Shown here piece after piece: positions 1 through 64,000 of a stretch of 64,000 nt of DNA (positions are counted from its first letter, which is position 1; the number at the start of each line of letters is the position of its first letter). The notes beneath the pieces are model-generated. The model saw only the letters and a list, made by a program, of their open reading frames with translations. It did not search any database and was not told the DNA's origin. Source of the stretch: Anabaena lutea FACHB-196 (GTDB lineage Bacteria > Cyanobacteriota > Cyanobacteriia > Cyanobacteriales > Nostocaceae). The translations under genes were made by a program, and so were the position numbers. The DNA is taken from contig NZ_JACJST010000023.1 of NCBI RefSeq assembly GCF_014698305.1, positions 1 through 64,000 on the forward strand, written 5' to 3'.

Positions 1-213
1 CTTTTGCTGTCATGTCAAGTAAAATTTTTCTCTGCTTCCTGCTGCTTATCTTGTTTCTTTTGTCAAGTTCATACTATACCAAATTAGATGAGCTTACCCT
101 GGTATAAATATTAAAATTGCAAAACTTTGACGGACAAGATGCCCGTCCCACACGAGTTTTATTTTAAATAATTCAGGGGTTAAAGCAGACAGCTTCTATA
201 AGCTACAAATATG

Positions 214-258
214 TTAAACGGGGTCTAAATCTCCATTACGAATTACGAATTACGAATT
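214..258. repeat. ATTACGA-type short tandem repeat array
   Basis: About three tandem copies of a unit reading attacgaatt lie between 235 and 258, next to the 3' end of pgeF. Just before them is the string cggggtctaaatctccattac. A close variant of that string precedes a similar array at about 37645-37695, so the array seems to travel with a fixed flank. The rest of 1-256 is AT-rich, and I see no gene in it. Confidence 0.8.
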
Positions 259-1036
259 ATTTACTTGCGCTGACAATTCCTGACCATTGCACCTTTTTCT
301 CTTTCTCTCGACGATAAGAAAAGAAATGCTCAGGAGTTTGGTATGTACAATAAGGTGCGATCGCAATTTGTTCTCCACTAATTCCTAATTGCTCCAACTG
401 CAAAGCATTCACCCGACGCACATCTAAACGCACCTTTCCTGGTTCTGTATCTGCAAATAAAGGTGAATCAGGTAAATCGTGTAAAGCAGTAATAATTTTT
501 TGTGGATCATTGTGTGGTATAATAGTGTTTCCAATTTCAGCAGCAACTTCCACTGAAACTTGGTAAACTTCGCCAGCGATAGCAGGCCCCATCGCAATTC
601 GCAAATCTTCTAATTTGCTACCTTGGGATTGCATTCTCTGAATGGCTTGGGGAACAATTTTCGCTGCTGTACCCCGCCAACCAGCGTGCAAAGCTGCCAC
701 CTGTCCGATTTTCACATCCCCAATCAACACGGGTGTACAATCGGCAGAAGCTACCCAAACAGCTTGTAAAGGTTGCTCACTGATTAAACCATCTGCCAAA
801 GCCAAGTTATTTTCACTCGTACTTAACTGGATATCAACTTCTTGGGGAGTCAGCACAGTATTGCCATGTACTTGTTGCAAACGATAAGCTAAAGCCTGTG
901 GTTGCAGCACTTTTGTTAACTCATGTGGCGGACGAGGCCAAAACTGCTGTGTAAAGAAACCGTGAGGCCAAGATTCTAAAAGATTACAAGTCAGGTAGGG
1001 TAGACCTTCCCAATTGTGCCAGTGCCAAGTGTGCAT
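257..1036 (-). CDS. pgeF: Peptidoglycan editing factor / polyphenol oxidase family (YfiH, laccase domain)
   Basis: A 259-residue protein with the length and motifs of the YfiH/PgeF family, cytosolic metal-binding proteins that keep wrongly built muropeptide precursors (L-Ser in place of L-Ala) out of peptidoglycan. Several members also show polyphenol oxidase or purine nucleoside activity. The metal ligands are visible as His57 in QVHG, Cys100 in SADC and His117 in ALHAGWRG, which is the family's HCH set. The C-terminal motif ending in FFSYRREK is also typical. The gene stands alone, divergent from birA with about 77 bp between the starts. The family call is firm; the cellular substrate in this organism is inferred. 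Confidence 0.9.
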   Translation of the reverse strand: MHTWHWHNWEGLPYLTCNLLESWPHGFFTQQFWPRPPHELTKVLQPQALAYRLQQVHGNTVLTPQEVDIQLSTSENNLALADGLISEQPLQAVWVASADCTPVLIGDVKIGQVAALHAGWRGTAAKIVPQAIQRMQSQGSKLEDLRIAMGPAIAGEVYQVSVEVAAEIGNTIIPHNDPQKIITALHDLPDSPLFADTEPGKVRLDVRRVNALQLEQLGISGEQIAIAPYCTYQTPEHFFSYRREKEKKVQWSGIVSASK

Positions 1037-1113
1037 CTTTAACCAAACCTAAACAAAAAATTTAAAACCGCCAATCAATGCTAACGTGAACAACTGGATT
1101 TAGGGGAACCGCT

Positions 1114-1926
1114 GTGGAACTTGATCAGCAACTTGTGGTAAATGCTCTGAAATCAGAGCGTGAGTATACAGATTTACCATATTCTCTACATATTTTTGAC
1201 AGCCTATCCTCAACTAATCAAACTGCGTGGGACTTGCTCAACCAAGGAGCAAAACCAGGATGTGTAGTTATTGCAACTCAACAAACTGCTGGTAGAGGAC
1301 AATGGGGTCGTCAGTGGGTATCTCCTAGTGGCGGACTATATCTGTCGGTTGGCATTTCTCCTAAACTAATAGCGGCGGATGCTTATCAGCTAACTTTAGC
1401 CAGTGCTTGGGGAATTGCCGCCCAGTTGCGAAAGTGTGGCGTAAGTGTAGGCATAAAATGGCCGAATGATTTAGTATTGGATGGTCGCAAACTAGGCGGC
1501 ATTTTGACGGAAACCAAAGTCCACAAAGAACAAATCACCCAAGCTGTAATTGGTGTTGGTATTAACTGGTCTAACCCAGTACCCCAAACCGGCATCAACT
1601 TAGAATTGTGGCAAAAGTTCCAAAACTTGCGACCAATTTCTTGTTTGGAAATGCTAACCTCAACAGTGTTGCTAGGAATAGAATCCGGTCTAGAGTGCTT
1701 GAGTAACGAAGGAATAGGCATACTATTATCTCGTTATCTTGATTTACTAACAAACATGGGTGATCAGGTGTATGTGAATAATCTTTTAGGCACTGTAGTT
1801 GGGGTGACACCTCAAGGAAATCTCCGTTTAAGAATGGCTGCATATGATACTCAGGAACTCATAACACCAGAAATTTCCGTCGAACCCGGTACAATCAGTT
1901 TAGGTTACTGTAAATCTTCTGTTTAA
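1114..1926 (+). CDS. birA: Biotin--[acetyl-CoA-carboxylase] ligase
   Basis: A 270-residue biotin protein ligase that activates biotin with ATP and attaches it to the biotin carboxyl carrier protein of acetyl-CoA carboxylase. The biotin/AMP-binding signature GRGQWGR is at residues 60-66 and KWPNDL at 115-120, followed by KLGGIL. A small C-terminal SH3-like domain follows (about 215-265). There is no N-terminal helix-turn-helix, so this is the monofunctional enzyme and not the repressor type. The start is a GTG at 1114, a few bases after a GGGGAA ribosome site. It is divergent from pgeF. Confidence 0.93.
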   Translation: MELDQQLVVNALKSEREYTDLPYSLHIFDSLSSTNQTAWDLLNQGAKPGCVVIATQQTAGRGQWGRQWVSPSGGLYLSVGISPKLIAADAYQLTLASAWGIAAQLRKCGVSVGIKWPNDLVLDGRKLGGILTETKVHKEQITQAVIGVGINWSNPVPQTGINLELWQKFQNLRPISCLEMLTSTVLLGIESGLECLSNEGIGILLSRYLDLLTNMGDQVYVNNLLGTVVGVTPQGNLRLRMAAYDTQELITPEISVEPGTISLGYCKSSV

Positions 1927-2018
1927 CTTTTTAGGTTTGTTAAAAATTCCGCTCTTTGGGCAAGACAAACCACTGACATCATCTCTTTAAACTTAATTAC
2001 ACACAACTGAGAGAACAA

Positions 2019-3692
2019 ATGACTCAGCGCCATAAATCTGCCCATAACCGCTTGCATAATTTGCAAACAGAAGGTTTAAAAAAGAAACGCTTTGCATCCA
2101 CATTACCAGCCCAAAGTCTCTGCTGGTTGAGCAGCATTAGTCTCATTGGTGGTGGCTTTGTGTCTGCTCAAATGGAAACATCGGTAGATAACATTGTTCC
2201 TACTAATGAGAATTCCCAGCCCGCAGTAGTTGCAGAGCCTGTAAAAAAAGCTACTAATGAGCAGGAAGCAGTGCGATCGCCCTCGGCATCATCCTCCACG
2301 CAATCGCAGCCCAATTTTGTTGAACGTCGCGCTAGACTCAGGAAAAAACTCAACCGAGAAAAAGTTTCCCAATCAAAACAACCAGTCATTATCTCTCAAC
2401 CTAAAGTAGAGAATTCTGAACCTGCGCCTACTGTCAGAGTCTCCAAACCCAAAGTAGAGAATTCTGAACCTGCGCCTACTGTCAGAATCTCCAAACCCAA
2501 AGTAGAAAACGCACAGGCAGAAAAACCGCAAAATACTGCTAATTCAGCACCTGAGAAAGCCGTAGAATTTGTTAAACCAGCAAATAACTCCAACGGAACT
2601 GCTAGTACCAGCGCGAGGAAAACTCAGGATTACAATAACACCCTTATTGACCCCACGAATTACAACAATACTGCTACGACTAACTATGAAGCACCCAGTT
2701 CTGTAATAGTCACAGAACGCGCTGGTGGCTGTCGAGCAGTTTTCTCAGAACGAGAAATTGCTCGTGGTGCTTGCGGTAAAAAAGCAATTGACAATCCTCG
2801 TGTAGCTGATTCTCCCAGTAAATCAGCACCAACTTGGCTCAGAAAAAGTGAAACCGCTAGTTTAGAACAAGCGCCTATAGTCCGGCCAACAGCTACTGAA
2901 TCCAGCCCAAAACCCCAGAGTGTAGTTCGGACTGTTGCTAGTGCTGTAAATAATAATAGAAGTTGGAGTAATTCCAACATTGGTCGTAGCAGTCATACAA
3001 AGACTGCATATCGTTCCAATCGGTTTATCCCTCAACCCAGCGAATTCGCCACTACAAGCGTGAGTGCTACTCCCATTGCACCTAGTTTTGGTAGTTTACC
3101 CGCACCAATGGCAGAAGGTAACATTGCACCTCGCCCTAGCAATGTGTCTTATGAGTTCTCGCTGGCATCAGTCTTACCACAAATTCCTTATAGTGGTGCA
3201 GTTGCTTATGGTGGTGGTATGGGTAACGCCACCTTTAGAGGAACAGGAATGATGTACCCCTTGTCTTTCGCCGCGCCGATTACTTCTATGTTTGGCTGGC
3301 GGATTCATCCCATAACAGGGAATAGACGTTTTCACGCTGGTACAGACATAGGTGCGCCCACAGGAACACCAATTTTGGCAGCGGCTAAAGGTCAAATCGA
3401 AACTGCTGACTGGTTGGGTGGTTATGGTTTAGCAGTAGTTATTAATCATAGTTCTGCTCAACAAACTCTTTACGGTCATATGTCAGAAATCTTTGTTCGC
3501 CCCGGTCAGTGGGTAGAACCAGGTAGTGTGATTGGCCGGGTTGGTAGCACGGGAAATTCAACAGGGCCTCACCTGCACTTTGAAGTCCGCCACCTAACAG
3601 CAAACGGTTGGGTTGCAGTTGACCCAGGTGTACAATTACAAGCTGGACTCAGCAACTTGGCGCAAAGCACAAGGACAGCGCCGGCGCAGTAA
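2019..3692 (+). CDS. M23-family peptidase (LytM domain) with long disordered linker
   Basis: A 557-residue envelope protein. The N terminus is basic, followed by a hydrophobic segment around residues 33-50 that looks like a signal or anchor. Then comes a low-complexity linker of about 350 residues rich in Ser, Pro, Asn and Thr. The C-terminal domain (about 420-535) is a LytM/M23 zinc metallopeptidase, with the ligand motif HAGTD and the second motif HLHFEVR. Such enzymes cut peptide cross-links in peptidoglycan during growth or division, or activate amidases. The linker holds a 48-nt tandem repeat (2403-2498 plus a partial third copy) encoding KVENSEPAPTVRxSKP. It is a single-gene unit. Confidence 0.88.
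   Translation: MTQRHKSAHNRLHNLQTEGLKKKRFASTLPAQSLCWLSSISLIGGGFVSAQMETSVDNIVPTNENSQPAVVAEPVKKATNEQEAVRSPSASSSTQSQPNFVERRARLRKKLNREKVSQSKQPVIISQPKVENSEPAPTVRVSKPKVENSEPAPTVRISKPKVENAQAEKPQNTANSAPEKAVEFVKPANNSNGTASTSARKTQDYNNTLIDPTNYNNTATTNYEAPSSVIVTERAGGCRAVFSEREIARGACGKKAIDNPRVADSPSKSAPTWLRKSETASLEQAPIVRPTATESSPKPQSVVRTVASAVNNNRSWSNSNIGRSSHTKTAYRSNRFIPQPSEFATTSVSATPIAPSFGSLPAPMAEGNIAPRPSNVSYEFSLASVLPQIPYSGAVAYGGGMGNATFRGTGMMYPLSFAAPITSMFGWRIHPITGNRRFHAGTDIGAPTGTPILAAAKGQIETADWLGGYGLAVVINHSSAQQTLYGHMSEIFVRPGQWVEPGSVIGRVGSTGNSTGPHLHFEVRHLTANGWVAVDPGVQLQAGLSNLAQSTRTAPAQ
2403..2518 (+). repeat. 48-bp in-frame tandem repeat inside the M23 peptidase gene
   Basis: Two complete copies (starting at 2403 and 2451) and a partial third (from 2499) of a 48-bp unit encode a 16-residue repeat in the linker. 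The copies are nearly identical at the DNA level, which suggests recent slippage and likely length differences between strains. Confidence 0.9.
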
Positions 3693-3693
3693 G

Positions 3694-3853
3694 GTGATGG
3701 GGAGAGGGGAGACGCGGTGACGGTGGGACGCGGGGACGCGGTGATGGGGAAGACGCGGTGATGGTGGGACGCGGGGACGCGGAGAAAATTAAGAATTACC
3801 TGTCACCTGTCACCTGCCTCCTGCCCCCTACCTCCTGCCTCCTGCACCCTGCC
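3694..3853. repeat. Two degenerate short-repeat arrays (GACGCGG-type and CCTGCCT-type)
   Basis: The gap between the M23 gene and riboflavin synthase contains a G-rich array built on gacgcgg/gatgggg units (about 3700-3783) and a C-rich array of decayed heptamers such as cctgcct and cacctgt (about 3797-3853). These are typical intergenic short tandem repeats of heterocystous cyanobacteria. No gene is visible in them. Confidence 0.8.
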
Positions 3854-3858
3854 TCAGT

Positions 3859-4536
3859 TTACAAATACCCGTGTTCTGTTAAAAATGCGGGTGTAATTAC
3901 ATCTAAACCAAGCTCATCTGTATCTTTATTAGGTTGATTGCCAGGATATAGGAATTTTTCGACGTATTTGCCGAGAATGTCTCCTTCAAGATTCACCCAA
4001 CTACCAGGAACTAAATAGTTGAGATTAGTTTCAGCATAAGTAACGGGAATCACTGCTACAGTAAACACAGAGTTTTCTGGTTGATATGTGGCTACGGTTA
4101 GGCTAATTCCATTGACAGCGATGCTACCTTTGGGGACAATATATCGAGCGATCGCATCCGATGCCACAAAAGTCATTTCCCAAGAAGTCCTAGTCTGTTC
4201 TGCTGAAAGTAATTTCCCCATTCCGTCTACATGACCCATGACAAAATGACCGCCTACTTTGCCACCAACTCGCAGTGATGTTTCTAAGTTGACATATCTT
4301 TCTTGGGTTTCCTCTTTACCTAAAGTCGTGCGACGCAGGGTTTCTGGTGAAGCAGTGGCAATAAACCCATCTTTTAAAATTTCTTCTACTGTGAGACATA
4401 CTCCATCTACAGCTACACTGTCCCCATAGGTCAAATCCTGCATAATTGTCTCAGACTGGCTAACGAAACTAATCTGCCAAGAATCTTTCCCTAAGGGTTT
4501 GATAGTACCCAAGCCTTGAATTAATCCTGTAAACAC
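3859..4536 (-). CDS. ribE: Riboflavin synthase, alpha chain
   Basis: A 225-residue enzyme that turns two 6,7-dimethyl-8-ribityllumazine molecules into riboflavin and a pyrimidinedione that is recycled. It starts with the hallmark MFTGLIQGLG and shows the family's internal duplication: two lumazine-binding barrels of about 95 residues (about 1-97 and 98-195). Each carries a G(D/S)xxxV(N/D)G(V/I)xLTV motif (GDSVAVDGVCLTV and GSIAVNGISLTV). The C-terminal helix for trimer contact is present. No FMN riboswitch could be recognised upstream, and no other riboflavin gene is adjacent. Confidence 0.95.
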   Translation of the reverse strand: MFTGLIQGLGTIKPLGKDSWQISFVSQSETIMQDLTYGDSVAVDGVCLTVEEILKDGFIATASPETLRRTTLGKEETQERYVNLETSLRVGGKVGGHFVMGHVDGMGKLLSAEQTRTSWEMTFVASDAIARYIVPKGSIAVNGISLTVATYQPENSVFTVAVIPVTYAETNLNYLVPGSWVNLEGDILGKYVEKFLYPGNQPNKDTDELGLDVITPAFLTEHGYL

Positions 4537-4760
4537 GGTTTTTTAGCAAACTAACTCTATTTATTGTTTAATTTTGGCTGAAATTTACTGTTAATTCAAA
4601 AATCAATGTGAAACGTTTTAATATAATTTTCTGACTTTTTCTGCAAGAGGTCTATTAACACATTATGGCGATTCCCAACCTGAGATACAACAACAAAGAA
4701 TTAACCGCAAATAAAAGACGATTTAGACACCCGTAGGATAGTTTATCGAAGAGTACGCAG

Positions 4761-5006
4761 ATGGACACAGATAAATTTGTACGTCAGCAGGTTAGAAAAG
4801 GCTATAACATCAATCTCAAGGCATACTTGAGTAAGAAAATTATTGTTTCGGTAAAGCAATTTGATTTACTCTGGCATTCACCACAAGTTCGGAGTTTAAT
4901 AGAAGCAATTATAGAGAAGAAAAGCCCTATGTTTACTTCTGTCCCAGAAAAACCCAGCCAAGGGTATTATTTACAACTTAGTACTCAAGCAATTAAAGGA
5001 TTGTAG
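4761..5006 (+). CDS. Small protein of unknown function upstream of the DUF151 gene
   Basis: An 81-residue reading frame ending 11 bp before the DUF151 nuclease gene on the same strand, so the two may be cotranscribed. I do not recognise the family. It is basic in its first half and has no signal peptide or membrane segment. The first codons (cagatggacacagataaa) resemble a common intergenic repeat of these genomes, so the start may be wrong or repeat-derived. A later start is possible. Whether it is translated is uncertain. Confidence 0.5.
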   Translation: MDTDKFVRQQVRKGYNINLKAYLSKKIIVSVKQFDLLWHSPQVRSLIEAIIEKKSPMFTSVPEKPSQGYYLQLSTQAIKGL

Positions 5007-5017
5007 AGGGTTAGCCA

Positions 5018-5515
5018 ATGATTGAAATGAGAGTCGCTGGTATAGCATTAGATGCCATAACCCGCAGCCCAATTGTACTTCTAAAAGATGGCTCAGATCG
5101 TCGGGCTTTACCAATTTATATCGGTCAAGAACAGGCTAGGGCAATTATGGGGGCGCTAGAACACCAAAAGCCTCCTAGACCTTTAACCCATGACTTAATT
5201 GTTAATATGTTGGAAGCATGGAATATGACTTTAGAAAAGGTCATTATTCACTCTTTGCAAAAGGATACATTTTATGCAGTTTTGATTGTTCAGCAAGGCG
5301 AGGTGAAAAAAGAAATTGATGCCCGTCCTAGCGATGCGATCGCAATTGCTCTCCGTACAAATGCACCTATTTGGGTTATGGAAGAGGTAGTCGCTGATGC
5401 TTCTATCCCAGTTGACCGAGATGCTGATGAAGCTGAACAGCAAGCTTTCCGCGAATTTGTTTCCAATCTTCGTCCTGAAGATCTGATTAAACGATTTGAT
5501 AATGGTGATAGTTAA
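5018..5515 (+). CDS. Bifunctional nuclease family protein (DUF151)
   Basis: A 165-residue protein of the DUF151 family, whose plant and mycobacterial members show DNase and RNase activity. It starts MIEMRVAGIALD and contains the conserved core LPIYIGQEQA, RPLTHDL and ARPSDAIAIALR (about 100-115) that defines the family. A short acidic tail follows (about 135-165). In cyanobacteria this is a conserved single gene of unclear physiological role. The small frame 11 bp upstream may be cotranscribed. A CAGGTGA heptamer array begins right after the stop codon. Confidence 0.88.
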   Translation: MIEMRVAGIALDAITRSPIVLLKDGSDRRALPIYIGQEQARAIMGALEHQKPPRPLTHDLIVNMLEAWNMTLEKVIIHSLQKDTFYAVLIVQQGEVKKEIDARPSDAIAIALRTNAPIWVMEEVVADASIPVDRDADEAEQQAFREFVSNLRPEDLIKRFDNGDS

Positions 5516-5547
5516 GAGGTGACAGGTGACAGGTGACAGGTGACAGG
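5514..5547. repeat. CAGGTGA heptamer array
   Basis: Four tandem copies of a gacaggt/caggtga heptamer directly follow the DUF151 stop codon. The same heptamer forms the end of grxC at about 20480-20503. Confidence 0.9.
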
Positions 5548-5706
5548 GTTAAAAGTCTGTTTCTGTTTAAGTTTTATCAGTAGTTAATGTCCTAATCACC
5601 TAGCAAGTTGCTATCAATGTAAGGGTTTAGCATTGCGCTTTACCCCTACTAATTTAATCAATTTCATGAAATATAAAATCTTCACAACATAAATCCAAAC
5701 TGATTT

Positions 5707-6837
5707 ATGCAATATCGGCGTTTTGGGAAAACTAATTTACACTTCTCTGTTTTTTCTTTGGGAACAATGCGTTATTTGGCTAACGCAGAAACTGCCCAAA
5801 AAACCATTGAAAAAGCTTTATCTTTAGGAATTAATCACATTGAAACAGCTAGAGGTTATGGTAAAAGTGAGGAGTATTTAGGTGCAGCGATAAAAGCTGG
5901 TTTGTCAGTATCCAGAAATCAACTGTATATCACTACAAAAATTGCGCCCACACCCGATGCTGACACGATGCGTCAATGTATTGATGAATCATTACAACGT
6001 TTGAACATAGATTATCTTGATTGTTTGGGTATTCATGGTTTAAATACCCCAGAACATCTAGAGTGGGTACAAGCTAAAAATGGCTGTATGCAAGCTGTAG
6101 AAGAAGCAGTAAATGATGGTAGAGTAAAACACGTTGGGTTTTCTACCCACGCTTCATTAGATATAATTTTGGCAGCAATTAATACAGATTTTTTTGAATT
6201 TATTAATTTGCATTATTATTATTTTTTCCAACGCAATGATTTAGCTATTCAAGCAGCGACAAAAAAAGATATGGGTGTTTTTATTATTTCTCCTGCTGAT
6301 AAAGGAGGAAGACTGTATACACCACCCTCAACTTTAAAAGAACTCTGTCAGCCATTTACACCTTTAGAATTAAACTATAGATTTTTGTTGAGTGATAATC
6401 GCATTACAACTTTGAGTGTAGGTGCTGCAACTCCAGAAGAATTAATTGCACCTTTAGAAATTGCTGATCATGTTGGTGAATTAACTTCAGCAGAAATTGC
6501 TGTTTTAGAAAAATTACAAAATCAGCAAAGCATGGTTTTAAATACTGATAAATGTAGTCAGTGTTATGCTTGTTTACCTTGTCCTGAAAATATCAATATT
6601 CCTGAAGTTTTAAGACTGAGAAATTTAGCAGTTGCTTACGACATGAACGATTATGGAAAATATCGTTATGGAATGTTTGAAAATGCTGGTCATTGGTTTC
6701 CAGGAATGAAGGGAAATCGTTGTACAGAATGCGGTGATTGTTTACCTAAATGTCCTGAAAATTTAGATATTCCGGCTTTGTTAGCAGATACCCATGAGAG
6801 ATTAAATGGGAAAGCTGGGAGAAGATTGTGGGGTTGA
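5707..6837 (+). CDS. Aldo/keto reductase with C-terminal 4Fe-4S domain
   Basis: A 376-residue fusion. The first 270 residues form an aldo/keto reductase barrel (start MQYRRFGKTNLHFSVFSLGT; catalytic Tyr in ARGYG, Lys in ITTKIAP, His in LGIHGLN). The usual catalytic Asp before the Tyr is Glu here (HIETARGYG). The tail carries two cysteine clusters, CSQCYACLPCPENINIP from about residue 282 and CTECGDCLPKCPENLDIP from about 339, as expected for two [4Fe-4S] clusters. The tail suggests electron exchange with ferredoxin-like partners as well as NADPH chemistry. Substrate unknown. It stands alone, with long repeat-filled DNA downstream. Confidence 0.88.
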   Translation: MQYRRFGKTNLHFSVFSLGTMRYLANAETAQKTIEKALSLGINHIETARGYGKSEEYLGAAIKAGLSVSRNQLYITTKIAPTPDADTMRQCIDESLQRLNIDYLDCLGIHGLNTPEHLEWVQAKNGCMQAVEEAVNDGRVKHVGFSTHASLDIILAAINTDFFEFINLHYYYFFQRNDLAIQAATKKDMGVFIISPADKGGRLYTPPSTLKELCQPFTPLELNYRFLLSDNRITTLSVGAATPEELIAPLEIADHVGELTSAEIAVLEKLQNQQSMVLNTDKCSQCYACLPCPENINIPEVLRLRNLAVAYDMNDYGKYRYGMFENAGHWFPGMKGNRCTECGDCLPKCPENLDIPALLADTHERLNGKAGRRLWG

Positions 6838-6850
6838 TATAGTAAGAATT

Positions 6851-7015
6851 TGTCAGAATCAGGATTTCCAGGATTTAAGGATTTTCAGGATTAAGAGATT
6901 AAATTTGTCAGAATCAGGATTTCCAGGATTTAAAGATTTTCAGGATTAAGAGATTAAATTTGTCAGAATCAGGATTTCCAGGATTTAAGGATTTTCAGGA
7001 TTAAGAGATTAAATA
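6851..7015 (+). repeat. Three direct repeats of 55 bp
   Basis: Three head-to-tail copies start at 6851, 6906 and 6961 with only one or two differences between them. The unit contains tgtcagaatcagg, ttccaggatttaagg and attttcagga. Diverged relatives of the same unit fill 29990-30425. Confidence 0.95.
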
Positions 7016-7145
7016 TTTTAATTAATACCCATGTTCTGTGAAGATGAATCAGCATAAATATGATTACATCACTTGTAAAATAAAATATTTTATTGGGAAA
7101 TACTAAATTCTGAAAATCTGCAAATTATTTTCATCATTATGCAAC

Positions 7146-7193
7146 CAAAATCCTGTTAATCCTCTAATCCTGGATATCCTGATTCTGACAATA
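7146..7193 (-). repeat. Inverted copy of the 55-bp repeat
   Basis: This stretch reads, on the other strand, ttgtcagaatcaggatatccaggatt and so on. It is an inverted and slightly diverged copy of the units at 6851-7015, about 130 bp away. Together they could form a long cruciform or stem-loop. The remaining gap up to 7412 is AT-rich and presumably holds the promoter of the three-gene unit. Confidence 0.85.
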
Positions 7194-7412
7194 AAAATAT
7201 GAGAAATTCGTTAATCAACTATTACAACATTTTTATATTCAGTGTTATGTAACTGGTAAATTTATAATTTACGTAAATTCTCTATTGCTTTTTATATCGA
7301 TAAATTGAGCTATTTATCGACAAAATCGAGAAAATAAAGAATATTTTGACTTGGGCGCAATAAAAAATACAATCATTACTATAATAATCTTAGTTATTTA
7401 ACACACATCATC

Positions 7413-8072
7413 ATGAGTCCAAAAACAAAGGAATTACAGGCGGGTTACGCTCAAACTCGCTTACTGCTTGCGTTGTGGGATTTGGGAGCAAATAAACAGG
7501 AAGTGAAAAAAGGCTTACTGACGAAGCGGATAGTGGCTAAGGGTCAGAAGATGACCGACTATAAGGGGATTTTAGAGGATTTGCAAACGCAGGGGGCTAT
7601 TACTGTTTCTAGGACTGGTTATACTCTCACGTCACCAATAGGTTTAGAAGTGTTGGGTGCGGGTTTGCGTAGTGAAGAGTTTAAGTTTGAGGGGACTATT
7701 GTTGGTACTTGGGCTGCTAATGCGTTGTTGCGGTGGATAGGTCTGATTGATGTTGTGGTTGCTGCGCCGGTTGCGTCAGGTAATGGGGTAATTGGTTCTT
7801 ATGAGGAGTTTAAGTCTGTCGCATTGGATGTTTATGACAAGTTAAACAAGGATTACAGCCTAGATGATTTAGTACCTATCTATCGCATTAGAAGAGAAAT
7901 AGGTGAACAAGTTAGTCGTGAAAAATTCAATAAATGGCTGTTAGAAATGCAGGAGAAAGATATTTTACAACTGCAAGGTGGAAGTTTACCAGACAATGAC
8001 CCAGTAAAACTAGAAGATTCAGTAATTACTGAAGTCAGTGGGTTACGTTGCTATGCCAAGCGTTTAAATTAG
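7413..8072 (+). CDS. Winged-helix-like protein, first gene of a three-gene ATPase/nuclease unit
   Basis: A 219-residue protein I cannot assign to a named family. Residues about 12-75 look like a winged helix: a helical stretch (TRLLLALWDLG), a helix pair ending GILEDLQTQGAI, and a beta-hairpin wing TVSRTGYTLTSPIG. A second similar module seems to lie at about 150-200 (LVPIYRIRREIGE, SREKFNKWLLEMQEKDILQLQGG). Two winged helices suggest DNA binding or a structural partner of the ATPase encoded 67 bp downstream on the same strand. Base composition of the first 300 bp is richer in G than that of the following genes. Role inferred from context only. Confidence 0.7.
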   Translation: MSPKTKELQAGYAQTRLLLALWDLGANKQEVKKGLLTKRIVAKGQKMTDYKGILEDLQTQGAITVSRTGYTLTSPIGLEVLGAGLRSEEFKFEGTIVGTWAANALLRWIGLIDVVVAAPVASGNGVIGSYEEFKSVALDVYDKLNKDYSLDDLVPIYRIRREIGEQVSREKFNKWLLEMQEKDILQLQGGSLPDNDPVKLEDSVITEVSGLRCYAKRLN

Positions 8073-8139
8073 TTTACTAATTTTCGTAATTTTTCTACTT
8101 TTCAACTAGCTCTCATACATAACTACTGCAAAGAAATCC

Positions 8140-9930
8140 ATGTCTAATACATTAAGTGATGCTATTAATAACAACAACCCATTTGAGGGACGTTTAGTAG
8201 TTAGAAGTAATAATGTTTGGGGAAAAAGTTATCCTGATGTTCTCTCTTTAAATGCCCATGCTTCTGATGCTATTTATGATGCAATTGAAAAAGTAAGTAC
8301 CGGACAGAGACAAATTGTAGGTATTACCATTACAGCAGAACGAGGGTTAGGGAAAAGCCATCTTATTAGCCGAATTCGCCATAAATTACAAATTGACGGT
8401 AGTGCATTATTTGTGTATATGAGTCAATGTAATAATCTAAATCGTATTAAAACAGAATTTTTAACTACTTTGGCAAATAGTCTCAAACAAATAGGTAGCC
8501 AAGGTGTGAGTCAATGGCAAGAATTAGCAACAGCTTTAATTAATGAAGCTTTTAATCAAAACTATGTACCTCAAAATCTAATCAATAATTTTCCTGGAGC
8601 ATTATCTAAAAATCCTAAGTTAGTAGAAGTTTTGCGCGATAAAGTCCTTGCTGTTAAGTCAGATATAGAAAATCCTGACATTATTACTGCAATTTTATGG
8701 ACACTTTCTCCTGACCCAGCGTATGAAATATTTGCTGTTCGATGGCTTGCTGGTGGGAATGTACCACAAACTAAAGCTGATTCCATGAGTTTAGCTAATG
8801 TGACTCCAGATGATAAAGAAGCTGAGTCATTCAACACTGCTAGGCAAATTCTTGATTTAATTGGTGATTATAAACCAATAGTAGTTTGTTTTGATGAAAT
8901 GGAAGCTGATCACTGTAATGATCTAGGATATACTGCCAGACAAGTGACTGCTATATTGGCTAAAGATTTATCTGATAAAATTAAACGAGGTATTTTACTA
9001 ACATCTATTTTCCCCGATCATTGGATTAACGAAGTTAAAAGATTATCAAATGCTGAATCGGTTGTAGATAGAATAGGTGAAAAAGTTATTGAACTAAAAT
9101 ATCTCAATTCTGATGATATTATTCTTTTAGTATCTGGATGGCTTGATGAATTTTATCAGGAAAAAGGATTGACACCACCTAATTCAGTTTATCCATTTGA
9201 TGAAGCAAAACTGAGAGCATTAGGTAAGGAAAAACCAATTGTCAGAAAAGTTTTGCAATGGTGTTCTGAAAATTTTAAACCTGATCCAATAAAAAAAATA
9301 GATCCTGTGGAATGTGCTTATAATCAACAATTAGCTGCTTTGGAAACCACTATCCAAGATTATATGGAGGATAAAGGAACTCTTACTCAAGCCCTGCGAT
9401 TAGGATTTACTGTAATAAAAGGAGAAGTTTTAGAAAATGTGCAAGTTGTAGATATAGTGGATGTTCAAGTAAAAGCTGCTGATAGAGGCTATCTAGATTT
9501 TAAGATTATTGGCAAAGAAAACGGTAAAGATGTCAAAATTGTAGTAGTAGTATTACAAGAATCGGGTGGAATGTTGGTTCAAGCAACATTGAAACGATTA
9601 ATAGAGTACAAGAAGTTTGATATGACTCGTGGTTGTTTAGTTCGTTCTAAACAAATTGGTAGAAATGCAGCTAAAGCTCAACAGTATTTGAGTAAACTTT
9701 TATCACCAGATTTAGGTGGTGAATGGGTTTTGTTAAAACCAGAAGATATTAAACCACTTTTAGCTTTACATTTTCTGATGAAAAGTCGTGAAGATGAAGA
9801 GTTAAGCGAAGAGGAAATCATAGATTTTATTCGCAAAAAGCGTATAGCAACTAATAATTATCTGATTTGTGAAATTCTTAGTGATCCTTCTGGTCAAGTT
9901 CCTAAAGATGCTATTGATGAAGAAAGTTAA
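8140..9930 (+). CDS. P-loop ATPase of unassigned family, middle gene of the unit
   Basis: A 596-residue ATPase. The Walker A region is TAERGLGKSH (residues 65-74); it has GLGKS, but Ala replaces the first Gly of the usual GxxxxGKS. Walker B is IVVCFDEME (247-255), and a sensor-1-like GILLTSIFPDHW follows near 285. This layout fits an AAA+/STAND-like NTPase. The region around 440-550 (RGYLDFKIIG, IVVVVLQESGG, KKFDMTRGCLVRS) resembles a restriction-endonuclease fold without a clear ExK, so it may be a degenerate domain. No membrane segment is seen. It lies between a winged-helix gene and a nuclease-like gene on the same strand, which suggests one complex. Confidence 0.75.
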   Translation: MSNTLSDAINNNNPFEGRLVVRSNNVWGKSYPDVLSLNAHASDAIYDAIEKVSTGQRQIVGITITAERGLGKSHLISRIRHKLQIDGSALFVYMSQCNNLNRIKTEFLTTLANSLKQIGSQGVSQWQELATALINEAFNQNYVPQNLINNFPGALSKNPKLVEVLRDKVLAVKSDIENPDIITAILWTLSPDPAYEIFAVRWLAGGNVPQTKADSMSLANVTPDDKEAESFNTARQILDLIGDYKPIVVCFDEMEADHCNDLGYTARQVTAILAKDLSDKIKRGILLTSIFPDHWINEVKRLSNAESVVDRIGEKVIELKYLNSDDIILLVSGWLDEFYQEKGLTPPNSVYPFDEAKLRALGKEKPIVRKVLQWCSENFKPDPIKKIDPVECAYNQQLAALETTIQDYMEDKGTLTQALRLGFTVIKGEVLENVQVVDIVDVQVKAADRGYLDFKIIGKENGKDVKIVVVVLQESGGMLVQATLKRLIEYKKFDMTRGCLVRSKQIGRNAAKAQQYLSKLLSPDLGGEWVLLKPEDIKPLLALHFLMKSREDEELSEEEIIDFIRKKRIATNNYLICEILSDPSGQVPKDAIDEES

Positions 9931-10007
9931 ATTAACATAGTAGCTTTTACTGATGTTCAAGCCACAATTTATTTTTTCTAAATAAGCATTAATAATTGAT
10001 TAGGATA

Positions 10008-11534
10008 ATGATTAATACAGCCCTACGTGTACCAGCAGCAGAAATGGAGGCATTATTGTATGGGAGAATAATCGCAGTCATACCTAATAGTTTCCTTTCT
10101 CCTGGACGAGAATTTGCTCTATGTCCAACAGATGGATCAAGTAATGTTCTAGCAGTTGAGGATTACTATCGCTTGAGTTTCTTGCCTATTGCTCAAAGTG
10201 CATTTGTAAAATTAGACAGTCAGGGTATTTGGTTTCAACCTCAGCAAACAAGTTTACTTAGAGATAATGAACAATTACAGCTACCTTTGTTAGCTCATCA
10301 AACATTATCTATTAAAGCTTGGGCTAGATGCGAACTGTGTCAAGATATAACAAATATTGAATCATTAGCTCCTTTATCAAGGTTAACTATTTGGACACAA
10401 AAAGCTTTAGAGGAAATACTCAGACAAAGGCAAAAGATTTTTCTGGCATATTTGCGAGTATATCAGTTGTCTAAATCAATTGAAATAGTAGTAAAGTCAA
10501 ATAGTCAGTTTGTACCATTACCTGATTATCTGAATGTTTCTGAAGCTAAACCCGTATTAAGTGATCATATATTTACCCGACGCAAATATCAATTAGAAAA
10601 CCTAGAACCTCCCTTATATCCTGAACTAGAAGAATTACAAAGTGGATTATCACAAATAGCTAATAATAACCCAGCAGCACAGCAATTAGAAACTGAAATC
10701 AAAGTATTTTTAGGTTGGAGTAATGAACCAACTACAAATACGATAAATTCTGATTTAGATTGGATAAAAACAATTGCAGCATTAGGAGATAGAAGTATAG
10801 AACTAGAAGAGAAAAAAAGCAACTATCAAGCGGGTACAGACTTTGAAAACATCTCCCGTCAAAGCCTTGATTTTTTAGGGTTTAAAGTTGAAAATGCTTA
10901 TAAAGGTGGTGCTGGAGGTTTAGACTTATATTGTTCCCAACCTTATCCTTTAGTGTGTGAATGTAAAGCAGGTAGAAGTATTCCAGATCGTGCAGTAGAA
11001 GAATTAGATAGAATTGGTAAAAGACATCTGCAAGAAAATTATCTGCAAGCAGTACGCTTAATTATTGGGCCTGGTGAACCTACGAAACAACTCAGACAAT
11101 CTCTCCAGAAATCTGCGAAAATATCTAAAACCAGTATTATTAAAGCTATGACATTACAAAAATTAGTAGAAATTAAAGCAAAATATCCAGGTGCAATAAA
11201 CTTAATTGAATTACAGAAATACTTAGAACCGGGACAAATCGATGATAAAATTAATGAATATATTGATAAAATTGAAAAAGATATTAAATTGCGATCGCAC
11301 ATTATCCAACTCGTCAAAAAACATCTAGAAAAAACAGATGCTAAAGATACTCAAGTTGGTGATCTTCGCATAGCATATCTTTATGATCATCCACCTCAAA
11401 ACTTAGAAAATAGAGAATTATATGATATTCTCATAGAACTTTCATCACCATTAATCGGCTATTTAGGAAGAATTAAAGCAAGTAATTGGGAAAACGATAA
11501 ATTTTACTACCTACGTGACTTACCAATCAATTAA
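10008..11534 (+). CDS. PD-(D/E)XK nuclease-like protein with N-terminal PUA-like region
   Basis: A 508-residue protein if it starts at the ATG at 10008; a TTG at 9996 would add four residues. A restriction-endonuclease-like core lies at about 280-345: FENISRQSLDFLGFKVE, then Asp306 in GGAGGLDLYC, and Glu318 and Lys320 in VCECKAG. This is a complete D-(x)n-ExK catalytic set. The N-terminal 40 residues (AEMEALLYGRIIAVIPNSFLSPG) resemble the start of PUA/ASCH-type domains that read RNA or modified bases, a weaker inference. The middle and C-terminal parts are helical and unassigned. It is the last gene of the three-gene unit, 77 bp after the ATPase. Likely a DNA-cleaving effector. Confidence 0.72.
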   Translation: MINTALRVPAAEMEALLYGRIIAVIPNSFLSPGREFALCPTDGSSNVLAVEDYYRLSFLPIAQSAFVKLDSQGIWFQPQQTSLLRDNEQLQLPLLAHQTLSIKAWARCELCQDITNIESLAPLSRLTIWTQKALEEILRQRQKIFLAYLRVYQLSKSIEIVVKSNSQFVPLPDYLNVSEAKPVLSDHIFTRRKYQLENLEPPLYPELEELQSGLSQIANNNPAAQQLETEIKVFLGWSNEPTTNTINSDLDWIKTIAALGDRSIELEEKKSNYQAGTDFENISRQSLDFLGFKVENAYKGGAGGLDLYCSQPYPLVCECKAGRSIPDRAVEELDRIGKRHLQENYLQAVRLIIGPGEPTKQLRQSLQKSAKISKTSIIKAMTLQKLVEIKAKYPGAINLIELQKYLEPGQIDDKINEYIDKIEKDIKLRSHIIQLVKKHLEKTDAKDTQVGDLRIAYLYDHPPQNLENRELYDILIELSSPLIGYLGRIKASNWENDKFYYLRDLPIN

Positions 11535-11597
11535 AAATAACTCTTCTCTCTGTGCCTCTGCGTCTCTGCGAGAAAAAATTATTCCAACCAAAAAACA

Positions 11598-11630
11598 AAA
11601 TCCCCGACTTCCTAAAGAAATCGAGGATTT
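11598..11630 (-). terminator. Rho-independent terminator of pgi
   Basis: A 14-bp stem with two G-U pairs and a 4-nt loop (arms 11598-11612 and 11617-11630). On the minus strand it is followed by a T-rich run (tgttttttgg). It lies about 20 bp past the pgi stop codon and could also stop transcription of the three-gene unit coming from the left. Confidence 0.75.
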
Positions 11631-11650
11631 AATTAACAAAGATAATTTTA

Positions 11651-13237
11651 TTAACCGAGAGAAACAGTTAAACTACCAGGTTTAGCCAAATCACCAGTTA
11701 ACACCACACCGCGATTATTAGCGTGTAAATGACGGAGAATTTTGTAAACTGCTTCAACTTCATCAGCAACGCCGGCTTTATCAGCAACTTCAGTAATAGA
11801 AAGTGCTTTTTGCTCTTTTTGCAAAACTTCCAAAACTCGTTTTTGTAAATCGAGAATGACAGCAGCGGCTTTTTTACCAGCTTCTACACCTGGTTGGTGA
11901 TAAGCGTTGACATTTACTAAACTGGCATATAAACCTACAGCCCGTTCATACAAAGCAATTAACGCGCCAACTGTGCGAGCATTAACTTGAGGAATACTGA
12001 CTGTAATCGAATCGCGGTTATTCTCATACAGCGCTTGACGTGTTCCTAACAAGAAACCAGACAAATAATCACCAGCAGTCACACCAGGATCAACTTCTAT
12101 CGATTTTCCTTGACGATCTTCTAAAACTTCAATCAAGGTAGCAAAGAAATTGGGTACACCTTCCCGCAACTGCTGTACATAAGCGTGTTGGTCGGTTGAA
12201 CCTTTGTTACCATAAACAGCAATACCTTGATAAACGGTTTTTCCGTCTAAATCTTTTTCCTTACCCAAAGATTCCATTACCAGTTGTTGCAAATAACGGC
12301 TAAATAGCAACAAACTGTCTTTGTAAGGAAGGACAACCATATCTTTTTCACCTTTGCCATTTCCAGAGAAATACCAAGCAAGGGCTAATAAAGCGGCTGG
12401 GTTATTTTTGAGATTAGCGACGCGTGTAGCGTCATCCATTTCTTTTGCACCATCCAGCATGGCACGGACATCAATGCCCTGTAATGCCGCAGGAACTAGC
12501 CCTACAGCGGACATTTCTGAGGTACGTCCACCTACCCAGTCATACATCGAAAACCGGGCTAACCAATTTTCTGATTTTGCGACTTTATCTAGGTTGCTAT
12601 CTACGCCGGTAATTGCGATCGCATATTTAGCAAATTCTAAATTTTGTCCTGCATAGGCTTTTTTCACCTCAATCATCCCGTTGCGAGGTTCGGGAGTTCC
12701 TCCAGATTTGGAAATCACCAATACCAAGGTGCTGGAAAGATGGTTTTGTAGTTGGGAGAGAACCCGATCAATTCCTGCGGGATCGGAATTGTCGATAAAG
12801 TGAATTTTGAGCGGGGGAAAATCAGGTGCGAGGGCTTCAGCGACAAATTGGGGTCCCAAGGCAGAACCACCAATGCCTATAGAAATAATATCGGTGAAGC
12901 GGCTAGACTTAGGCGGATGAATAGCACCAGTGTGTACCTTTTCCGCAAAAGCTTCGATTTGTTCTAAGGTTTGGACAATTTCTTGCGTCAGTTCTGGAGT
13001 GGGTGCTAAATCTGGATTCCGCAACCAGTAATGACCTACCATGCGGTTTTCATCTGGATTGGCGATCGCACCTTTTTCCAGTTTTGCCATATCCGCAAAC
13101 GCTTTGTCAAACTTCGGCTGCAACGATTCTACAAAGGCATCATCAAACCGCATCCGGCTAATATCTAGATACAGTCCCAATCCCTCGTGGAAATATAACC
13201 AATCTTGGTATCGTTGCCAAAGTGCCTTAGCATCCAT
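11651..13237 (-). CDS. pgi: Glucose-6-phosphate isomerase
   Basis: A 528-residue cytosolic enzyme interconverting glucose 6-phosphate and fructose 6-phosphate, linking glycolysis, gluconeogenesis, glycogen metabolism and the pentose phosphate routes. Family signatures are visible: [12 protein letters not shown] for phosphate binding, DNSDPAG, the loop [13 protein letters not shown], and [11 protein letters not shown]. The length matches the cyanobacterial form. Start [10 protein letters not shown]. It is transcribed alone towards the three-gene unit, and a clear terminator hairpin follows the gene. Confidence 0.96.
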
Positions 13238-13364
13238 AAGAGGGAAATCTCAAATATATTGGTCAAACACCAGTTTAATGTATGGTTCTAGCGATCCCTG
13301 CTTTGTCTTATACAGTTTACATTTAGGAGACAACAGGGAATGAGGAAGGGAGAACAATTAGAAG

Positions 13365-13508
13365 GTGATTCGTAATTCGTAATTCGTAATTCGTAATTCG
13401 TAATTCGTAATTAAGTTATTCTTGATTTTCTCCCCATCACCCCATCACCCCATCACCCCATCACCCCATCACCCCATCACCCCATATCCCCATCACCCCA
13501 TCCCCCCA
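13365..13508. repeat. Two adjoining short-repeat arrays (ATTCGTA and CCCCATCA)
   Basis: The 280-bp gap between pgi and the RelE-like gene holds about seven copies of attcgta (13367-13413) and then about nine copies of ccccatca (13431-13508, one copy altered to ccccatat). Copies within each array are almost identical. No gene seen. Confidence 0.92.
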
Positions 13509-13517
13509 GTCTCCAGC

Positions 13518-13778
13518 TTAGACATCTGGTATCGGGACTACACGTAAAAATTTGACTAGTTCACCCCTAATTTCTATGCCAATAAGATAATTATCTATGG
13601 TAAAGCGATAAAAAATACCTTGTTCATCAAGCTGTCGCAATTCTGGCAGGCCATGCAAATTCCACTTGTGTGCAGCACACTCAACAAAAACAAAATCATA
13701 CACCCGTTCATAAGCAACGGGTTCTAAACTCTTCAGATCTATCAAAAAAGACCTAGCATAGCGCACATCCAGATTCAC
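13518..13778 (-). CDS. RelE/HigB-like toxin family protein
   Basis: An 86-residue protein with the RelE/ParE-superfamily pattern: an N-terminal basic strand-helix (VRYARSFLIDLKSL), the central LHGLPELRQL, and late strands (FYRFTIDNYLIGIEI, VKFLRVVP). Relatives are mRNA interferases or gyrase poisons held in check by a partner. The start is a GTG at 13778; the frame is open a little further up to a TAG, but no better start codon lies there. The likely partner is the small gene 42 bp upstream. The gene ends right against the CCCCATCA array. Confidence 0.72.
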   Translation of the reverse strand: MNLDVRYARSFLIDLKSLEPVAYERVYDFVFVECAAHKWNLHGLPELRQLDEQGIFYRFTIDNYLIGIEIRGELVKFLRVVPIPDV

Positions 13779-13820
13779 AGCTTGCTCACCAATTTTTTTT
13801 GCTAACTTTGATGTCTAAAC

Positions 13821-14018
13821 TTAGAGGAACATTAATAATCTTATCGCCTCCTCATGGGTTAATATATCCCACGGCTGCTGCAATGACTTGACTTGTTCCA
13901 TAGTTTTAAGCATATGAGAGTCAAAATGTACAGCCTGGACAAGTTCCCAAGCAGTCTGTAAATCCTCATCAGCTAATTGTTCAATCAGATGATGCATTCT
14001 GATTCGCAGTAAATTCAT
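13821..14018 (-). CDS. Putative antitoxin, partner of the RelE-like toxin
   Basis: A 65-residue acidic protein upstream of the toxin gene on the same strand, in the usual antitoxin-first order. The core (LIEQLADEDLQTAWELVQ) resembles small antitoxins of cyanobacterial RelE pairs; no DNA-binding domain could be named. The pairing rests mainly on position and size. The upstream region runs into a repeat block. Confidence 0.55.
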   Translation of the reverse strand: MNLLRIRMHHLIEQLADEDLQTAWELVQAVHFDSHMLKTMEQVKSLQQPWDILTHEEAIRLLMFL

Positions 14019-14137
14019 AAAATTTAATGACGAGCAACACTCTATCTAATAACAATACTTTTTCCACCAGAATAGCAATGATTGACAGTGATCTCCGACA
14101 ATACCCAAGTTACACTACAATCTATTCGCCTGCATGG

Positions 14138-14336
14138 GAGATGGAGAGATGGGAAGACGCGGAGATGGGAAGACGCGGAGATGGGAAGACGCGGAGATGG
14201 GAAGACGCGGGGACGCGGAGAAAATGAAGAATAACTTAATTACCTATTCCCAATAACCAATGACCAATGACCAATGACCAATGACCAATGACCAATGACC
14301 AATGACTAATGACCAATGACTAATGACCAATAACTA
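14138..14336. repeat. GGGAAGACGCGGAGAT array followed by AATGACC heptamer array
   Basis: Between the antitoxin and livM lie about five copies of a 16-bp unit (gggaagacgcggagat, 14138-14222) and about eleven copies of aatgacc (14256-14336). The second array ends only a few bases before the livM start. An open frame of 66 codons here is simply translated repeat. Confidence 0.92.
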
Positions 14337-14339
14337 ATT

Positions 14340-15473
14340 ATGATTGAATATCTGATTTTTCTGGCTATTTCTACGGCAACTTTTGCCCTGTTCGCACTAG
14401 GACTGAATTTGCAATGGGGCTTTACAGGGTTAATTAACTTCGGTCATATTGCTTTTATGACTTTGGGCGCATACACCGCTGTCTTGTTAAGTTTAAAAGG
14501 TGTACCCTTATTATTTTCAGCGATCGCAGGGGCAATTGTTGCGGCTTTGTTGGGTTTAGTAATTGGTTTTGCAACTTTGCGCTTACGGGAAGATTATTTA
14601 TCAATTGTCACAATTGGGACAGGGGAAGTGATCCGCTTGGTTGTGAATAATCAGGAGTTACCTGTGGGAGATACTTGGGTAGCTGGAACGTTTGGTATCC
14701 AAAGTTATGCCATCCCATTGAACGCAACTCCCAGTTTATTTTTGCGACTGCTAATGATTGGGGTACTTACCCTGTTAGCAATTGTCACTGTTTTTTATTT
14801 AGGACGCTGGGTAAAATCAGCGAAAATATCCTTAAGTAAGGATGTAGCTAAAACCAACAGTAGCAAACAAGAATTTTTATCCCGCTTAGGAGTGGGTATA
14901 ATCCTGGGATTGTTGATATTAGCAATTTATGTTTCTGGTGTGACTGGACTTTATAACTACAACCCTAAAGCCGGCTTGATGCTGTTAGCGTTGTTGGTAT
15001 TGGCCTTTGTATTTTGGCGGTTAGAAATTTTAGTGCGATCGCCTTGGGGTAGAATTCTTAAAGCTATCCGCGAAGATGAAGAAATTCCCAAAGCACTGGG
15101 GAAAAATGTCTTTTGGTATAAACTACAATCATTAATGTTAGGCGGTGCGATCGCAGGTATCGCAGGTGCTTTCTTCTCTTGGCAACTCAGCGCCATTTAC
15201 CCTGATAACTTTCAACCCCAACTCACCTTTGATGCTTGGATTATGGTGATTTTAGGCGGTTCTGGCAACAATGTCGGTACAATCTTAGGTGCAGTCATAT
15301 ACTTTGCTTATGATGCCCTGACAAGGGAATTTTTACCAAAAATCGTCCCCTTAGATGTAGAACGTATTGGTGCTTTTCGCGTTATGTTTATCGGTCTAAT
15401 TCTGATGGTACTGATGATTTGGCGACCTCAAGGTATATTAGGGAAAAAGGAAGAACTCACTCTTGGTAAATAA
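14340..15473 (+). CDS. livM: Branched-chain amino acid ABC transporter permease (LivM/NatD type)
   Basis: A 377-residue inner-membrane permease with about ten hydrophobic segments. It has the LivM signature region LNLQWGFTGLINFGHIAFMTLGAYTA near the N terminus and the coupling loop RSPWGRILKAIREDE (about 230-245) that contacts the ATPase. It is longer than E. coli LivM core regions because of a charged loop at about 160-185. It would form the channel of a neutral or branched-chain amino acid importer such as the cyanobacterial Nat system. The ATPase gene lies downstream, separated by an unrelated gene; no periplasmic binding protein or LivH is adjacent. Confidence 0.85.
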   Translation: MIEYLIFLAISTATFALFALGLNLQWGFTGLINFGHIAFMTLGAYTAVLLSLKGVPLLFSAIAGAIVAALLGLVIGFATLRLREDYLSIVTIGTGEVIRLVVNNQELPVGDTWVAGTFGIQSYAIPLNATPSLFLRLLMIGVLTLLAIVTVFYLGRWVKSAKISLSKDVAKTNSSKQEFLSRLGVGIILGLLILAIYVSGVTGLYNYNPKAGLMLLALLVLAFVFWRLEILVRSPWGRILKAIREDEEIPKALGKNVFWYKLQSLMLGGAIAGIAGAFFSWQLSAIYPDNFQPQLTFDAWIMVILGGSGNNVGTILGAVIYFAYDALTREFLPKIVPLDVERIGAFRVMFIGLILMVLMIWRPQGILGKKEELTLGK

Positions 15474-15522
15474 TTGGTAATAGACAACCAGTGAACAAAT
15501 AATTTTTTCAGAGGTTAACTTA

Positions 15523-16119
15523 ATGGCTTATAGCGATTTCAAATTGCAGGAAATAGTTAAGAAATTCAGTTTAACCATTAATGAAAAAACTGATTTATTT
15601 GCTGATGCACCAGAAATAGAATGTAGTGAAGTTTTAGCTGCGGTACTAAAAACCACGGTTCCTTTGGCATTAGCAATTAACACTGAAAAAGCTCGCTCTG
15701 AAATGATAATTGCTCCTGTTTTAATTGAAATAAAAAATAAATTCTCAGAAAAAATTAGTTTATTCTCAGGTGTTGATTTTAATGTAGAACCAGAACAAGG
15801 GTTGAATGGTATTTGTGATTTTTTAATTAGTAAATCCTCAGAACAACTCTTTATCACTACACCGGTGATCACAATAGTTGAAGCAAAAAATGAAAATATA
15901 AAATTGGGATTAGGGCAGTGTGTTGCCGAGATGATAGCAGCACAATTATTTAATCAAAAGGAAGGAAATTCTATAGATTCGATTTATGGTATTGTCACTA
16001 CAGGCAATATGTGGAAATTTTTGAAGCTACAAGAACAATCGATTTATATTGATTTCAGTGAATATTATATTAAAGATATCAATAAAATATTAGGTATCTT
16101 ATGCAAATTCATTGGTTAA
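15523..16119 (+). CDS. Restriction-endonuclease-fold protein of unknown function
   Basis: A 198-residue cytosolic protein between livM and livG on the same strand (49 bp and 37 bp gaps). I know this type only as a hypothetical protein. The pattern at about 85-135 (GVDFNVEP, LNGICDFLIS, ITIVEAKNENIKLGLGQCVAEMIAAQLFNQ) matches the D-(x)n-ExK core of type I restriction HsdR-like nucleases, with Asp in GICDFL and Glu and Lys in VEAK. A later helix carries the Gln expected in that family (GLGQ). It has nothing to do with amino acid transport as far as can be seen. AT-rich compared with livM. Confidence 0.65.
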   Translation: MAYSDFKLQEIVKKFSLTINEKTDLFADAPEIECSEVLAAVLKTTVPLALAINTEKARSEMIIAPVLIEIKNKFSEKISLFSGVDFNVEPEQGLNGICDFLISKSSEQLFITTPVITIVEAKNENIKLGLGQCVAEMIAAQLFNQKEGNSIDSIYGIVTTGNMWKFLKLQEQSIYIDFSEYYIKDINKILGILCKFIG

Positions 16120-16156
16120 GAAAAAACTTAAAAAATAGAAAAAACTTAAATTTATT

Positions 16157-16930
16157 ATGGTAAATAACCAACTTCCCCTATTAGCAGCTACTGGACTTTG
16201 TAAAAGTTTTGGTGGTATCCAAGCCGTTAAAGATGCGAATATTGAAGTTGAGAAAGGACGCATTACTGGATTAATTGGCCCCAATGGTGCTGGTAAAACT
16301 ACGTTATTTAATTTACTCTCCAATTTTATCCATCCTGATCAGGGAAGAGTGATTTTTGATGGTGAACCTATTCACAATTTGCAACCATACAAAATCGCCC
16401 AGCAAGGATTAATTCGTACCTTTCAAGTAGCGCGGACTCTTTCGCGGTTATCGGTATTAGAAAATATGCTGTTAGCAGCGCAAAAACAAATCGGTGAAAA
16501 TTTTTGGCAAGCACAATTCCAACCCCAAGCTGTCGTTCAAGAAGAAAGGCAGCTAAAGGAACGAGCAATGTTTTTATTAGAATCTGTGGGGTTAGAAAAA
16601 AAAGCCCATGATTACGCTGGTTGTTTGTCTGGGGGACAACGCAAACTGCTGGAAATGGGAAGGGCTTTGATGACTAATCCCAAGTTAATTTTGTTAGATG
16701 AACCAGCAGCGGGGGTAAATCCACGATTAATTGATGATATATGCGATCGCATTCTCAAGTGGAACCGCGAAGACGGTTTAACATTTTTAATTATTGAGCA
16801 TAATATGGATGTAATTATGTCATTGTGCGATCGCGTTTGGGTATTAGCAGAAGGGCAAAATTTAGCTGTCGGTACTCCCGCAGAAATTCAAAAAGATGCC
16901 AAGGTTTTAGAAGCTTATTTGGGACAATAA
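16157..16930 (+). CDS. livG: Branched-chain amino acid ABC transporter ATP-binding protein (LivG type)
   Basis: A 257-residue ABC ATPase. Walker A is GPNGAGKTT (about 38-46), the signature is LSGGQRKLLEMGRAL, Walker B is LILLDEPAAGVNP, and the switch His is in IIEHNMD. The motif DEPAAG and the closing segment QNLAVGTPAEIQKDAKVLEAYLG are typical of LivG. It powers uptake together with the LivM-type permease upstream. An unrelated gene separates the two, and a HicA toxin gene starts 13 bp after its stop. Confidence 0.9.
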   Translation: MVNNQLPLLAATGLCKSFGGIQAVKDANIEVEKGRITGLIGPNGAGKTTLFNLLSNFIHPDQGRVIFDGEPIHNLQPYKIAQQGLIRTFQVARTLSRLSVLENMLLAAQKQIGENFWQAQFQPQAVVQEERQLKERAMFLLESVGLEKKAHDYAGCLSGGQRKLLEMGRALMTNPKLILLDEPAAGVNPRLIDDICDRILKWNREDGLTFLIIEHNMDVIMSLCDRVWVLAEGQNLAVGTPAEIQKDAKVLEAYLGQ

Positions 16931-16943
16931 AGTTATATTAAAT

Positions 16944-17174
16944 ATGCCCAAGAAAATTAGAGAACTGAAAAGTTTATTACTTCAATCAGGGTTTACTTGT
17001 CGTACTGGAAAAGGTAGTCATACTAACTGGTATCATCCCTTGTTATCTGGAAGAGTTACCATATCGGGTAAAGATGGAAATGATGCTAAAGAATATCAAG
17101 AAAAAGACGTTAATAACGCAATCAAAAAAATAGCAGAAGTCAAAAAAGCACAAAAGGAAGAAGACAATGAATAA
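16944..17174 (+). CDS. hicA: HicA-family toxin
   Basis: A 76-residue HicA-type mRNA interferase with a double-stranded-RNA-binding-like fold. The conserved pattern is complete: KKIRELKSLLLQSGF, then GKGSHTNWYHP with the catalytic His26, then a strand-helix tail. The gene starts 13 bp after livG and overlaps hicB by 8 bp, so translation of the pair is probably coupled. Confidence 0.85.
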   Translation: MPKKIRELKSLLLQSGFTCRTGKGSHTNWYHPLLSGRVTISGKDGNDAKEYQEKDVNNAIKKIAEVKKAQKEEDNE

Positions 17175-17391
17175 TCATTACACAATAATTATTCAATGGT
17201 CAGAAGAAGATAAATGTTTTGTAGTAAGTCTTCCTGAATGGGGAGAGTTTTGTCATACTCATGGAGACACTTATGAGGAGGCTTTAAAAAATGCTCAGGA
17301 AGTGTTAGAAATGCTGATTTCATCTTATTTAGAAGATGGACAACCTTTACCAGAACCGCAAATTTTAGGAAAGTCATTAAAAGCGGCTTAA
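17167..17391 (+). CDS. hicB: HicB-family antitoxin
   Basis: A 74-residue HicB antitoxin with the partly degraded RNase H-like fold: YTIIIQWSEEDKCFVVSLPEWG, then HTHGDTYEEALKNAQEVLEMLI and the tail GQPLPEP. The DNA-binding C-terminal domain of longer HicB proteins is absent, so self-repression by this protein alone is doubtful. It overlaps hicA. Confidence 0.85.
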   Translation: MNNHYTIIIQWSEEDKCFVVSLPEWGEFCHTHGDTYEEALKNAQEVLEMLISSYLEDGQPLPEPQILGKSLKAA

Positions 17392-17485
17392 TAGAGACAG
17401 GGATATGGGGATATGGAGACTGAGAGTAAGGTAATTCTCCCCCCCTGCCTCCCCTTTCTCACCTGCCTCCTGCTGGCTGGAGATT

Positions 17486-18772
17486 TCAGCTAAATTGCTC
17501 CCCTGCGTCTAAGTTAAATAACATTTGCAGAGTTTGCATACAATTTCGTCTAGCTTCCACATCCTGTTGCGACCGTAATTGTACCATTGGGTCATGTAAT
17601 ATTTTATTAACAATTCCTCTGGTTAAAGCCTCAATCACTTCTTGATGCTTCTCACCAAATTCTGAACCCAAGCGGGACAAAGCCTTTTCTAGTTCTTGTT
17701 CACGGATAGTTTCGATTTTATTCCGTAAAGAACTAATCGTCGATACAGTTTCCAAACTACGCCACCAGACATCAAAAGCTTCAACTTCTTCATCTAGAAT
17801 TTTTTCGGCTTCCTGTGCCATTTTCCGGCGGCTTTCGTAATTTTGGGCAACAACTGCCTTCAAATCGTCCACATTAAATGCTTGTACATTTGCTAAGTCA
17901 TTCACATCTGCATCAACGTTACGTGGTACAGAAATATCAAATAGCATCAACCGTTGACTAGGTTCTAAAACCATTTCTAACTTAGCACGATCTAGAATTG
18001 GCTCAGTTGATGAAGTGCTTGTAAATACAATATCACTGGCAGCTACCACAGTGATCATATCTGGTAGCAGATGGATTTGAATTGATTGTTCGGGGAAAAG
18101 CTTGGTTAATTCCTCCGCACGTTGACGGGAACGATTAACAATACTTATTTGGGTTGCACCTTTAGAAATTAGGTGTTGTACTAATAACCGAGACATTTTC
18201 CCAGCACCAAGAATAGCCACACGGTAAGTAGATAAATTTTCTACTTTCATCTGCGCTAATTCCACAGCCGCCGAACTAATGGAAACTGCGCCAGTACCGA
18301 TGCTGGTTTCAGTACGAACCCGCTTACCTGCTGTCAAAGCTTGTTTAAATAAGCGATTCAAAATTGTTTTTATACCGTTGTATTGCTGTCCCAGTTTGTG
18401 AGTATTTTTCACCTGAGCCAGAATTTGGCCTTCACCAAGAACAAGACTATCTAACCCAGCGGCAACCCGCATCATGTGAGTTACTGCGTCATTATGCAGC
18501 AACATAAACAGGTGCTGTCGCAGAGACACAACTGGCAATTTACTATATTCCGACAAAAACTGAGTAACTTCCTGAAGACCCTGAGTAATTTCATTGCTAA
18601 CAATGTAAATTTCCAGACGGTTACAGGTGCTGAGGATGGCGACTTCATCAATATGAGGATAACTGAGAAGATGAGCGATCGCACTTTCGGTTTGAGGTTC
18701 GGGAATACTCAGCTTTTCTCTAACTTCTACAGGGGCTGTTTTATGGCTTAACCCCACCACTGCAATATTCAT
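17486..18772 (-). CDS. hemA: Glutamyl-tRNA reductase
   Basis: A 428-residue enzyme reducing glutamyl-tRNA to glutamate-1-semialdehyde with NADPH, the committed step to heme, chlorophyll and phycobilins. The catalytic Cys50 is in [10 protein letters not shown], followed by [17 protein letters not shown], an NADP-binding [13 protein letters not shown] (about 187-200), and the C-terminal dimer helix. The start [19 protein letters not shown] is canonical. It is followed on the same strand by no close partner. Upstream lies a repeat block that separates it from glpX. Confidence 0.97.
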
Positions 18773-18784
18773 TTTTTAAAATTG

Positions 18785-18895
18785 GTAATTGGTAATGGGT
18801 ATTGGGGACTGGGGACTGGGAAGAAAAATTTTAGATTTTAGATTTTAGATTGGAGTTAACAAAATCCAAAATCCAAAATCCAAAATCCAAAATTG
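18785..18895. repeat. ATTTTAG and CCAAAAT short-repeat arrays
   Basis: Between glpX and hemA lie degenerate ggtaatgggtattggggactggg copies, then three copies of ttttaga (about 18830-18851) and four of tccaaaa (18863-18890). The ccaaaat unit reappears at 53865-53883 and, translated, inside the gyrase A-like gene. Confidence 0.88.
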
Positions 18896-18922
18896 AATCA
18901 CCTTTTCCCCAATCATCAGTTT

Positions 18923-19960
18923 CTAACGCAGTTGGATAGTTTTGGGTTCATCCCACAAGTGAACTGTATCTACAAACCGAGCAGTTTTAGATTGGCTAGA
19001 AATAACCAAGCTTTGGGTTCTAGCACCACCGTGGAAGAAGCGCACGCCATCCATGAGAGTTCCAGGAGTAATACCACAACCAGCAAATAGCACTGTTTCA
19101 CCAGAAGCTAATTCGTCAGCGTTATAAACCTTGTCTCCATCAGTAATACCCATTTCGTTTAAACGGGCAAGATTACCTTCTCTGCTTTCACCAATCAAAC
19201 CTGTTTGGACTACAGCTGGATCATAAATCAATTGTCCTTGGAAGTGTCCACCCAAGCAACGTAAAGCAGCAGCAGAAATTACACCTTCGGGTGCAGCACC
19301 GATACCCATTAAGGCATGAATATTAGTTCCAGCAAAAGCGCAACAGATAGCGGCAGAAACGTCACCATCACTGATGAGTCTAACTCTTGCTCCAGCGGTG
19401 CGGATTTCTTGAATTAGTTCTTTGTGACGGGGACGATCCATCACTACTACCACCAATTCTTCAACAGCACGGTTTAAGCACTCAGAAAGGATTTTCAGGT
19501 TTTCTGTAGCAGATTTGTTGATATCAACATGACCTCTAGCGGCTGCTGGTGCGGCAAGCTTCTTCATGTAGAAGTCAGGAGCAGCAAATAAACCGCCTTT
19601 TTCGGAAATTGCCAAAACCGCCATAGAGCCATTTTGACCGTAAGCAACCAGGTTAGTACCTTCGCAAGGGTCAACAGCGATGTCAATTTCTACAAGTTCA
19701 TCTGGGTTACAGAAATTTTTGGCATCTGGTTGGGTACAGATACCAACTTCTTCACCGATGTAGAGCATAGGAGCTTCGTCGCGTTCGCCTTCACCGATGA
19801 CGATGCGACCACGCATATGGATTTTGTTCATCCGTTCGCGCATAGCTTCCACTGCTACTTGGTCAGCAATGTTCTTTTCGCCCTTACCCATCCACTTCGA
19901 GGAAGCGATCGCTGCTTGCTCTACTACTTCAATAATCTCTAGCCCAAGTGTATTTTCCAC
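18923..19960 (-). CDS. glpX: Fructose-1,6-/sedoheptulose-1,7-bisphosphatase, class II
   Basis: A GlpX-type bisphosphatase; in cyanobacteria this enzyme serves both the fructose and sedoheptulose bisphosphate steps of the Calvin cycle. Motifs include [49 protein letters not shown], and [10 protein letters not shown], with metal and phosphate ligands in place. The open frame reaches back to a TTG at 20029, but the family begins at [14 protein letters not shown], so I prefer the GTG at 19960, giving 346 residues. The extra 23 codons would otherwise be an unusual extension. Single gene, divergent from grxC. Confidence 0.93.
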
Positions 19961-20179
19961 AGTGTCTACCCTTTCAATTGCTTGTTTTAGCGTCTTTTTA
20001 TTGGCTATTTCAGTTTTCAAGTCTACCAAAGTGCGGATACAGATGGAAAAAAGTCTTGCGGAAAGCCTGTGTTAAGTTTTGCGACCAAGACACAGTTAGA
20101 TATTTTATTGATACTGTTGTATTGGTGAGGTTTTGAAGTCAGCTGTATTTCATTGAATTAAAATCTACCAATTAGCAAT

Positions 20180-20500
20180 ATGTCCAACTTTCTCAACTCT
20201 TTATTAAATCGCTACCCAGAGCGCGTTCAAGCCAACGTAGAAATTTACACTTGGCAAACCTGCCCTTACTGCATTCGCGCCAAACTGCTGTTGTGGTGGA
20301 AAGGTGTTAAATTCACCGAATACAAAATTGACGGTGACGAAGCAGCTAGAGCAAACATGGCAGAACGCGCCAACGGTCGCCGCAGCGTCCCCCAGATCTT
20401 TATTAATAACCAACATATTGGCGGTTGTGATGACCTGTATGCAATGGATACAAAAGGTCAACTTGATCCTTTGTTAGTTCAGGTGACAGGTGACAGGTGA
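20180..20500 (+). CDS. grxC: Glutaredoxin 3
   Basis: A 106-residue dithiol glutaredoxin using glutathione to reduce protein disulfides. The active site is CPYC at residues 28-31 in TCPYCIRAK, followed by RRSVPQIFINNQHIGGCDDL with the cis-Pro and glutathione-binding residues. It has a slightly longer N terminus than E. coli GrxC. The last six residues and the stop codon (VTGDR, TGA) are read from a CAGGTGA heptamer array, so the natural end of the gene has been overwritten by repeat. It is followed closely by tadA. Confidence 0.93.
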   Translation: MSNFLNSLLNRYPERVQANVEIYTWQTCPYCIRAKLLLWWKGVKFTEYKIDGDEAARANMAERANGRRSVPQIFINNQHIGGCDDLYAMDTKGQLDPLLVQVTGDR

Positions 20501-20640
20501 CAGGGGGAGCAGGGGAAGAACAATTTACCAATGACCAATGACCAATCACCAATCACCAATCACCAATCACCAATGACCAATGACCAATGACCAATGACCA
20601 ATGACCAATGACCAATGACCAATGACCAATGACCAATTAC
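20479..20640. repeat. CAGGTGA and AATGACC/AATCACC heptamer arrays between and into grxC and tadA
   Basis: Three CAGGTGA copies (20480-20503) overlap the 3' end of grxC. A long array of about fifteen aatgacc and aatcacc heptamers (20526-20634) fills the gap and runs into the first codons of tadA. There is almost no unique DNA between the two genes. Confidence 0.93.
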
Positions 20641-21113
20641 CACGAGAATATCTAAAACATCGTCAATGGATGAATCACGCCCTAGAATTAGCACAAATAG
20701 CAGGTGAAGCGGGTGAAATTCCTGTAGGTGCGGTGATTATTGACCCAGATGGCAAATTAATCGCCGAAGGGGAAAATCGTAAAGAACGAGACAAAGACCC
20801 TACCGCCCACGCAGAAATTATCGCGATTAGGGCTGCTGCAAAAAACTTGCAAAGTTGGCGTTTGCATCAATGTACTCTTTACGTCACTCTCGAACCTTGC
20901 CCAATGTGTGCCGGTGCGATCGCTCATGCACGTTTGGCAACTATTGTCTATGGAGTAGACGATACCAAAACTGGCGCAATTCGTACTGTTATCAACATCC
21001 CTGATAGCCCTGCTTCTAATCACCGTCTGCAAGTAGTTGGAGGTATTTTAGAATCAGCCTGTCGGCTGCAATTGCAGACTTGGTTTGCAAGTAAACGGCG
21101 ACCGAAAAATTAA
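20622..21113 (+). CDS. tadA: tRNA-specific adenosine deaminase
   Basis: A zinc deaminase that converts A34 of tRNA-Arg(ACG) to inosine. The zinc and catalytic motif HAEI is at residues 63-66 (His63, Glu65), and PCPMCAGA supplies Cys93 and Cys96. The open frame starts at an ATG inside the AATGACC array, giving MTNDQLPREY. An ATG at 20670 just before NHALELAQIAGEAGE would give a 147-residue protein of standard length and is a reasonable alternative start. The region upstream is nothing but heptamer repeats, so the ribosome site is not obvious. Confidence 0.93.
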   Translation: MTNDQLPREYLKHRQWMNHALELAQIAGEAGEIPVGAVIIDPDGKLIAEGENRKERDKDPTAHAEIIAIRAAAKNLQSWRLHQCTLYVTLEPCPMCAGAIAHARLATIVYGVDDTKTGAIRTVINIPDSPASNHRLQVVGGILESACRLQLQTWFASKRRPKN

Positions 21114-21224
21114 CAGACAAAGGTTAAACTGTCCAGATCGCAAGACACAAGTTACTCAAGAAAATATACGGTGGACATAATCCAGTTTGCGTCACATTCT
21201 ACCCGCTAACTAGCAGCCACCGTT

Positions 21225-21995
21225 ATGATGGAAATTTACTCTGATTCTCATACCTCCCAATCTCAATTAACAAATACACCTGTAAACCATCAGGTGGTTT
21301 CTAGTACTTCACGGGTTTCTCCTTGGTTAACTCCTCTTGCGTATTGTTTGGGACGTAACGTCGTTTTACCCTTGTTCTTCGGTCAAATTAACATCACCGG
21401 ACAGGAAAATATCCCCAAACACGGGCCGATAATTCTTGCACCTACCCATCGTTCTCGCTGGGATTCGTTATTGTTACCTTACGCGACAGGTCGTTGTGTC
21501 ACTGGTAGAGATATGCGATTTATGACAACTAGTACAGAGTGTCAGGGAATACAAGGATGGTTTGTCCTACGAATGGGAGGTTTCCCAGTTGATATTCAAC
21601 GTCCGGCGATCGCAACTCTGCGTCATGCAGTAGAGTTAATGACAGAGGGAGAAATGTTAGTTATTTTTCCTGAAGGCGGAATTTATCGTGATCACAATGT
21701 TCAACCTTTAAAGTCGGGAACTGCGCGTTTGGCTTTAAGTGCTGAATCTAGTCATCCAGGCTTAGGAGTAAAAATAATACCCGTTGGCATCAATTACAGT
21801 CAACCTTATCCTAATTGGGGAACAGATGTGAACTTGCATATTGGCGAACCCATTCAAGTTACAGATTATATGAATGGGAGTTTAAAAAAAGGTGCTAAAC
21901 GTCTCACGGCAGATTTAACAAATAAATTGCAACAATTAAGCCATCCACAATCAGAAATCTCCTGTAGCAGCTTTGTTGAAATTACCAATTCTTAA
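21225..21995 (+). CDS. plsC: 1-acyl-sn-glycerol-3-phosphate acyltransferase (PlsC-like)
   Basis: A 256-residue membrane-associated acyltransferase making phosphatidate from lysophosphatidate. The HX4D catalytic motif is HRSRWD (His75, Asp80), the substrate-binding motif FPEGG is at 148-152, and the proline-containing strand IIPVGINYS follows. Two adjacent ATG codons open the frame (21225 and 21228). A 155-bp repeat element begins at the base following the stop codon. Confidence 0.88.
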   Translation: MMEIYSDSHTSQSQLTNTPVNHQVVSSTSRVSPWLTPLAYCLGRNVVLPLFFGQINITGQENIPKHGPIILAPTHRSRWDSLLLPYATGRCVTGRDMRFMTTSTECQGIQGWFVLRMGGFPVDIQRPAIATLRHAVELMTEGEMLVIFPEGGIYRDHNVQPLKSGTARLALSAESSHPGLGVKIIPVGINYSQPYPNWGTDVNLHIGEPIQVTDYMNGSLKKGAKRLTADLTNKLQQLSHPQSEISCSSFVEITNS

Positions 21996-22150
21996 TTACA
22001 GCAGAATTCAGGAGTCAGGAGTCAGGAGACGCTTCGCAGACCTCCGGTTCAGGAGACGCTTCGCAGACCTCCGGTTCAGGAGTAAAACTGGCGAATGTGT
22101 ATAGGTTTCAACTTAGATTTTGTACCTCCTAACTACGCAACCTGCTGTAA
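21996..22150. repeat. MITE-like element with TTACAGCAG ends, copy A
   Basis: A 155-bp element bounded by the perfect inverted repeat TTACAGCAG (21996-22004) and CTGCTGTAA (22142-22150). The core reads attcaggagtcagga, then twice gacgcttcgcagacctccggttcagga, then a conserved right part (aaaactggcgaatgtgt, taggtttcaa, tgtacctc). A second copy follows sigA at 50376-50546. It starts directly after the plsC stop codon. It has no open frame. Confidence 0.88.
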
Positions 22151-22179
22151 GTAGGGCTTACTGAAAATAAACTTAATCA

Positions 22180-22250
22180 CGAATTACGTTGGCGGTAGCC
22201 TGCCGGAGGCATTATTACGAATTAGGAATTAGGAATTAGGAATTACGAAT
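22180..22250. repeat. ATTACGA/ATTAGGA array interrupted by a small palindromic insert
   Basis: The array gaattacg...attacgaattaggaattaggaatt is split by ggcggtagcctgccggaggca (about 22191-22211), an unrelated GC-rich palindromic piece that seems to have inserted into the repeat. Confidence 0.8.
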
Positions 22251-22253
22251 TAT

Positions 22254-22889
22254 TTAACAATTTTTGATTATCTGTAATAATTCACTGGGATGATCAATTA
22301 AAAAGTCTGGCTTTTGCTTCAATAATGCTTCTGCTGAATTAAACCCCCAAGTTACAGCAATCACCTTAATATTAGCTTTTTTTGAAGCTTCGATATCTCT
22401 GGTTTCATCTCCTACATAAATCACCGATTGTGATTTAATTTGCCTCTGCCTTAATACATTATTAATAATTGTGGTTTTCCCAAAAATTGTTACTCCCGAA
22501 TGGATAAACTCAAAAAGATAACCTAAATCATGACAATTAAGAAATTCGGTAACATTTTCTTGAGAGTTAGAAGTAATAATTCCCAACCGAAAATCTTGAT
22601 TTTTTAGTTCTGTTAATACTTCTTTCATTCCAGGTATAGGCTGGAAATCTTTGATTTTGTCCTTTAATTCGGATTTTACTTTTTTAACTAAAAAGGGTAT
22701 TCTAAACAGAGAAATACCTGAATATTTAATAATTTCTCTAGAGGTTAAATTCCTCAAAAGAGCAAGTTCATTGGGAGTGATTTGTACATAACCAAACTCT
22801 AAAGCTAAACGATTAGCAAGAGTTACAAGGGCATCTACAGTATCAGCAATTGTGCCGTCAAAATCAAATATTATTACTTTCTGGGTCAT
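22254..22889 (-). CDS. HAD-family hydrolase, phosphoglycolate phosphatase-like
   Basis: A 211-residue haloacid-dehalogenase phosphatase. Motif I is FDFDGTIAD (Asp9 and Asp11), motif II is the Thr/Ser in IITSNS, motif III is a Lys in FGKTT, and motif IV is GDETRDIEASKKA. The cap domain is of the helical C1 type seen in phosphoglycolate phosphatases and in pyrophosphatase PpaX, so a small phosphate ester is the likely substrate, but the exact one cannot be told. The first 26 bp overlap the end of queG, so the two are probably cotranscribed and translationally coupled. Confidence 0.85.
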   Translation of the reverse strand: MTQKVIIFDFDGTIADTVDALVTLANRLALEFGYVQITPNELALLRNLTSREIIKYSGISLFRIPFLVKKVKSELKDKIKDFQPIPGMKEVLTELKNQDFRLGIITSNSQENVTEFLNCHDLGYLFEFIHSGVTIFGKTTIINNVLRQRQIKSQSVIYVGDETRDIEASKKANIKVIAVTWGFNSAEALLKQKPDFLIDHPSELLQIIKNC

Positions 22890-23838
22890 TCTTTAGCCTA
22901 GATGCATCAAGATTAGCACGAGCATTCCGTCGTAACATTTCAGGTTTAATCCGTCGTAAGGCTGATGCTGTAAATTGTCTATCCCACTCCTGATCTGAGA
23001 TTTGCGCTAATTCTACCAGCTTGGGTGCTAAATTCCCAGCATAAGGGCGAAAATCTGTGACATCACTAACCTTAGCAAAACGCTGATTCCAAGGACATAC
23101 ATCTTGGCAGATATCGCAACCTGCAACCCATCCCTGTAAATGAGGTGTAAGGGTTTCTGGCAATGTTTCTGCCCGGTTTTCAATGGTATGATAAGCGATA
23201 CAACGATTGGCATCCACTACAAATGGTTCGGTAATTGCACCAGTAGGACAAGCCTGTAGACAACGGGTACAAGTTCCACAATGTTGTGTCGCTGGGCGAT
23301 CGCTCTCTAGTTCTATATTAGTCAATACTTCTCCCAAAAATACCCACGAACCATACTCTCGCGTAATTACATTACCATTTTTAGCAATCCAACCAATCCC
23401 TGCTTTTTGCGCCCAAACTTTATCTTGTACTGGGCCTGTATCTGCGTAATATCTAGCTTTTACACCTTCATCCAATGATTCTAACCAGGTAGCTAATTGC
23501 TTGAGTTTCTTGTGCAAGACCTTATGATAATCACGTCCCCAGCCATAACGAGAAATCTTCGCGTATTCTTCACCTTCTGGTCGTTGATCGGGTGTGTAAT
23601 AATTTAGCGCTACACAGACAAGCGATCGCACTTCTGGCATGACTAAACGAATATCTTGGCGCTTGGGGTTAGCCATCCATTTCATATCGCTATGATAACC
23701 AAGTTCCATCCAAGCTTGCAGCCTTTGTACTTCTGTCGCATCTACCCCATCTACAGATGCAATACCAACTTGATGAAAACCTAACTCCCTGGCTTTTTCT
23801 TTCACCACACTGCTGCTGGTTGAGGCACAATAATTCAT
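22864..23838 (-). CDS. queG: Epoxyqueuosine reductase
   Basis: A 324-residue cobalamin-dependent enzyme doing the last step of queuosine synthesis in tRNA, reduction of epoxyqueuosine. The two ferredoxin-type clusters are visible as HCGTCTRCLQACPTGAI (about 185-200) and GCDICQDVCPWN (about 240-252). The conserved GIGWIAKNGNVITREYGSWVFLGEVLTN precedes them. The ATG overlaps the TGA stop of a transposase remnant (ATGA), so the original promoter region has been displaced and expression may depend on upstream reading through the remnant. The HAD gene overlaps its 3' end. Confidence 0.94.
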   Translation of the reverse strand: MNYCASTSSSVVKEKARELGFHQVGIASVDGVDATEVQRLQAWMELGYHSDMKWMANPKRQDIRLVMPEVRSLVCVALNYYTPDQRPEGEEYAKISRYGWGRDYHKVLHKKLKQLATWLESLDEGVKARYYADTGPVQDKVWAQKAGIGWIAKNGNVITREYGSWVFLGEVLTNIELESDRPATQHCGTCTRCLQACPTGAITEPFVVDANRCIAYHTIENRAETLPETLTPHLQGWVAGCDICQDVCPWNQRFAKVSDVTDFRPYAGNLAPKLVELAQISDQEWDRQFTASALRRIKPEMLRRNARANLDASRLKNDPESNNI

Positions 23839-24556
23839 TTTTCTGATTCAGTTACTGTTTGAAAAAGGGTTTCTAGACTCCAACGATGACGATACAATTC
23901 GGTAATTTTTGCAGCTTGAGCATTACTAGGAGGTAAATTTGTCAAAATGGCGATTTCCCATTCCTTGTCCCGTGTTGGTTTAAACAACTTCAGTAGCACT
24001 CGTCGGCATTTGAGAATATCGCCCTCATAACAGATTTCGACTTCCTACTCAAAAATACTTCCTGTGTCGGTTTGACCCACAGCCTTTAATTCACTCACTT
24101 GTTTATAACCTAAAGACCCATGTTGACGAATCGTAAAGAAAGCTTTTTGGTTCGCAATCGTCCATAGAAATTTGGCTGTGCAGAAATTCCGGTCTTTAAT
24201 CCAAACATCATTTGATTGTACACCAGACAGAATATCATTAAATAAACTACGCTCCTGGGCATGACCATCTTGGCAAAGAATTATATCTATTACTAGTTTC
24301 GATACTGGGTCTAAGACGACTATCGCTTTACCCAGTAAAGAATTGGCTGCAAATAAACGAATTGCATCTAATCTATGCTCTGTGCCACCCAAACAAGTTC
24401 CATCGACAATTCTGATTTGATATCTAGGTAGTGGATTTGGCTGTTCTCCACCCATTTTTTGAATATGCATCGAAATCGTACCTCAGATTCTATACCGGGA
24501 CTGAGTTTCAGATATTCATTAAGTAGTTCATTTGTTCGCGTTGAAAGGGCTGGCAT
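23835..24556 (-). pseudogene. IS4-type transposase, broken
   Basis: Pieces of one DDE transposase lie in order on the minus strand: an N-terminal part (MPALSTRTNELL...SPGIESEVRFR, from 24556), a middle part in another frame with the first catalytic Asp region (RIVDGTCLGGTEHRLDAIR), and a C-terminal part with the IS4-family E box (TELYRHRWSLETLFQ). A frameshift lies near 24470 and an in-frame TAG at 24045-24047 separates the middle and C-terminal parts. The true N terminus seems missing. No terminal inverted repeats were recognised. It is inactive. Confidence 0.85.
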
Positions 24557-24608
24557 TGCCCACCCTATGAGACTTAAAATTTTTTAGAGATTATGCCTAA
24601 TAATTAAC

Positions 24609-25223
24609 ATGATCGAGCCAAATATTGAAATTCGCCGTTTGTTAGATGTAATGCCTGCTTCTGGGCGGATGATGACGAAAATAGTCAATAAACCAGAGCA
24701 AAAAAAGGTCATAGATGCTAATTTTCCCTTACCCTGGAATCAAGAAAGACCGATATATATTAATTTCGATTTATGGAGACGCTTGACGAAACCGCAACGA
24801 GATTTACTGCTGTTGCATCAGGTTAGTTGGTTGACAGGAGTAAAGTGGCTACAACCAGATATTTATCAAGGTGTGGTGTTAGCAGGGTTGTTAGGTGGAA
24901 TAGTGGAAGCCACCCAATCTGATTTGGTGGGTGTGGTGATAGCTGGGGGATTAAGTGCTGTAGCTGCTGTTCGCATTTGGCGCAGTAATCAATCACAAGA
25001 GTCACAGTTAAACGCTGATGTAGCCGCCATTCGTGTCGCCCAACGCCGGGGTTACTCAGAAACGGAAGCAGCACAGCATTTGTTAACAGCCATTGAGACA
25101 GTAGCCAAAATTGAAGGGCGTACTGGGTTAGATTTTAGCGAATTAATTCGATGTCAAAACTTGAAATCAATAGCACTTTTGTCACCAGTCGGTATACCTG
25201 AACGGGAGATAGGTAATAGGTGA
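24609..25223 (+). CDS. DUF3318 family protein
   Basis: A 204-residue protein of a cyanobacterial family of unknown function (DUF3318). The start (EIRRLLDVMPASGRMMTKI) and the segment PLPWNQERPIYINFDLW followed by RDLLLLHQVSWLTG are typical. The centre (about 95-125) is hydrophobic and glycine-rich (VVLAGLLGGIVEATQSDLVGVVIAGGLSAVAAV) and probably forms one or two membrane segments. The tail is helical (RVAQRRGYSETEAAQHLL). It precedes a carboxysome shell gene by 50 bp on the same strand; no functional link is known to me. Confidence 0.82.
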   Translation: MIEPNIEIRRLLDVMPASGRMMTKIVNKPEQKKVIDANFPLPWNQERPIYINFDLWRRLTKPQRDLLLLHQVSWLTGVKWLQPDIYQGVVLAGLLGGIVEATQSDLVGVVIAGGLSAVAAVRIWRSNQSQESQLNADVAAIRVAQRRGYSETEAAQHLLTAIETVAKIEGRTGLDFSELIRCQNLKSIALLSPVGIPEREIGNR

Positions 25224-25273
25224 TTACTGAAGATTTTTGAGAATTCTGAATTTAGAATTGGAGCGAAACAACA

Positions 25274-25591
25274 TTGACATTAGCACTGGGCATGATAGAA
25301 GTATACGGCGTTCCCGCAGCAGTGGAAGCGGCAGACGCAATGTGTAAAGCAGCCCGTATCACTTTTGTTGGTTATGAAAACACGGATTTAGGAAGAATTA
25401 CAATATTGATTCGTGGTGATGTGGGCGAAGTGAATATGGCGGTAAATCAGGGACTAGAATCAGTTTTAAAAGTTAATGGTGGCGAGATACTTTCCCATCA
25501 TATTATTCCTCGTCCCCATGAAAATTTAGAATCTGTTTTACCAATTCATCAAATTACTGATATTCGTTTTCCTCCACCATTGAGTAGTTAA
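25274..25591 (+). CDS. ccmK: Carboxysome shell protein, CcmK-like (single BMC domain)
   Basis: A 105-residue protein made of one bacterial-microcompartment domain, forming hexameric tiles of the beta-carboxysome shell. The pattern [50 protein letters not shown], and [15 protein letters not shown] is clear. The start is a TTG at 25274; starting at the internal ATG would cut off the first strand. Here it stands alone, outside any ccmK2-ccmO-rbc cluster, as is known for the satellite ccmK3 to ccmK6 paralogs. Which paralog this is cannot be settled by eye. Confidence 0.88.
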
Positions 25592-25631
25592 AACTTTTAA
25601 CCTGAAAAATTAAAATAAATCAGATGATTTT

Positions 25632-26813
25632 ATGAATTACGAATTATCTCGAATGAATGCGGTACAATCGCCGATTATTCCCGTTGTTGGGGAATTAATT
25701 AAAAACTCTCCTGGTACAATTTCTCTCGGACAAGGTGTAGTTCACTATAGCCCACCACCAGAAGCAATAGAAATTTTACCAAAATTTCTGGCTGAAGCCA
25801 ATAATCATGTTTACAAAGCAGTTGTAGGAATTCCCCAATTATTAAGCGAATTAACTACAAAATTATCAATATTTAACGGCATTAATATTAACAACGAAAA
25901 TTGTATTGTTGTCACAGCGGGCAGCAATATGGGGTTTATGAATGCTATTTTAGCGATTACTTGCCCTGGTGACGAAATTATATTAAATACGCCATACTAT
26001 TTTAATCATGAAATGGCGATTAAAATGGCGGGTTGTTGTCCTATATTAGTGGGAACAGATGAAAATTATCAATTACGTCCTGAAGCTATAGCCCAAGCAA
26101 TTACAACCAAAACCCGCGCTATAGTGACTATTTCTCCTAATAATCCCACTGGTGTAGTTTATTCAGAAACAGCATTACATCAAGTTAATGAAATTTGTAG
26201 AGAAAAGGGTATTTACCACATTAGTGATGAGGCTTATGAATATTTCACGTATGATGGAGTGAAGCACATTTCTCCTGGTGCATTTCCGGGAAGTAGTGAA
26301 TATACAATTTCCCTTTATAGCCTTTCTAAAGCTTATGGTTTTGCAAGTTGGCGTATTGGCTATATGGTGATTCCCCAACACCTGCTAAATGCTGTTAAAA
26401 AAGTGCAAGATACGATTTTGATTTGTCCTCCTGTGGTTTCCCAATATGCTGCGGTAGGGGCGTTACAGGCAAAAGAAGGCTATTTAAGAGATAATATTAA
26501 AGCGATCGCACAAGTTCGGCAAGTCGTTGGGAATGAACTCAAGCAACTGCAAGGATTATGCACTGTTACACCAGCAAATGGCGCATTTTATTTTTTCTTA
26601 AAAGTGCATACCCAAATAAATGCTTTTGAATTAGTGAAACAACTGATTCAAGAACATCAAGTAGCTGTTATCCCTGGGACAACATTTGGGATGGAAGATG
26701 GTTGTTATTTACGAATTGCTTATGGTGCTTTGCAACAAGACACCGCAAAAGCAGGGATAGAAAGATTAGTCAGCGGTCTCAAAATAATCTTATCGTCATC
26801 CCTTTCACGGTGA
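25632..26813 (+). CDS. Pyridoxal-phosphate-dependent aminotransferase (class I/II)
   Basis: A 393-residue fold-type I aminotransferase. The PLP lysine is in SLSKAYGFASWRIGY (Lys at about 233). The aromatic-stacking NPTG motif appears as SPNNPTGVVY, and the Asp contacting the ring nitrogen is in SDEAYEYFTYDG. It belongs to the aspartate/kynurenine aminotransferase-like group; the amino donor cannot be told. It starts 40 bp after ccmK on the same strand, so cotranscription is possible. Confidence 0.88.
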   Translation: MNYELSRMNAVQSPIIPVVGELIKNSPGTISLGQGVVHYSPPPEAIEILPKFLAEANNHVYKAVVGIPQLLSELTTKLSIFNGININNENCIVVTAGSNMGFMNAILAITCPGDEIILNTPYYFNHEMAIKMAGCCPILVGTDENYQLRPEAIAQAITTKTRAIVTISPNNPTGVVYSETALHQVNEICREKGIYHISDEAYEYFTYDGVKHISPGAFPGSSEYTISLYSLSKAYGFASWRIGYMVIPQHLLNAVKKVQDTILICPPVVSQYAAVGALQAKEGYLRDNIKAIAQVRQVVGNELKQLQGLCTVTPANGAFYFFLKVHTQINAFELVKQLIQEHQVAVIPGTTFGMEDGCYLRIAYGALQQDTAKAGIERLVSGLKIILSSSLSR

Positions 26814-26948
26814 TTTGAAAAATCCTGTTTTTTACTCTGTGCCTTTGTGGTTGAGAGGTAATTTATCGAACCGCAGAGGCGCAGAGAACGCAGAGGAAAG
26901 AGGATCACCCCTTACCTATTGCTAATTTTTAAGATACAGAAGTTGATG

Positions 26949-28940
<1,992 letters not shown>

Positions 28941-29100
28941 TCACCCCAAAATTATAACACAAAAGCCTTGCTGCCGTCTGTAGGGCAATTTAATGAGAAG
29001 TTTATATAAGGATAGCAACCCTTTATCAATTAAAAATTAAAAAGTGGATTCTTCATTTTGAATTTTTAATTTTGAATTTTTAATTGGAGCGAAGCGACTA

Positions 29101-29991
29101 ATGACTAAATTAATTGTGATTTGTGGAGCGACGGCTACGGGGAAGTCGGGTTTGGCTTTGAGTTTAGCTAAAAGGTTGGGTTCTGTAATTTTGAGTGCTG
29201 ACTCTCGTCAAGTATACCGTGAGTTTGACATTGGCACAGCTAAACCAACGGTAGAAGAACAGAAATTAGTACCACATTATCTAATAGATATATGTGAGCC
29301 AACTGAAACAATGACAGTAGCAGATTATCAGGAACAAGCACAAGCTGCAATTGCTAATCTTGGAGTTTCTCCAGTTTTGTTGGTTGGTGGAACTGGTTTA
29401 TATATACGTTCTATTGTGCAAGGAATGAAGATTCCGAGAGTTTCACCTCAACCAGAATTGCGATCGCAATTAGAATCTCTTGGTCAACATCAACTTTACC
29501 CGATGTTACAACAAGTTGATCCAGTTGCAACCCAAAAAATTCACCCTAACGATTTGGTGCGGACTCTAAGAGCTTTAGAAGTATATTATGTTACTGGATG
29601 CCCGATTTCTGAACAACAAGGTGAGAATCCACCCAAATATCCGATTTTGCAAATTTGTTTAGATTGTGATCCAGAAAAGTTAGATTTAAGAATTCGTAGA
29701 CGCACTGAGCAAATGCTCGCAGATGGTTTAGTTACTGAAGTGGAATATTTATCTCAAAAATATGGCACTGATTTATCTTTATTGAATACTTTAGGATATC
29801 AAGAAATCAAGCAATATTTAGCTGGAGAAATTACTTTAGATGAAGCTAAAGAATTAATTGTTTTACATACAAGACAATTCGCAAAACGACAACGCACTTG
29901 GTTTAGACAAGCTCCTAATATGGAATATATTGATATGGATAATCCTGATTTATTAGAGAAAGTTTGGGAAAGAATAAATGAGTTTGTCTGA
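29101..29991 (+). CDS. miaA: tRNA dimethylallyltransferase
   Basis: A 296-residue enzyme that adds a dimethylallyl group to N6 of A37 in tRNAs reading UNN codons, the first step to ms2i6A. The P-loop GATATGKS (9-16), SADSRQVYREFDIGTAKPT, LVGGTGLYI and the zinc/insertion region RIRRRTEQMLADGL are present. The upstream 60 bp is a TTTTAATTTTGAA repeat ending in ggagcgaagcgact just before the ATG. Diverged copies of the 55-bp CAGGATATCCAGGATTT repeat begin right at the 3' end. Confidence 0.96.
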   Translation: MTKLIVICGATATGKSGLALSLAKRLGSVILSADSRQVYREFDIGTAKPTVEEQKLVPHYLIDICEPTETMTVADYQEQAQAAIANLGVSPVLLVGGTGLYIRSIVQGMKIPRVSPQPELRSQLESLGQHQLYPMLQQVDPVATQKIHPNDLVRTLRALEVYYVTGCPISEQQGENPPKYPILQICLDCDPEKLDLRIRRRTEQMLADGLVTEVEYLSQKYGTDLSLLNTLGYQEIKQYLAGEITLDEAKELIVLHTRQFAKRQRTWFRQAPNMEYIDMDNPDLLEKVWERINEFV

Positions 29992-30425
29992 ATTAGGATA
30001 TCTAGGATTTAGGGATTTGCAAGATATTCTTTTTGTCTGAATCAGGATATCCAGGATTTAAGGCTTCACAGGATGTTATTGTTTGATATGAGGATTTAGA
30101 GGATTTAGGGATTTGCAAGATATTCTTTTTATCTTAATCAGGATATCCAGGATTTAAGGATTTACAGGATGTGCTTTTTGTTTTAATCAGGATTGTCAAC
30201 AATAAATGTTACTTAATATATTAGTCCTCTTAAATAATCCATCAATAAAAATATTGTAAATCTTTAATATCTTGGGATGATTGAATAATCAATCAATAGA
30301 AATCCTGAAAATCCTTTAATCCTGGATATCCTGATTCAGACAGATGATATCTTGGTATTCTCGAATAATCAATAGAAATCCTGAAAATCCTTAAATCCTG
30401 GATATCCTGATTCTGACAAAAAACC
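29990..30425. repeat. Array of CAGGATATCCAGGATTTAAGG repeats in inverted arrangement
   Basis: Left half (29990-30195): about four diverged forward units containing tcaggatatccaggattta. Right half (30295-30425): two units in reverse orientation (aatcctggatatcctgattc). The halves are related to the 55-bp units at 6851-7015 and could fold into a very long hairpin. No gene is visible in the 456 bp between miaA and higA. Confidence 0.88.
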
Positions 30426-30448
30426 TGAACATCCTAAAAAACCAAACT

Positions 30449-30850
30449 TCAAATAAACAAACTAGGAGAAACTTTAAAATATTCTCCCAACGCTTTCGCT
30501 TGTGCTTTACTAATGGAACGTTTACCATTAACCATTTCCGAAACCACACCGCTACTAGAACCAAGAATACGTACTAAGTCAGCTTGACGAATTCCGCTAG
30601 ATTCCATGAGATGTTGTAATATTTCATGAGGTGTAGATTCATCCATTGGATAATTTTCTTCCTCATAATCTTCAATTAGTTTCACAACTAATTTATCTAA
30701 TTTCCGCTCCTCTGGAGTAAGATTTTTTTTAAAAGTTAGAAATTCGGCAACTTTTAAAAGACGTTCATACTCTTCCTCTGTTTCAATTACTTGAGGAGCT
30801 ATTTCTGCTAGTAATTGGCTATAGGTTTTATCGTCAAAAGTAATCGTCAT
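30449..30850 (-). CDS. higA: HigA-type antitoxin with helix-turn-helix
   Basis: A 133-residue antitoxin. The N-terminal half is acidic and helical (VIETEEEYERLLKVAEFL). The C-terminal half is an XRE/Cro-type helix-turn-helix (SGIRQADLVRILGSSSGVVSEMVNGKRSISKAQAKALGEYF, about 88-130) likely used for self-repression. The gene overlaps the toxin gene by 17 bp in toxin-first order, which is the higBA arrangement. It should bind and neutralise the neighbouring HigB. Confidence 0.88.
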   Translation of the reverse strand: MTITFDDKTYSQLLAEIAPQVIETEEEYERLLKVAEFLTFKKNLTPEERKLDKLVVKLIEDYEEENYPMDESTPHEILQHLMESSGIRQADLVRILGSSSGVVSEMVNGKRSISKAQAKALGEYFKVSPSLFI

Positions 30851-31133
30851 TTTTCCATTTCTCTTTATTGTATTCCGCGTGAGTTAGCAAGTATTTGTAA
30901 TAAACCTTTTTAGTTTCATAATTAATCCCTACAATTAAACGGTAATCATTACCTTTGATATTAAAAACAGTAAAATTACCAACAGTTTCAGCATCTCGGT
31001 AATTTTGACGCACATCCTCTAAATTTTGCCATTCAGCTTTTTTAACAGTTGCATACCAACTATCAATTTGTTTTTTGATATTAGGATAATTAGCTGCATC
31101 TTCGCGGAGGGTGCGAATTGAAATAAGGTGCAT
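30834..31133 (-). CDS. higB: HigB-type toxin (ribosome-dependent mRNA interferase family)
   Basis: A 99-residue toxin of the HigB family (RelE superfamily) which cuts mRNA on the ribosome. The family pattern is plain: LREDAANYPNIKKQIDSWYATVKKAEWQNLEDVRQNYRDAETVG, FNIKGNDYRLIVGINYETKKVYYKYLLTHAEYNKEKWKND. The 3' end overlaps higA. The pair lies between two repeat-rich gaps, as expected for a transferred addiction module. Confidence 0.9.
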   Translation of the reverse strand: MHLISIRTLREDAANYPNIKKQIDSWYATVKKAEWQNLEDVRQNYRDAETVGNFTVFNIKGNDYRLIVGINYETKKVYYKYLLTHAEYNKEKWKNDDYF

Positions 31134-31358
31134 ATATTTTGGGTTTGAATTTTATGTTGGGTTGAAATTTGCTGTTATTCATAAATTGACTGGCAGGTCT
31201 TTTTATAATGATCAAATTCATTCTCTCAAAACGAGAGTAAAGTGTCAACAGTCAATCACGACTCACGAAAAATCTCTCAAAAACCCTCTTTCCTCTGCGT
31301 CCTCCGCGTCTCTGCGGTATGTCTTCGACACGCTACGCGAACGTTTCTCCAAAAAACC

Positions 31359-31387
31359 TTGACACCCAACCGACATCAAGGTATAAT
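31359..31387 (+). promoter_or_regulatory. Consensus sigma-70 type promoter of the Mn riboswitch transcript
   Basis: A perfect -35 box TTGACA (31359-31364) and a perfect -10 box TATAAT (31382-31387) with a 17-bp spacer. Transcription would start near 31394, just before the riboswitch. The DNA just to the left (about 31275-31350) is repeat-like (tctgcgtcctccgcgtctctgcgg and cgacacgctacgcgaacg). Confidence 0.85.
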
Positions 31388-31393
31388 TCGTAT

Positions 31394-31600
31394 CGAATAG
31401 AAGGGGAGTAGCTGCTGGCAAAAAAACCAGTACATTTGAATCAACATACTGGCGATGAGCCTGGTTCAGATGGCGAATAACAAAGTATTTGAAAGCGAGA
31501 CCTTCACTGAGTTCACACAAAAAGAGTGTGTGAGCTTCAGTGAGGTCATTAAACACTCATTAGAAGCTCCACACAGGTAAAAAATCCTACAGGAGCTTGA
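31394..31600 (+). ncRNA. yybP-ykoY manganese riboswitch leader
   Basis: The leader shows the two conserved sequence blocks of the yybP-ykoY class: AGGGGAGTAGC at about 31402-31412 and TCAACATACTGG at about 31439-31450. These sit in the two docking loops that bind Mn2+. A long hairpin follows (gaccttcactga pairing with ttcagtgaggtc, about 31499-31548), then a segment that may act as the expression switch before the GTG start at 31605. Mn2+ binding normally turns on an exporter gene, which fits the UPF0016 gene downstream. Confidence 0.92.
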
Positions 31601-31604
31601 GAGA

Positions 31605-32228
31605 GTGTTAACAGCTTTTACCGCAGGTTTAGTTCTAATTACCATTTCCGAATTAGGTGATAAAACCTTTTTTATCGCTGTGATTTTGTCAATGCAGCAC
31701 TCACGACGGGTAGTGTTCGTTGGTGTGACAGCTGCTTTAGCGGCAATGACGATTTTATCAGTGATATTTGGGCAATTGCTGTCTGCTTTAACACAAGGCT
31801 CAGAAATTTATGTTCATTATGCTGAAATAGTTTTGTTTATTGCCTTTGGGTTGAAACTGCTCTACGATGCTAAAAAAATGCCTGCTAAAGCTGAAGAAGA
31901 AGTCATAGAAGAAGCAAAAGAAGCAGTAGAAAAGGCACATTTAGACAGTCAGCAAAAAAGCATTTGGTCAATATTACTGAAGTCTTTCGTATTGACATTT
32001 ATAGCAGAGTGGGGCGATCGCACACAAATAGCCACAATAGCCCTAGCAGCTAGTAACAACGCCATTGGTGTGACAGCAGGAGCAATATTAGGACACGCCA
32101 TTTGTGCAGCGATCGCAGTCATCGGTGGTAGATTAATAGCAGGTAAGATATCTGAACGACAAATCACCTTCATAGGCGGCTGTTTATTTATTCTCTTCGG
32201 TATAATTGCCGCCATAGAAGGAAATTAG
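31605..32228 (+). CDS. UPF0016/GDT1 family manganese transporter
   Basis: A 207-residue membrane protein with six predicted segments in two halves. Each half carries the family signature ExGDKT/ExGDRT: ELGDKTFFIAVI and EWGDRTQIATIAL. A charged loop (about 85-120) joins the halves. Cyanobacterial members such as Synechocystis Mnx move Mn2+ out of the cytosol into the thylakoid lumen or periplasm. The single-polypeptide, two-motif form matches Mnx. The start is a GTG right behind the riboswitch, which predicts induction by excess Mn2+. Confidence 0.92.
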   Translation: MLTAFTAGLVLITISELGDKTFFIAVILSMQHSRRVVFVGVTAALAAMTILSVIFGQLLSALTQGSEIYVHYAEIVLFIAFGLKLLYDAKKMPAKAEEEVIEEAKEAVEKAHLDSQQKSIWSILLKSFVLTFIAEWGDRTQIATIALAASNNAIGVTAGAILGHAICAAIAVIGGRLIAGKISERQITFIGGCLFILFGIIAAIEGN

Positions 32229-32267
32229 GTGATAGGTGACAGATAAAAATTCGCCCTGCTCCCCCAC

Positions 32268-32476
32268 CCTGACAAGGGTAGGTTTTTAATATTATCTGTT
32301 AAGGCAGGACTAGGAAGACAAGGAGGGAAAGTAGACAAGGAAGATTTTCTCCGCACAATGGTCTTTTTGTTACTAAGAGAATATGATTTTGTACGTGTTT
32401 CCTCCCTTGTCCACTGTCCTTCCTTGTCCCCCAAGTCTTGCCCTCACGACAATGTAAAATACCTACCCTTGTGAGG
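32268..32476. repeat. Imperfect palindromic MITE-like element, about 209 bp
   Basis: The ends are inverted repeats (ctgacaagggtaggt at 32269-32283 and acctacccttgtgagg at 32461-32476). The inner arms are also largely complementary (aggactaggaagacaaggaggg against ccctcccttgtccactgtcc and so on), so the entire element can fold on itself around about 32370. No open frame. It lies between two convergent genes. Confidence 0.82.
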
Positions 32477-32490
32477 CTCCCCCACCTCCC

Positions 32491-33402
32491 TCATGGACTG
32501 GATGTTGTTGCTGGAGATGGTGTAGTTTCTGGGGAAGAAGTAGGAGCAGCTGCTGGGCTGGGAGTCGGTAATCCTGCTGCCTTGTTAATCTCGTCTTTAT
32601 ACTGAGCAGGAGCTAAAGCAGTAGCACTGGCAAACAAAGGTTTTGCCTCATCAACTTTGCCCTGTTCTTTTAGCAGCATAGCCTTTGCCAACACAGGACG
32701 AAAATCCTTAGCATCTTTCTGAATTGCTTGGTCGTATACAGAGATAGCTTGAGTATCGTTTTTCTGAAAAGCGTATACACTACCCAAAAGCACCTGTACA
32801 GCGACAACATCCACACTTCCAGGCTGAATTGTATTTGCTTGGGTAGAAGCAGATAAAGTATCTTGCAGCAAACCAATAGCAGCTTCAGGGCGTTTCTCAC
32901 TGAGTTGGAGATTTACCATTCCTTGTAAAGCTTTGAGATCACCCGGTTTTGTTGCTAAGATTGAGCGATATGTTTGGGCTGCTCCTTCCTTATCGCCAAT
33001 TTGCTGCTTGGCTTGTGCCAATAACACACCATACTCTGATTGTTGGGGATTCAACTTAGCCAGCTTTTCTAAAGGTTCAATTACCGCTTGAATATCAGCT
33101 GGTTTAACTTCACCTCTACCTTGTTGACTGAGTAATTGCAGCCTTGCTTCTAAAAGTCCCTTGAGTGCAGTTTGATTTTCTGGTTCCCGTTGCAAAACTA
33201 ATTCATAACCCCGAACTTGATCAGCCAGTTTTGACTTTTGATCAGACGCAGAAGAACTACTAGGAGTGCTGGTAGTATTTTGGGCTACCGATTCAGAATC
33301 ATTGAAAGCCGTAATTATAGGTAAAATCGAAACCCCAATAAAAGCCAAAACTGCCAGACCTAACACGACCTGAATTATCCACCGATTGCGCGGTTGAGAC
33401 AC
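32491..33402 (-). CDS. TPR-repeat protein with N-terminal membrane anchor
   Basis: A 303-residue protein. One transmembrane helix at about 10-30 (WIIQVVLGLAVLAFIGVSILPIITAF) anchors it, followed by a Ser/Thr-rich linker and then tetratricopeptide-type helical pairs from about 65 to 270 (for example YGVLLAQAKQQIGDKEGAAQTYRSILATKPGDLKALQGMV). The tail is a low-complexity PAAAPTSSPETTPSPATT stretch. Such proteins are scaffolds; the partner is unknown. It is divergent from the gene at 33783. Confidence 0.85.
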   Translation of the reverse strand: MSQPRNRWIIQVVLGLAVLAFIGVSILPIITAFNDSESVAQNTTSTPSSSSASDQKSKLADQVRGYELVLQREPENQTALKGLLEARLQLLSQQGRGEVKPADIQAVIEPLEKLAKLNPQQSEYGVLLAQAKQQIGDKEGAAQTYRSILATKPGDLKALQGMVNLQLSEKRPEAAIGLLQDTLSASTQANTIQPGSVDVVAVQVLLGSVYAFQKNDTQAISVYDQAIQKDAKDFRPVLAKAMLLKEQGKVDEAKPLFASATALAPAQYKDEINKAAGLPTPSPAAAPTSSPETTPSPATTSSP

Positions 33403-33601
33403 AATATTTTCCCTCTTCTAAATTTTCACGAGATTAACATTTACACAGATCGCAAAGTCAAAAATTTCTAAAACTTTGCGGAATACGGTCATGAGACTGT
33501 GAATTTTATAACAAATAACTATCTACGCTGCTCAAAGTGATTGATGACTTTAGGAGGAGCCTTCAGAATTGTAGCTATGCTATGCTTCCGAAACTAGTGT
33601 C

Positions 33602-33650
33602 AAGGCGCTAAATTACACATTTAGTCTCTAAATGCCAAATTTTGCGCCTT
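33602..33650. promoter_or_regulatory. Highly symmetrical 49-nt hairpin upstream of the basic protein gene
   Basis: Outer arms AAGGCGCTAAATT (33602-33614) and AATTTTGCGCCTT (33638-33650) pair with a single mismatch. A 3 x 3 internal loop follows, then a perfect 7-bp stem CATTTAG/CTAAATG (33618-33624, 33628-33634) with a 3-nt loop. It sits in the 380-bp gap between divergent genes, about 130 bp before the next start, in the probable 5' leader. A smaller hairpin atcccat/atgggat-like is at about 33743-33758. The rest of the gap (33403-33601) shows nothing else clear. Confidence 0.75.
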
Positions 33651-33782
33651 TCTGTTCGCTCTGGGCGCTCTAGAGTGGCTAGATTAAAAGGAAATATACT
33701 TTGATCAGCCTCACCAACGCTCTTTCGATCTGCTTTTGTAAAATCCCATAATTGGGATGTGTCTCCGCCGCAAGGAGTTTTT

Positions 33783-34790
33783 ATGAATTCCGACCTGATG
33801 CCGTCTCCTGAATCCGCTAACACTACTGCCTCTAAAGAGGCTCCAACTAAAATCGACGTAGCCGCTCATGTGAAAACAGCAGCAGCTAATTCTTCTCAAC
33901 CGGATAATGTACCAGTTAACCCTAGTGATAATAACTCAAATGGGAATTTAGCCCATCGGCAACAACCGATTCCACCTCCCAGCGAAGCAATGCAGTATCG
34001 AGCCATCGGATTAGTCCGGGGTCGCTACTTTGCCAGCAGTGAACAATTTACGCAAGGAACATTGCTCACTGTCGATGGTGTAGAACTCAATACCGTTCTC
34101 TTAGGGCGGATTATGAGTTTGGTCAAAAATCACTTGGATCTGGAAACAGAACATCTGTGGGTAGTTTATCCCCGCACCAGACAAGAAAATGACACATTAC
34201 ACATCCAAATTGTCGGAGTGTGGGAACCAGAAAATCTGGCTAAACATTTCCTAGAAGAAGATCACCAAGATTTGGGTTCACAAGAGTTACAGAAACCCGA
34301 CGAAAGTTCTGAACCCCCAAAACCCTCTTCAGAAATTCCTGATGGTTATTTTTCTGTGCGTGGTGAGGTAGTTTACCAATCTTTTGATGATAAGAGTTTG
34401 GTGGTGAAAATTAAGCAAGCTCCCCGTAAGCCAACTGATAAACCTAAGTATTTTAAGTTGAAACTGCGCGGTGTGCTGACAACCAAAGCTGTCGGCAAGT
34501 TTTGGGATTTCAAAGTCAAGCGAGAAGTGGACGTATTAGTAGTAGAAAATGCGGAAGCGATCGCTGATTTGCCCAAAAAACGCAAACCACCTTTCAGAAG
34601 CGCCCCTCGTGGTGGTGGTGGAAGAAGACCATTCCCTCCCAGACGCAATGGGGAAGCGCCTCCACTTCCGATCAAAAAAACCAACGGCGATGCCTCGGCT
34701 GCTTCTGCTACACGAGCAGAGGTGTCTAAACCTGTACCAAAAGCCCCTCTTCCTAAGCCAGTGAAGCGGCCAAAACCAACCCAAGAGTAG
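33783..34790 (+). CDS. Conserved cyanobacterial protein with basic, Gly/Arg/Pro-rich tail
   Basis: A 335-residue protein starting at the ATG at 33783 behind an AAGGAG ribosome site (33772-33777); a GTG at 33759 is less likely. Residues 1-65 are low-complexity. A folded part at about 65-255 includes YRAIGLVRGRYFASSEQFTQGTLLTVDGVELNTVLLGRIMSLVK and VRGEVVYQSFDDKSLVVKIKQ. The tail is strongly basic (KKRKPPFRSAPRGGGGRRPFPPRRNG). The composition suggests nucleic-acid (RNA) binding. I do not know a named family. The upstream hairpin at 33602-33650 may regulate it. Confidence 0.75.
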   Translation: MNSDLMPSPESANTTASKEAPTKIDVAAHVKTAAANSSQPDNVPVNPSDNNSNGNLAHRQQPIPPPSEAMQYRAIGLVRGRYFASSEQFTQGTLLTVDGVELNTVLLGRIMSLVKNHLDLETEHLWVVYPRTRQENDTLHIQIVGVWEPENLAKHFLEEDHQDLGSQELQKPDESSEPPKPSSEIPDGYFSVRGEVVYQSFDDKSLVVKIKQAPRKPTDKPKYFKLKLRGVLTTKAVGKFWDFKVKREVDVLVVENAEAIADLPKKRKPPFRSAPRGGGGRRPFPPRRNGEAPPLPIKKTNGDASAASATRAEVSKPVPKAPLPKPVKRPKPTQE

Positions 34791-34811
34791 TTGACATTAC
34801 TCGCCCCAAGA

Positions 34812-35981
34812 TCAAAAATCAGTCCGACGGTCTTGGGGTAAAAAAGTCCGATCCATAGGAATAGGAGCAACTGGTTCTGTGAGGGTAAATGTGCCTGCTT
34901 CAATCCACTGCTTTAACTCTAGAGCAACTTGTCGTGAGAGCAACATACTGGCTAGAGGAGCAACTCGCACCGCTTTACCCTCAATGGCGATTTTTCCAGT
35001 TTTGAGTTGAGCGTAACTGACTAAACCAAAGGTGGGACGGACGCGACGAGGAATGGAAAAATCTACTATTGGTGCTACTAAGTCTTTATTTTGGACAGCG
35101 CAGCGTTCAATGACTGTTTCATTTAAAACGGGAAGTGGAACACCTACTCCCAACATTAAGGAAGGCCCGTAACTTTTGAAGTAACAACCCCGCACCCAAC
35201 GCGCATCCATTTGTTTGGCATCACCAATTAAGGCTAAAGTTGCTGAGGGGCCAATGGGTGTCCGATTAGCTAACCGCTTTTGTAAAGGGAAGTGCTGCGT
35301 ACCTTCCCAAGCCACATAACCAATTCCACCACCTAAGAATATTCTTGTCCCAATCCCCACAAGTTGTAAATCGGGGTCATTGAAAAGGGGGGAAATTGCA
35401 CCAGGATTTGAGTACACTGCATTACCTAAACGTGGTTGCAGGGGTCCGAGATAAGTGTGAAGAGGGCGATCGCCTCCATTTACCCCCACAATAAAATTTT
35501 GATAAAGATTGCGTGGATTAAATAAATAAAACTGATTGATAGTTTCACGAGTAACTGTCGTTTCAAAAGTGGCTCTTGGGTAGCAATCGGTAACTTGTCC
35601 TAATGCTCGTACTTGTACTGGTTTACCTGCAATTAAATCTTGGATGACATGACCACCGCCACGTTCTCGGAGTTCTTCCCCGTCCATCGTTTCCACAGCG
35701 CAACTAGCACCTAAGTATAAATCTACAGCCCCAAAGCCGGGGTATACTGGCACACCATCTAACCAGCAACGCCGAATTTTGATGGGTGGATCTGTGTGTC
35801 CGAGATTAATAATTGCACCGCTGGACTCCATTGGTTCAAAGGTGCCGGTGGTAATGACATCAACTTCTTTAGCAGCTTTAGTGACACCGATTTCTGTAAC
35901 TCGTGCTTTTAATTCTTCAACCGTCCACACTACGGCGCGTTTGTGGTTGATTTTTTCGTTAATTTCCGCAATGGTTCGCAT
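34812..35981 (-). CDS. Homocysteine biosynthesis family protein (HcyBio, formerly DUF39)
   Basis: A 389-residue protein of the family linked in methanogens and sulfate reducers to making homocysteine from aspartate semialdehyde and sulfide. Motifs include EINEKINHKRAVVWTVEEL, FEPMESSGAIINLGHTDPPIK, and GARFEGxxIFLGGG-like GIGTRIFLGGGIGYVAWEGTQH. In those organisms a ferredoxin/CBS partner is often next to it; none is seen here. Its role in an oxygenic phototroph with ordinary methionine synthesis is not clear to me. It converges with the gene at 33783 with a 21-bp gap. Confidence 0.82.
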   Translation of the reverse strand: MRTIAEINEKINHKRAVVWTVEELKARVTEIGVTKAAKEVDVITTGTFEPMESSGAIINLGHTDPPIKIRRCWLDGVPVYPGFGAVDLYLGASCAVETMDGEELRERGGGHVIQDLIAGKPVQVRALGQVTDCYPRATFETTVTRETINQFYLFNPRNLYQNFIVGVNGGDRPLHTYLGPLQPRLGNAVYSNPGAISPLFNDPDLQLVGIGTRIFLGGGIGYVAWEGTQHFPLQKRLANRTPIGPSATLALIGDAKQMDARWVRGCYFKSYGPSLMLGVGVPLPVLNETVIERCAVQNKDLVAPIVDFSIPRRVRPTFGLVSYAQLKTGKIAIEGKAVRVAPLASMLLSRQVALELKQWIEAGTFTLTEPVAPIPMDRTFLPQDRRTDF

Positions 35982-36140
35982 TTTTATATCTCACGCAAAG
36001 GCGCAAAGGCGCAAAGAATATGGATTAATTCAGGGTGTAGTTTAAATATATGAAAACTGCTGTATATCCTGTGTTTGTTAGTCTAGCCTTAATTTTGGGA
36101 AAACTATCAATATAGGCACAATACATTTAGCGCAAAATTC

Positions 36141-37517
36141 ATGAATACCTCTGACTCAGAACTCAATTTAGCATCTTTAGCAGATCGGATTTCTCAAGTT
36201 GAAGCAGAGCAAAATCTCAGACGAAAAAATATTGCTTGGCTAAAACAGTATTTTGATGAACTCAAACAGGAATTTAATAATAGACCTGAATTAGATCAAA
36301 TTCAAACTATGCAACAAGAGATAGTCCAGTTAACTGCACAAGTGGCAGAGTTGCAACAGTGTCTAAATTTGTCGTCTAATATTATGAGTGAAGATTTGAA
36401 TGAGGGTGAAAATTTAACTGAGATTAAAACTATAGATGATGCGGAAATAGTGAAGCAGTTTTTTGAGAGAGTAGAACGGCAACAAAGTCAAGGTGTATTG
36501 ATAGAAAAAGAAGTTGTTATTAAAAATGTTGATATTGATGAAATTGAGAAAGACGAGGAAGTTGATGTAATTGCAGAAGAATCAGAAAATAGCAATGCTT
36601 TCAAAAACTTAGAATTTCAGATTGAGAGAATAATGTGGTTAGTGAACAGGATTTATGCAGCGGAGGAAGATTATCAAGATATTCCTGTTAGTGCGGAGGA
36701 ATTTTGGTGCAGGTATGAAGCTGGAGAAAGAGATTTTACTGGGATTAATTTAGCTGGTGTTAATTTGAGTGGTAAAAGTATGAGCTATGTCAGTTTTAAT
36801 CAAGCTAATTTTGATAATGCTAATTTTGAGAATATAAAACTAAGCTCAGTCAGTCTAGAAAATTCCACACTAAGAAAAGCAAACCTTACTGGAGCGCATC
36901 TTTATAAGATTGACATCATTGGTTCTCACTTAAGTGGAGCCAATTTGAGTAACGCTAATTTGAGGAAAGCAAGGCTAATTGGATCAGATTTGAGTAACGC
37001 TAATTTGAGTAGTGCGAATTTGTTGGAAGCGAATCTTGAAAATGCAAATCTTGAAGGTGTAAATCTCCAAAAATCAATTTACAATTCACAAACAATTTTT
37101 CCTAAAGATTTTGTTTCTGAAACAGGTGCTTATTTAATCGCTCCAGGTGCGTCATTAGCAAAGGCTGACTTATCTGGTGCTGACTTAAGTCAAGTTAATT
37201 TGACTGGGGCTAATTTATCATATTCAAACCTCGAATTAACTAATATGCAAGGTACAGATTTAAGTCAAGCTAACTTGAGTAGTGCAAATTTAACTAAGGC
37301 AAATTTGATCGAGTCAAAACTCATTCAAGCAAATCTAAGGTTTGCTAACTTGAGTGAAGCAAATCTATCTTCTGCTAACTTAACTGCTGCGAACCTTATT
37401 AGTACAAATTTGATACAAACAGCATTAAATAGTGCTAATCTAACGGCTGCTGGATTGTCTGGAGCAAATTTAACAAACGCAAACTGGTGCAATTATGCCA
37501 GATGGTACAACCCATGA
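36141..37517 (+). CDS. Pentapeptide-repeat protein with N-terminal coiled coil
   Basis: A 458-residue protein. Residues about 10-85 are heptad-rich and likely coiled coil (ISQVEAEQNLRRKN, QEIVQLTAQVAELQQC). An acidic linker follows (about 85-155), then from about 200 to 450 a long series of A(D/N)Lxx pentapeptides (for example LSGANLSNANLRKARLIGSDLSNANLSSANL) broken once at about 312-335 by a non-repeat loop. The repeats fold into a right-handed quadrilateral helix. Such proteins are very common in cyanobacteria; the target is unknown. Confidence 0.88.
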   Translation: MNTSDSELNLASLADRISQVEAEQNLRRKNIAWLKQYFDELKQEFNNRPELDQIQTMQQEIVQLTAQVAELQQCLNLSSNIMSEDLNEGENLTEIKTIDDAEIVKQFFERVERQQSQGVLIEKEVVIKNVDIDEIEKDEEVDVIAEESENSNAFKNLEFQIERIMWLVNRIYAAEEDYQDIPVSAEEFWCRYEAGERDFTGINLAGVNLSGKSMSYVSFNQANFDNANFENIKLSSVSLENSTLRKANLTGAHLYKIDIIGSHLSGANLSNANLRKARLIGSDLSNANLSSANLLEANLENANLEGVNLQKSIYNSQTIFPKDFVSETGAYLIAPGASLAKADLSGADLSQVNLTGANLSYSNLELTNMQGTDLSQANLSSANLTKANLIESKLIQANLRFANLSEANLSSANLTAANLISTNLIQTALNSANLTAAGLSGANLTNANWCNYARWYNP

Positions 37518-37542
37518 TTAGAATTTAATGTAGTTTATCAAA

Positions 37543-37571
37543 AAAGCGATCGCTACAGCAGCCATCGCTTT
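37543..37571. terminator. Hairpin after the pentapeptide gene
   Basis: An 8-bp perfect stem AAAGCGAT/ATCGCTTT (37543-37550, 37564-37571) with a 13-nt loop, 26 bp after the stop codon. There is no clear T-run, so termination is only a guess. The stem contains a GCGATCGC (HIP1) site. Confidence 0.4.
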
Positions 37572-37634
37572 CAGATATGCTATTTACAATTAACCAAATA
37601 CCGTGGGTTTAAGTCTCCCGGCTCTATAATCGGT

Positions 37635-37695
37635 AAGTTTTGTGTCGGGGTTAAATCCTCATTACAAAACTTAATTACGAATTACGAATTACGAA
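37635..37695. repeat. Hairpin plus ATTACGA array
   Basis: A 9-bp perfect stem AAGTTTTGT/ACAAAACTT (37635-37643, 37664-37672) encloses cggggttaaatcctcatta. It is followed by about three attacga units. The same flank and array type is seen at 214-258. Confidence 0.7.
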
Positions 37696-37700
37696 TTATT

Positions 37701-38816
37701 TTAATCTTCATCCTTTCCTATAACTTCTACTTCCTGAATATCGTTGATATCAGCAGATTCAGAAACCATCACCAACTCAGTCGCTTGTTGATGATTATGC
37801 CTCCACTCATCCAAAACATCTTTAACTAATACTTCTTGTACCCAAATTTTAGCAACAACAGTTAAAGGCAGTGCTAACAATAATCCTAAAAAGCCAAAGA
37901 AAGTCACGAAAAATAATTGAGAAATTAACGTTACTGCTGGTAATAAAGATACCTGATGTGCCATGACTACCGGAGTGATAAAATTACTCTCAGCTTGTTG
38001 AATAAAAAAGTAAAGAATTAAGACAAAAATAGGTTTCCAGGGATTATCTAAAAGAGCGATTGCCATCGCCGGTACTACACTCATAGTTGGTCCGAGATTA
38101 GGAATTAAATTCATAAATCCCGCCAAAACTCCTAATGCCAAAGCTGCCTTTACACCCAGTAATGACAAACCAATTAGGCTCATCAGCCCTACAACACAGA
38201 CAGCAAGAAAAGCCCCTGTCACCCATCTTTCTAATGAAGTTTCACACTGAGCTAAAATTCCCTGTACTCGTCGTCGATAAAATGAGGGAAACAGCCGGAT
38301 AAATACTTTTTGATAAGCATCAGGATCTGCTAAAAACATCCCTGTCAACACTAACACTAATAATATATTGAGAACAATTACTAAAGAGCCAGAAACAAAA
38401 GCAAAAGAGTTTCCCAATATGCGATTGAATAAAGGCTGTGCTTCTTCTATTAAGCTATTCAAATCTGGGATGAAAGGTGCTAATTGATCAGGAATGTGAG
38501 TTCTCTGTTCGTCAATCCAATTATTAATGCGCTCAAATCCTTGGGGAACTCGTAAGGTTAGTTCTTGGAATTGCTGCGTAAATGGTGGCACAATTAGCCA
38601 GAAAAAGCCAATCACACCAGCAAAAAAGATAGCTACTGACAGAACAACAGCAAGTCCACGTTTCATTCCCAAGCTTTGAAAAGTGCGTGCTAACCGATTT
38701 AAGATAGTTGCTAGGACAACAGCAGCAAATATCAGTAACAGCACTTCGCGCAGTTGCCACAATATATATAAAGATAGAACTAAGGCGATTAAACCGATCC
38801 ATTGACCCAGTTTCAC
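37701..38816 (-). CDS. AI-2E family transporter (UPF0118 permease)
   Basis: A 371-residue inner-membrane protein of the AI-2E/UPF0118 family, whose members export small molecules or move Na+/H+; substrate unknown here. Eight or so hydrophobic segments are visible, two at the N terminus, a soluble loop (about 80-135), and the conserved block GVLAGFMNLIPNLGPTMSVVPAMAIALL followed by FFIQQAESNFITPVVMAHQVSLLPAVTLISQL. The tail is acidic. Single gene. Confidence 0.88.
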   Translation of the reverse strand: MKLGQWIGLIALVLSLYILWQLREVLLLIFAAVVLATILNRLARTFQSLGMKRGLAVVLSVAIFFAGVIGFFWLIVPPFTQQFQELTLRVPQGFERINNWIDEQRTHIPDQLAPFIPDLNSLIEEAQPLFNRILGNSFAFVSGSLVIVLNILLVLVLTGMFLADPDAYQKVFIRLFPSFYRRRVQGILAQCETSLERWVTGAFLAVCVVGLMSLIGLSLLGVKAALALGVLAGFMNLIPNLGPTMSVVPAMAIALLDNPWKPIFVLILYFFIQQAESNFITPVVMAHQVSLLPAVTLISQLFFVTFFGFLGLLLALPLTVVAKIWVQEVLVKDVLDEWRHNHQQATELVMVSESADINDIQEVEVIGKDED

Positions 38817-38905
38817 AGACTAACTCCCAAAGCTTGGTGAGATGAAATTTTCGAGTAATTCAGATAGGTTAGCTGATTTTAGAGATTCCCACTAGAGATT
38901 TTCAG

Positions 38906-39097
38906 TTAATTTTGTTTTTGTGCTGGAATTCGCAAAAGTAGGATAGTTATCATAATCACAGTAGGCAACAAAACTAGAATTAACGCATTTGTTGACGTTT
39001 CGGGAATTAAAAACGTCGGAGTGGCATACTTAATCAACAATGATATTAAAGCCGAGAGTAAAAGTAGCTTAAGTAAGAAACCTAGTTGATTTTTCAT
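38906..39097 (-). CDS. Small two-helix membrane protein
   Basis: A 63-residue protein if it starts at the ATG at 39097 (an upstream start at 39115 adds six residues). Two hydrophobic helices (FLLKLLLLSALISLLIKY and ALILVLLPTVIMITILLL) are joined by a short polar loop, with a basic end. Its family is unknown to me. It is upstream of the AI-2E gene on the same strand with a 89-bp gap. Confidence 0.62.
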   Translation of the reverse strand: MKNQLGFLLKLLLLSALISLLIKYATPTFLIPETSTNALILVLLPTVIMITILLLRIPAQKQN

Positions 39098-39336
39098 AAA
39101 AGTACGGCAATACACATTTTTTTGGTAGGGTATACACGAATTTAGACTTCACTATCCAGTCTCTACAATAGAAAACAGATACAAAACTTTACTTATTTAG
39201 ATTCTGTATCTGTCAACATTCACAAAGTTGATTTCTGGAAAATGGTCGAATAAGCGCATTTTATAGTTATTTGCAGATTTTCAAAAGGCTGGATTTGATG
39301 AACTGAGTGCCAAATTCATTCTATTTCTTTATTTCC

Positions 39337-40005
39337 ATGATCTATCTACCAGTTTCATTACTGTTATTTCTGGTTTTATTGCTGTTGCTGCCATTTATTT
39401 GGTTTGCCGTTGCAGTAGACGTGGTGGAAATTGCGGTAGCTAAGTTGGGTTTTTCTCCTAGTATTGCTTTTGTATTGTTGTTGCTAGTAATTATTACCAG
39501 CACAATCAATATTCCCATCTACCGATTAGAAGCTCCCGTCCAATTAGCAGATGAATTTGCGGCATTGTGGTTAAAGGAATTTTGGGGTATTCCATTAAGA
39601 AATGTGCAACGCTCTACCGTGGTAGCTCTGAATGTGGGGGGTGGATTAATACCTGTTGTGTTGGCATTATACCAATTTTCTCAGGGAAATGGGCTGGCAA
39701 TTCTGCTAGTTACTGCCATTGTGACTGTTGTCAGCTACTTTGCAGCCCAAGTAGTACCGGGAATTGGGATTCAAATGAATCCATTGCTTGCTCCTTTGAC
39801 TGCGGCTGTGTCTGCAATGCTAATAGCCTCACCTCATGCTGCACCAGTGGCTTTTGCGGGTGGTGTTTTAGGTACTTTAATTGGTGCTGATTTGCTACAT
39901 CTCAAGGATATTCAAGCTATGAGTGCGGGTGTATTGAGTATTGGTGGTGCGGGTGTATTTGATGGAATTGCTTTATGTGGACTATTTGCTTTGTTATTAA
40001 GCTGA
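39337..40005 (+). CDS. DUF1614 membrane protein
   Basis: A protein of 222 residues from the ATG at 39337 (an upstream GTG at 39307 adds ten). It has six or seven hydrophobic segments. The conserved parts ITSTINIPIYRLE, VALNVGGGLIPVVLALY, and GGVLGTLIGADLLHLKDI...SIGGAGVFDGIALCGLFALLL match the DUF1614 family of unknown function. It is followed by ftsH after 93 bp on the same strand; cotranscription is possible but unproved. Confidence 0.82.
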   Translation: MIYLPVSLLLFLVLLLLLPFIWFAVAVDVVEIAVAKLGFSPSIAFVLLLLVIITSTINIPIYRLEAPVQLADEFAALWLKEFWGIPLRNVQRSTVVALNVGGGLIPVVLALYQFSQGNGLAILLVTAIVTVVSYFAAQVVPGIGIQMNPLLAPLTAAVSAMLIASPHAAPVAFAGGVLGTLIGADLLHLKDIQAMSAGVLSIGGAGVFDGIALCGLFALLLS

Positions 40006-40098
40006 GAACAGGGAATAGGAAAGGTTAATAAAGCAATCACCTTTTCCCCAATCACCAATGACTAATAACTAACAAACAAATTTCGTTGAGGTGACATT

Positions 40099-42036
40099 AT
40101 GCCTGTAGAAACTAATAATAACAAACAGATGAAACCGCCAAAAATCAGACAGTTTGGGGGTAGTTTCCTAATTTTATTGACTCTTTTGTTATTGCTGAAT
40201 TTGATAGTTCCCAGTTTGTTTGGGACTCGATTGCAGCAAGTTCCCTATAGTGATTTTATTGCTCAAGTACAAGCTGGTAAAGTAGATAAAGCAATTGTGG
40301 GGAGCGATCGCATTGAATATTCTATCAAAACCCAAACCCCCGAAGGTAAAACCGTTGAACAGGTATTTAGAACTACACCTGTAGCCATCGACTTGGATTT
40401 ACCGAAAATTCTCCGTGAGAATAATGTCGAATTTGCCGCACCACCACCAAACGAAAACGCCTGGATTGGCACTGTATTGAGTTGGGTAGCTCCCCCATTA
40501 ATTTTCTTTGGGATTTGGGCATTTTTAATGAATCGTCAAGGTGCTGGCCCCGCAGCGCTGACAGTTGGTAAAAGTAAAGCTCGCATTTATTCTGAAGGCA
40601 GCACTGGGGTAAAATTCCTAGATGTGGCGGGTGTAGATGAAGCCAAAGCCGAATTAGAAGAAATCGTTGATTTTCTCAAAAATGCGACCAAATACACCAA
40701 CTTAGGGGCAAAAATTCCCAAAGGTGTGTTGTTAGTCGGACCGCCAGGTACAGGTAAAACATTACTAGCAAAAGCGATCGCAGGTGAAGCTGGTGTTCCT
40801 TTCTTCAGTATCTCCGGTTCTGAATTTATTGAATTATTTGTTGGTGTCGGTGCTGCAAGAGTTAGAGATTTATTTGAACAAGCAAAACAACAAGCACCCT
40901 GTATCGTCTTCATCGATGAATTAGACGCTTTAGGTAAATCTCGTGGTGGTCCTGGTGGTTTCGTCGGTGGTAACGATGAAAGAGAACAAACCCTCAACCA
41001 ATTACTCACCGAAATGGATGGTTTTGACGCTAACACCGGTGTAATTATCATCGCTGCTACCAACCGTCCCGAAGTTCTCGATCCTGCTTTACGTCGTCCT
41101 GGTCGTTTTGACCGTCAAATTGTGGTGGATAGACCTGATAAAATTGGTCGAGAAGCTATTCTCAAAGTCCACGCTAGAAATGTGAAATTAGCCGAAGATG
41201 TGGATTTAGGAATTATTGCCACTCGCACACCTGGTTTTGCTGGTGCAGATTTAGCTAACTTAGTCAATGAAGCAGCTTTGTTAGCAGCAAGAAATAACCG
41301 TCAAGCGGTACTCATGGCAGATTTTAATGAAGCCATTGAACGTTTAATTGCAGGTTTAGAAAAACGTTCTCGTGTGTTAAACGAAATTGAGAAAAAAACT
41401 GTTGCTTATCACGAAGTTGGACACGCTATCATCGGTGCATTAATGCCTGGAGCAGGTAAAGTTGAAAAAATTTCTGTTGTTCCCCGTGGTGTCGGTGCTT
41501 TGGGTTATACAATCCAAATGCCAGAAGAAGACCGTTTCTTAATGGTAGAAGATGAAATTCGTGGACGTATTGCCACTTTATTAGGTGGACGTTCTTCGGA
41601 AGAAATTGTATTTGGTAAAGTATCAACTGGTGCTTCTGACGATATTCAAAAAGTCACTGATTTAGCAGAAAGGGCAATTACAATTTATGGCATGAGTGAT
41701 AAACTCGGACCTGTCGCTTTTGAAAAAGTTCAACAGCAGTTTATTGAAGGTTATGGAAATCCTCGGCGTACAATTAGTCCCCAAATGACGGAAGAAATTG
41801 ACCGCGAAGTGAAGGAAATTGTCGATAATGCTCACCACATTGCTTTAAGCATTCTGAAAAATAACCGCGATTTACTAGAAGAAATTGCCCAGGAATTATT
41901 ACAAAAGGAAATTCTTGAAGGTAGTTATTTACGCGAAAAGCTAACTCAAGCAAAAGCTCCAGATGAAATGTCTGAATGGTTGCGAACTGGTAAGTTAGAT
42001 GCTGATAAACCTTTGCTGCAAACGCTTTTGGTTTAG
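40099..42036 (+). CDS. ftsH: ATP-dependent zinc metalloprotease FtsH
   Basis: A 645-residue membrane AAA+ protease for quality control, including replacement of damaged D1 in photosystem II. Transmembrane helices lie at about 22-40 and 122-144. AAA motifs: Walker A GPPGTGKT (about 214-221), Walker [13 protein letters not shown], and the second region of homology [19 protein letters not shown]. The zinc site HEVGH is at 438-442, with the third ligand Asp near 514-515 ([12 protein letters not shown]). Length and motifs are complete. Cyanobacteria have four FtsH paralogs, and which one this is cannot be set by eye. Confidence 0.95.
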
Positions 42037-42060
42037 AGTTTTTTAAACGCAGAGGATTAT

Positions 42061-42168
42061 CTCGTTCCCAGTCAGAGACTGGGAATGCCATTAATAGAGG
42101 CTCTGGCTCTGATTTAATCTAAGGCAGAGCCTTCTTGAATTCATTCCCATACAGAGTATGGGAACGAG
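42061..42168. repeat. MITE-like element with CTCGTTCCCA ends, copy 1
   Basis: A 108-bp element whose ends CTCGTTCCCA (42061-42070) and TGGGAACGAG (42159-42168) are inverted repeats. Inside are further palindromes (cccagtcagagactggg, ggctctg/cagagcc, cccatacagagtatggg). Copy 2 is at 61215-61324. Both copies are preceded by ttat. It lies 25 bp after ftsH and may act as a terminator. Confidence 0.9.
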
Positions 42169-42181
42169 AAAATGGTGTTAT

Positions 42182-44140
42182 TTAAACTACGCTGGCAGAG
42201 AAAGCAAAATCACTAGCTGAGAGATTAGCGGAGTTAATTCCCACTAACAAAGCTATTTCAGTTGTTCCGTTTTTGAGTAAAGTATCAGCACCAGTTTGTT
42301 CTTTGGTTACTTGACCAAAATTGAGGATACCCACTCCACCAAAGCCGATTTTGTCAACTCCAATGGTGAAATCTGTAATGGTATTTTTGCTAGTCGGTAA
42401 ACTACCATTAGCAACCCAAAATTGCTCATTACCACTACCACCTGTGAGTTTATTACCTCCTGCTTTTCCAGCAAAGAGGATATCATTACCATCACCACCG
42501 GATAGAAAATCATTCAGGTTAGAGACTAATACGTCATCTCCTGAACCACCAAAAATACGGTTGTTACTTCCTTCACTGGTAATATTATCGTTACCTGAAC
42601 CACCCAACAATAATTGACGTGAACCTTCAACAACTCTTAGTTCATCTGCACCTGCTGCACCAAACAGATTGTTAGTACCATTGGCTTCAGCTACAAATAG
42701 CATATCCTCACCATCACCACCATTGACAGTGGTATTGTTAGCAGGGCCATTTGCACCAACAGTAACCATATCATCACCATCTCCTGCGGAAACAGAAGAG
42801 TTGCTATTGACTGTGACAACATCATTACCATTACCTGCAAAGATGTCATTATCGTCGGTGGAATTTATTGTATCGTCTCCGTCACCAGCAAATAATGTTT
42901 GTCCTGCTTCGGGGTTGAGTTCTTCACTATTGGGAGTCCCGAAGATGAATGGTGTTTGAATCTGAATGGAGAAAGTATCCGTTGCGATCGCTCCTTCTTT
43001 ATCTGTAGCGATTACTTTTACATCCAGTTGACCTGCATCTCCATATGCAGGAGTACCACTAAATGTTTGAGTTATGGGATTAAAACTCAACCAATCTGGT
43101 AATTCACTACCATCTGCTAAGGTAGTTGAATAAGTAATCAAATCGGGAATTATTCCCTCATCCAGTAGTGTATTCTCAAATGTTTGGGAAATGTATTGAT
43201 GAAGCTTGGTAGTGGGATGAGCTTCATCCCAGTATGCATATTCATCAGGGTTAACAGTCCCAGGGGTGATATAAATCAGAGGTTCGGTAAGATTGGTGAA
43301 GTCGTAATTTTCAGGATTAGCTTGAACTTCTTCATTAAAACTAAAGATATCTACTACAGATAAATCAATGTTGAGAGATGATTCTAGATCATTTACTTCT
43401 TGACTTAAAGCATTGTTAAACTCAATAGAAAATTCTCTACCATCGGCAGTAGGATTTGCTGGATTTATGTAAGGTCTAGCTTTTAAATCTTCTAAATTAG
43501 CAACAACAATTTCCTTTGCTCCTAAACTGCTTAATGTCGTAATTGCATCACCAATACTTGTGGCTGCATTCTTAGCAACTTCGACGGGATCAGCCGTAGC
43601 AGCGAGAAAATTAAAATCATTATGACCAGCCCAGATTATGTATAGTGTATCTTCACTAACCGGAGTATTTGTATTTTCAGTTGTAAATTGTTGAATTTGT
43701 GTTAATACTGATGGGATAGGATTATTCTCAAAACCCGGAAAAACAACATCTTCCCCTGCCTTTGCTCCACCATGAGCGAAATTTATGACTGATTCTTCGC
43801 TAAAGGCTAATTTAGATCCCAGATAATCTACCCAATTCGGTCCGTTAGCAAAACGTCCTTGGTAATAATAGGGTGATGCGGGATAACCAAATGGTTGGGG
43901 ATCAAAGTTCTTGAATATTTCAAAAACATTTCCAGTATCAGAAAGGCTATTACCAAAGACAACTAAATTATCAAAGGGGTTGATAGCGTCTGGATCTGAA
44001 AAAATATCGTTAGAAATCGTAAATCTAAACTGGGAATTCGCCTTAGCTTCTTGATTTAAAATTGGATTATTGAGGATGGGTGATTGATTCATGGTAGATA
44101 CTAAGTTTGCGTTTTCAGAATTGTTGATAATTTCCTGCAC
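42182..44140 (-). CDS. Secreted GDSL/SGNH esterase with Ig-like domain and RTX calcium repeats
   Basis: A 652-residue multidomain protein. Residues about 55-335 form a GDSL-family lipase/esterase: FGNSLSDTGN (nucleophile Ser), HGGAKAG, GHNDF, and the catalytic Asp-His in DEAHPT. A cadherin-like/He_PIG Ig fold follows (about 345-400; LPDWLSFNPITQTFSGTP). From about 405 to 600 come RTX-type nonapeptides (GGDGEDMLFVAE, GGSGDDVLVSN, GGDGNDILFAG) that bind Ca2+. There is no N-terminal signal peptide, as expected for type I secretion; no type I exporter is adjacent. Substrate unknown. Confidence 0.9.
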   Translation of the reverse strand: MQEIINNSENANLVSTMNQSPILNNPILNQEAKANSQFRFTISNDIFSDPDAINPFDNLVVFGNSLSDTGNVFEIFKNFDPQPFGYPASPYYYQGRFANGPNWVDYLGSKLAFSEESVINFAHGGAKAGEDVVFPGFENNPIPSVLTQIQQFTTENTNTPVSEDTLYIIWAGHNDFNFLAATADPVEVAKNAATSIGDAITTLSSLGAKEIVVANLEDLKARPYINPANPTADGREFSIEFNNALSQEVNDLESSLNIDLSVVDIFSFNEEVQANPENYDFTNLTEPLIYITPGTVNPDEYAYWDEAHPTTKLHQYISQTFENTLLDEGIIPDLITYSTTLADGSELPDWLSFNPITQTFSGTPAYGDAGQLDVKVIATDKEGAIATDTFSIQIQTPFIFGTPNSEELNPEAGQTLFAGDGDDTINSTDDNDIFAGNGNDVVTVNSNSSVSAGDGDDMVTVGANGPANNTTVNGGDGEDMLFVAEANGTNNLFGAAGADELRVVEGSRQLLLGGSGNDNITSEGSNNRIFGGSGDDVLVSNLNDFLSGGDGNDILFAGKAGGNKLTGGSGNEQFWVANGSLPTSKNTITDFTIGVDKIGFGGVGILNFGQVTKEQTGADTLLKNGTTEIALLVGINSANLSASDFAFSASVV

Positions 44141-44358
44141 AACTTATAGGAAAATCTTATGAAAATTCCTAAAGAAATGTTTTTGAGTTAAAAGGGTAAA
44201 ATTATGATATTCTATTAAGTCTAATTTAGAGAATATATGCATTTACCCAAAAAATGAGGACGCTTGCAAAAGCATCCTAGAGAAGTATAAAAGTAATCCT
44301 ACAAATATGCAACCCCAAAAAATATATTATGGTATTGGGGGTAATTATTTTTTTTCAT

Positions 44359-44919
44359 TTAACCAAAACTTAACCAACCAAAAACTTCTTTAACTGTTAG
44401 TTCTAATTCAATACCCTCAAGAATTGGTAATTTATCATCACCTTCATATAATTCAATTTTTTGACCAGGAAAAACAGCTAATATACTTTCTTCTTCTGAG
44501 TTGATTAACCATCCTAATTCTGTGCCATTGCGACAACAATGTAATAATTTGGCTAAGACTTTTTTCTGTTGTTGTCCTGCGAAAAGAATTTCAATTACCC
44601 AGTCTGGATGAATTTCAAAGCGGTTGACTATTTTACCTGATGCAGTTTTAGGGATTCTTTCCCAGCGAAATACAGCTATATCCGGTACAATAGTATCACC
44701 ACCAAAAGTACAGCGTAATTCTGAAAAAGCTATGGCAATTTTTTGAATTCTGGCTTTTCCATTTATAAATTCAATTAAAGTAGTCTGGATTAAGCTATGT
44801 TCACCCTGTGGCATTGGTTTTTGTATAATTTCCCCGTTAATAAATTCCGATGCTGGTTTAGTTTCCGGGAGTTTCAGGAACTCATCTAAAGTAATTTTGC
44901 ATTCACTAGCTATAGTCAT
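44359..44919 (-). CDS. Uma2 family protein (DUF820, PD-(D/E)XK fold)
   Basis: A 186-residue protein of the Uma2 family, restriction-endonuclease-fold proteins hugely expanded in cyanobacteria, mostly without known role and often tied to transposons. The core shows Asp in TIVPDIAVFRW, then Glu in PDWVIEILFAG and Lys in QQQKKVLAKL, and the closing GTELGWLINSEEESILAVF. A hairpin with ccccaa/ttgggg arms (about 44322-44340) follows the gene and may end its transcript. Single gene. Confidence 0.87.
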   Translation of the reverse strand: MTIASECKITLDEFLKLPETKPASEFINGEIIQKPMPQGEHSLIQTTLIEFINGKARIQKIAIAFSELRCTFGGDTIVPDIAVFRWERIPKTASGKIVNRFEIHPDWVIEILFAGQQQKKVLAKLLHCCRNGTELGWLINSEEESILAVFPGQKIELYEGDDKLPILEGIELELTVKEVFGWLSFG

Positions 44920-45055
44920 AGTCGTTAATGAAAAAGCATATTTCTATTATCAACGATAATATGAAGTTTATCTTCTATAAAAACTTGTTTTTACAACACA
45001 GAGGAATTTCTCCGCGTTCCTTTGCGGTTTACTTTGCGTTCCTCTGCGTTTAAAC

Positions 45056-46810
45056 TTAACTCCGCTGCCAAATTTTAATCGTCTTATCTAAACTCCCACT
45101 CACCAACATTTCTCCAGAAGCTGTAAAAGTCAAAGCTGTAACTGTATTAGTGTGACCAGTAAACGTGCCTAACAACTCTCCCGTTTCTAGATGCCACAAT
45201 TTGATAGTTTTATCAGCACTACCACTAGCAATAATTTGTTCATTAGGACTCAGGGCTACAGCGTACACACCATCTCTATGACTTTTAAGAGTGTGAATTA
45301 ATTTCCCTGTTTCCACATTCCAGACTTTAATAGTTTTATCACGACTCCCACTCACCAAGAATTTAGCATCAGCACTAATTGCTAGAGAATTAACAACGTG
45401 AGAATGACCAATAAGAATATGTAGTGGTTGTATATCCTCAACCTTTTTCTTACTAACTATAGAAGATGTATGCCAAACTTTAATTTTGCGGTAACTACCT
45501 GTAATCAAAAGTTGCCCATCTTGACTTAACACCATTGAATGGGCTGCTGTATCATCTAAAGATAAAGATTTTTCAACCTGGCGATTACACAAATCCCAAA
45601 ACAAGATTCTTCTGTCATCGCCACCAGTTGCGATCATCTTGCTATCAGGAGTAAAAGCAACACAACGCACACTCCCATTATGTTTATGCAAAATATCAAT
45701 TAAATCCAGTGCGCCAGTATGCCAAATTTTAATTGTAGAATCTGCACCTACACTAACTAAAGTTTGTCCATCTGCACTAAAAGCCAAGGAATTTACTTCA
45801 TCTACTAACTCAGACATTATCCAAGGATATTCTGACAAAGTTTCGATTAGTTCACCTTTAGTTAGATCCCATAATTTTGTTTCTCCTCGGCTACCACTAG
45901 CTAATATGGGTACAGTTTTAACAGCGTAAGCTAGACAGTTAATACCTCTAGTGTGTCCTTTCAAGGTCTGCCAAAATTCCCAATCCCCAATAACATTTTT
46001 TTGCGGATGGTCTGATGGCAAAGTTTGAATAGTCTCTGCAATGATTATTTCATCTGCTACAGGCAGATCATATTTTTTGCCATCTAGCGATTCTAAATAC
46101 CAATTTAATCCTCCTGCATACAATAAATTACTAGGAGTGATAGACAGTTTTGGTTCAGTACGTTCTAGTTGATGTGTTGGTAAAAAACCAGCGATTACAG
46201 TTTGCTTTTCATAGCCTAATTTAGTAGTTGCTGGATACAACAAACACAGAAAAATTAAAACCTGGTGATTTCTGACATCTTCTTGACTAATTGACCACCG
46301 AATTTTGTCTTTTTTAATTCCGTTGAAACTTTCTCCATCTGCTACGTGAACTTGAATACTAATTTTTGGGTTATTATTCAACCAATAAATAAATTTACTT
46401 TCACTACGTAAATTACCCTCATCATCTAAGACCATATTTTCTAAAGTGTCTTGTGGCACTTTTTTGACTAATTTACCCAACCTTTCTGTAATCAATCTAT
46501 CTACAATTTGTTCTCGAACCAGATAATCCTCTGCTTGGCGTTGAAAATATGTAGGAAAGGGAATTGTCCAGTCAGGTGGTTCAGGATATTCGGGTGGCAT
46601 TGGTGGAGGGTTTTTGGCAAGAATTTCTGCTTGTTGGCGCGAACATTCTACTATTTTTGCCAATGGCTCGCCCCAAAAGGCGACAATCTCACTGTGACAA
46701 CCTTTTACTTGACCTTCTAAGAGAGAAAGATCCGCAGTTTTAGGTTTTTTCACACGTTGTAGGAAGTCAATTTGTTGAGCTTTTAGTAAGCTAATCCAAT
46801 CCATCTGCAT
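45056..46810 (-). CDS. WD40-repeat protein
   Basis: A 584-residue protein. The first 280 residues are a non-repeat region, mixed helix and strand (start MQMDWISLLKAQQIDFLQRVKKPKTADLSLLEGQ). From about 290 to 584 come seven WD40 blades ending in WDL/WHT/WNV-type motifs (for example GHTRGINCLAYA, SRDKTIKVWNVETGKLIHTL), making one beta-propeller. WD40 proteins of filamentous cyanobacteria are scaffolds in signalling. No kinase or protease domain is fused. The N-terminal family is not recognised. Confidence 0.85.
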   Translation of the reverse strand: MQMDWISLLKAQQIDFLQRVKKPKTADLSLLEGQVKGCHSEIVAFWGEPLAKIVECSRQQAEILAKNPPPMPPEYPEPPDWTIPFPTYFQRQAEDYLVREQIVDRLITERLGKLVKKVPQDTLENMVLDDEGNLRSESKFIYWLNNNPKISIQVHVADGESFNGIKKDKIRWSISQEDVRNHQVLIFLCLLYPATTKLGYEKQTVIAGFLPTHQLERTEPKLSITPSNLLYAGGLNWYLESLDGKKYDLPVADEIIIAETIQTLPSDHPQKNVIGDWEFWQTLKGHTRGINCLAYAVKTVPILASGSRGETKLWDLTKGELIETLSEYPWIMSELVDEVNSLAFSADGQTLVSVGADSTIKIWHTGALDLIDILHKHNGSVRCVAFTPDSKMIATGGDDRRILFWDLCNRQVEKSLSLDDTAAHSMVLSQDGQLLITGSYRKIKVWHTSSIVSKKKVEDIQPLHILIGHSHVVNSLAISADAKFLVSGSRDKTIKVWNVETGKLIHTLKSHRDGVYAVALSPNEQIIASGSADKTIKLWHLETGELLGTFTGHTNTVTALTFTASGEMLVSGSLDKTIKIWQRS

Positions 46811-47196
46811 GATAGCGGCACATTATTGCATATTCAGGGTAATTTATACCAACGCAATTACTCAATTTTATAACCTTTAGTTAAGTAAAAAATCAGTAAT
46901 ATTTACAGTCCCATAGAAGACAAACAAATTTTTAGGTTTATGCTAAAGATACATCTAGATAATCATCAAACGTTTGATCAACTTATTTAGTAGTATATAG
47001 AGATTTAGATGATTTCCATAAATTCTAACTAACTTAGCAAACTAGTTACTGTTTCTAGAGAAACAGTTATCCAGACAAATGAGGTGTATGGTTTATCAGT
47101 AAATCAATTTTTTTTAGGAATGTAATTTCTAAAATTGGTCAAAGCCAGATATATTAATTATTTGTGTAACCAATGCATCTATCTGAGAAAATATCC
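46811..47196. promoter_or_regulatory. AT-rich gap with a 20-bp operator-like palindrome
   Basis: This gap has no gene. The perfect palindrome ACTGTTTCT-AG-AGAAACAGT (47049-47068) lies about 130 bp before the start of the NAD-binding protein gene and looks like a dimeric repressor site. The rest is AT-rich without clear features. Confidence 0.55.
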
Positions 47197-47877
47197 ATGT
47201 CAAGTACATCTTACATTTTTATAGCTGGGGCTAGTCGCGGTGTTGGACAAGAAATTGCCAAATATTTGACAGCACAACAAATCCAGGTAAAAGCACTATT
47301 GAGAACAGAAGTTGCCGCTAAGGAACTAGAAGCGATGGGTGTTCATCCGATTTTAGGAGATGCTTTGAATGTGGATGATGTTGAACGGGCAATTTTAGGA
47401 GATGAACCTATCCAAGCTGTTATCAGTACCCTGGGTGGTTTACCTACAGATGATGTAAAACCTGATTATATCGGTAATAAAAACCTGATTGATGCCGCAG
47501 TTAAAGCCGGAGTGCAAAGGTTTATTCTGGTAACTTCTATTGGTAGTGGTGATAGTGCAGTTTCTATGCCTCCCCAAGCATTAGCAACACTCAAACCAGT
47601 TTTAATTCTCAAAGAACAAGCTGAACAATACTTAATTAATAGCGGACTAAATTATACAATTATTCGTCCCGGTGGTTTAAAATCAGAACCAGCAACTAAT
47701 AATGGCCTCCTAACTGAAGATCCACGTATTGTTGGTAGTATTCATCGCGCTGATGTTGCCCAATTAGTTTGTCGGTGTTTAAATTCTGATCATGCTAATC
47801 ATAAAGTCTTGTCAGCATTGGACAGAAATATGATCTATCCAGGTTTACCAGAATGTGTAGAATTTAGTTTGGGTTAA
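47197..47877 (+). CDS. NAD(P)-binding Rossmann protein (atypical SDR, NmrA-like)
   Basis: A 226-residue protein if it begins at the ATG at 47197 (MSSTSYIFIAGASRGVGQEIAKYL); an upstream ATG at 47173 adds eight residues. The glycine-rich nucleotide motif GASRGVGQ opens the Rossmann fold. The centre has ILVTSIGSGDS and the tail NYTIIRPGGLKSEP, typical of atypical short-chain dehydrogenases of the NAD(P)H-binding/NmrA type. The catalytic YxxxK is not evident, so it may be a cofactor-binding or chaperone-like protein. Substrate unknown. Confidence 0.82.
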   Translation: MSSTSYIFIAGASRGVGQEIAKYLTAQQIQVKALLRTEVAAKELEAMGVHPILGDALNVDDVERAILGDEPIQAVISTLGGLPTDDVKPDYIGNKNLIDAAVKAGVQRFILVTSIGSGDSAVSMPPQALATLKPVLILKEQAEQYLINSGLNYTIIRPGGLKSEPATNNGLLTEDPRIVGSIHRADVAQLVCRCLNSDHANHKVLSALDRNMIYPGLPECVEFSLG

Positions 47878-49202
47878 TTTGTCCGTAGGGTGGGCTATTC
47901 CCACCACTCATTTATGTTTGAGGTAGGTTAGGACAAACAGCAAGCATAAAAGTCAGACACCAAAAGACTTTCTACCCTGTGAAGAGTTCCCTGCCATATG
48001 ATCTAATCGATAATTATTCTCAGTATAGAGGTTAATATTTATAACCAAGTATCAAAATTTCCTCAAAACAAGATTAACATTGATAGTAAAAGTACGTAAT
48101 AATGCTAAGTGCATACAAAAAAGCCAATCGGCAACTTCTCTATGAGCCAACTGCTCATTCTCAAAAACAGGCAACAAATATCTAAACAATTGCTGATATA
48201 GTCATATATCGCTGTAGCCAAGATGATTGTTTTCCCTGTAACAATGCACTTTTAGCATCGAGAGAGCAAATTATCTACTATCTCCACTGACAAATTATTT
48301 CTCGACTGATTAAAATAACCTTGTATACAATAAGAACAGTTTGTCAAGTTGCATAAGGCTGAAATCTCAGCCTTGCGCTAATGTGTTAATAAGGCAGAAT
48401 TGAGTGAAATCTAAATTCATCTGTCATCCTGCTAGTTATGCTACAACCTTAACTCCTAAGTTCAGGTTATTGGCACAGTATATACAAGGTTAAGCGCCTG
48501 TAAGCAAGCGCACTGATCCACTACAAAGAGATCTACCGAGCAGTTAGCCCTGCTCTACTCTGGTAAACTGACTGCTGGATGAAAGAAATGTAAACATGGA
48601 TGCATTAATCCTGCTGACTTAAGTTAAGATTCAAAGTCCTGTTGCCAGGGAATTATTGTTGTACCTAACATCTAGAAGCTTTTAGGAGCAAGTGTGCCTA
48701 CCTTTTAATCTAATGAGAATGCCACTGCAAAACCAAAAAGTTTTCGACAAGATTTAATGGTGTGACTACCGTTTTTAATATCTTTTTGATAAAAGTGGCT
48801 TCCCTTTTCTGAACGAGTTGGCGATTAAAACACAAAAAGAGTGCAATTTCTGTGAAACAGGCTACAATCGGAACAGTCTTTACAGGTAAATCTGCCAGCA
48901 GTCAGATTCATTGCTCTGAAATGGTAGATTTCTTGATTAAAGATTCAGTCTGGTTTTAGACCAGTCAATCAGAAGTTGTGTACAACGGCGACAGCGACGA
49001 AATTTACTTTCCCAAAAGCAAGTCACATAAGAGTGATAGTTGCTGCTAAAGTAAAAAACTCCGCCTCCCAAGGGGGCAATAATTCCGAAAATATCACAGG
49101 CAATCAGCCAAAAGTCTATTTTCGGTGAACAATTAGCTCGATTAAAAGAGCAGTAAACACATCTTGAGTAATTGATTCTGCAAGGAGCATGAGGAACGCG
49201 GC
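47878..49202. promoter_or_regulatory. Long leader/promoter region of sigA, 1.3 kb without a gene
   Basis: No convincing open frame on either strand. Visible structures: ggctgaaatctcagcc (about 48358-48373), a GC hairpin gcctcccaagggggc (about 49062-49076), a 9-bp perfect stem CCGAAAATA/TATTTTCGG with a 23-nt loop (49085-49093, 49117-49125), and gctc/gagc just after. The last three would lie in the sigA 5' leader within 140 nt of the start. Such long upstream regions are known for the principal sigma gene in cyanobacteria, where several promoters are used. Confidence 0.55.
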
Positions 49203-50375
49203 ATGAACCAGGCTAACAACGTACTCGACAGCATTTATCAGCCTGACCTAGAAATGATAAATCCGCCTGAGATCGAAGAAGAACTCTTATTAATTGAGGA
49301 TGAAGAGGACTTACTGCTTACCGACGACGGCGAAATTGATGATTTTTTAGAGCCTCAGTCTGATGAGGACGACGCAAAGTCTGGAAAAGCCGCTAAGTCG
49401 CGTCGTCGGACACAAACAAAGAAAAAGCATTACACCGAAGATTCAATTCGCCTTTATTTGCAAGAAATTGGTCGAATTCGGCTATTGCGAGCGGATGAAG
49501 AAATTGAATTGGCGCGGAAAATTGCCGATCTGCTGGAATTAGAACGGGTAAGGGATCGTCTGTACGAACAGTTAGAACGCGAACCTGAATTTAAAGAATG
49601 GGCAGAAGCTGTTGCACTACCATTACCGACCTTCCGTTATCGTCTACACGTTGGACGCAGGGCGAAAGATAAAATGGTGCAATCAAACTTGCGCCTGGTA
49701 GTTTCAATCGCCAAAAAATACATGAATCGTGGCTTATCCTTCCAAGATTTAATTCAGGAAGGTAGTCTAGGCTTGATTCGCGCTGCTGAGAAGTTTGACC
49801 ACGAAAAAGGTTATAAGTTTTCTACCTACGCTACATGGTGGATTCGTCAGGCAATTACCAGAGCGATCGCTGATCAATCTCGCACTATCCGTCTACCTGT
49901 TCATCTCTACGAAACCATATCACGGATCAAGAAAACTACCAAACTGCTCTCTCAAGAAATGGGTCGCAAACCCACCGAAGAAGAAATTGCTACTCGCATG
50001 GAAATGACCATCGAGAAACTGCGCTTTATTGCTAAATCCGCCCAGTTACCAATTTCCTTAGAAACACCAATTGGGAAAGAAGAAGATTCTCGATTGGGCG
50101 ATTTTATTGAATCTGACGGAGAAACGCCAGAAGACCAAGTTTCTAAAAATCTTCTGCGCGAAGACCTAGAAAAAGTACTCGACAGCCTTAGCCCCCGCGA
50201 AAGAGATGTTTTGAGACTACGCTATGGCTTAGATGACGGTCGGATGAAAACTCTTGAAGAAATTGGTCAGATTTTCAACGTTACCCGCGAAAGAATTCGC
50301 CAAATTGAAGCCAAGGCACTCCGCAAGTTACGCCATCCGAATCGCAACAGCGTTCTTAAGGAATATATTCGGTAG
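49203..50375 (+). CDS. sigA: Principal RNA polymerase sigma factor SigA
   Basis: A 390-residue group 1 sigma-70 factor. After an acidic N terminus (about 20-60) come region 1.2 ([16 protein letters not shown]), region 2 ([61 protein letters not shown]), region 3, and region 4.2 with the helix-turn-helix [29 protein letters not shown]. It recognises the TTGACA/TATAAT type promoter, such as that at 31359. A GAGGAA ribosome site precedes the ATG. A MITE-like element begins at the very next base after the stop codon. Confidence 0.96.
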
Positions 50376-50546
50376 TTACAGCAGAATTCAGGAGTCAGGA
50401 GACGCTTCGCAGACCTATGGCTTACGCCACGCTGCGCTATCGGTTCAGGAGACGCTACGCAGACCTCCGGTTCAGGAGTAAAACTGGCGAATGTGTCTAG
50501 GTTTCAATTTAGATTCTGTACCTCATTGATCTGCAATCTGCTGTAT
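50376..50546. repeat. MITE-like element with TTACAGCAG ends, copy B
   Basis: A 171-bp copy of the element at 21996-22150. The left end TTACAGCAG is at 50376-50384 and the right end CTGCTGTAT at 50538-50546. It differs from copy A by an extra nested piece tatggcttacgccacgctgcgc (about 50416-50437). The left end abuts the sigA TAG. Confidence 0.88.
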
Positions 50547-50613
50547 TTAGTCATGAGCTTTAAATGTATATCTAATGACTGAAGACAAATAACCAAGAAA
50601 GCAAAAAATAAAG

Positions 50614-50646
50614 AACCTGGTAGTTAATCAAAACTACCAGGTTTTT
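50614..50646. terminator. Bidirectional rho-independent terminator between sigA and hli
   Basis: A perfect 12-bp stem AACCTGGTAGTT/AACTACCAGGTT (50614-50625, 50632-50643) with a 6-nt loop is followed on the plus strand by TTT and on the minus strand by tctttatttttt. It lies between the convergent genes sigA and hli. Confidence 0.85.
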
Positions 50647-50675
50647 CGTTTATGAACAACTCTTTATCTCAAATC

Positions 50676-50855
50676 TTACAAAATACCCCAAAAGTGTAGA
50701 AAGCCTTGACCAGAAATAACCTCAACCAAGGTAGCCGCTAAAAAGCCAATCATTGCCAAGCGACCATTCCAAATTTCTGCTTGGGGAGTAAAGCCCCAAC
50801 GCCAAGCGTTACGATCTTCTGGTATGGAAGTAATAGTTTTTGTTGCGTTAGTCAT
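50676..50855 (-). CDS. High light-inducible protein (Hlip, one-helix chlorophyll-binding)
   Basis: A 59-residue single-helix protein of the light-harvesting superfamily, starting at the ATG at 50855 behind a GGAG site (the frame is open to a GTG at 50864). The chlorophyll-binding helix contains [24 protein letters not shown] (about 30-52), with the ExxNxRxAM motif. These proteins sit in the thylakoid, often next to photosystem II assembly complexes, bind chlorophyll and carotenoid, and quench excess energy. An HLR1-type site lies about 40 bp upstream, which predicts control by RpaB and high light. Confidence 0.93.
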
Positions 50856-50895
50856 GGTTCGCACTCCAAGATGGCTTTACTAAGCTTTATTGCCT

Positions 50896-50913
50896 TATGT
50901 AAACTAATATAAC
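50896..50913 (-). promoter_or_regulatory. HLR1-like RpaB-binding site upstream of hli
   Basis: On the minus strand this reads GTTATATT-AG-TTTACATA. It fits the HLR1 consensus of two (G/T)TTACA(T/A)(T/A) octamers separated by two bases, with a single mismatch in the first octamer. HLR1 is known upstream of hli and psbA genes. Confidence 0.65.
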
Positions 50914-51080
50914 AAATATTTTCAATAATGCAAGGTTAGTTTGTTCTCTTTGTAGAGATTTATAAACTTAAGTTGACAAATCTCCTAAATTAGCGAATCA
51001 ACTCAAACTTCAAGCTGGGCAAGCAAGATACCTACCCCACAAGAGTTCGATGAAATTATGATCTGCAAATTAGATGCTTT

Positions 51081-53597
51081 TTAGCTGATCCAGACTCGCA
51101 CCTCAACAACCGTGATAATTTTCTCATCGCGGTTGATTTGCAATATCTTCTCACCTTTAGCATCTCTATCTAAAAGTGGCACTGTATCTACAGGAATTCT
51201 CACGACGCGTTCTTTATTAGTCAACAGAGCTACTTCTGTACCTGGGATGGCGCGTACCATAGCGGCTAGGTTATCAGTTTTGTTGTTAAATTTCAGCATT
51301 TGTATGCCTAAATCGCCGCGATTAGCTGCTCTTAAGTTACTTGCAGGCATTCGTTTGGCGTATCCTTCTTGAGTAACTAGCAATATCTGGTCATCTTTAG
51401 CGACAGTTACACAACCAACCATTTGCTGATTTTTTAACAGCCGGAATGCTTGTAAACCCATTGCGGCACGTCCCATTACAGGCAATTGCTCATCATTAAC
51501 TGCAAACCGCAACAAGCGCCCGCCTGAACTAGCTAAAATCAGATGATCTCCTGTTCTGGTGAACTGGGTAAAAGATAATTCATCATCATCTTTCAGCTTC
51601 AAAATCGTAATTCCGCGCCGAGTGAGGTTGGCGAATTCTTCCAGAGACAGACGCTTAATTCGCCCTTGTTTGGTGAGGAGAATCATCTCAGTTGTTGCGG
51701 ATGTTTCTGGCAGTACAAAGCGGCTAACAACAGCTTCTGCATTACCTTGTGCTGTACTTGTGAGCATGGTAATGAGTGGTGTTCCTCGTGGAGAACGTCC
51801 AGTTGTAGCGGGAATTTCTCCCACTTTCACAGGGTAGACTTTACCACCACTATTGAGAATCAACAAATCTTTTTCAGTGTCAGTTGACTCGGTGTGGATA
51901 ATGAAGTCGTTGTCATGCAAACCATTTTCCGCTTTCGGCTTTTTCCCTGTGGGAGAAATGCGACGGACATAACCTCGCTGGGTAAATTCTAGAACTGCTG
52001 GTTCTGGTGGTTGTTCCGATTTGGGATTTTGGATTGTAGATTTTGGATTGTCCTGTGTTTCTATTTTTCCCTTTTCTGGTTTGATTGGGGTTTCATTGGG
52101 CGCTAAAATTTTTGTCCGTCGAGAATCACTATATTTTCGCTTGAGACTTCGCAAATCCTTTTTCAACGCTTTCAGTAATTCCCGTCTGTCTTCCAGTAAT
52201 CTCCGCAATGAGGTAATTTGCTCGTTAATTTGGTCAAATTCCTGCTGTAAATTTTGCTGTTCTAAACTGGTGAGGCGGCGTAATGGCATGGACAGAATGG
52301 CATCCGCTTGTACTTCGCTCAAATCTAGTCGGCGACAAAGGTTCAATTTGGCTGTACTACCATCAGCAGCTTGCCTTAAAATGGCAATTACATCATCTAG
52401 GTGAGACAAAGCTTTCAGTAAACCGGCGACAATCTGCACTCGGTTTTCGGCTTTACCTAACTCATAACTGTAGCGACGATTGAGAGTATGTTCTCGGAAA
52501 TTCAAAAATTCCTGCAACAGTTGACGCAAGCTTAACTGTCGAGGTTGTCCATTTACTAACCCTAACAGAATCGCTCCAAAGGTAGTTTGTAAAGCAGTTT
52601 GGTGATACAAGTGTTGGAGAACTTCTTGGGGGTTGGTATCGCGTTTGAGTTCAATGACTACTCGCATCCCTTCGCGATCGCTCTCATCCCGCAAATCAGA
52701 AATGCCTAGTAAGCGTCCTTGATTGACCAAATCTGCTACTTTTTCAATCCAACCCGCCTTATTTACCTGATAAGGTAATTCAGTAATAATAATTGCCGTC
52801 CGGCGTTTGCTGCCTCTAGTGGCAGGAATCTCCTCCAATGTCGCCACACCCCGCAACAAAATCCCACCTTTTCCTGTGGTGTATGCTTCCCGAATCCCCG
52901 TGTTACCGACAATTTCTCCCCCGGTAGGAAAATCTGGCCCCGGAATTAGCTCAAATAACTTTTCATCCGTTAAATCTGGGTTGTCAATTAAAGCAATCAA
53001 CCCATCGACTATTTCCCCTAAATTATGCGGGGGAATATTTGTCGCCATCCCCACAGCAATACCAGAACAGCCATTAAGTAGTAGGAACGGTAACTGAGCC
53101 GGTAAGACAGTTGGTTCTTGCTGAGAATTATCGAAATTACCGCTAAATTCCACGGTTTCTTCGCCAATTTCTGTCAGCATTCCCTCATGGCCAATGGGTG
53201 CGAGGCGCGTTTCTGTGTAACGCATCGCCGCTGGTGGGTCGTTATCCACGCTACCAAAATTACCATGTCCAGCCAGTAAGGGATAGCGGCTGGAAAATTC
53301 CTGTACTAACCTCACCAAAGCATCATAAACGGCTTGATCCCCGTGGGGATGGTACTTACCTAATACGTCTCCAACTACACGAGCGCATTTACGATAAGGT
53401 CTATCTGGTGTCAGCCCAAGTTCATGCATGGCGTACAAAATCCGTCGATGCACTGGCTTTAAGCCATCACGCACGTCTGGTAATGCCCGCCCAACTATCA
53501 CACTCATGGCATATTCTAGATAAGACCGTTGCATCTCGGTGTGCAGGGCTGTTGTGATGACCTGTCCCGTGGAGAGAAGGTTTAACTGTTTTGCCAT
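51081..53597 (-). CDS. Type II DNA topoisomerase A subunit (GyrA/ParC family, lacks GyrA box)
   Basis: An 838-residue breakage-rejoining subunit. The winged-helix domain has [33 protein letters not shown] and the active-site Tyr127 after Arg126 in [10 protein letters not shown] coiled-coil tower and a C-terminal beta-propeller follow (from about 545). The canonical GyrA box (Q-R-R-G-G-K-G) is not seen in the first blade, where [11 protein letters not shown] stands, so it may be the ParC-like paralog some cyanobacteria have rather than the supercoiling GyrA. The linker at about 515-530 ([14 protein letters not shown]) is a translated intergenic repeat. Single gene, far from gyrB. Confidence 0.88.
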
Positions 53598-53922
53598 GAG
53601 CTTTTTCCCTGAATTTTAACTACACAAAAGTCGGTGGAACTTAACACTATAGAAACCACAGCATAACGGATTAAATGGTATTGATAATAAAATCTTGATC
53701 CTCATAGGATAAAAAACAGTAGTATTATCCTTGATATTGGGGATACAAATTGATTACTAAATAAGGCAGCAGAGATTATTTGCTGCTTAGGTCTTATACC
53801 AGATTGGGAGAGGTTGTCTTGTTTCATCGCGATGAAACACTCTAACTATCCATGTTCCCAATCCAAAATCCAAAATCCAAAATTGCTTTTAATCCTCCTT
53901 CACCCTTATAGATTAAATTCTC
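53598..53922. promoter_or_regulatory. Gap with a perfect 20-bp palindrome and CCAAAAT repeats
   Basis: Between the divergent topoisomerase and response regulator genes there is no gene. The perfect palindrome TGTTTCATCGCGATGAAACA is at 53820-53839, about 84 bp before the response regulator start. A gcagca/tgctgc stem is at about 53767-53788. Three tccaaaa units are at 53861-53883. Confidence 0.6.
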
Positions 53923-54327
53923 ATGAAAACTGTTTTGATTGTCGAAGATGATCTGATTAATGCTCGTGTTTTTTCCAAAATTTTGACCAAGCGTGGTGGC
54001 TTGGGTGTGAAACATACGGAAAATGTGGAAGAGGTGATCAAAATTGCCCAAGCTGGGGAAGCTGACCTGATTTTAATGGATGTTTCTCTATCTCGCAGTG
54101 TTTACGAAGGTAAGTCTGTTGATGGTATCAAAATTACACAAATGTTAAAATCTGATCCGCAAACAGCAAACTTACCTATTATTTTGGTGACAGCACACGC
54201 TATGGAAGGCGATCGTGAGAACTTTCTCAAGCAAAGTGGTGCGGATGGCTACATCTCTAAACCCGTTGTTGACCATCAACAATTTGTTGACCAGATTGTG
54301 GCACTTCTACCTACACAAGATTCTTGA
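53923..54327 (+). CDS. Single-domain response regulator (CheY/DivK-like)
   Basis: A 134-residue receiver domain with no output domain. The acidic pocket is Asp9-Asp10 (IVEDD), the phosphoacceptor is Asp53 (LILMDVSL), Thr is in ILVTAHA, and the Lys is in GYISKP. The closest pattern is DivK/cell-cycle type receivers (start KTVLIVEDDLINARVF). The cognate histidine kinase is not in the window. It is divergent from the topoisomerase A gene, with a 20-bp palindrome in between. Confidence 0.9.
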   Translation: MKTVLIVEDDLINARVFSKILTKRGGLGVKHTENVEEVIKIAQAGEADLILMDVSLSRSVYEGKSVDGIKITQMLKSDPQTANLPIILVTAHAMEGDRENFLKQSGADGYISKPVVDHQQFVDQIVALLPTQDS

Positions 54328-54486
54328 AAACTGCCAGCTGATGTCAGAAGAACACATCCATAAATATTTTGGATGACTTCTGTTCTTTCTTAGTTTATAT
54401 GTACTACAGATTGGTAAAGTTAGGCAAGTATTAATAGGTAACGGGTAATAGCAACACTAATTACCAATTACCAATTAATCAACTTA

Positions 54487-55392
54487 CTACTGTGTAGGCT
54501 GTTGTGTGGGTTGCGGGGTGTCTTGCAGCGTTCCTAGACTTGCTTGAATGCGGGGTAATTCTAAGAATTTTTTCGTATCAGACAGTAGGCGTTCACCCCA
54601 AAGGTTTTGCTTGAGGAAATCCAAATCAGCATAACGTTGATCTATACGGAGTGCTGCTTCCCCCATTGCTAATCCTTGTTGACTGTCACCCTTGGTATAC
54701 AACGCTACAGCTAAAGCCAATAAAGGTTCGGCGGCTTGCTTATCAATAGCTACTGCCTGTTGCCATTGTTTAATTGCACCTTGAACATCGCCTTGTTCGT
54801 ATTTGATTAAGCCAATGTTGTTAATTGCTGGCCAGAATTTTTTATCTTGAGAGACAGCTTGATTAAATTGAGCGATCGCATCGGGCAAGCGACCTAACAT
54901 ATAGTAAGCATTACCCAAATCAAATAAACCCTCTGAGTCATTAGGTTTTAACTGCAACCCGTTTTGGTAATGGGTAGCAGATGCTTGATAATTTTGTTTC
55001 TGAAAATTAGCTGAACCCAAAGCAAAGAGAATATCAGCATTTTTGGGATTAAGCGTTTGGGCTTTTTGTAAAGCTGCGATCGCAGTATCATACTCTTTCA
55101 TTTGCAAATGCAAACCACCCAAGAGTAACCATACCTTATCATTTTCAGGAGCCAATTGAGTAGCCAGCCGCGCACGTGGCAAAGCCAAATCAATTTGCTG
55201 AAACTGTGCTAATTGAGCCGCTTCTTGAGCCAAGCTCAACCCCTGCTTCTCCAACTTGGCTGTATCAAGTTGCAGTGTATGAGGTATCAATGCCTGTGCG
55301 TGGACAGTTTTGGGAATATTCCACAAACTACAGACAACCAGAAGAGAAATCAAACCAAGGTGTTTTGGCACACTACCGCCTCTAAACCACAA
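54487..55392 (-). CDS. TPR-repeat protein, exported
   Basis: A 301-residue protein with a hydrophobic N-terminal signal (HLGLISLLVVCSLWNIPKTVHA, about 11-32, likely cleaved after VHA). About six tetratricopeptide repeats follow from 50 to 265 (for example VWLLLGGLHLQMKEYDTAIAALQKAQTLNPKNADILFALG). The tail ends in PQPTQQPTQ. It is a periplasmic or membrane-attached scaffold of unknown partner. Single gene. Confidence 0.85.
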   Translation of the reverse strand: MWFRGGSVPKHLGLISLLVVCSLWNIPKTVHAQALIPHTLQLDTAKLEKQGLSLAQEAAQLAQFQQIDLALPRARLATQLAPENDKVWLLLGGLHLQMKEYDTAIAALQKAQTLNPKNADILFALGSANFQKQNYQASATHYQNGLQLKPNDSEGLFDLGNAYYMLGRLPDAIAQFNQAVSQDKKFWPAINNIGLIKYEQGDVQGAIKQWQQAVAIDKQAAEPLLALAVALYTKGDSQQGLAMGEAALRIDQRYADLDFLKQNLWGERLLSDTKKFLELPRIQASLGTLQDTPQPTQQPTQ

Positions 55393-55975
55393 ATCAAAGA
55401 ATCTTTCAGATAGCTTAGACGATCTCCGCTCCAGAAAAAAGGTAAATTTTACCGAAACCGTTCTGAGTGCTGAGTGCTGAGTTTAGTCTCATAACTTACA
55501 ACTAGTTCTTCAGAAATTTTTTGGTGACTTTGGTCATACATAAGTTTACAGTTACTAGTGACTTTGGTCATGCTTGAGATATGGGGTAATTGTTCGATAA
55601 TTGCTTACATAGATTTATACGAAGAGGCTGCATAACATTAAAATAATTCGTAAGAGCGGCGATCGCAGATGATGCCAACTTAATTACAAAAAAAGGGAAC
55701 AGGGAAGAGGGAACTCTTAACAGGGAATAGAAAGTGTCTTATTTCCTAAAGCTTGAGTTCTGAGTTTAAAGCTCAGTCAGAAAAGAAAATTTGTTGAAAA
55801 CGTAGCCCGAACAACAAAACGTCCAAGTTTTCAATCTCACTCTCTTAAGGGTGGGTTTCACTGTTCCCTCTTCCCTCTGAATGTGCTGTAGGGGTTTTAG
55901 ACATTTTAAATGGGCAGATTATTGTTACGCCTTTTTGTACTAGATCCGCATCCGTTGTATATACACAAATTTTAT
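55393..55975. promoter_or_regulatory. Leader region of the efflux cluster with direct repeats
   Basis: No gene seen. The 14-mer GTGACTTTGGTCAT occurs twice in the same direction (55524-55537 and 55558-55571, 34 bp apart). A related inverse sequence CAAAAGTCACCAAA lies at 62961-62974 before the second membrane-fusion gene. A gggaagagggaac motif and its inverse (about 55701-55713 and 55862-55876) flank about 150 bp of the leader. Confidence 0.5.
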
Positions 55976-57535
55976 ATGGCAATTGATACATCAAATCCTG
56001 TAGATTCATCTTTATCGGTTCCAAAAGTAAACAAAAAAAAAGGCAGAAATCATTGGCTGCCTTGGCTAATCGTCCTTGGGCTAATAGGTGGAATTGGCTA
56101 CGTAGTTTATCTTCAGTTCATGGTTCTTCCCAGTCAACAAGCACAACGTCGTGTTGTCACCCGGCCAGTAGAAAGACAGAGCTTATCAATCACAGTTGCT
56201 GCCAATGGAACCGTTAAGCCTGAGAGATCAATCAACCTCAGCCCTAAAAATTCAGGCATCCTCAAACAACTGCTCGTCAAAGAAGGCGATATAGTCCAAC
56301 AAGGACAGATTGTAGCTTACATGGATGATTCCAACCTGCAAGGGCAACTCACCTCTGCCAGAGGGCAAATAGCTCAAGCTGAGGCGAATCTACAAAAGTT
56401 GATTGCAGGTAATCGTCCCCAAGATATTGCTCAATCACAGGCACAACTGGACGAGGCTTTGGCAAATTTGCGAAAAATAGAAGCAGGTAATCGTTCCCAA
56501 GATATTGGCCAAGCAGAGGCACGCTTAAAAAGCGCTCAAGCTAATTTCAGTAAAGCAGAAGATGATTTCCGCCGAAATCAACAACTTTTCAATTCAGGAG
56601 GAATTTCCCTCCAAACCGTTAACCAAAAACTAGCAGATCGTGATAGTGCCCAGGCTCAGGTGAATGAAGCCCAGCAAGCACTAGCATTACAAAAAGCAGG
56701 TTCACGTCCAGAAGATATTCAACAAGCACGGGCTGTAGTTCAACAGAGACAGCAATCTTTATCACTCCTCAAAGCAGGGACGCGCCGAGAAGACATTGAC
56801 CAAGCACAAGCACAGATGATGTCTGCTCGTGGCTCCCTACAAAACGTTCAAGCCCAAATTAATGACACCATAATTCGCGCTCCCTTTGACGGTGTAGTGA
56901 CGAAAAAGTACGCTGATCCTGGCGCTTTCGTTACTCCCACAACTGCCAGTAGTGCAGTATCTTCTGCTACCTCTTCTTCTATCTTGTCTCTAGCTTCCAC
57001 AAATGAAGTTGTATCCAATTTAGCCGAAACTAATATTTCTAAAATCCGTCTTGGTCAAGAAGTCACAATCAAGGCAGATGCCTACCCAGGAAAAACCTTT
57101 ATAGGTAAAGTCAGTCAAATTGCAGCCCAAGCCATAGTTGAGCAAAATGTTACCAGTTTTGAAGTCAGAGTAGCACTCTCAGATCCTGAAAGGCTACTGC
57201 GTTCGGGTATGAATGTGGCAGCTGACTTTCAAGTTGGTAAATTGGAAAATGTCCTAGTAGTGCCAACAGCTTCAGTAGTGCGCCGAGAACGTACCACAGG
57301 TGTGTATGTAGCGGGCGCGGATGGCAAACCTGTTTTCACGCGTATTGAGACTGGCGTGACTGTGAATAATTTTACTGAAGTTAAGTCTGGATTGACAGGA
57401 GACGAGAGGGTACTGCTCAGTTTTCCACCAGGATCACGCCCCCAATCAACACCACGAGGAGGCGTTTTCCCTGGTTTAGGAGGAGGAGGTGGCGGTGGTG
57501 GCCGTGGAGGAGGAGGTCGTCGCGGTGGTTCTTAG
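55976..57535 (+). CDS. Membrane-fusion protein of an ABC efflux pump (HlyD/MacA/DevB type)
   Basis: A 519-residue periplasmic adaptor from the ATG at 55976 (an upstream ATG at 55910 adds 22 residues that look unlike coding). One membrane anchor (WLPWLIVLGLIGGIGYVVYLQF), a lipoyl domain half (GILKQLLVKEGDIVQQGQIVAYMDD), a long alpha-helical hairpin with repeated AGNRPQDIAQSQAQL/AGNRSQDIGQAEARL/AGTRREDIDQAQAQ units, the second lipoyl half (IIRAPFDGVVTKKYADPG) and a beta-barrel follow. The tail is almost pure Gly and Arg. It joins the inner-membrane pump encoded next with a TolC channel. First gene of the cluster. Confidence 0.88.
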   Translation: MAIDTSNPVDSSLSVPKVNKKKGRNHWLPWLIVLGLIGGIGYVVYLQFMVLPSQQAQRRVVTRPVERQSLSITVAANGTVKPERSINLSPKNSGILKQLLVKEGDIVQQGQIVAYMDDSNLQGQLTSARGQIAQAEANLQKLIAGNRPQDIAQSQAQLDEALANLRKIEAGNRSQDIGQAEARLKSAQANFSKAEDDFRRNQQLFNSGGISLQTVNQKLADRDSAQAQVNEAQQALALQKAGSRPEDIQQARAVVQQRQQSLSLLKAGTRREDIDQAQAQMMSARGSLQNVQAQINDTIIRAPFDGVVTKKYADPGAFVTPTTASSAVSSATSSSILSLASTNEVVSNLAETNISKIRLGQEVTIKADAYPGKTFIGKVSQIAAQAIVEQNVTSFEVRVALSDPERLLRSGMNVAADFQVGKLENVLVVPTASVVRRERTTGVYVAGADGKPVFTRIETGVTVNNFTEVKSGLTGDERVLLSFPPGSRPQSTPRGGVFPGLGGGGGGGGRGGGGRRGGS

Positions 57536-57587
57536 TAGTTAGCAGTTAATCTCTAAAAACCCCACTCCTGCTGGATAGTTTTTCAAC

Positions 57588-57649
57588 TCATCACTCGATA
57601 CTCACTACTCAATACTCGGTACTCAATACTTGGTACTCGGTACTCGATT
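57588..57649. repeat. TACTCAA/TACTCGG heptamer array
   Basis: About eight degenerate heptamers (tactcaa, tactcgg, tacttgg) fill the gap between the membrane-fusion gene and the permease gene. The inverse array (gtaccgagtagtgag) is at 61166-61210 after the TolC gene. Confidence 0.88.
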
Positions 57650-58927
57650 ATGGCTAAAGCTTATTACGCGAATAAAGCTAAGAACACCCGCACAGTGCCA
57701 TTATTAGAAATATTTTTAATGGCGGTAGAGACACTGTGGAGTAATAAATTACGCACAGGTCTAACGATGCTAGGGGTAATTATTGGCATTTCTTCAGTTA
57801 TTGCTATTACTTCTATCGGTCAGGGGGTGCAAAAGGGTGTTGAGCAACAGATTCAAGCCTTGGGTACGGATGTGCTACAAATCTTGGCTGGTGCGGCCAG
57901 AAGCGGTAATATTCGCCAAGGAGTAGGTTCTAGTAGCACCTTGACGTGGGAAGATGCGAAAGCGATCGCTACCCAAGCACCATCAGCCCAACTGGTATCT
58001 GCTTATCTACAGCGGAATATACAAGTTGTTTATGAGGGACAGAATACCTCAACAACAGTTATAGGTACGGATTTAAACTACCCAGAAGTCAGAAATACCC
58101 GCCCTCAGCAAGGGAGATATTTTACCCAAGAAGAACTAGATAATGCTTCACAGCTTGCCATTATTGGTCCTACAGTCCAAAGAACACTGTTTACTCAAAG
58201 TAATAATGTCATCGGTGAAAGAATTCGGATTCAAGGAGAGGCTTATGAAGTGATTGGCGTGATGGAGCCTAAAGGTTCTCAAGGTCCAACAGACCGAGAT
58301 GACCAAATTTTCATTCCTCTGACTAGTATGTCAAAAAGACTAGTTGGGAACAATGCTTTAGTCGGCGTTTCTGTCAATGGAATTTTAGTCAAATCTGCTA
58401 ATCAAGAACAGTTAGAAGCTGCACAATTTCAAGTTACCAATCTCTTACGCCTGCGTCATAATATCTATCCACCTCAACCTGATGATTTTCGACTCACCAA
58501 CCAAGCAGATATTGTTAACACATTCACCGGTGTTGTGGGTTTATTTACAGTGATGATAGTAGCAATTGCTGGAATTTCTTTGGTTGTTGGCGGAATTGGT
58601 ATTGCCAATATTATGTTAGTTTCTGTTGTGGAACGAACGCGAGAAATTGGCATTAGAAAAGCTGTAGGTGCAACTAATTCAGCCATCCTCAATCAATTCT
58701 TAGCCGAAGCAATCGTGATTTCTATTGCTGGTGGAACTATTGGCATTGTAGGTGGAATTGTGATTGCTTTTGCAGCAGCAACTAGTTTTAAATTTCCCTT
58801 TATAATTTCTTTTTTATCAATCATTGTCGGATTTGGACTCTCACTGAGCGTTGGCTTAGTTGCTGGAGTAATTCCCGCAAGAAACGCCGCCAAATTAGAT
58901 CCCATTAATGCCCTAAGAAGCGATTAA
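57650..58927 (+). CDS. MacB-type ABC transporter permease (DevC-like topology)
   Basis: A 425-residue inner-membrane permease. One N-terminal helix (LRTGLTMLGVIIGISSVIAITSI), a large periplasmic MacB core domain (about 70-290), then three C-terminal helices with the conserved VVERTREIGIRKAVGATNSAILNQFLAEAIVISIAGG and the ending IPARNAAKLDPINALRSD. Type VII ABC exporters of this kind use mechanical force to move substrates already in the periplasm through TolC. The ATPase is a separate gene downstream. Confidence 0.92.
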   Translation: MAKAYYANKAKNTRTVPLLEIFLMAVETLWSNKLRTGLTMLGVIIGISSVIAITSIGQGVQKGVEQQIQALGTDVLQILAGAARSGNIRQGVGSSSTLTWEDAKAIATQAPSAQLVSAYLQRNIQVVYEGQNTSTTVIGTDLNYPEVRNTRPQQGRYFTQEELDNASQLAIIGPTVQRTLFTQSNNVIGERIRIQGEAYEVIGVMEPKGSQGPTDRDDQIFIPLTSMSKRLVGNNALVGVSVNGILVKSANQEQLEAAQFQVTNLLRLRHNIYPPQPDDFRLTNQADIVNTFTGVVGLFTVMIVAIAGISLVVGGIGIANIMLVSVVERTREIGIRKAVGATNSAILNQFLAEAIVISIAGGTIGIVGGIVIAFAAATSFKFPFIISFLSIIVGFGLSLSVGLVAGVIPARNAAKLDPINALRSD

Positions 58928-59029
58928 ATAAAGATTCGGCGTTGCTAAGTGAAAATATTTATTTCACGCAGAGACGCAGAGGCTCAGAGAGGAATATTTT
59001 GAGAGATATAATTTTTAATTACTACTATT

Positions 59030-59701
59030 ATGACAACAATGATTTGGCTGGAATCCATTACCAAAACCTACCATTTAGGAGAAGTCGATGTTCCCATACT
59101 TAAAGGAATTGAACTCTCAATTGAAGAAGGAGAATATGTATCGATTATGGGTGCATCCGGTTCGGGTAAATCTACCCTGATGAATATTTTAGGATGTTTA
59201 GATCGTCCGACGGGAGGAAACTATATTTTTGAAGGTAGAAATCTAACTACTTTTGATGATGATGAATTGGCTTATATTCGCAATCAAAGAATAGGTTTTG
59301 TTTTCCAACAATTTAACCTTTTGGCACGTTCAACAGCTTTAGAAAACGTGATGTTACCGATGGTTTACGCCAATTTACCCAAGCAAAAACGCCGCCAAAG
59401 GGCTTTGGCTGCCCTAGAAAAGGTGGGATTGGGCGATCGCATTGCTAACCGTCCTAGTCAACTCTCAGGGGGTCAACAACAACGAGTTGCGATCGCACGG
59501 GCTTTGGTTAACAAACCTGCTTTAGTTCTAGCAGATGAACCCACAGGAGCTTTAGATACTGAGACTTCCTACGAAGTGATGAATTTGCTCACAGAACTTA
59601 ATCAGCAAGGCATCACAATTGTGATTGTTACTCACGAACCAGATATCGCTGCTCAAACGCAAAGAATCATCCGAGTTCAAGATGGTTTAATAGTTAATTA
59701 A
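59030..59701 (+). CDS. ABC transporter ATP-binding protein (MacB/LolD type)
   Basis: A 223-residue ABC ATPase driving the MacB-type permease. Walker A is GASGSGKST, the signature LSGGQQQRVAIARAL, Walker B VLADEPTGALD and the switch His is in IVTHEPD. The motif NQRIGFVFQQFNLL is typical of the MacB/LolD/FtsE group. The gap to the permease (102 bp) contains a gcagagacgcagaggctcagag repeat. Confidence 0.93.
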   Translation: MTTMIWLESITKTYHLGEVDVPILKGIELSIEEGEYVSIMGASGSGKSTLMNILGCLDRPTGGNYIFEGRNLTTFDDDELAYIRNQRIGFVFQQFNLLARSTALENVMLPMVYANLPKQKRRQRALAALEKVGLGDRIANRPSQLSGGQQQRVAIARALVNKPALVLADEPTGALDTETSYEVMNLLTELNQQGITIVIVTHEPDIAAQTQRIIRVQDGLIVN

Positions 59702-59804
59702 TATTGGAATAATATTTATGTAAAATAGACAAATTTCTCTTGATTTTCTCTGTGTCATCTGCGCCTCTGCGGTTCGTTTTCAAAAATAGCTGTTATTACT
59801 AAGT

Positions 59805-61166
59805 GTGAAAATTATGTTATTTAAAATGCATTCTACCTGGATTGGAATATTTATCGCTCTCATCCCAAATTTTGCAATTGCAGAAACGCTCCCCATCCCT
59901 AACTCCAATCCCAATCCTTTATTATTTCCTACCCGTCCAGAGGAAGTTAAAATTCAGGAAAATGTACCAATTACTTTAATACAAGCTTTAGAATTAGCAC
60001 AACGCAATAATCAAGAACTACAGGTAGTGAAATTAGAATTAGAACGCAGTCGTTCTGCATTAAAGGAAGCTCAATCTGCTTTATTTCCTAGCCTTGGTGT
60101 TAATGGAAGTGTAACTAACAATGGTGATGGTTTTCTGAATAATTCATCTTCACCTAGTACTTCTTTCAATAGTCAAGCACAACTAAGTTATAACCTTTAT
60201 ACCTCTGGCAATCGGGAAGCTAGTATTCGAGCGGCTGAGGAACAATTAAGAATAGATGAATTAGATGTGGAAAACCGATTATTAGAAATTCGGTTAAATG
60301 TGTCAACTGAATACTATGATTTACAACAAGCAGATGAACAAGTCAGAATTAATCAGTCATCTGTGGAAAATTCCCAGGCTAGTTTGCGAGATGCTCAAGC
60401 TCGACAACAGGCTGGAGTGGGAACAAGATTTGATGTTTTGCAAACTCAAGTTAATTTAGCAAATTCTCTCCAAAATCTCACTAATTCTATTTCACAACAA
60501 CAAATTGCTCGTCGTCGATTAGCAACTCGATTAAGTTTGCCACAGTCAATTAATATCAGTGCAGCAGATCCTGTAGAATTAGCTGGTCTTTGGCAGCAAC
60601 CATTAGAAGAAACCATTATTCAAGCTTTTCAAAACCGTCCAGAATTACAACAAGTTTTGGCACAACGCAATATTAGTGAGCAACAAAGACGACAAGCACT
60701 TTCACAACTAGGGCCACAAATTAGTTTAAATGCCAGCTACAGTTTACTAGATCGTTATAACGACAGTGTTAGCGTTAGTGATGGCTATTCGTTGGGACTG
60801 CAAGCAAGTCTAAATTTGTTTGATGGGGGTGCCGCAAGAGCGCGTGCGGCTCAATCAAAAGCTAATATTGCGATCGCAGAAACTCAATTTTCTAGCCAGC
60901 GCAACCAAATTCGCTTTGATGTTGAACAATACTATTTGCAGTTACAGTCCAATTTGGATAATGTGCAAACTTCTAGCGTGGCTATAAATCAAGCCAAGGA
61001 AGCTTTAAGTATAGCTAGACTCAGGTTTCAAGCTGGTGTCGGTACTCAAACTGAGGTAATTTCTGCTGAAAATGACCTCACAATAGCTGAAGGTAATCGA
61101 GTCACTGCTATTTTGAACTACAACCGCGCTTTAGCTAATTTACAAAGATCCAGTAATCAGAAATGA
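59805..61166 (+). CDS. TolC-family outer membrane efflux protein
   Basis: A 453-residue protein with an N-terminal signal peptide (about 5-25, ending FAIAE) and two TolC repeats. Each has long helices with ALELAQRNNQELQVVKLELERSRSALKEAQSALFPSLG-like and RPELQQVLAQRNISEQQRRQALSQLGPQISL-like motifs, and a strand region (SYNLYTSG, ASLNLFDGG). It would form the trimeric outer-membrane tunnel for the pump encoded upstream. A GTG at 59805 opens the frame; the ATG at 59814 is an alternative. Confidence 0.92.
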   Translation: MKIMLFKMHSTWIGIFIALIPNFAIAETLPIPNSNPNPLLFPTRPEEVKIQENVPITLIQALELAQRNNQELQVVKLELERSRSALKEAQSALFPSLGVNGSVTNNGDGFLNNSSSPSTSFNSQAQLSYNLYTSGNREASIRAAEEQLRIDELDVENRLLEIRLNVSTEYYDLQQADEQVRINQSSVENSQASLRDAQARQQAGVGTRFDVLQTQVNLANSLQNLTNSISQQQIARRRLATRLSLPQSINISAADPVELAGLWQQPLEETIIQAFQNRPELQQVLAQRNISEQQRRQALSQLGPQISLNASYSLLDRYNDSVSVSDGYSLGLQASLNLFDGGAARARAAQSKANIAIAETQFSSQRNQIRFDVEQYYLQLQSNLDNVQTSSVAINQAKEALSIARLRFQAGVGTQTEVISAENDLTIAEGNRVTAILNYNRALANLQRSSNQK

Positions 61167-61210
61167 GTATTGAGTACCGAGTAGTGAGTACCGAGTAGTG
61201 AGTAGTGAGT
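61166..61210. repeat. GAGTACC/GAGTAGT heptamer array
   Basis: About six heptamers (gtattga, gtaccga, gtagtga) directly follow the TolC stop codon. They are the reverse complement of the type at 57588-57649. Confidence 0.88.
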
Positions 61211-61214
61211 TTAT

Positions 61215-61324
61215 CTCGTTCCCAGTCTCTGACTGGGAATGCTATCAAAGAGGCTCTGACTCTTCTCTCTACAAAGAAGATAGAGCCTTATAGAATTCAT
61301 TACCATACAGAGTATGGGTACGAG
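61215..61324. repeat. MITE-like element with CTCGTTCCCA ends, copy 2
   Basis: A 110-bp copy of the element at 42061-42168. The left end CTCGTTCCCA is intact. The right end reads tgggtacgag, with one change from the expected tgggaacgag. The inner palindromes cccagtctctgactggg and accatacagagtatgggt are kept. Confidence 0.9.
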
Positions 61325-61379
61325 AAATAAGTGCTGAGTAAATCTTCTTCTTGACATTACAATCAATAACGATTAAATT

Positions 61380-61401
61380 AATAAGTGACTACACACTTAT
61401 T
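61380..61401. promoter_or_regulatory. Perfect palindrome overlapping the tetR start, probable TetR operator
   Basis: Arms AATAAGTG (61380-61387) and CACTTATT (61394-61401) with a 6-bp spacer end one base before the tetR ATG at 61403. A further AATAAGTG half site is at 61326-61333 and a related site lies after the gene at 62033-62048. This is where a self-repressing TetR protein would bind. Confidence 0.7.
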
Positions 61402-61402
61402 T

Positions 61403-61996
61403 ATGGCACGCACACCAAAAATCACTAATGAACAAATTTTAGATGCAGCCCGTGAAATCTTTCTCGAACAAGGGTTTGGTGCTTCAACCTTGGAAATTGC
61501 TCAAAAAGCCGGAATTTCCGAAGCGTCTATTTTCAAGCGATTCTCAACCAAAGAAAAACTATTTTTTGCGTCAATGGGAATACCTGAAAGACCTCCTTGG
61601 GTGCAAGAACTTGATTCTTTATCTGGAAAAGGAAATCTCAAACAAAACCTCATTCATTTGTGTCTACAAACTTTAGAATTTCATCGTCAAGTGATGCCAC
61701 GATTGATGATGTTGAAAGCTTGTGGTAATCTACTTCCAGAAACGGCAAGTATGATCAAGTCGAAACCTATTCGCGAGATCAAAGTATTTACTAACTTCCT
61801 AGCGCAAGAAATAGAACAAGGAAGGCTTCGCCCTAGTGATCCTCATACTATTGCTATGATATTGCTAGGATCACTAATGAACTTTGTTTTCTTAGAACAA
61901 ATGCACCCTGGAGAAGTTATAAAAACAGATGAAAAAATATTCGTTGAAAATCTCGTGGATATTGTCTGGCAAGGAATTGCTCCCATTCAAGATTAA
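61403..61996 (+). CDS. TetR/AcrR-family transcriptional regulator
   Basis: A 197-residue repressor starting at the ATG at 61403 (a GTG at 61385 lies inside the palindrome and is less likely). The N-terminal helix-turn-helix is clear: ITNEQILDAAREIFLEQGFGASTLEIAQKAGISEASIFKRFSTKEKLFFA. The C-terminal ligand domain is helical and not specific. It lies between the pump genes and the second membrane-fusion gene and probably controls efflux in response to a toxic compound. Confidence 0.92.
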   Translation: MARTPKITNEQILDAAREIFLEQGFGASTLEIAQKAGISEASIFKRFSTKEKLFFASMGIPERPPWVQELDSLSGKGNLKQNLIHLCLQTLEFHRQVMPRLMMLKACGNLLPETASMIKSKPIREIKVFTNFLAQEIEQGRLRPSDPHTIAMILLGSLMNFVFLEQMHPGEVIKTDEKIFVENLVDIVWQGIAPIQD

Positions 61997-62032
61997 TTGC
62001 ATAATTTAAGTAAAACTTTTTTTTAGAAAATT

Positions 62033-62048
62033 AATAAGTGATTACTTA
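62033..62048. promoter_or_regulatory. Second TetR-type site downstream of tetR
   Basis: AATAAGTG followed by ATTACTTA forms TAAGT-GATT-ACTTA, a shorter palindrome sharing its left half with the operator at 61380-61401. It lies 115 bp before the broken CPBP gene and so could control the genes to the right. Confidence 0.5.
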
Positions 62049-62162
62049 CATTTTATTTTTACTTACTAGGAGCATATCTGAAAAATTCTACCTAACATTG
62101 TCCTGTCAGTAGAAAAAATACTTAAGTATGACAGCGTTTACAATCTCGGAATATTGATAACT

Positions 62163-62956
62163 ATGCTAAGACAATTTACGGTTTATGTAAAAAAGTATCC
62201 ACTAACATGGTACTACATCATTTCAGTTCTAATTGTAATTCTGATTATTCCAGTTTTTTTATTAACTGGTGCTGATGTTGCCGTAGACCAAGCACTCCAA
62301 AAAACTGGTATTCAATTTAATACTGATTTAGTAAAGGTATGGACTGGCAGTATGCCTTGAGAATTTGGGGAATTTGTATATTAGTTTTTATTTTGATGAA
62401 TCTGGCTTCTGCTGGATTAAATAAATGGCTACTTCCTGAAAAAGATTTTATCTGGGATATCAACTTTTTATCTATTAATTTTTGGAGCGGCTTGATTATT
62501 GCCATGTTTCTAGATGCTGGAGGTTTATTTGAAGAAAATGGCTGGCGAGGGTTTGCTCTACCTTTATTACAAAAACGCTTTCTACCTCTACAAGCTTCGA
62601 TAATACTAGGATTTTTATGGTCTATGTGGCATATACCCGTGAAAATAAATTTATTATTCGATTATGGAATAATAAATTTTTTATCTATGTTTTTCATTCT
62701 TACCTGCAAATTTATCTTGATTTCCATAATCATGACTTATTTTTTTAATCAGGTTGGGCAGACTACCATAATAGCTATTGTCATGCACGGTTTATCAAAT
62801 GATTCAGTTAGACTGGGAGGTAAAGTTTTATCAGAAAGTTTTATTGCTCAACAAGTCACTGAAATAAATTTAGTGCTGCCCATGATTGTAGTAAGTATCT
62901 TTTTAATTCAAAAAACTCAAGGTAAACTAGGTCTGATTCCATTAAATTTTAGCTGA
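62163..62956 (+). pseudogene. CPBP-family intramembrane protease, broken by frameshift and probable internal loss
   Basis: The 5' part (MLRQFTVYVKKYPLTWYYIISVLIVILIIPVFLLTGADVAVDQALQKTGIQFNTDLV) ends at a stop at 62360. The rest continues in another frame from about 62340 (QYALRIWGICILVFILMNLASAG). The protease motifs are in the second part: EENGWRGF (62533-62556), the His in WHIPVK and the His in VMHGLSND. In family members I know, some 40-50 residues normally separate the two parts, so a deletion near 62335 is likely. It may still be read from an internal start at 62339. Confidence 0.7.
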
Positions 62957-63128
62957 CCAGCAAAAGTCACCAAATCATGTGATGACTCTATATTTAAATG
63001 CTAGTATCAAATAGAAACGACAAATCAACAATGTAGTGATTTGATTGATGCTTTTCATCAACAGTATTCTTTAGTATTTAGTTCAAAAAATTCACAACTT
63101 TCAATTTTAGTAATTACCGCAAAATCAT

Positions 63129-64000
63129 ATGACAACTCACATAGAAATTCCGCTAATTGGCAAAAAAATCAAGTACCCATTGCGCTGGTTAATGGGGTTG
63201 ATGGCATCTGGTATTTTGATAGTTGGTACAACCACAGCCTTAAAAGTAGCGAATCAAGCAAATAGTAAACAAGACATTACTAAACTCACTGTTCCAGTTG
63301 CAGCAAAAAGTGTCACAGTGCGGATTACCGCTAGTGGGAAAGTGCAACCAGTACAAAGCGTGAATATTAGTCCCAAAAATCCGGGAATTATCACCGATTT
63401 AGATATTGAACAGGGAGAAACAGTCCAGAAAGGGCAAATTATTGCTCGTATGGATAACTCCGAAATTAAAATGCGAATTATCCAATTTCAAGCGAACTTA
63501 GATCAAGCCAAAGCACAATTAGCGGAGAGTCAAGCGGGGAGTCGTCCCGAAGAAATTGCCCAAGCTAAAGCCCGTGTAGCCCAAGCTGAGGCTCAGTTAG
63601 CTATCATTCGTGCGGGGAATCGTTCTCAGGAAATTGATCAAGCTAGAGCCGCTGTAGACTCAGCTAAAGCGCAGGTAGAATTAACCCAAGCTAGGGTAAG
63701 ACGTTATCAGGGGTTAGCAAAAGAAGGAGCAATTGCTCAAGATTCTCTAGAACAATATATTAGTGAAGATAAAAGAGCAAAAGCCAGTTTAGAAGAAGCT
63801 CAACGGCGATTATCACTGCAAAAAGCTGGGAATCGCAACGAAGATATCAAAAGTCAAGAAGCCGTAGTTATTCAAGAACGGGAAGCATTACGAAAGTTAG
63901 AAAATGGTAGTCGAATCGAAGAAATTGCTCGACTTAAAGCCTCTGTAGCATCGGCTGTAGCTCAGTTAAATCAGCAGCAAGTGCAGTTGGAAGATACCAT
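63129..64000 (+). CDS. Second membrane-fusion protein (HlyD/DevB type), cut by the window end
   Basis: The frame opens at the ATG at 63129 (MTTHIEIPLIGKKIKYPLRWLMGLMASGIL) and stays open to the last base, so only the first 290 residues are here. A membrane anchor (about 18-38), a lipoyl half (GIITDLDIEQGETVQKGQIIARMDN) and a long helical hairpin with AGSRPEEIAQAKARVAQAEAQ/AGNRSQEIDQARAAVDSAKAQ units are visible. It is close in pattern to the protein at 55976-57535, which suggests a duplicated pump unit whose other genes lie beyond the window. Confidence 0.9.
   Translation, partial: MTTHIEIPLIGKKIKYPLRWLMGLMASGILIVGTTTALKVANQANSKQDITKLTVPVAAKSVTVRITASGKVQPVQSVNISPKNPGIITDLDIEQGETVQKGQIIARMDNSEIKMRIIQFQANLDQAKAQLAESQAGSRPEEIAQAKARVAQAEAQLAIIRAGNRSQEIDQARAAVDSAKAQVELTQARVRRYQGLAKEGAIAQDSLEQYISEDKRAKASLEEAQRRLSLQKAGNRNEDIKSQEAVVIQEREALRKLENGSRIEEIARLKASVASAVAQLNQQQVQLEDT

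What the first reader, a model, noticed from the sequence alone, without database searches (positions are those of the whole stretch)
7413..11534. Unnamed three-gene unit: winged helix, P-loop ATPase, PD-(D/E)XK nuclease
Three same-strand genes with 67-77 bp gaps encode a double winged-helix-like protein, a 596-residue ATPase (GLGKS P-loop, IVVCFDE Walker B) and a protein with a complete D306...E318-x-K320 nuclease core and a possible PUA/ASCH-like N terminus. The set does not match any restriction, BREX, DISARM, Wadjet or Zorya system I can recall. An ATPase plus nuclease plus DNA-binding partner next to repeats is a typical layout of genome-defence or DNA-processing systems. A PUA-like part could read modified bases.
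Basis: partly seen in the sequence, partly recalled or inferred. Interest (0 to 1): 0.75.

Follow-up and report, generated by a model that had tools for sequence, protein, structure and literature searches.

The report
Cyanobacterial nuclease operon with swapped cassette
Three neighbouring cyanobacterial genes look like a chromosomal machine for recognising and cutting foreign DNA, and related strains appear to have swapped its probable recognition half as one block while largely keeping the cutting half, which makes its specificity testable.

Summary
The three genes are real and form a conserved operon: in order in 37 of 40 fetched matching loci; 103 intact sets, 91 distinct, in all. Models and profiles give: g1, a conserved partner of unproven fold; g2, an Orc/Cdc6-type AAA+ ATPase with a probably dead nuclease-like domain; g3, an ASCH (PUA-like, Pfam DUF1802) domain plus an intact PD-(D/E)XK nuclease. 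D306, E318 and K320 are kept in 90, 91 and 91 of 91 copies. Rakesh et al. 2024 already predicted this combination, in one sentence, as counter-invader; I found no experiment. The architecture is not new.

New here: the operon is a mosaic. Against Anabaena catenula, the start of g1, the nuclease half of g3 and the flanking pgi gene match at 77-97% of four-fold sites; the end of g1, all of g2 and the ASCH half of g3 at 36-47%. An old, diverged allele was swapped in. Of 206 pairs with one domain at least 90% identical, 172 have another at most 60%; more conserved flanking genes gave 0 of 115. I read this as a swappable recognition cassette on a more constant nuclease, in a dispensable restriction-like system. 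Target and specificity are untested.

The parts
7413..8072 (+). g1: 219-aa partner protein, DNA-binding type by inference; residues 1-145 conserved among close relatives, the tail exchanged
   Evidence: conserved part and tail; homologous to the first protein of a sister operon (hhalign probability 98)
8140..9930 (+). g2: 596-aa Orc/Cdc6-type AAA+ ATPase
   Evidence: Pfam KAP_NTPase over its cut-off and AAA_16 under it; model pLDDT 89.4; Foldseek Cdc6 1fnn E 5.4e-5, 2qby E 1.4e-4, BrxC 9zll E 1.0e-3; the top row by E is a mitoribosomal protein, 9hqv
8335..8358 (+). g2 P-loop, residues 66-73
   Evidence: K72 in 91 of 91 copies, G69 in 91, S or T at 73 in 91
8878..8898 (+). g2 Walker B, residues 247-253
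   Evidence: D252 in 91 of 91, E253 in 83 of 91 with Q 7 and D 1
9373..9732 (+). g2 C-terminal alpha/beta domain, residues 412-531, with the element order of a PD-(D/E)XK fold but no conserved catalytic set (probable inactive REase)
   Evidence: element order; D453 in only 39 of 91 and no K among the commonest residues at 475; an inactive REase at this place in such ATPases is described in print; hhalign against the g3 nuclease found nothing
10008..11534 (+). g3: 508-aa ASCH - PD-(D/E)XK protein with a C-terminal part that may be a winged helix (alternative TTG start 9996)
10020..10586 (+). g3 ASCH-like domain (Pfam DUF1802), residues 5-193
   Evidence: Pfam E 2.8e-26, place; Foldseek ZmASCH 5y6b/5guq prob up to 0.99 and DNA-bound TRIP4 ASCH prob up to 0.85
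10821..11144 (+). g3 PD-(D/E)XK core, residues 272-379, with E280, D306, E318, K320
   Evidence: element order; HindIII 2e52/3a4k prob 0.97-1.00 at E 0.013-0.015; residues kept: E280 91, D306 90, E318 91, K320 91 of 91
7973..10541 (+). exchanged cassette relative to Anabaena catenula: end of g1, all of g2, ASCH half of g3 (edges approximate)
   Evidence: blastn and synonymous-site identities; amino-acid change points g1 166 and g3 178 for this pair; L029 holds the named A. catenula FACHB-362 record L089 whole
11651..13237 (-). pgi (Pfam PGI), conserved chromosomal flank
   Evidence: Pfam E 2.5e-60; 92.4% DNA identity to A. catenula over 11591-14500; pgi tree does not reject the genus as one clade
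6847..7014 (+). 3.1 copies of a 55-bp tandem repeat upstream of g1; no link to the operon shown

Best explanation
A chromosomal, three-protein, restriction-like counter-invader system. Shown: g2 models as an Orc/Cdc6-type AAA+ ATPase; g3 joins a PUA-like ASCH domain to a PD-(D/E)XK nuclease with all catalytic residues; the genes are co-inherited; the block {tail of g1, g2, ASCH half of g3} has been replaced as a unit while the nuclease half stayed, in the window's closest relatives and in many other pairs. Inferred: g1 and g2 assemble on DNA; the ASCH domain, matched to its own ATPase, checks a chemical or sequence feature of the DNA (perhaps a modified base); ATP use by g2 then licenses the g3 nuclease to cut invading DNA. 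On this reading ATPase plus ASCH is the exchangeable recognition half, and the nuclease half the more constant effector. My estimates: counter-invader role about 0.7; ASCH as the DNA reader about 0.5; cassette equals specificity about 0.5.
For: Folds and motifs. Operon conservation. Dispensable: among 60 genomes (the window's own and 59 relatives) a strong g2 match is in 39 (my count of best E below 1e-50; G016 only a fragment) and a g3 match in 40 (G043 and G051 only partial); g3 in 50 of 292 cyanobacterial genomes at E <= 1e-10, partial matches included; the home site lacks the operon in L194 and L195. Allele replacement: four-fold sites against A. catenula identical at 95% (g1 1-145), 36-43% (g2), 37-42% (g3 1-178), 77-97% (g3 179-508), 85% (pgi). 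Holding the 5 genomes of the genus together is rejected for g2 (p-AU 3.8e-68) but not for pgi (p 0.15) on the same 14 loci. Of 49 pairs with ASCH >= 80% identical none has g2 <= 60%; of 268 pairs with the g3 linker >= 80%, 194 do. The same role was predicted in print for this gene set. A PUA-like sensor fused to a nuclease is a known layout of modification-dependent restriction enzymes (passages).
Against: I found no experiment. g2 is absent from 72,556 plasmid and 50,697 phage records and g3 from the plasmid records, and no g3 relative was confirmed in viral contigs; mobile defence genes often turn up there. Neighbours are often housekeeping genes, and 9 of 10 window neighbours scanned have no PADLOC match. 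Cassette edges may simply lie where DNA is similar enough for crossover, so co-exchange need not mean functional matching; 10 of 72 pairs with g2 >= 80% have ASCH <= 60%. The nuclease half is not strictly constant: the genus clade is also rejected for the nuclease core (p 6e-6) and the g3 C-terminus (p 1e-4). The pairs are not independent, and the flanking control genes are more conserved overall, so that control is not matched. No Foldseek match of g3 reached E 0.001, and its first row by E is an Orc-type complex, not a nuclease. In HhiV4I the PUA-like domain seems not to sense the modification (passage).
Confidence: 0.55

Rival explanations
1. A non-defence DNA-maintenance machine (repair, replication restart or chromosome segregation) built on an Orc/Cdc6-like ATPase and a structure-specific nuclease.
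For: Chromosomal, often beside housekeeping genes (pgi in 14 and mdh in 11 of 40 fetched loci), absent from the plasmid, phage and viral sets searched; many of the best fold matches of g2 are replication initiators.
Against: No g3 match in 20 of 60 genomes, 19 of them at least 90% complete; apparently damaged copies, e.g. a stop in g2 of G016 and G036, g3 in pieces in G051 (sequencing error not excluded); replacement by saturated alleles beside conserved flanks.
Confidence: 0.15
2. A suicide or abortive system in which g3 cuts host nucleic acid, possibly RNA, once the ATPase senses infection.
For: ZmASCH, a structural match of the N-terminal domain, is a single-strand RNase by the title of a reference seen; the printed account links related Orc/Cdc6 genes to TIR and NACHT fusions.
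Against: PD-(D/E)XK enzymes mostly cut DNA (recalled); the best nuclease match is HindIII; cassette exchange beside a more constant nuclease fits changing recognition rather than changing a host target.
Confidence: 0.15
3. A remnant of a mobile element: an Orc/Cdc6-like target-selecting ATPase with a TnsA-like nuclease, after loss of the transposase.
For: Rakesh et al. call such neighbourhoods mobile; weak TniB matches in two sister ATPases (E 0.045 and 0.085); an OrfB_IS605-type transposase family lies near the operon in 3 of 40 loci.
Against: That transposase family is in only 3 of 40 loci; the same chromosomal surroundings recur; not found on plasmids or phages. I did not annotate every ORF.
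Confidence: 0.05
4. Exchange of the middle block is neutral: conserved ends merely allow homologous recombination and the alleles are functionally equal.
For: Breakpoints lie at the edges of conserved DNA; outer parts are exchanged too.
Against: Flanking genes show no comparable mosaic (0 of 115 pairs), though they are more conserved and so not a matched control; diverged g2 alleles of one genus mostly have their nearest relatives in other genera. Whether selection keeps the alleles was not tested.
Confidence: 0.3

Closest known systems
Orc/Cdc6 + ASCH-REase + DndG-like wHTH neighbourhoods (Rakesh, Aravind, Krishnan 2024, PMC10853773; section 22 read whole)
   Same: Same three components; an inactive REase domain in such ATPases is described; counter-invader role proposed.
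   Different: Described there in one sentence as mobile neighbourhoods, unnamed and untested; here at recurring chromosomal sites, not found on plasmids or phages, with an exchanged middle block.
HerA/FtsK capture systems (same paper)
   Same: A sister operon in relatives of the window has homologous g1 (hhalign probability 98) and ATPase (100) and a third protein with 3'-5' exonuclease, PDDEXK_1, FtsK-alpha and FtsK motor domains, much as that paper describes.
   Different: Its third protein shows no similarity to g3; the focal operon has no translocase.
SspFGH / DndFGH phosphorothioate-linked restriction (PMC8092258, passages)
   Same: Three-gene restriction arm with a Walker ATPase; the sister third protein matches PADLOC SspH at E 1.3e-69.
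   Different: No HerA/FtsK gene in the focal operon, no PADLOC match of its proteins to these families, no modification gene among 10 window neighbours scanned.
BREX (BrxC) (PMC12839542, passages)
   Same: Orc/Cdc6-type AAA+ with winged helices; Foldseek BrxC prob 0.97-1.00.
   Different: No BREX match in PADLOC among the three proteins and 10 window neighbours.
Type IV modification-dependent restriction enzymes with PUA-like sensors (PMC7641849, PMC11037411, passages)
   Same: PUA-superfamily domain fused to a nuclease.
   Different: Many of those are single chains; here an Orc/Cdc6 ATPase and g1 are constant partners. A 6mA-reader role of ASCH domains is called predicted, not shown; only a 4mC-related role is credited with support.
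Type I restriction HsdS specificity exchange (recalled)
   Same: Recognition part exchanged beside more constant motor and nuclease at a fixed locus.
   Different: Here the exchanged unit spans a gene end, a whole ATPase and part of the nuclease protein, and no methyltransferase was found beside it.

Membership tests
Orc/Cdc6 + ASCH-REase + DndG-like wHTH neighbourhood (Rakesh 2024) | Orc/Cdc6-type AAA+ ATPase | tested here: met
   Foldseek Cdc6/Orc matches at E 5.4e-5 to 2.2e-4, prob 1.00; Walker A and B conserved
Orc/Cdc6 + ASCH-REase + DndG-like wHTH neighbourhood (Rakesh 2024) | inactive REase between AAA+ and C-terminal wHTH of the ATPase | tested here: inconclusive
   element order fits and catalytic residues are not kept; no direct fold or profile match
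Orc/Cdc6 + ASCH-REase + DndG-like wHTH neighbourhood (Rakesh 2024) | active REase fused to an ASCH domain | tested here: met
   fold and residues only, activity not tested:
Orc/Cdc6 + ASCH-REase + DndG-like wHTH neighbourhood (Rakesh 2024) | DndG-like triple wHTH partner | tested here: inconclusive
Orc/Cdc6 + ASCH-REase + DndG-like wHTH neighbourhood (Rakesh 2024) | mobile gene neighbourhood | tested here: not met
   conserved chromosomal flanks; not found in plasmids or phages. Descriptive in the paper, so I do not treat it as defining the components
SspFGH / DndFGH | HerA/FtsK-type third protein | tested here: not met
   g3 is ASCH-PD-(D/E)XK; the HerA/FtsK version is the sister operon
SspFGH / DndFGH | coupling to phosphorothioate modification genes | tested here: inconclusive
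   none among 10 window neighbours; DndC is over the cut-off in 55 of 60 genomes, in the window's genome on another contig; operon-bearing G017 has no DndC match and G057 only a weak one
BREX | PglZ, PglX and BrxC-family proteins | tested here: not met
   no PADLOC BREX match among the three proteins and 10 window neighbours between 260 and 16116; not every ORF was scanned
Type IV modification-dependent restriction | sensor-type domain fused to nuclease | tested here: met
Type IV modification-dependent restriction | cleavage depends on DNA modification | not testable with these tools
   needs biochemistry
Restriction, DISARM, Wadjet, Zorya and other PADLOC systems | match to a PADLOC model | tested here: not met
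   only typeIV_Cas6 at E 0.0075 for g1, nothing for g2 and g3 at E <= 1; NCBIfam: no match over its cut-off

The most novel reading that the evidence does not exclude
A restriction-like system whose specificity is a multi-gene cassette: an Orc/Cdc6 ATPase, the ASCH reader of the partner nuclease and the tail of g1 are exchanged together by recombination at a fixed chromosomal site, so that strains change what they recognise while keeping the cutter.
Probability: 0.4. Interest if true: 0.75.

Novelty: new member of a known kind. Interest (0 to 1): 0.55.

Why it matters
The gene set has been predicted in print to act against invaders but, as far as I found, never tested. The exchange pattern gives a handle on how it works: it separates a candidate recognition half from a candidate effector half, and natural alleles within one genus make a ready experiment. 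If true, it would show that Orc/Cdc6-type ATPases in defence carry or co-define specificity, which bears on BREX, SspFGH and HerA/FtsK capture systems.

Tried and rejected
Rejected: a known PADLOC or NCBIfam system. PDB relatives by sequence: none for g3, none convincing for g1; the weak YTH and FtsY matches for g2 were not pursued because they cover short stretches. The g3 nuclease as a relative of the PDDEXK_1 nuclease of the sister operon: no hhalign signal. In-place rapid evolution as the cause of the diverged middle: rejected, since synonymous sites are as diverged. Promoters: consensus matches at chance level (21 found, 21.2 expected). Dependence on phosphorothioation: not informative, since DndC is nearly universal. 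Home site as a defence hotspot: weak. I read the pgi locus of 13 genomes without a g3 match (one of them, G016, keeps g1 and a piece of g2 elsewhere): one holds a retron-type reverse transcriptase with a Schlafen/TPR protein (L196), one a NACHT protein (L198), one two genes that look like FAD enzymes by eye (L192), one a kinase-like/HopA1 pair (L193), two lack the operon with only small or unassigned ORFs between its usual neighbours (L194, L195); the other seven have other surroundings. Led nowhere: literature searches (listings only). The sister operon could not serve as a mosaic control, since no pair reached 90%. Not used: a 91-row FastTree count of nuclease-type changes, 12 on the g2 tree, because I ran no shuffled control for it. 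Rows dropped: L055, L062 and L063 from the g2 and g3 trees because of duplicate ATPases, and copies outside length limits; triplets outside length limits and exact duplicates, 103 to 91. From the tool kept only the best 80 of 256 g3 relatives. Alignments A4 and A5 took 62 and 58 sequences, the window included, chosen from 79 and 75 usable ones plus the window.


Full report
What is there. The three genes stand as described. g1 (7413-8072) has no Pfam match. g2 (8140-9930) matches KAP_NTPase over its cut-off and AAA_16 just under it. g3 (10008-11534) matches DUF1802 over residues 5-193 at E 2.8e-26. PADLOC and NCBIfam give nothing useful for the three. Only one paper in the library mentions DUF1802 (listing only).

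Folds. The g3 model (62 sequences, pLDDT 83.9, pTM 0.55) shows an N-terminal mixed alpha/beta domain, a helical linker, then helix 272-290, strands 307-311 and 315-319, helix 328-341, strand 349-354, helix 360-372, strand 375-379: the PD-(D/E)XK order as I know it, with D306 and E318-x-K320 at the expected strands. Foldseek returns HindIII (prob 0.97-1.00, E 0.013-0.015) and ASCH domains (ZmASCH prob up to 0.99; TRIP4 ASCH with DNA up to 0.85). No match reached E 0.001, the first row by E is an Orc-type complex, and several Orc, PadR and cohesin-head rows suggest, but do not prove, a winged helix at the C-terminus. The g2 model (58 sequences, pLDDT 89.4) matches Cdc6/Orc (E 5.4e-5 to 2.2e-4) and BrxC (E 0.001); the first row by E is a mitoribosomal protein. 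After the AAA+ part it has helix 412-425, strands 434-441, 454-460 and 463-471, helix 477-488, strand 497-502, helix 511-521, strand 528-531: the same nuclease-like order, but D453 is kept in only 39 of 91 and no catalytic lysine is conserved. I call it a probable inactive nuclease domain.

Conservation and distribution. In 60 genomes (own plus 59 relatives) g3 matches in 40, g1 in 42, and g2 in 49, the last including a distant sister family. I fetched 40 matching loci: 37 have g1-g2-g3 in order on one strand, among them one with a short g1 (L030), one with g2 split (L054) and one with an extra ORF between g2 and g3 (L059); the other three (L060, L067, L068) are partial. In GTDB contigs 256 relatives of g3 were confirmed and the best 80 kept; all 80 titles name cyanobacteria (genus names recognised by me), so spread beyond Cyanobacteria was not examined. 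In 292 cyanobacterial genomes g3 matched in 50, some partial. No match in plasmids for g2 and g3, in phages for g2, or in viral contigs for g3; g1 was not searched there.

Surroundings. pgi is in 14 and mdh in 11 of the 40 fetched stretches, both in L037, L047, L048 and L050 (identities of window pgi and of one mdh by Pfam). Ten window neighbours between 260 and 16116 gave no PADLOC match except the 198-aa protein at 15523-16119, labelled PD_DExK, CRISPR-associated. A pair of small genes (clusters 3 and 5) recurs, in 13 and 11 of the 40 stretches.

A sister operon. In relatives, a g1-like and a g2-like gene (hhalign probabilities 98 and 100) precede a different third gene, in the one copy scanned by Pfam with DNA_pol_A_exo1, PDDEXK_1, FtsK_alpha and FtsK_SpoIIIE domains; its C-terminus matches PADLOC SspH at E 1.3e-69. 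So the first two genes appear to be a reusable core with different third genes.

Mosaic structure. L029 contains the named Anabaena catenula FACHB-362 record L089 whole. Identity per domain between the window and L029: g1 N 93, g1 C 73, g2 44/44/39, ASCH 50, linker 93, nuclease 100, C-terminus 95. DNA identity is 92.3% over 5698-7972, 89.0% over 10311-11547 and 92.4% over 11591-14500, with only two short patches of 68-76% between 7973 and 10310. Four-fold sites: g1 1-145 95%, g1 146-219 47% (15 sites), g2 36% and 43%, g3 1-178 37% and 42%, g3 179-508 88, 77 and 97%, pgi 85%. This speaks against fast change in place and for replacement by an old allele. L031 and L030 show the same for g2 and the ASCH half, with the g3 C-terminus also diverged (64 and 67%); in L032 the nuclease core differs as well (40%).

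Generality. In 91 distinct operons, of 62 pairs with g1 N >= 90% identical, 43 have the ATPase <= 60% and 32 the ASCH <= 60%; of 21 pairs with the ATPase >= 90%, none has ASCH or g1 C <= 60%. At 80%: 49 ASCH pairs, 0 with ATPase <= 60%; 72 ATPase pairs, 10 with ASCH <= 60%. Of 206 pairs with any domain >= 90%, 172 have another <= 60%; in seven flanking genes, cut into four segments each, 0 of 115. Those genes are more conserved and come from 7-14 loci each, so the control is not matched. Estimated change points fall in g3 residues 180-189 in 81 of 113 pairs and in g1 residues 160-189 in 65 of 110. Pairs share ancestry, so these are descriptions, not independent events. On 14 loci with both genes, one clade for the five genomes of the genus is rejected by g2 (p-AU 3.8e-68) but not by pgi (p 0.15); on 34 loci for g2, p-AU 7.6e-38. 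By part of g3, with 35 loci: residues 1-100 p 0.011, 101-265 p 0.085, nuclease p 6e-6 (driven by L032 as I read it), C-terminus p 1e-4. The nuclease core comes in two types, long in 77 and short in 14 of 91, both keeping E280, D306 (one G in a long copy), E318 and K320. So parts of the effector half are exchanged too; the block from g1 tail to ASCH is the largest unit.

Site. Of 13 genomes without a g3 match, the pgi locus lacks the operon without a clear replacement in two (L194, L195); single genomes hold there a retron-type reverse transcriptase (PADLOC RT-Protease_XI, E 1.1e-137) with a Schlafen/TPR protein, or a NACHT protein. This suggests a variable site but is too few to call a defence hotspot.

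Literature. Rakesh et al. 2024 (PMC10853773; [quoted passage not shown] I read that as covering both the sister and the focal operon; their supplementary lists were not seen, so I cannot say that these very genes are among theirs. Searches showed me no experiment on it and no account of the mosaic; most of those papers I saw as listings only, six as passages, and most subscription papers and bioRxiv preprints are not held. A 6mA-reader role of ASCH domains is called predicted, not shown, in the passages seen.

Mechanism. Shown: folds (as models), motifs, co-inheritance, exchange. Inferred: the ATPase with g1 loads on DNA, the ASCH domain tests it, and the nuclease cuts. That ATPase and ASCH travel together and often away from the nuclease suggests they form the recognition half; contiguity and crossover-friendly ends could also produce this. 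DNA phosphorothioation genes are nearly universal here (DndC over the cut-off in 55 of 60), so a PT-reading role cannot be excluded, but G017 has the intact operon (L039) with no DndC match, and G057 (L064) only a weak one.

Verdict. Observation confirmed; defence reading plausible and already in print; the swapped cassette is the new and testable part.

Noticed in passing
L069-L087 (e.g. L083:5987-11679, L075:6218-11658): Sister operon with homologous first two genes and, in 14 of the 20 fetched stretches L069-L088, an exonuclease-PDDEXK-FtsK type third protein, several times near ParA-like genes (by eye); fits the printed HerA/FtsK capture systems.
   Followed up: partly
G000:C1:454489-455823 and 54 relatives: DndC (DNA phosphorothioation) is over the cut-off in 55 of 60 genomes, far more widespread than the operon.
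   Followed up: partly
L196:6772-9083: Retron-type reverse transcriptase beside a Schlafen-AlbA_2/TPR protein between mdh and pgi, where some relatives carry the operon.
   Followed up: partly
L198:8163-11345: NACHT protein with an FGE-sulfatase domain between pgi and mdh.
   Followed up: partly
window 15523-16119: 198-aa protein matching PADLOC PD_DExK (labelled CRISPR-associated) at E 2.1e-54, inside the branched-chain transporter genes.
   Followed up: no
L055, L062, L063: A second ATPase gene lies upstream of g1, so the ATPase may form mixed rings.
   Followed up: no
L046:12732-13094, L044:7084-7404 and similar: Recurrent small genes (about 120 and 106 aa; the larger looks retropepsin-like by eye) near the operon in 11 and 13 of 40 loci, in several copies in L051 and L053; no Pfam match for one of each.
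   Followed up: no
L067, L054, L060: Apparently damaged copies: g2 with stops (L067, L054) and g3 in pieces (L060).
   Followed up: no
window 13432-13508, 14146-14210, 14250-14331: Short tandem repeats of 8, 16 and 7 bp (92, 100 and 93% matches) around the 86-aa ORF and before the branched-chain transporter gene.
   Followed up: no
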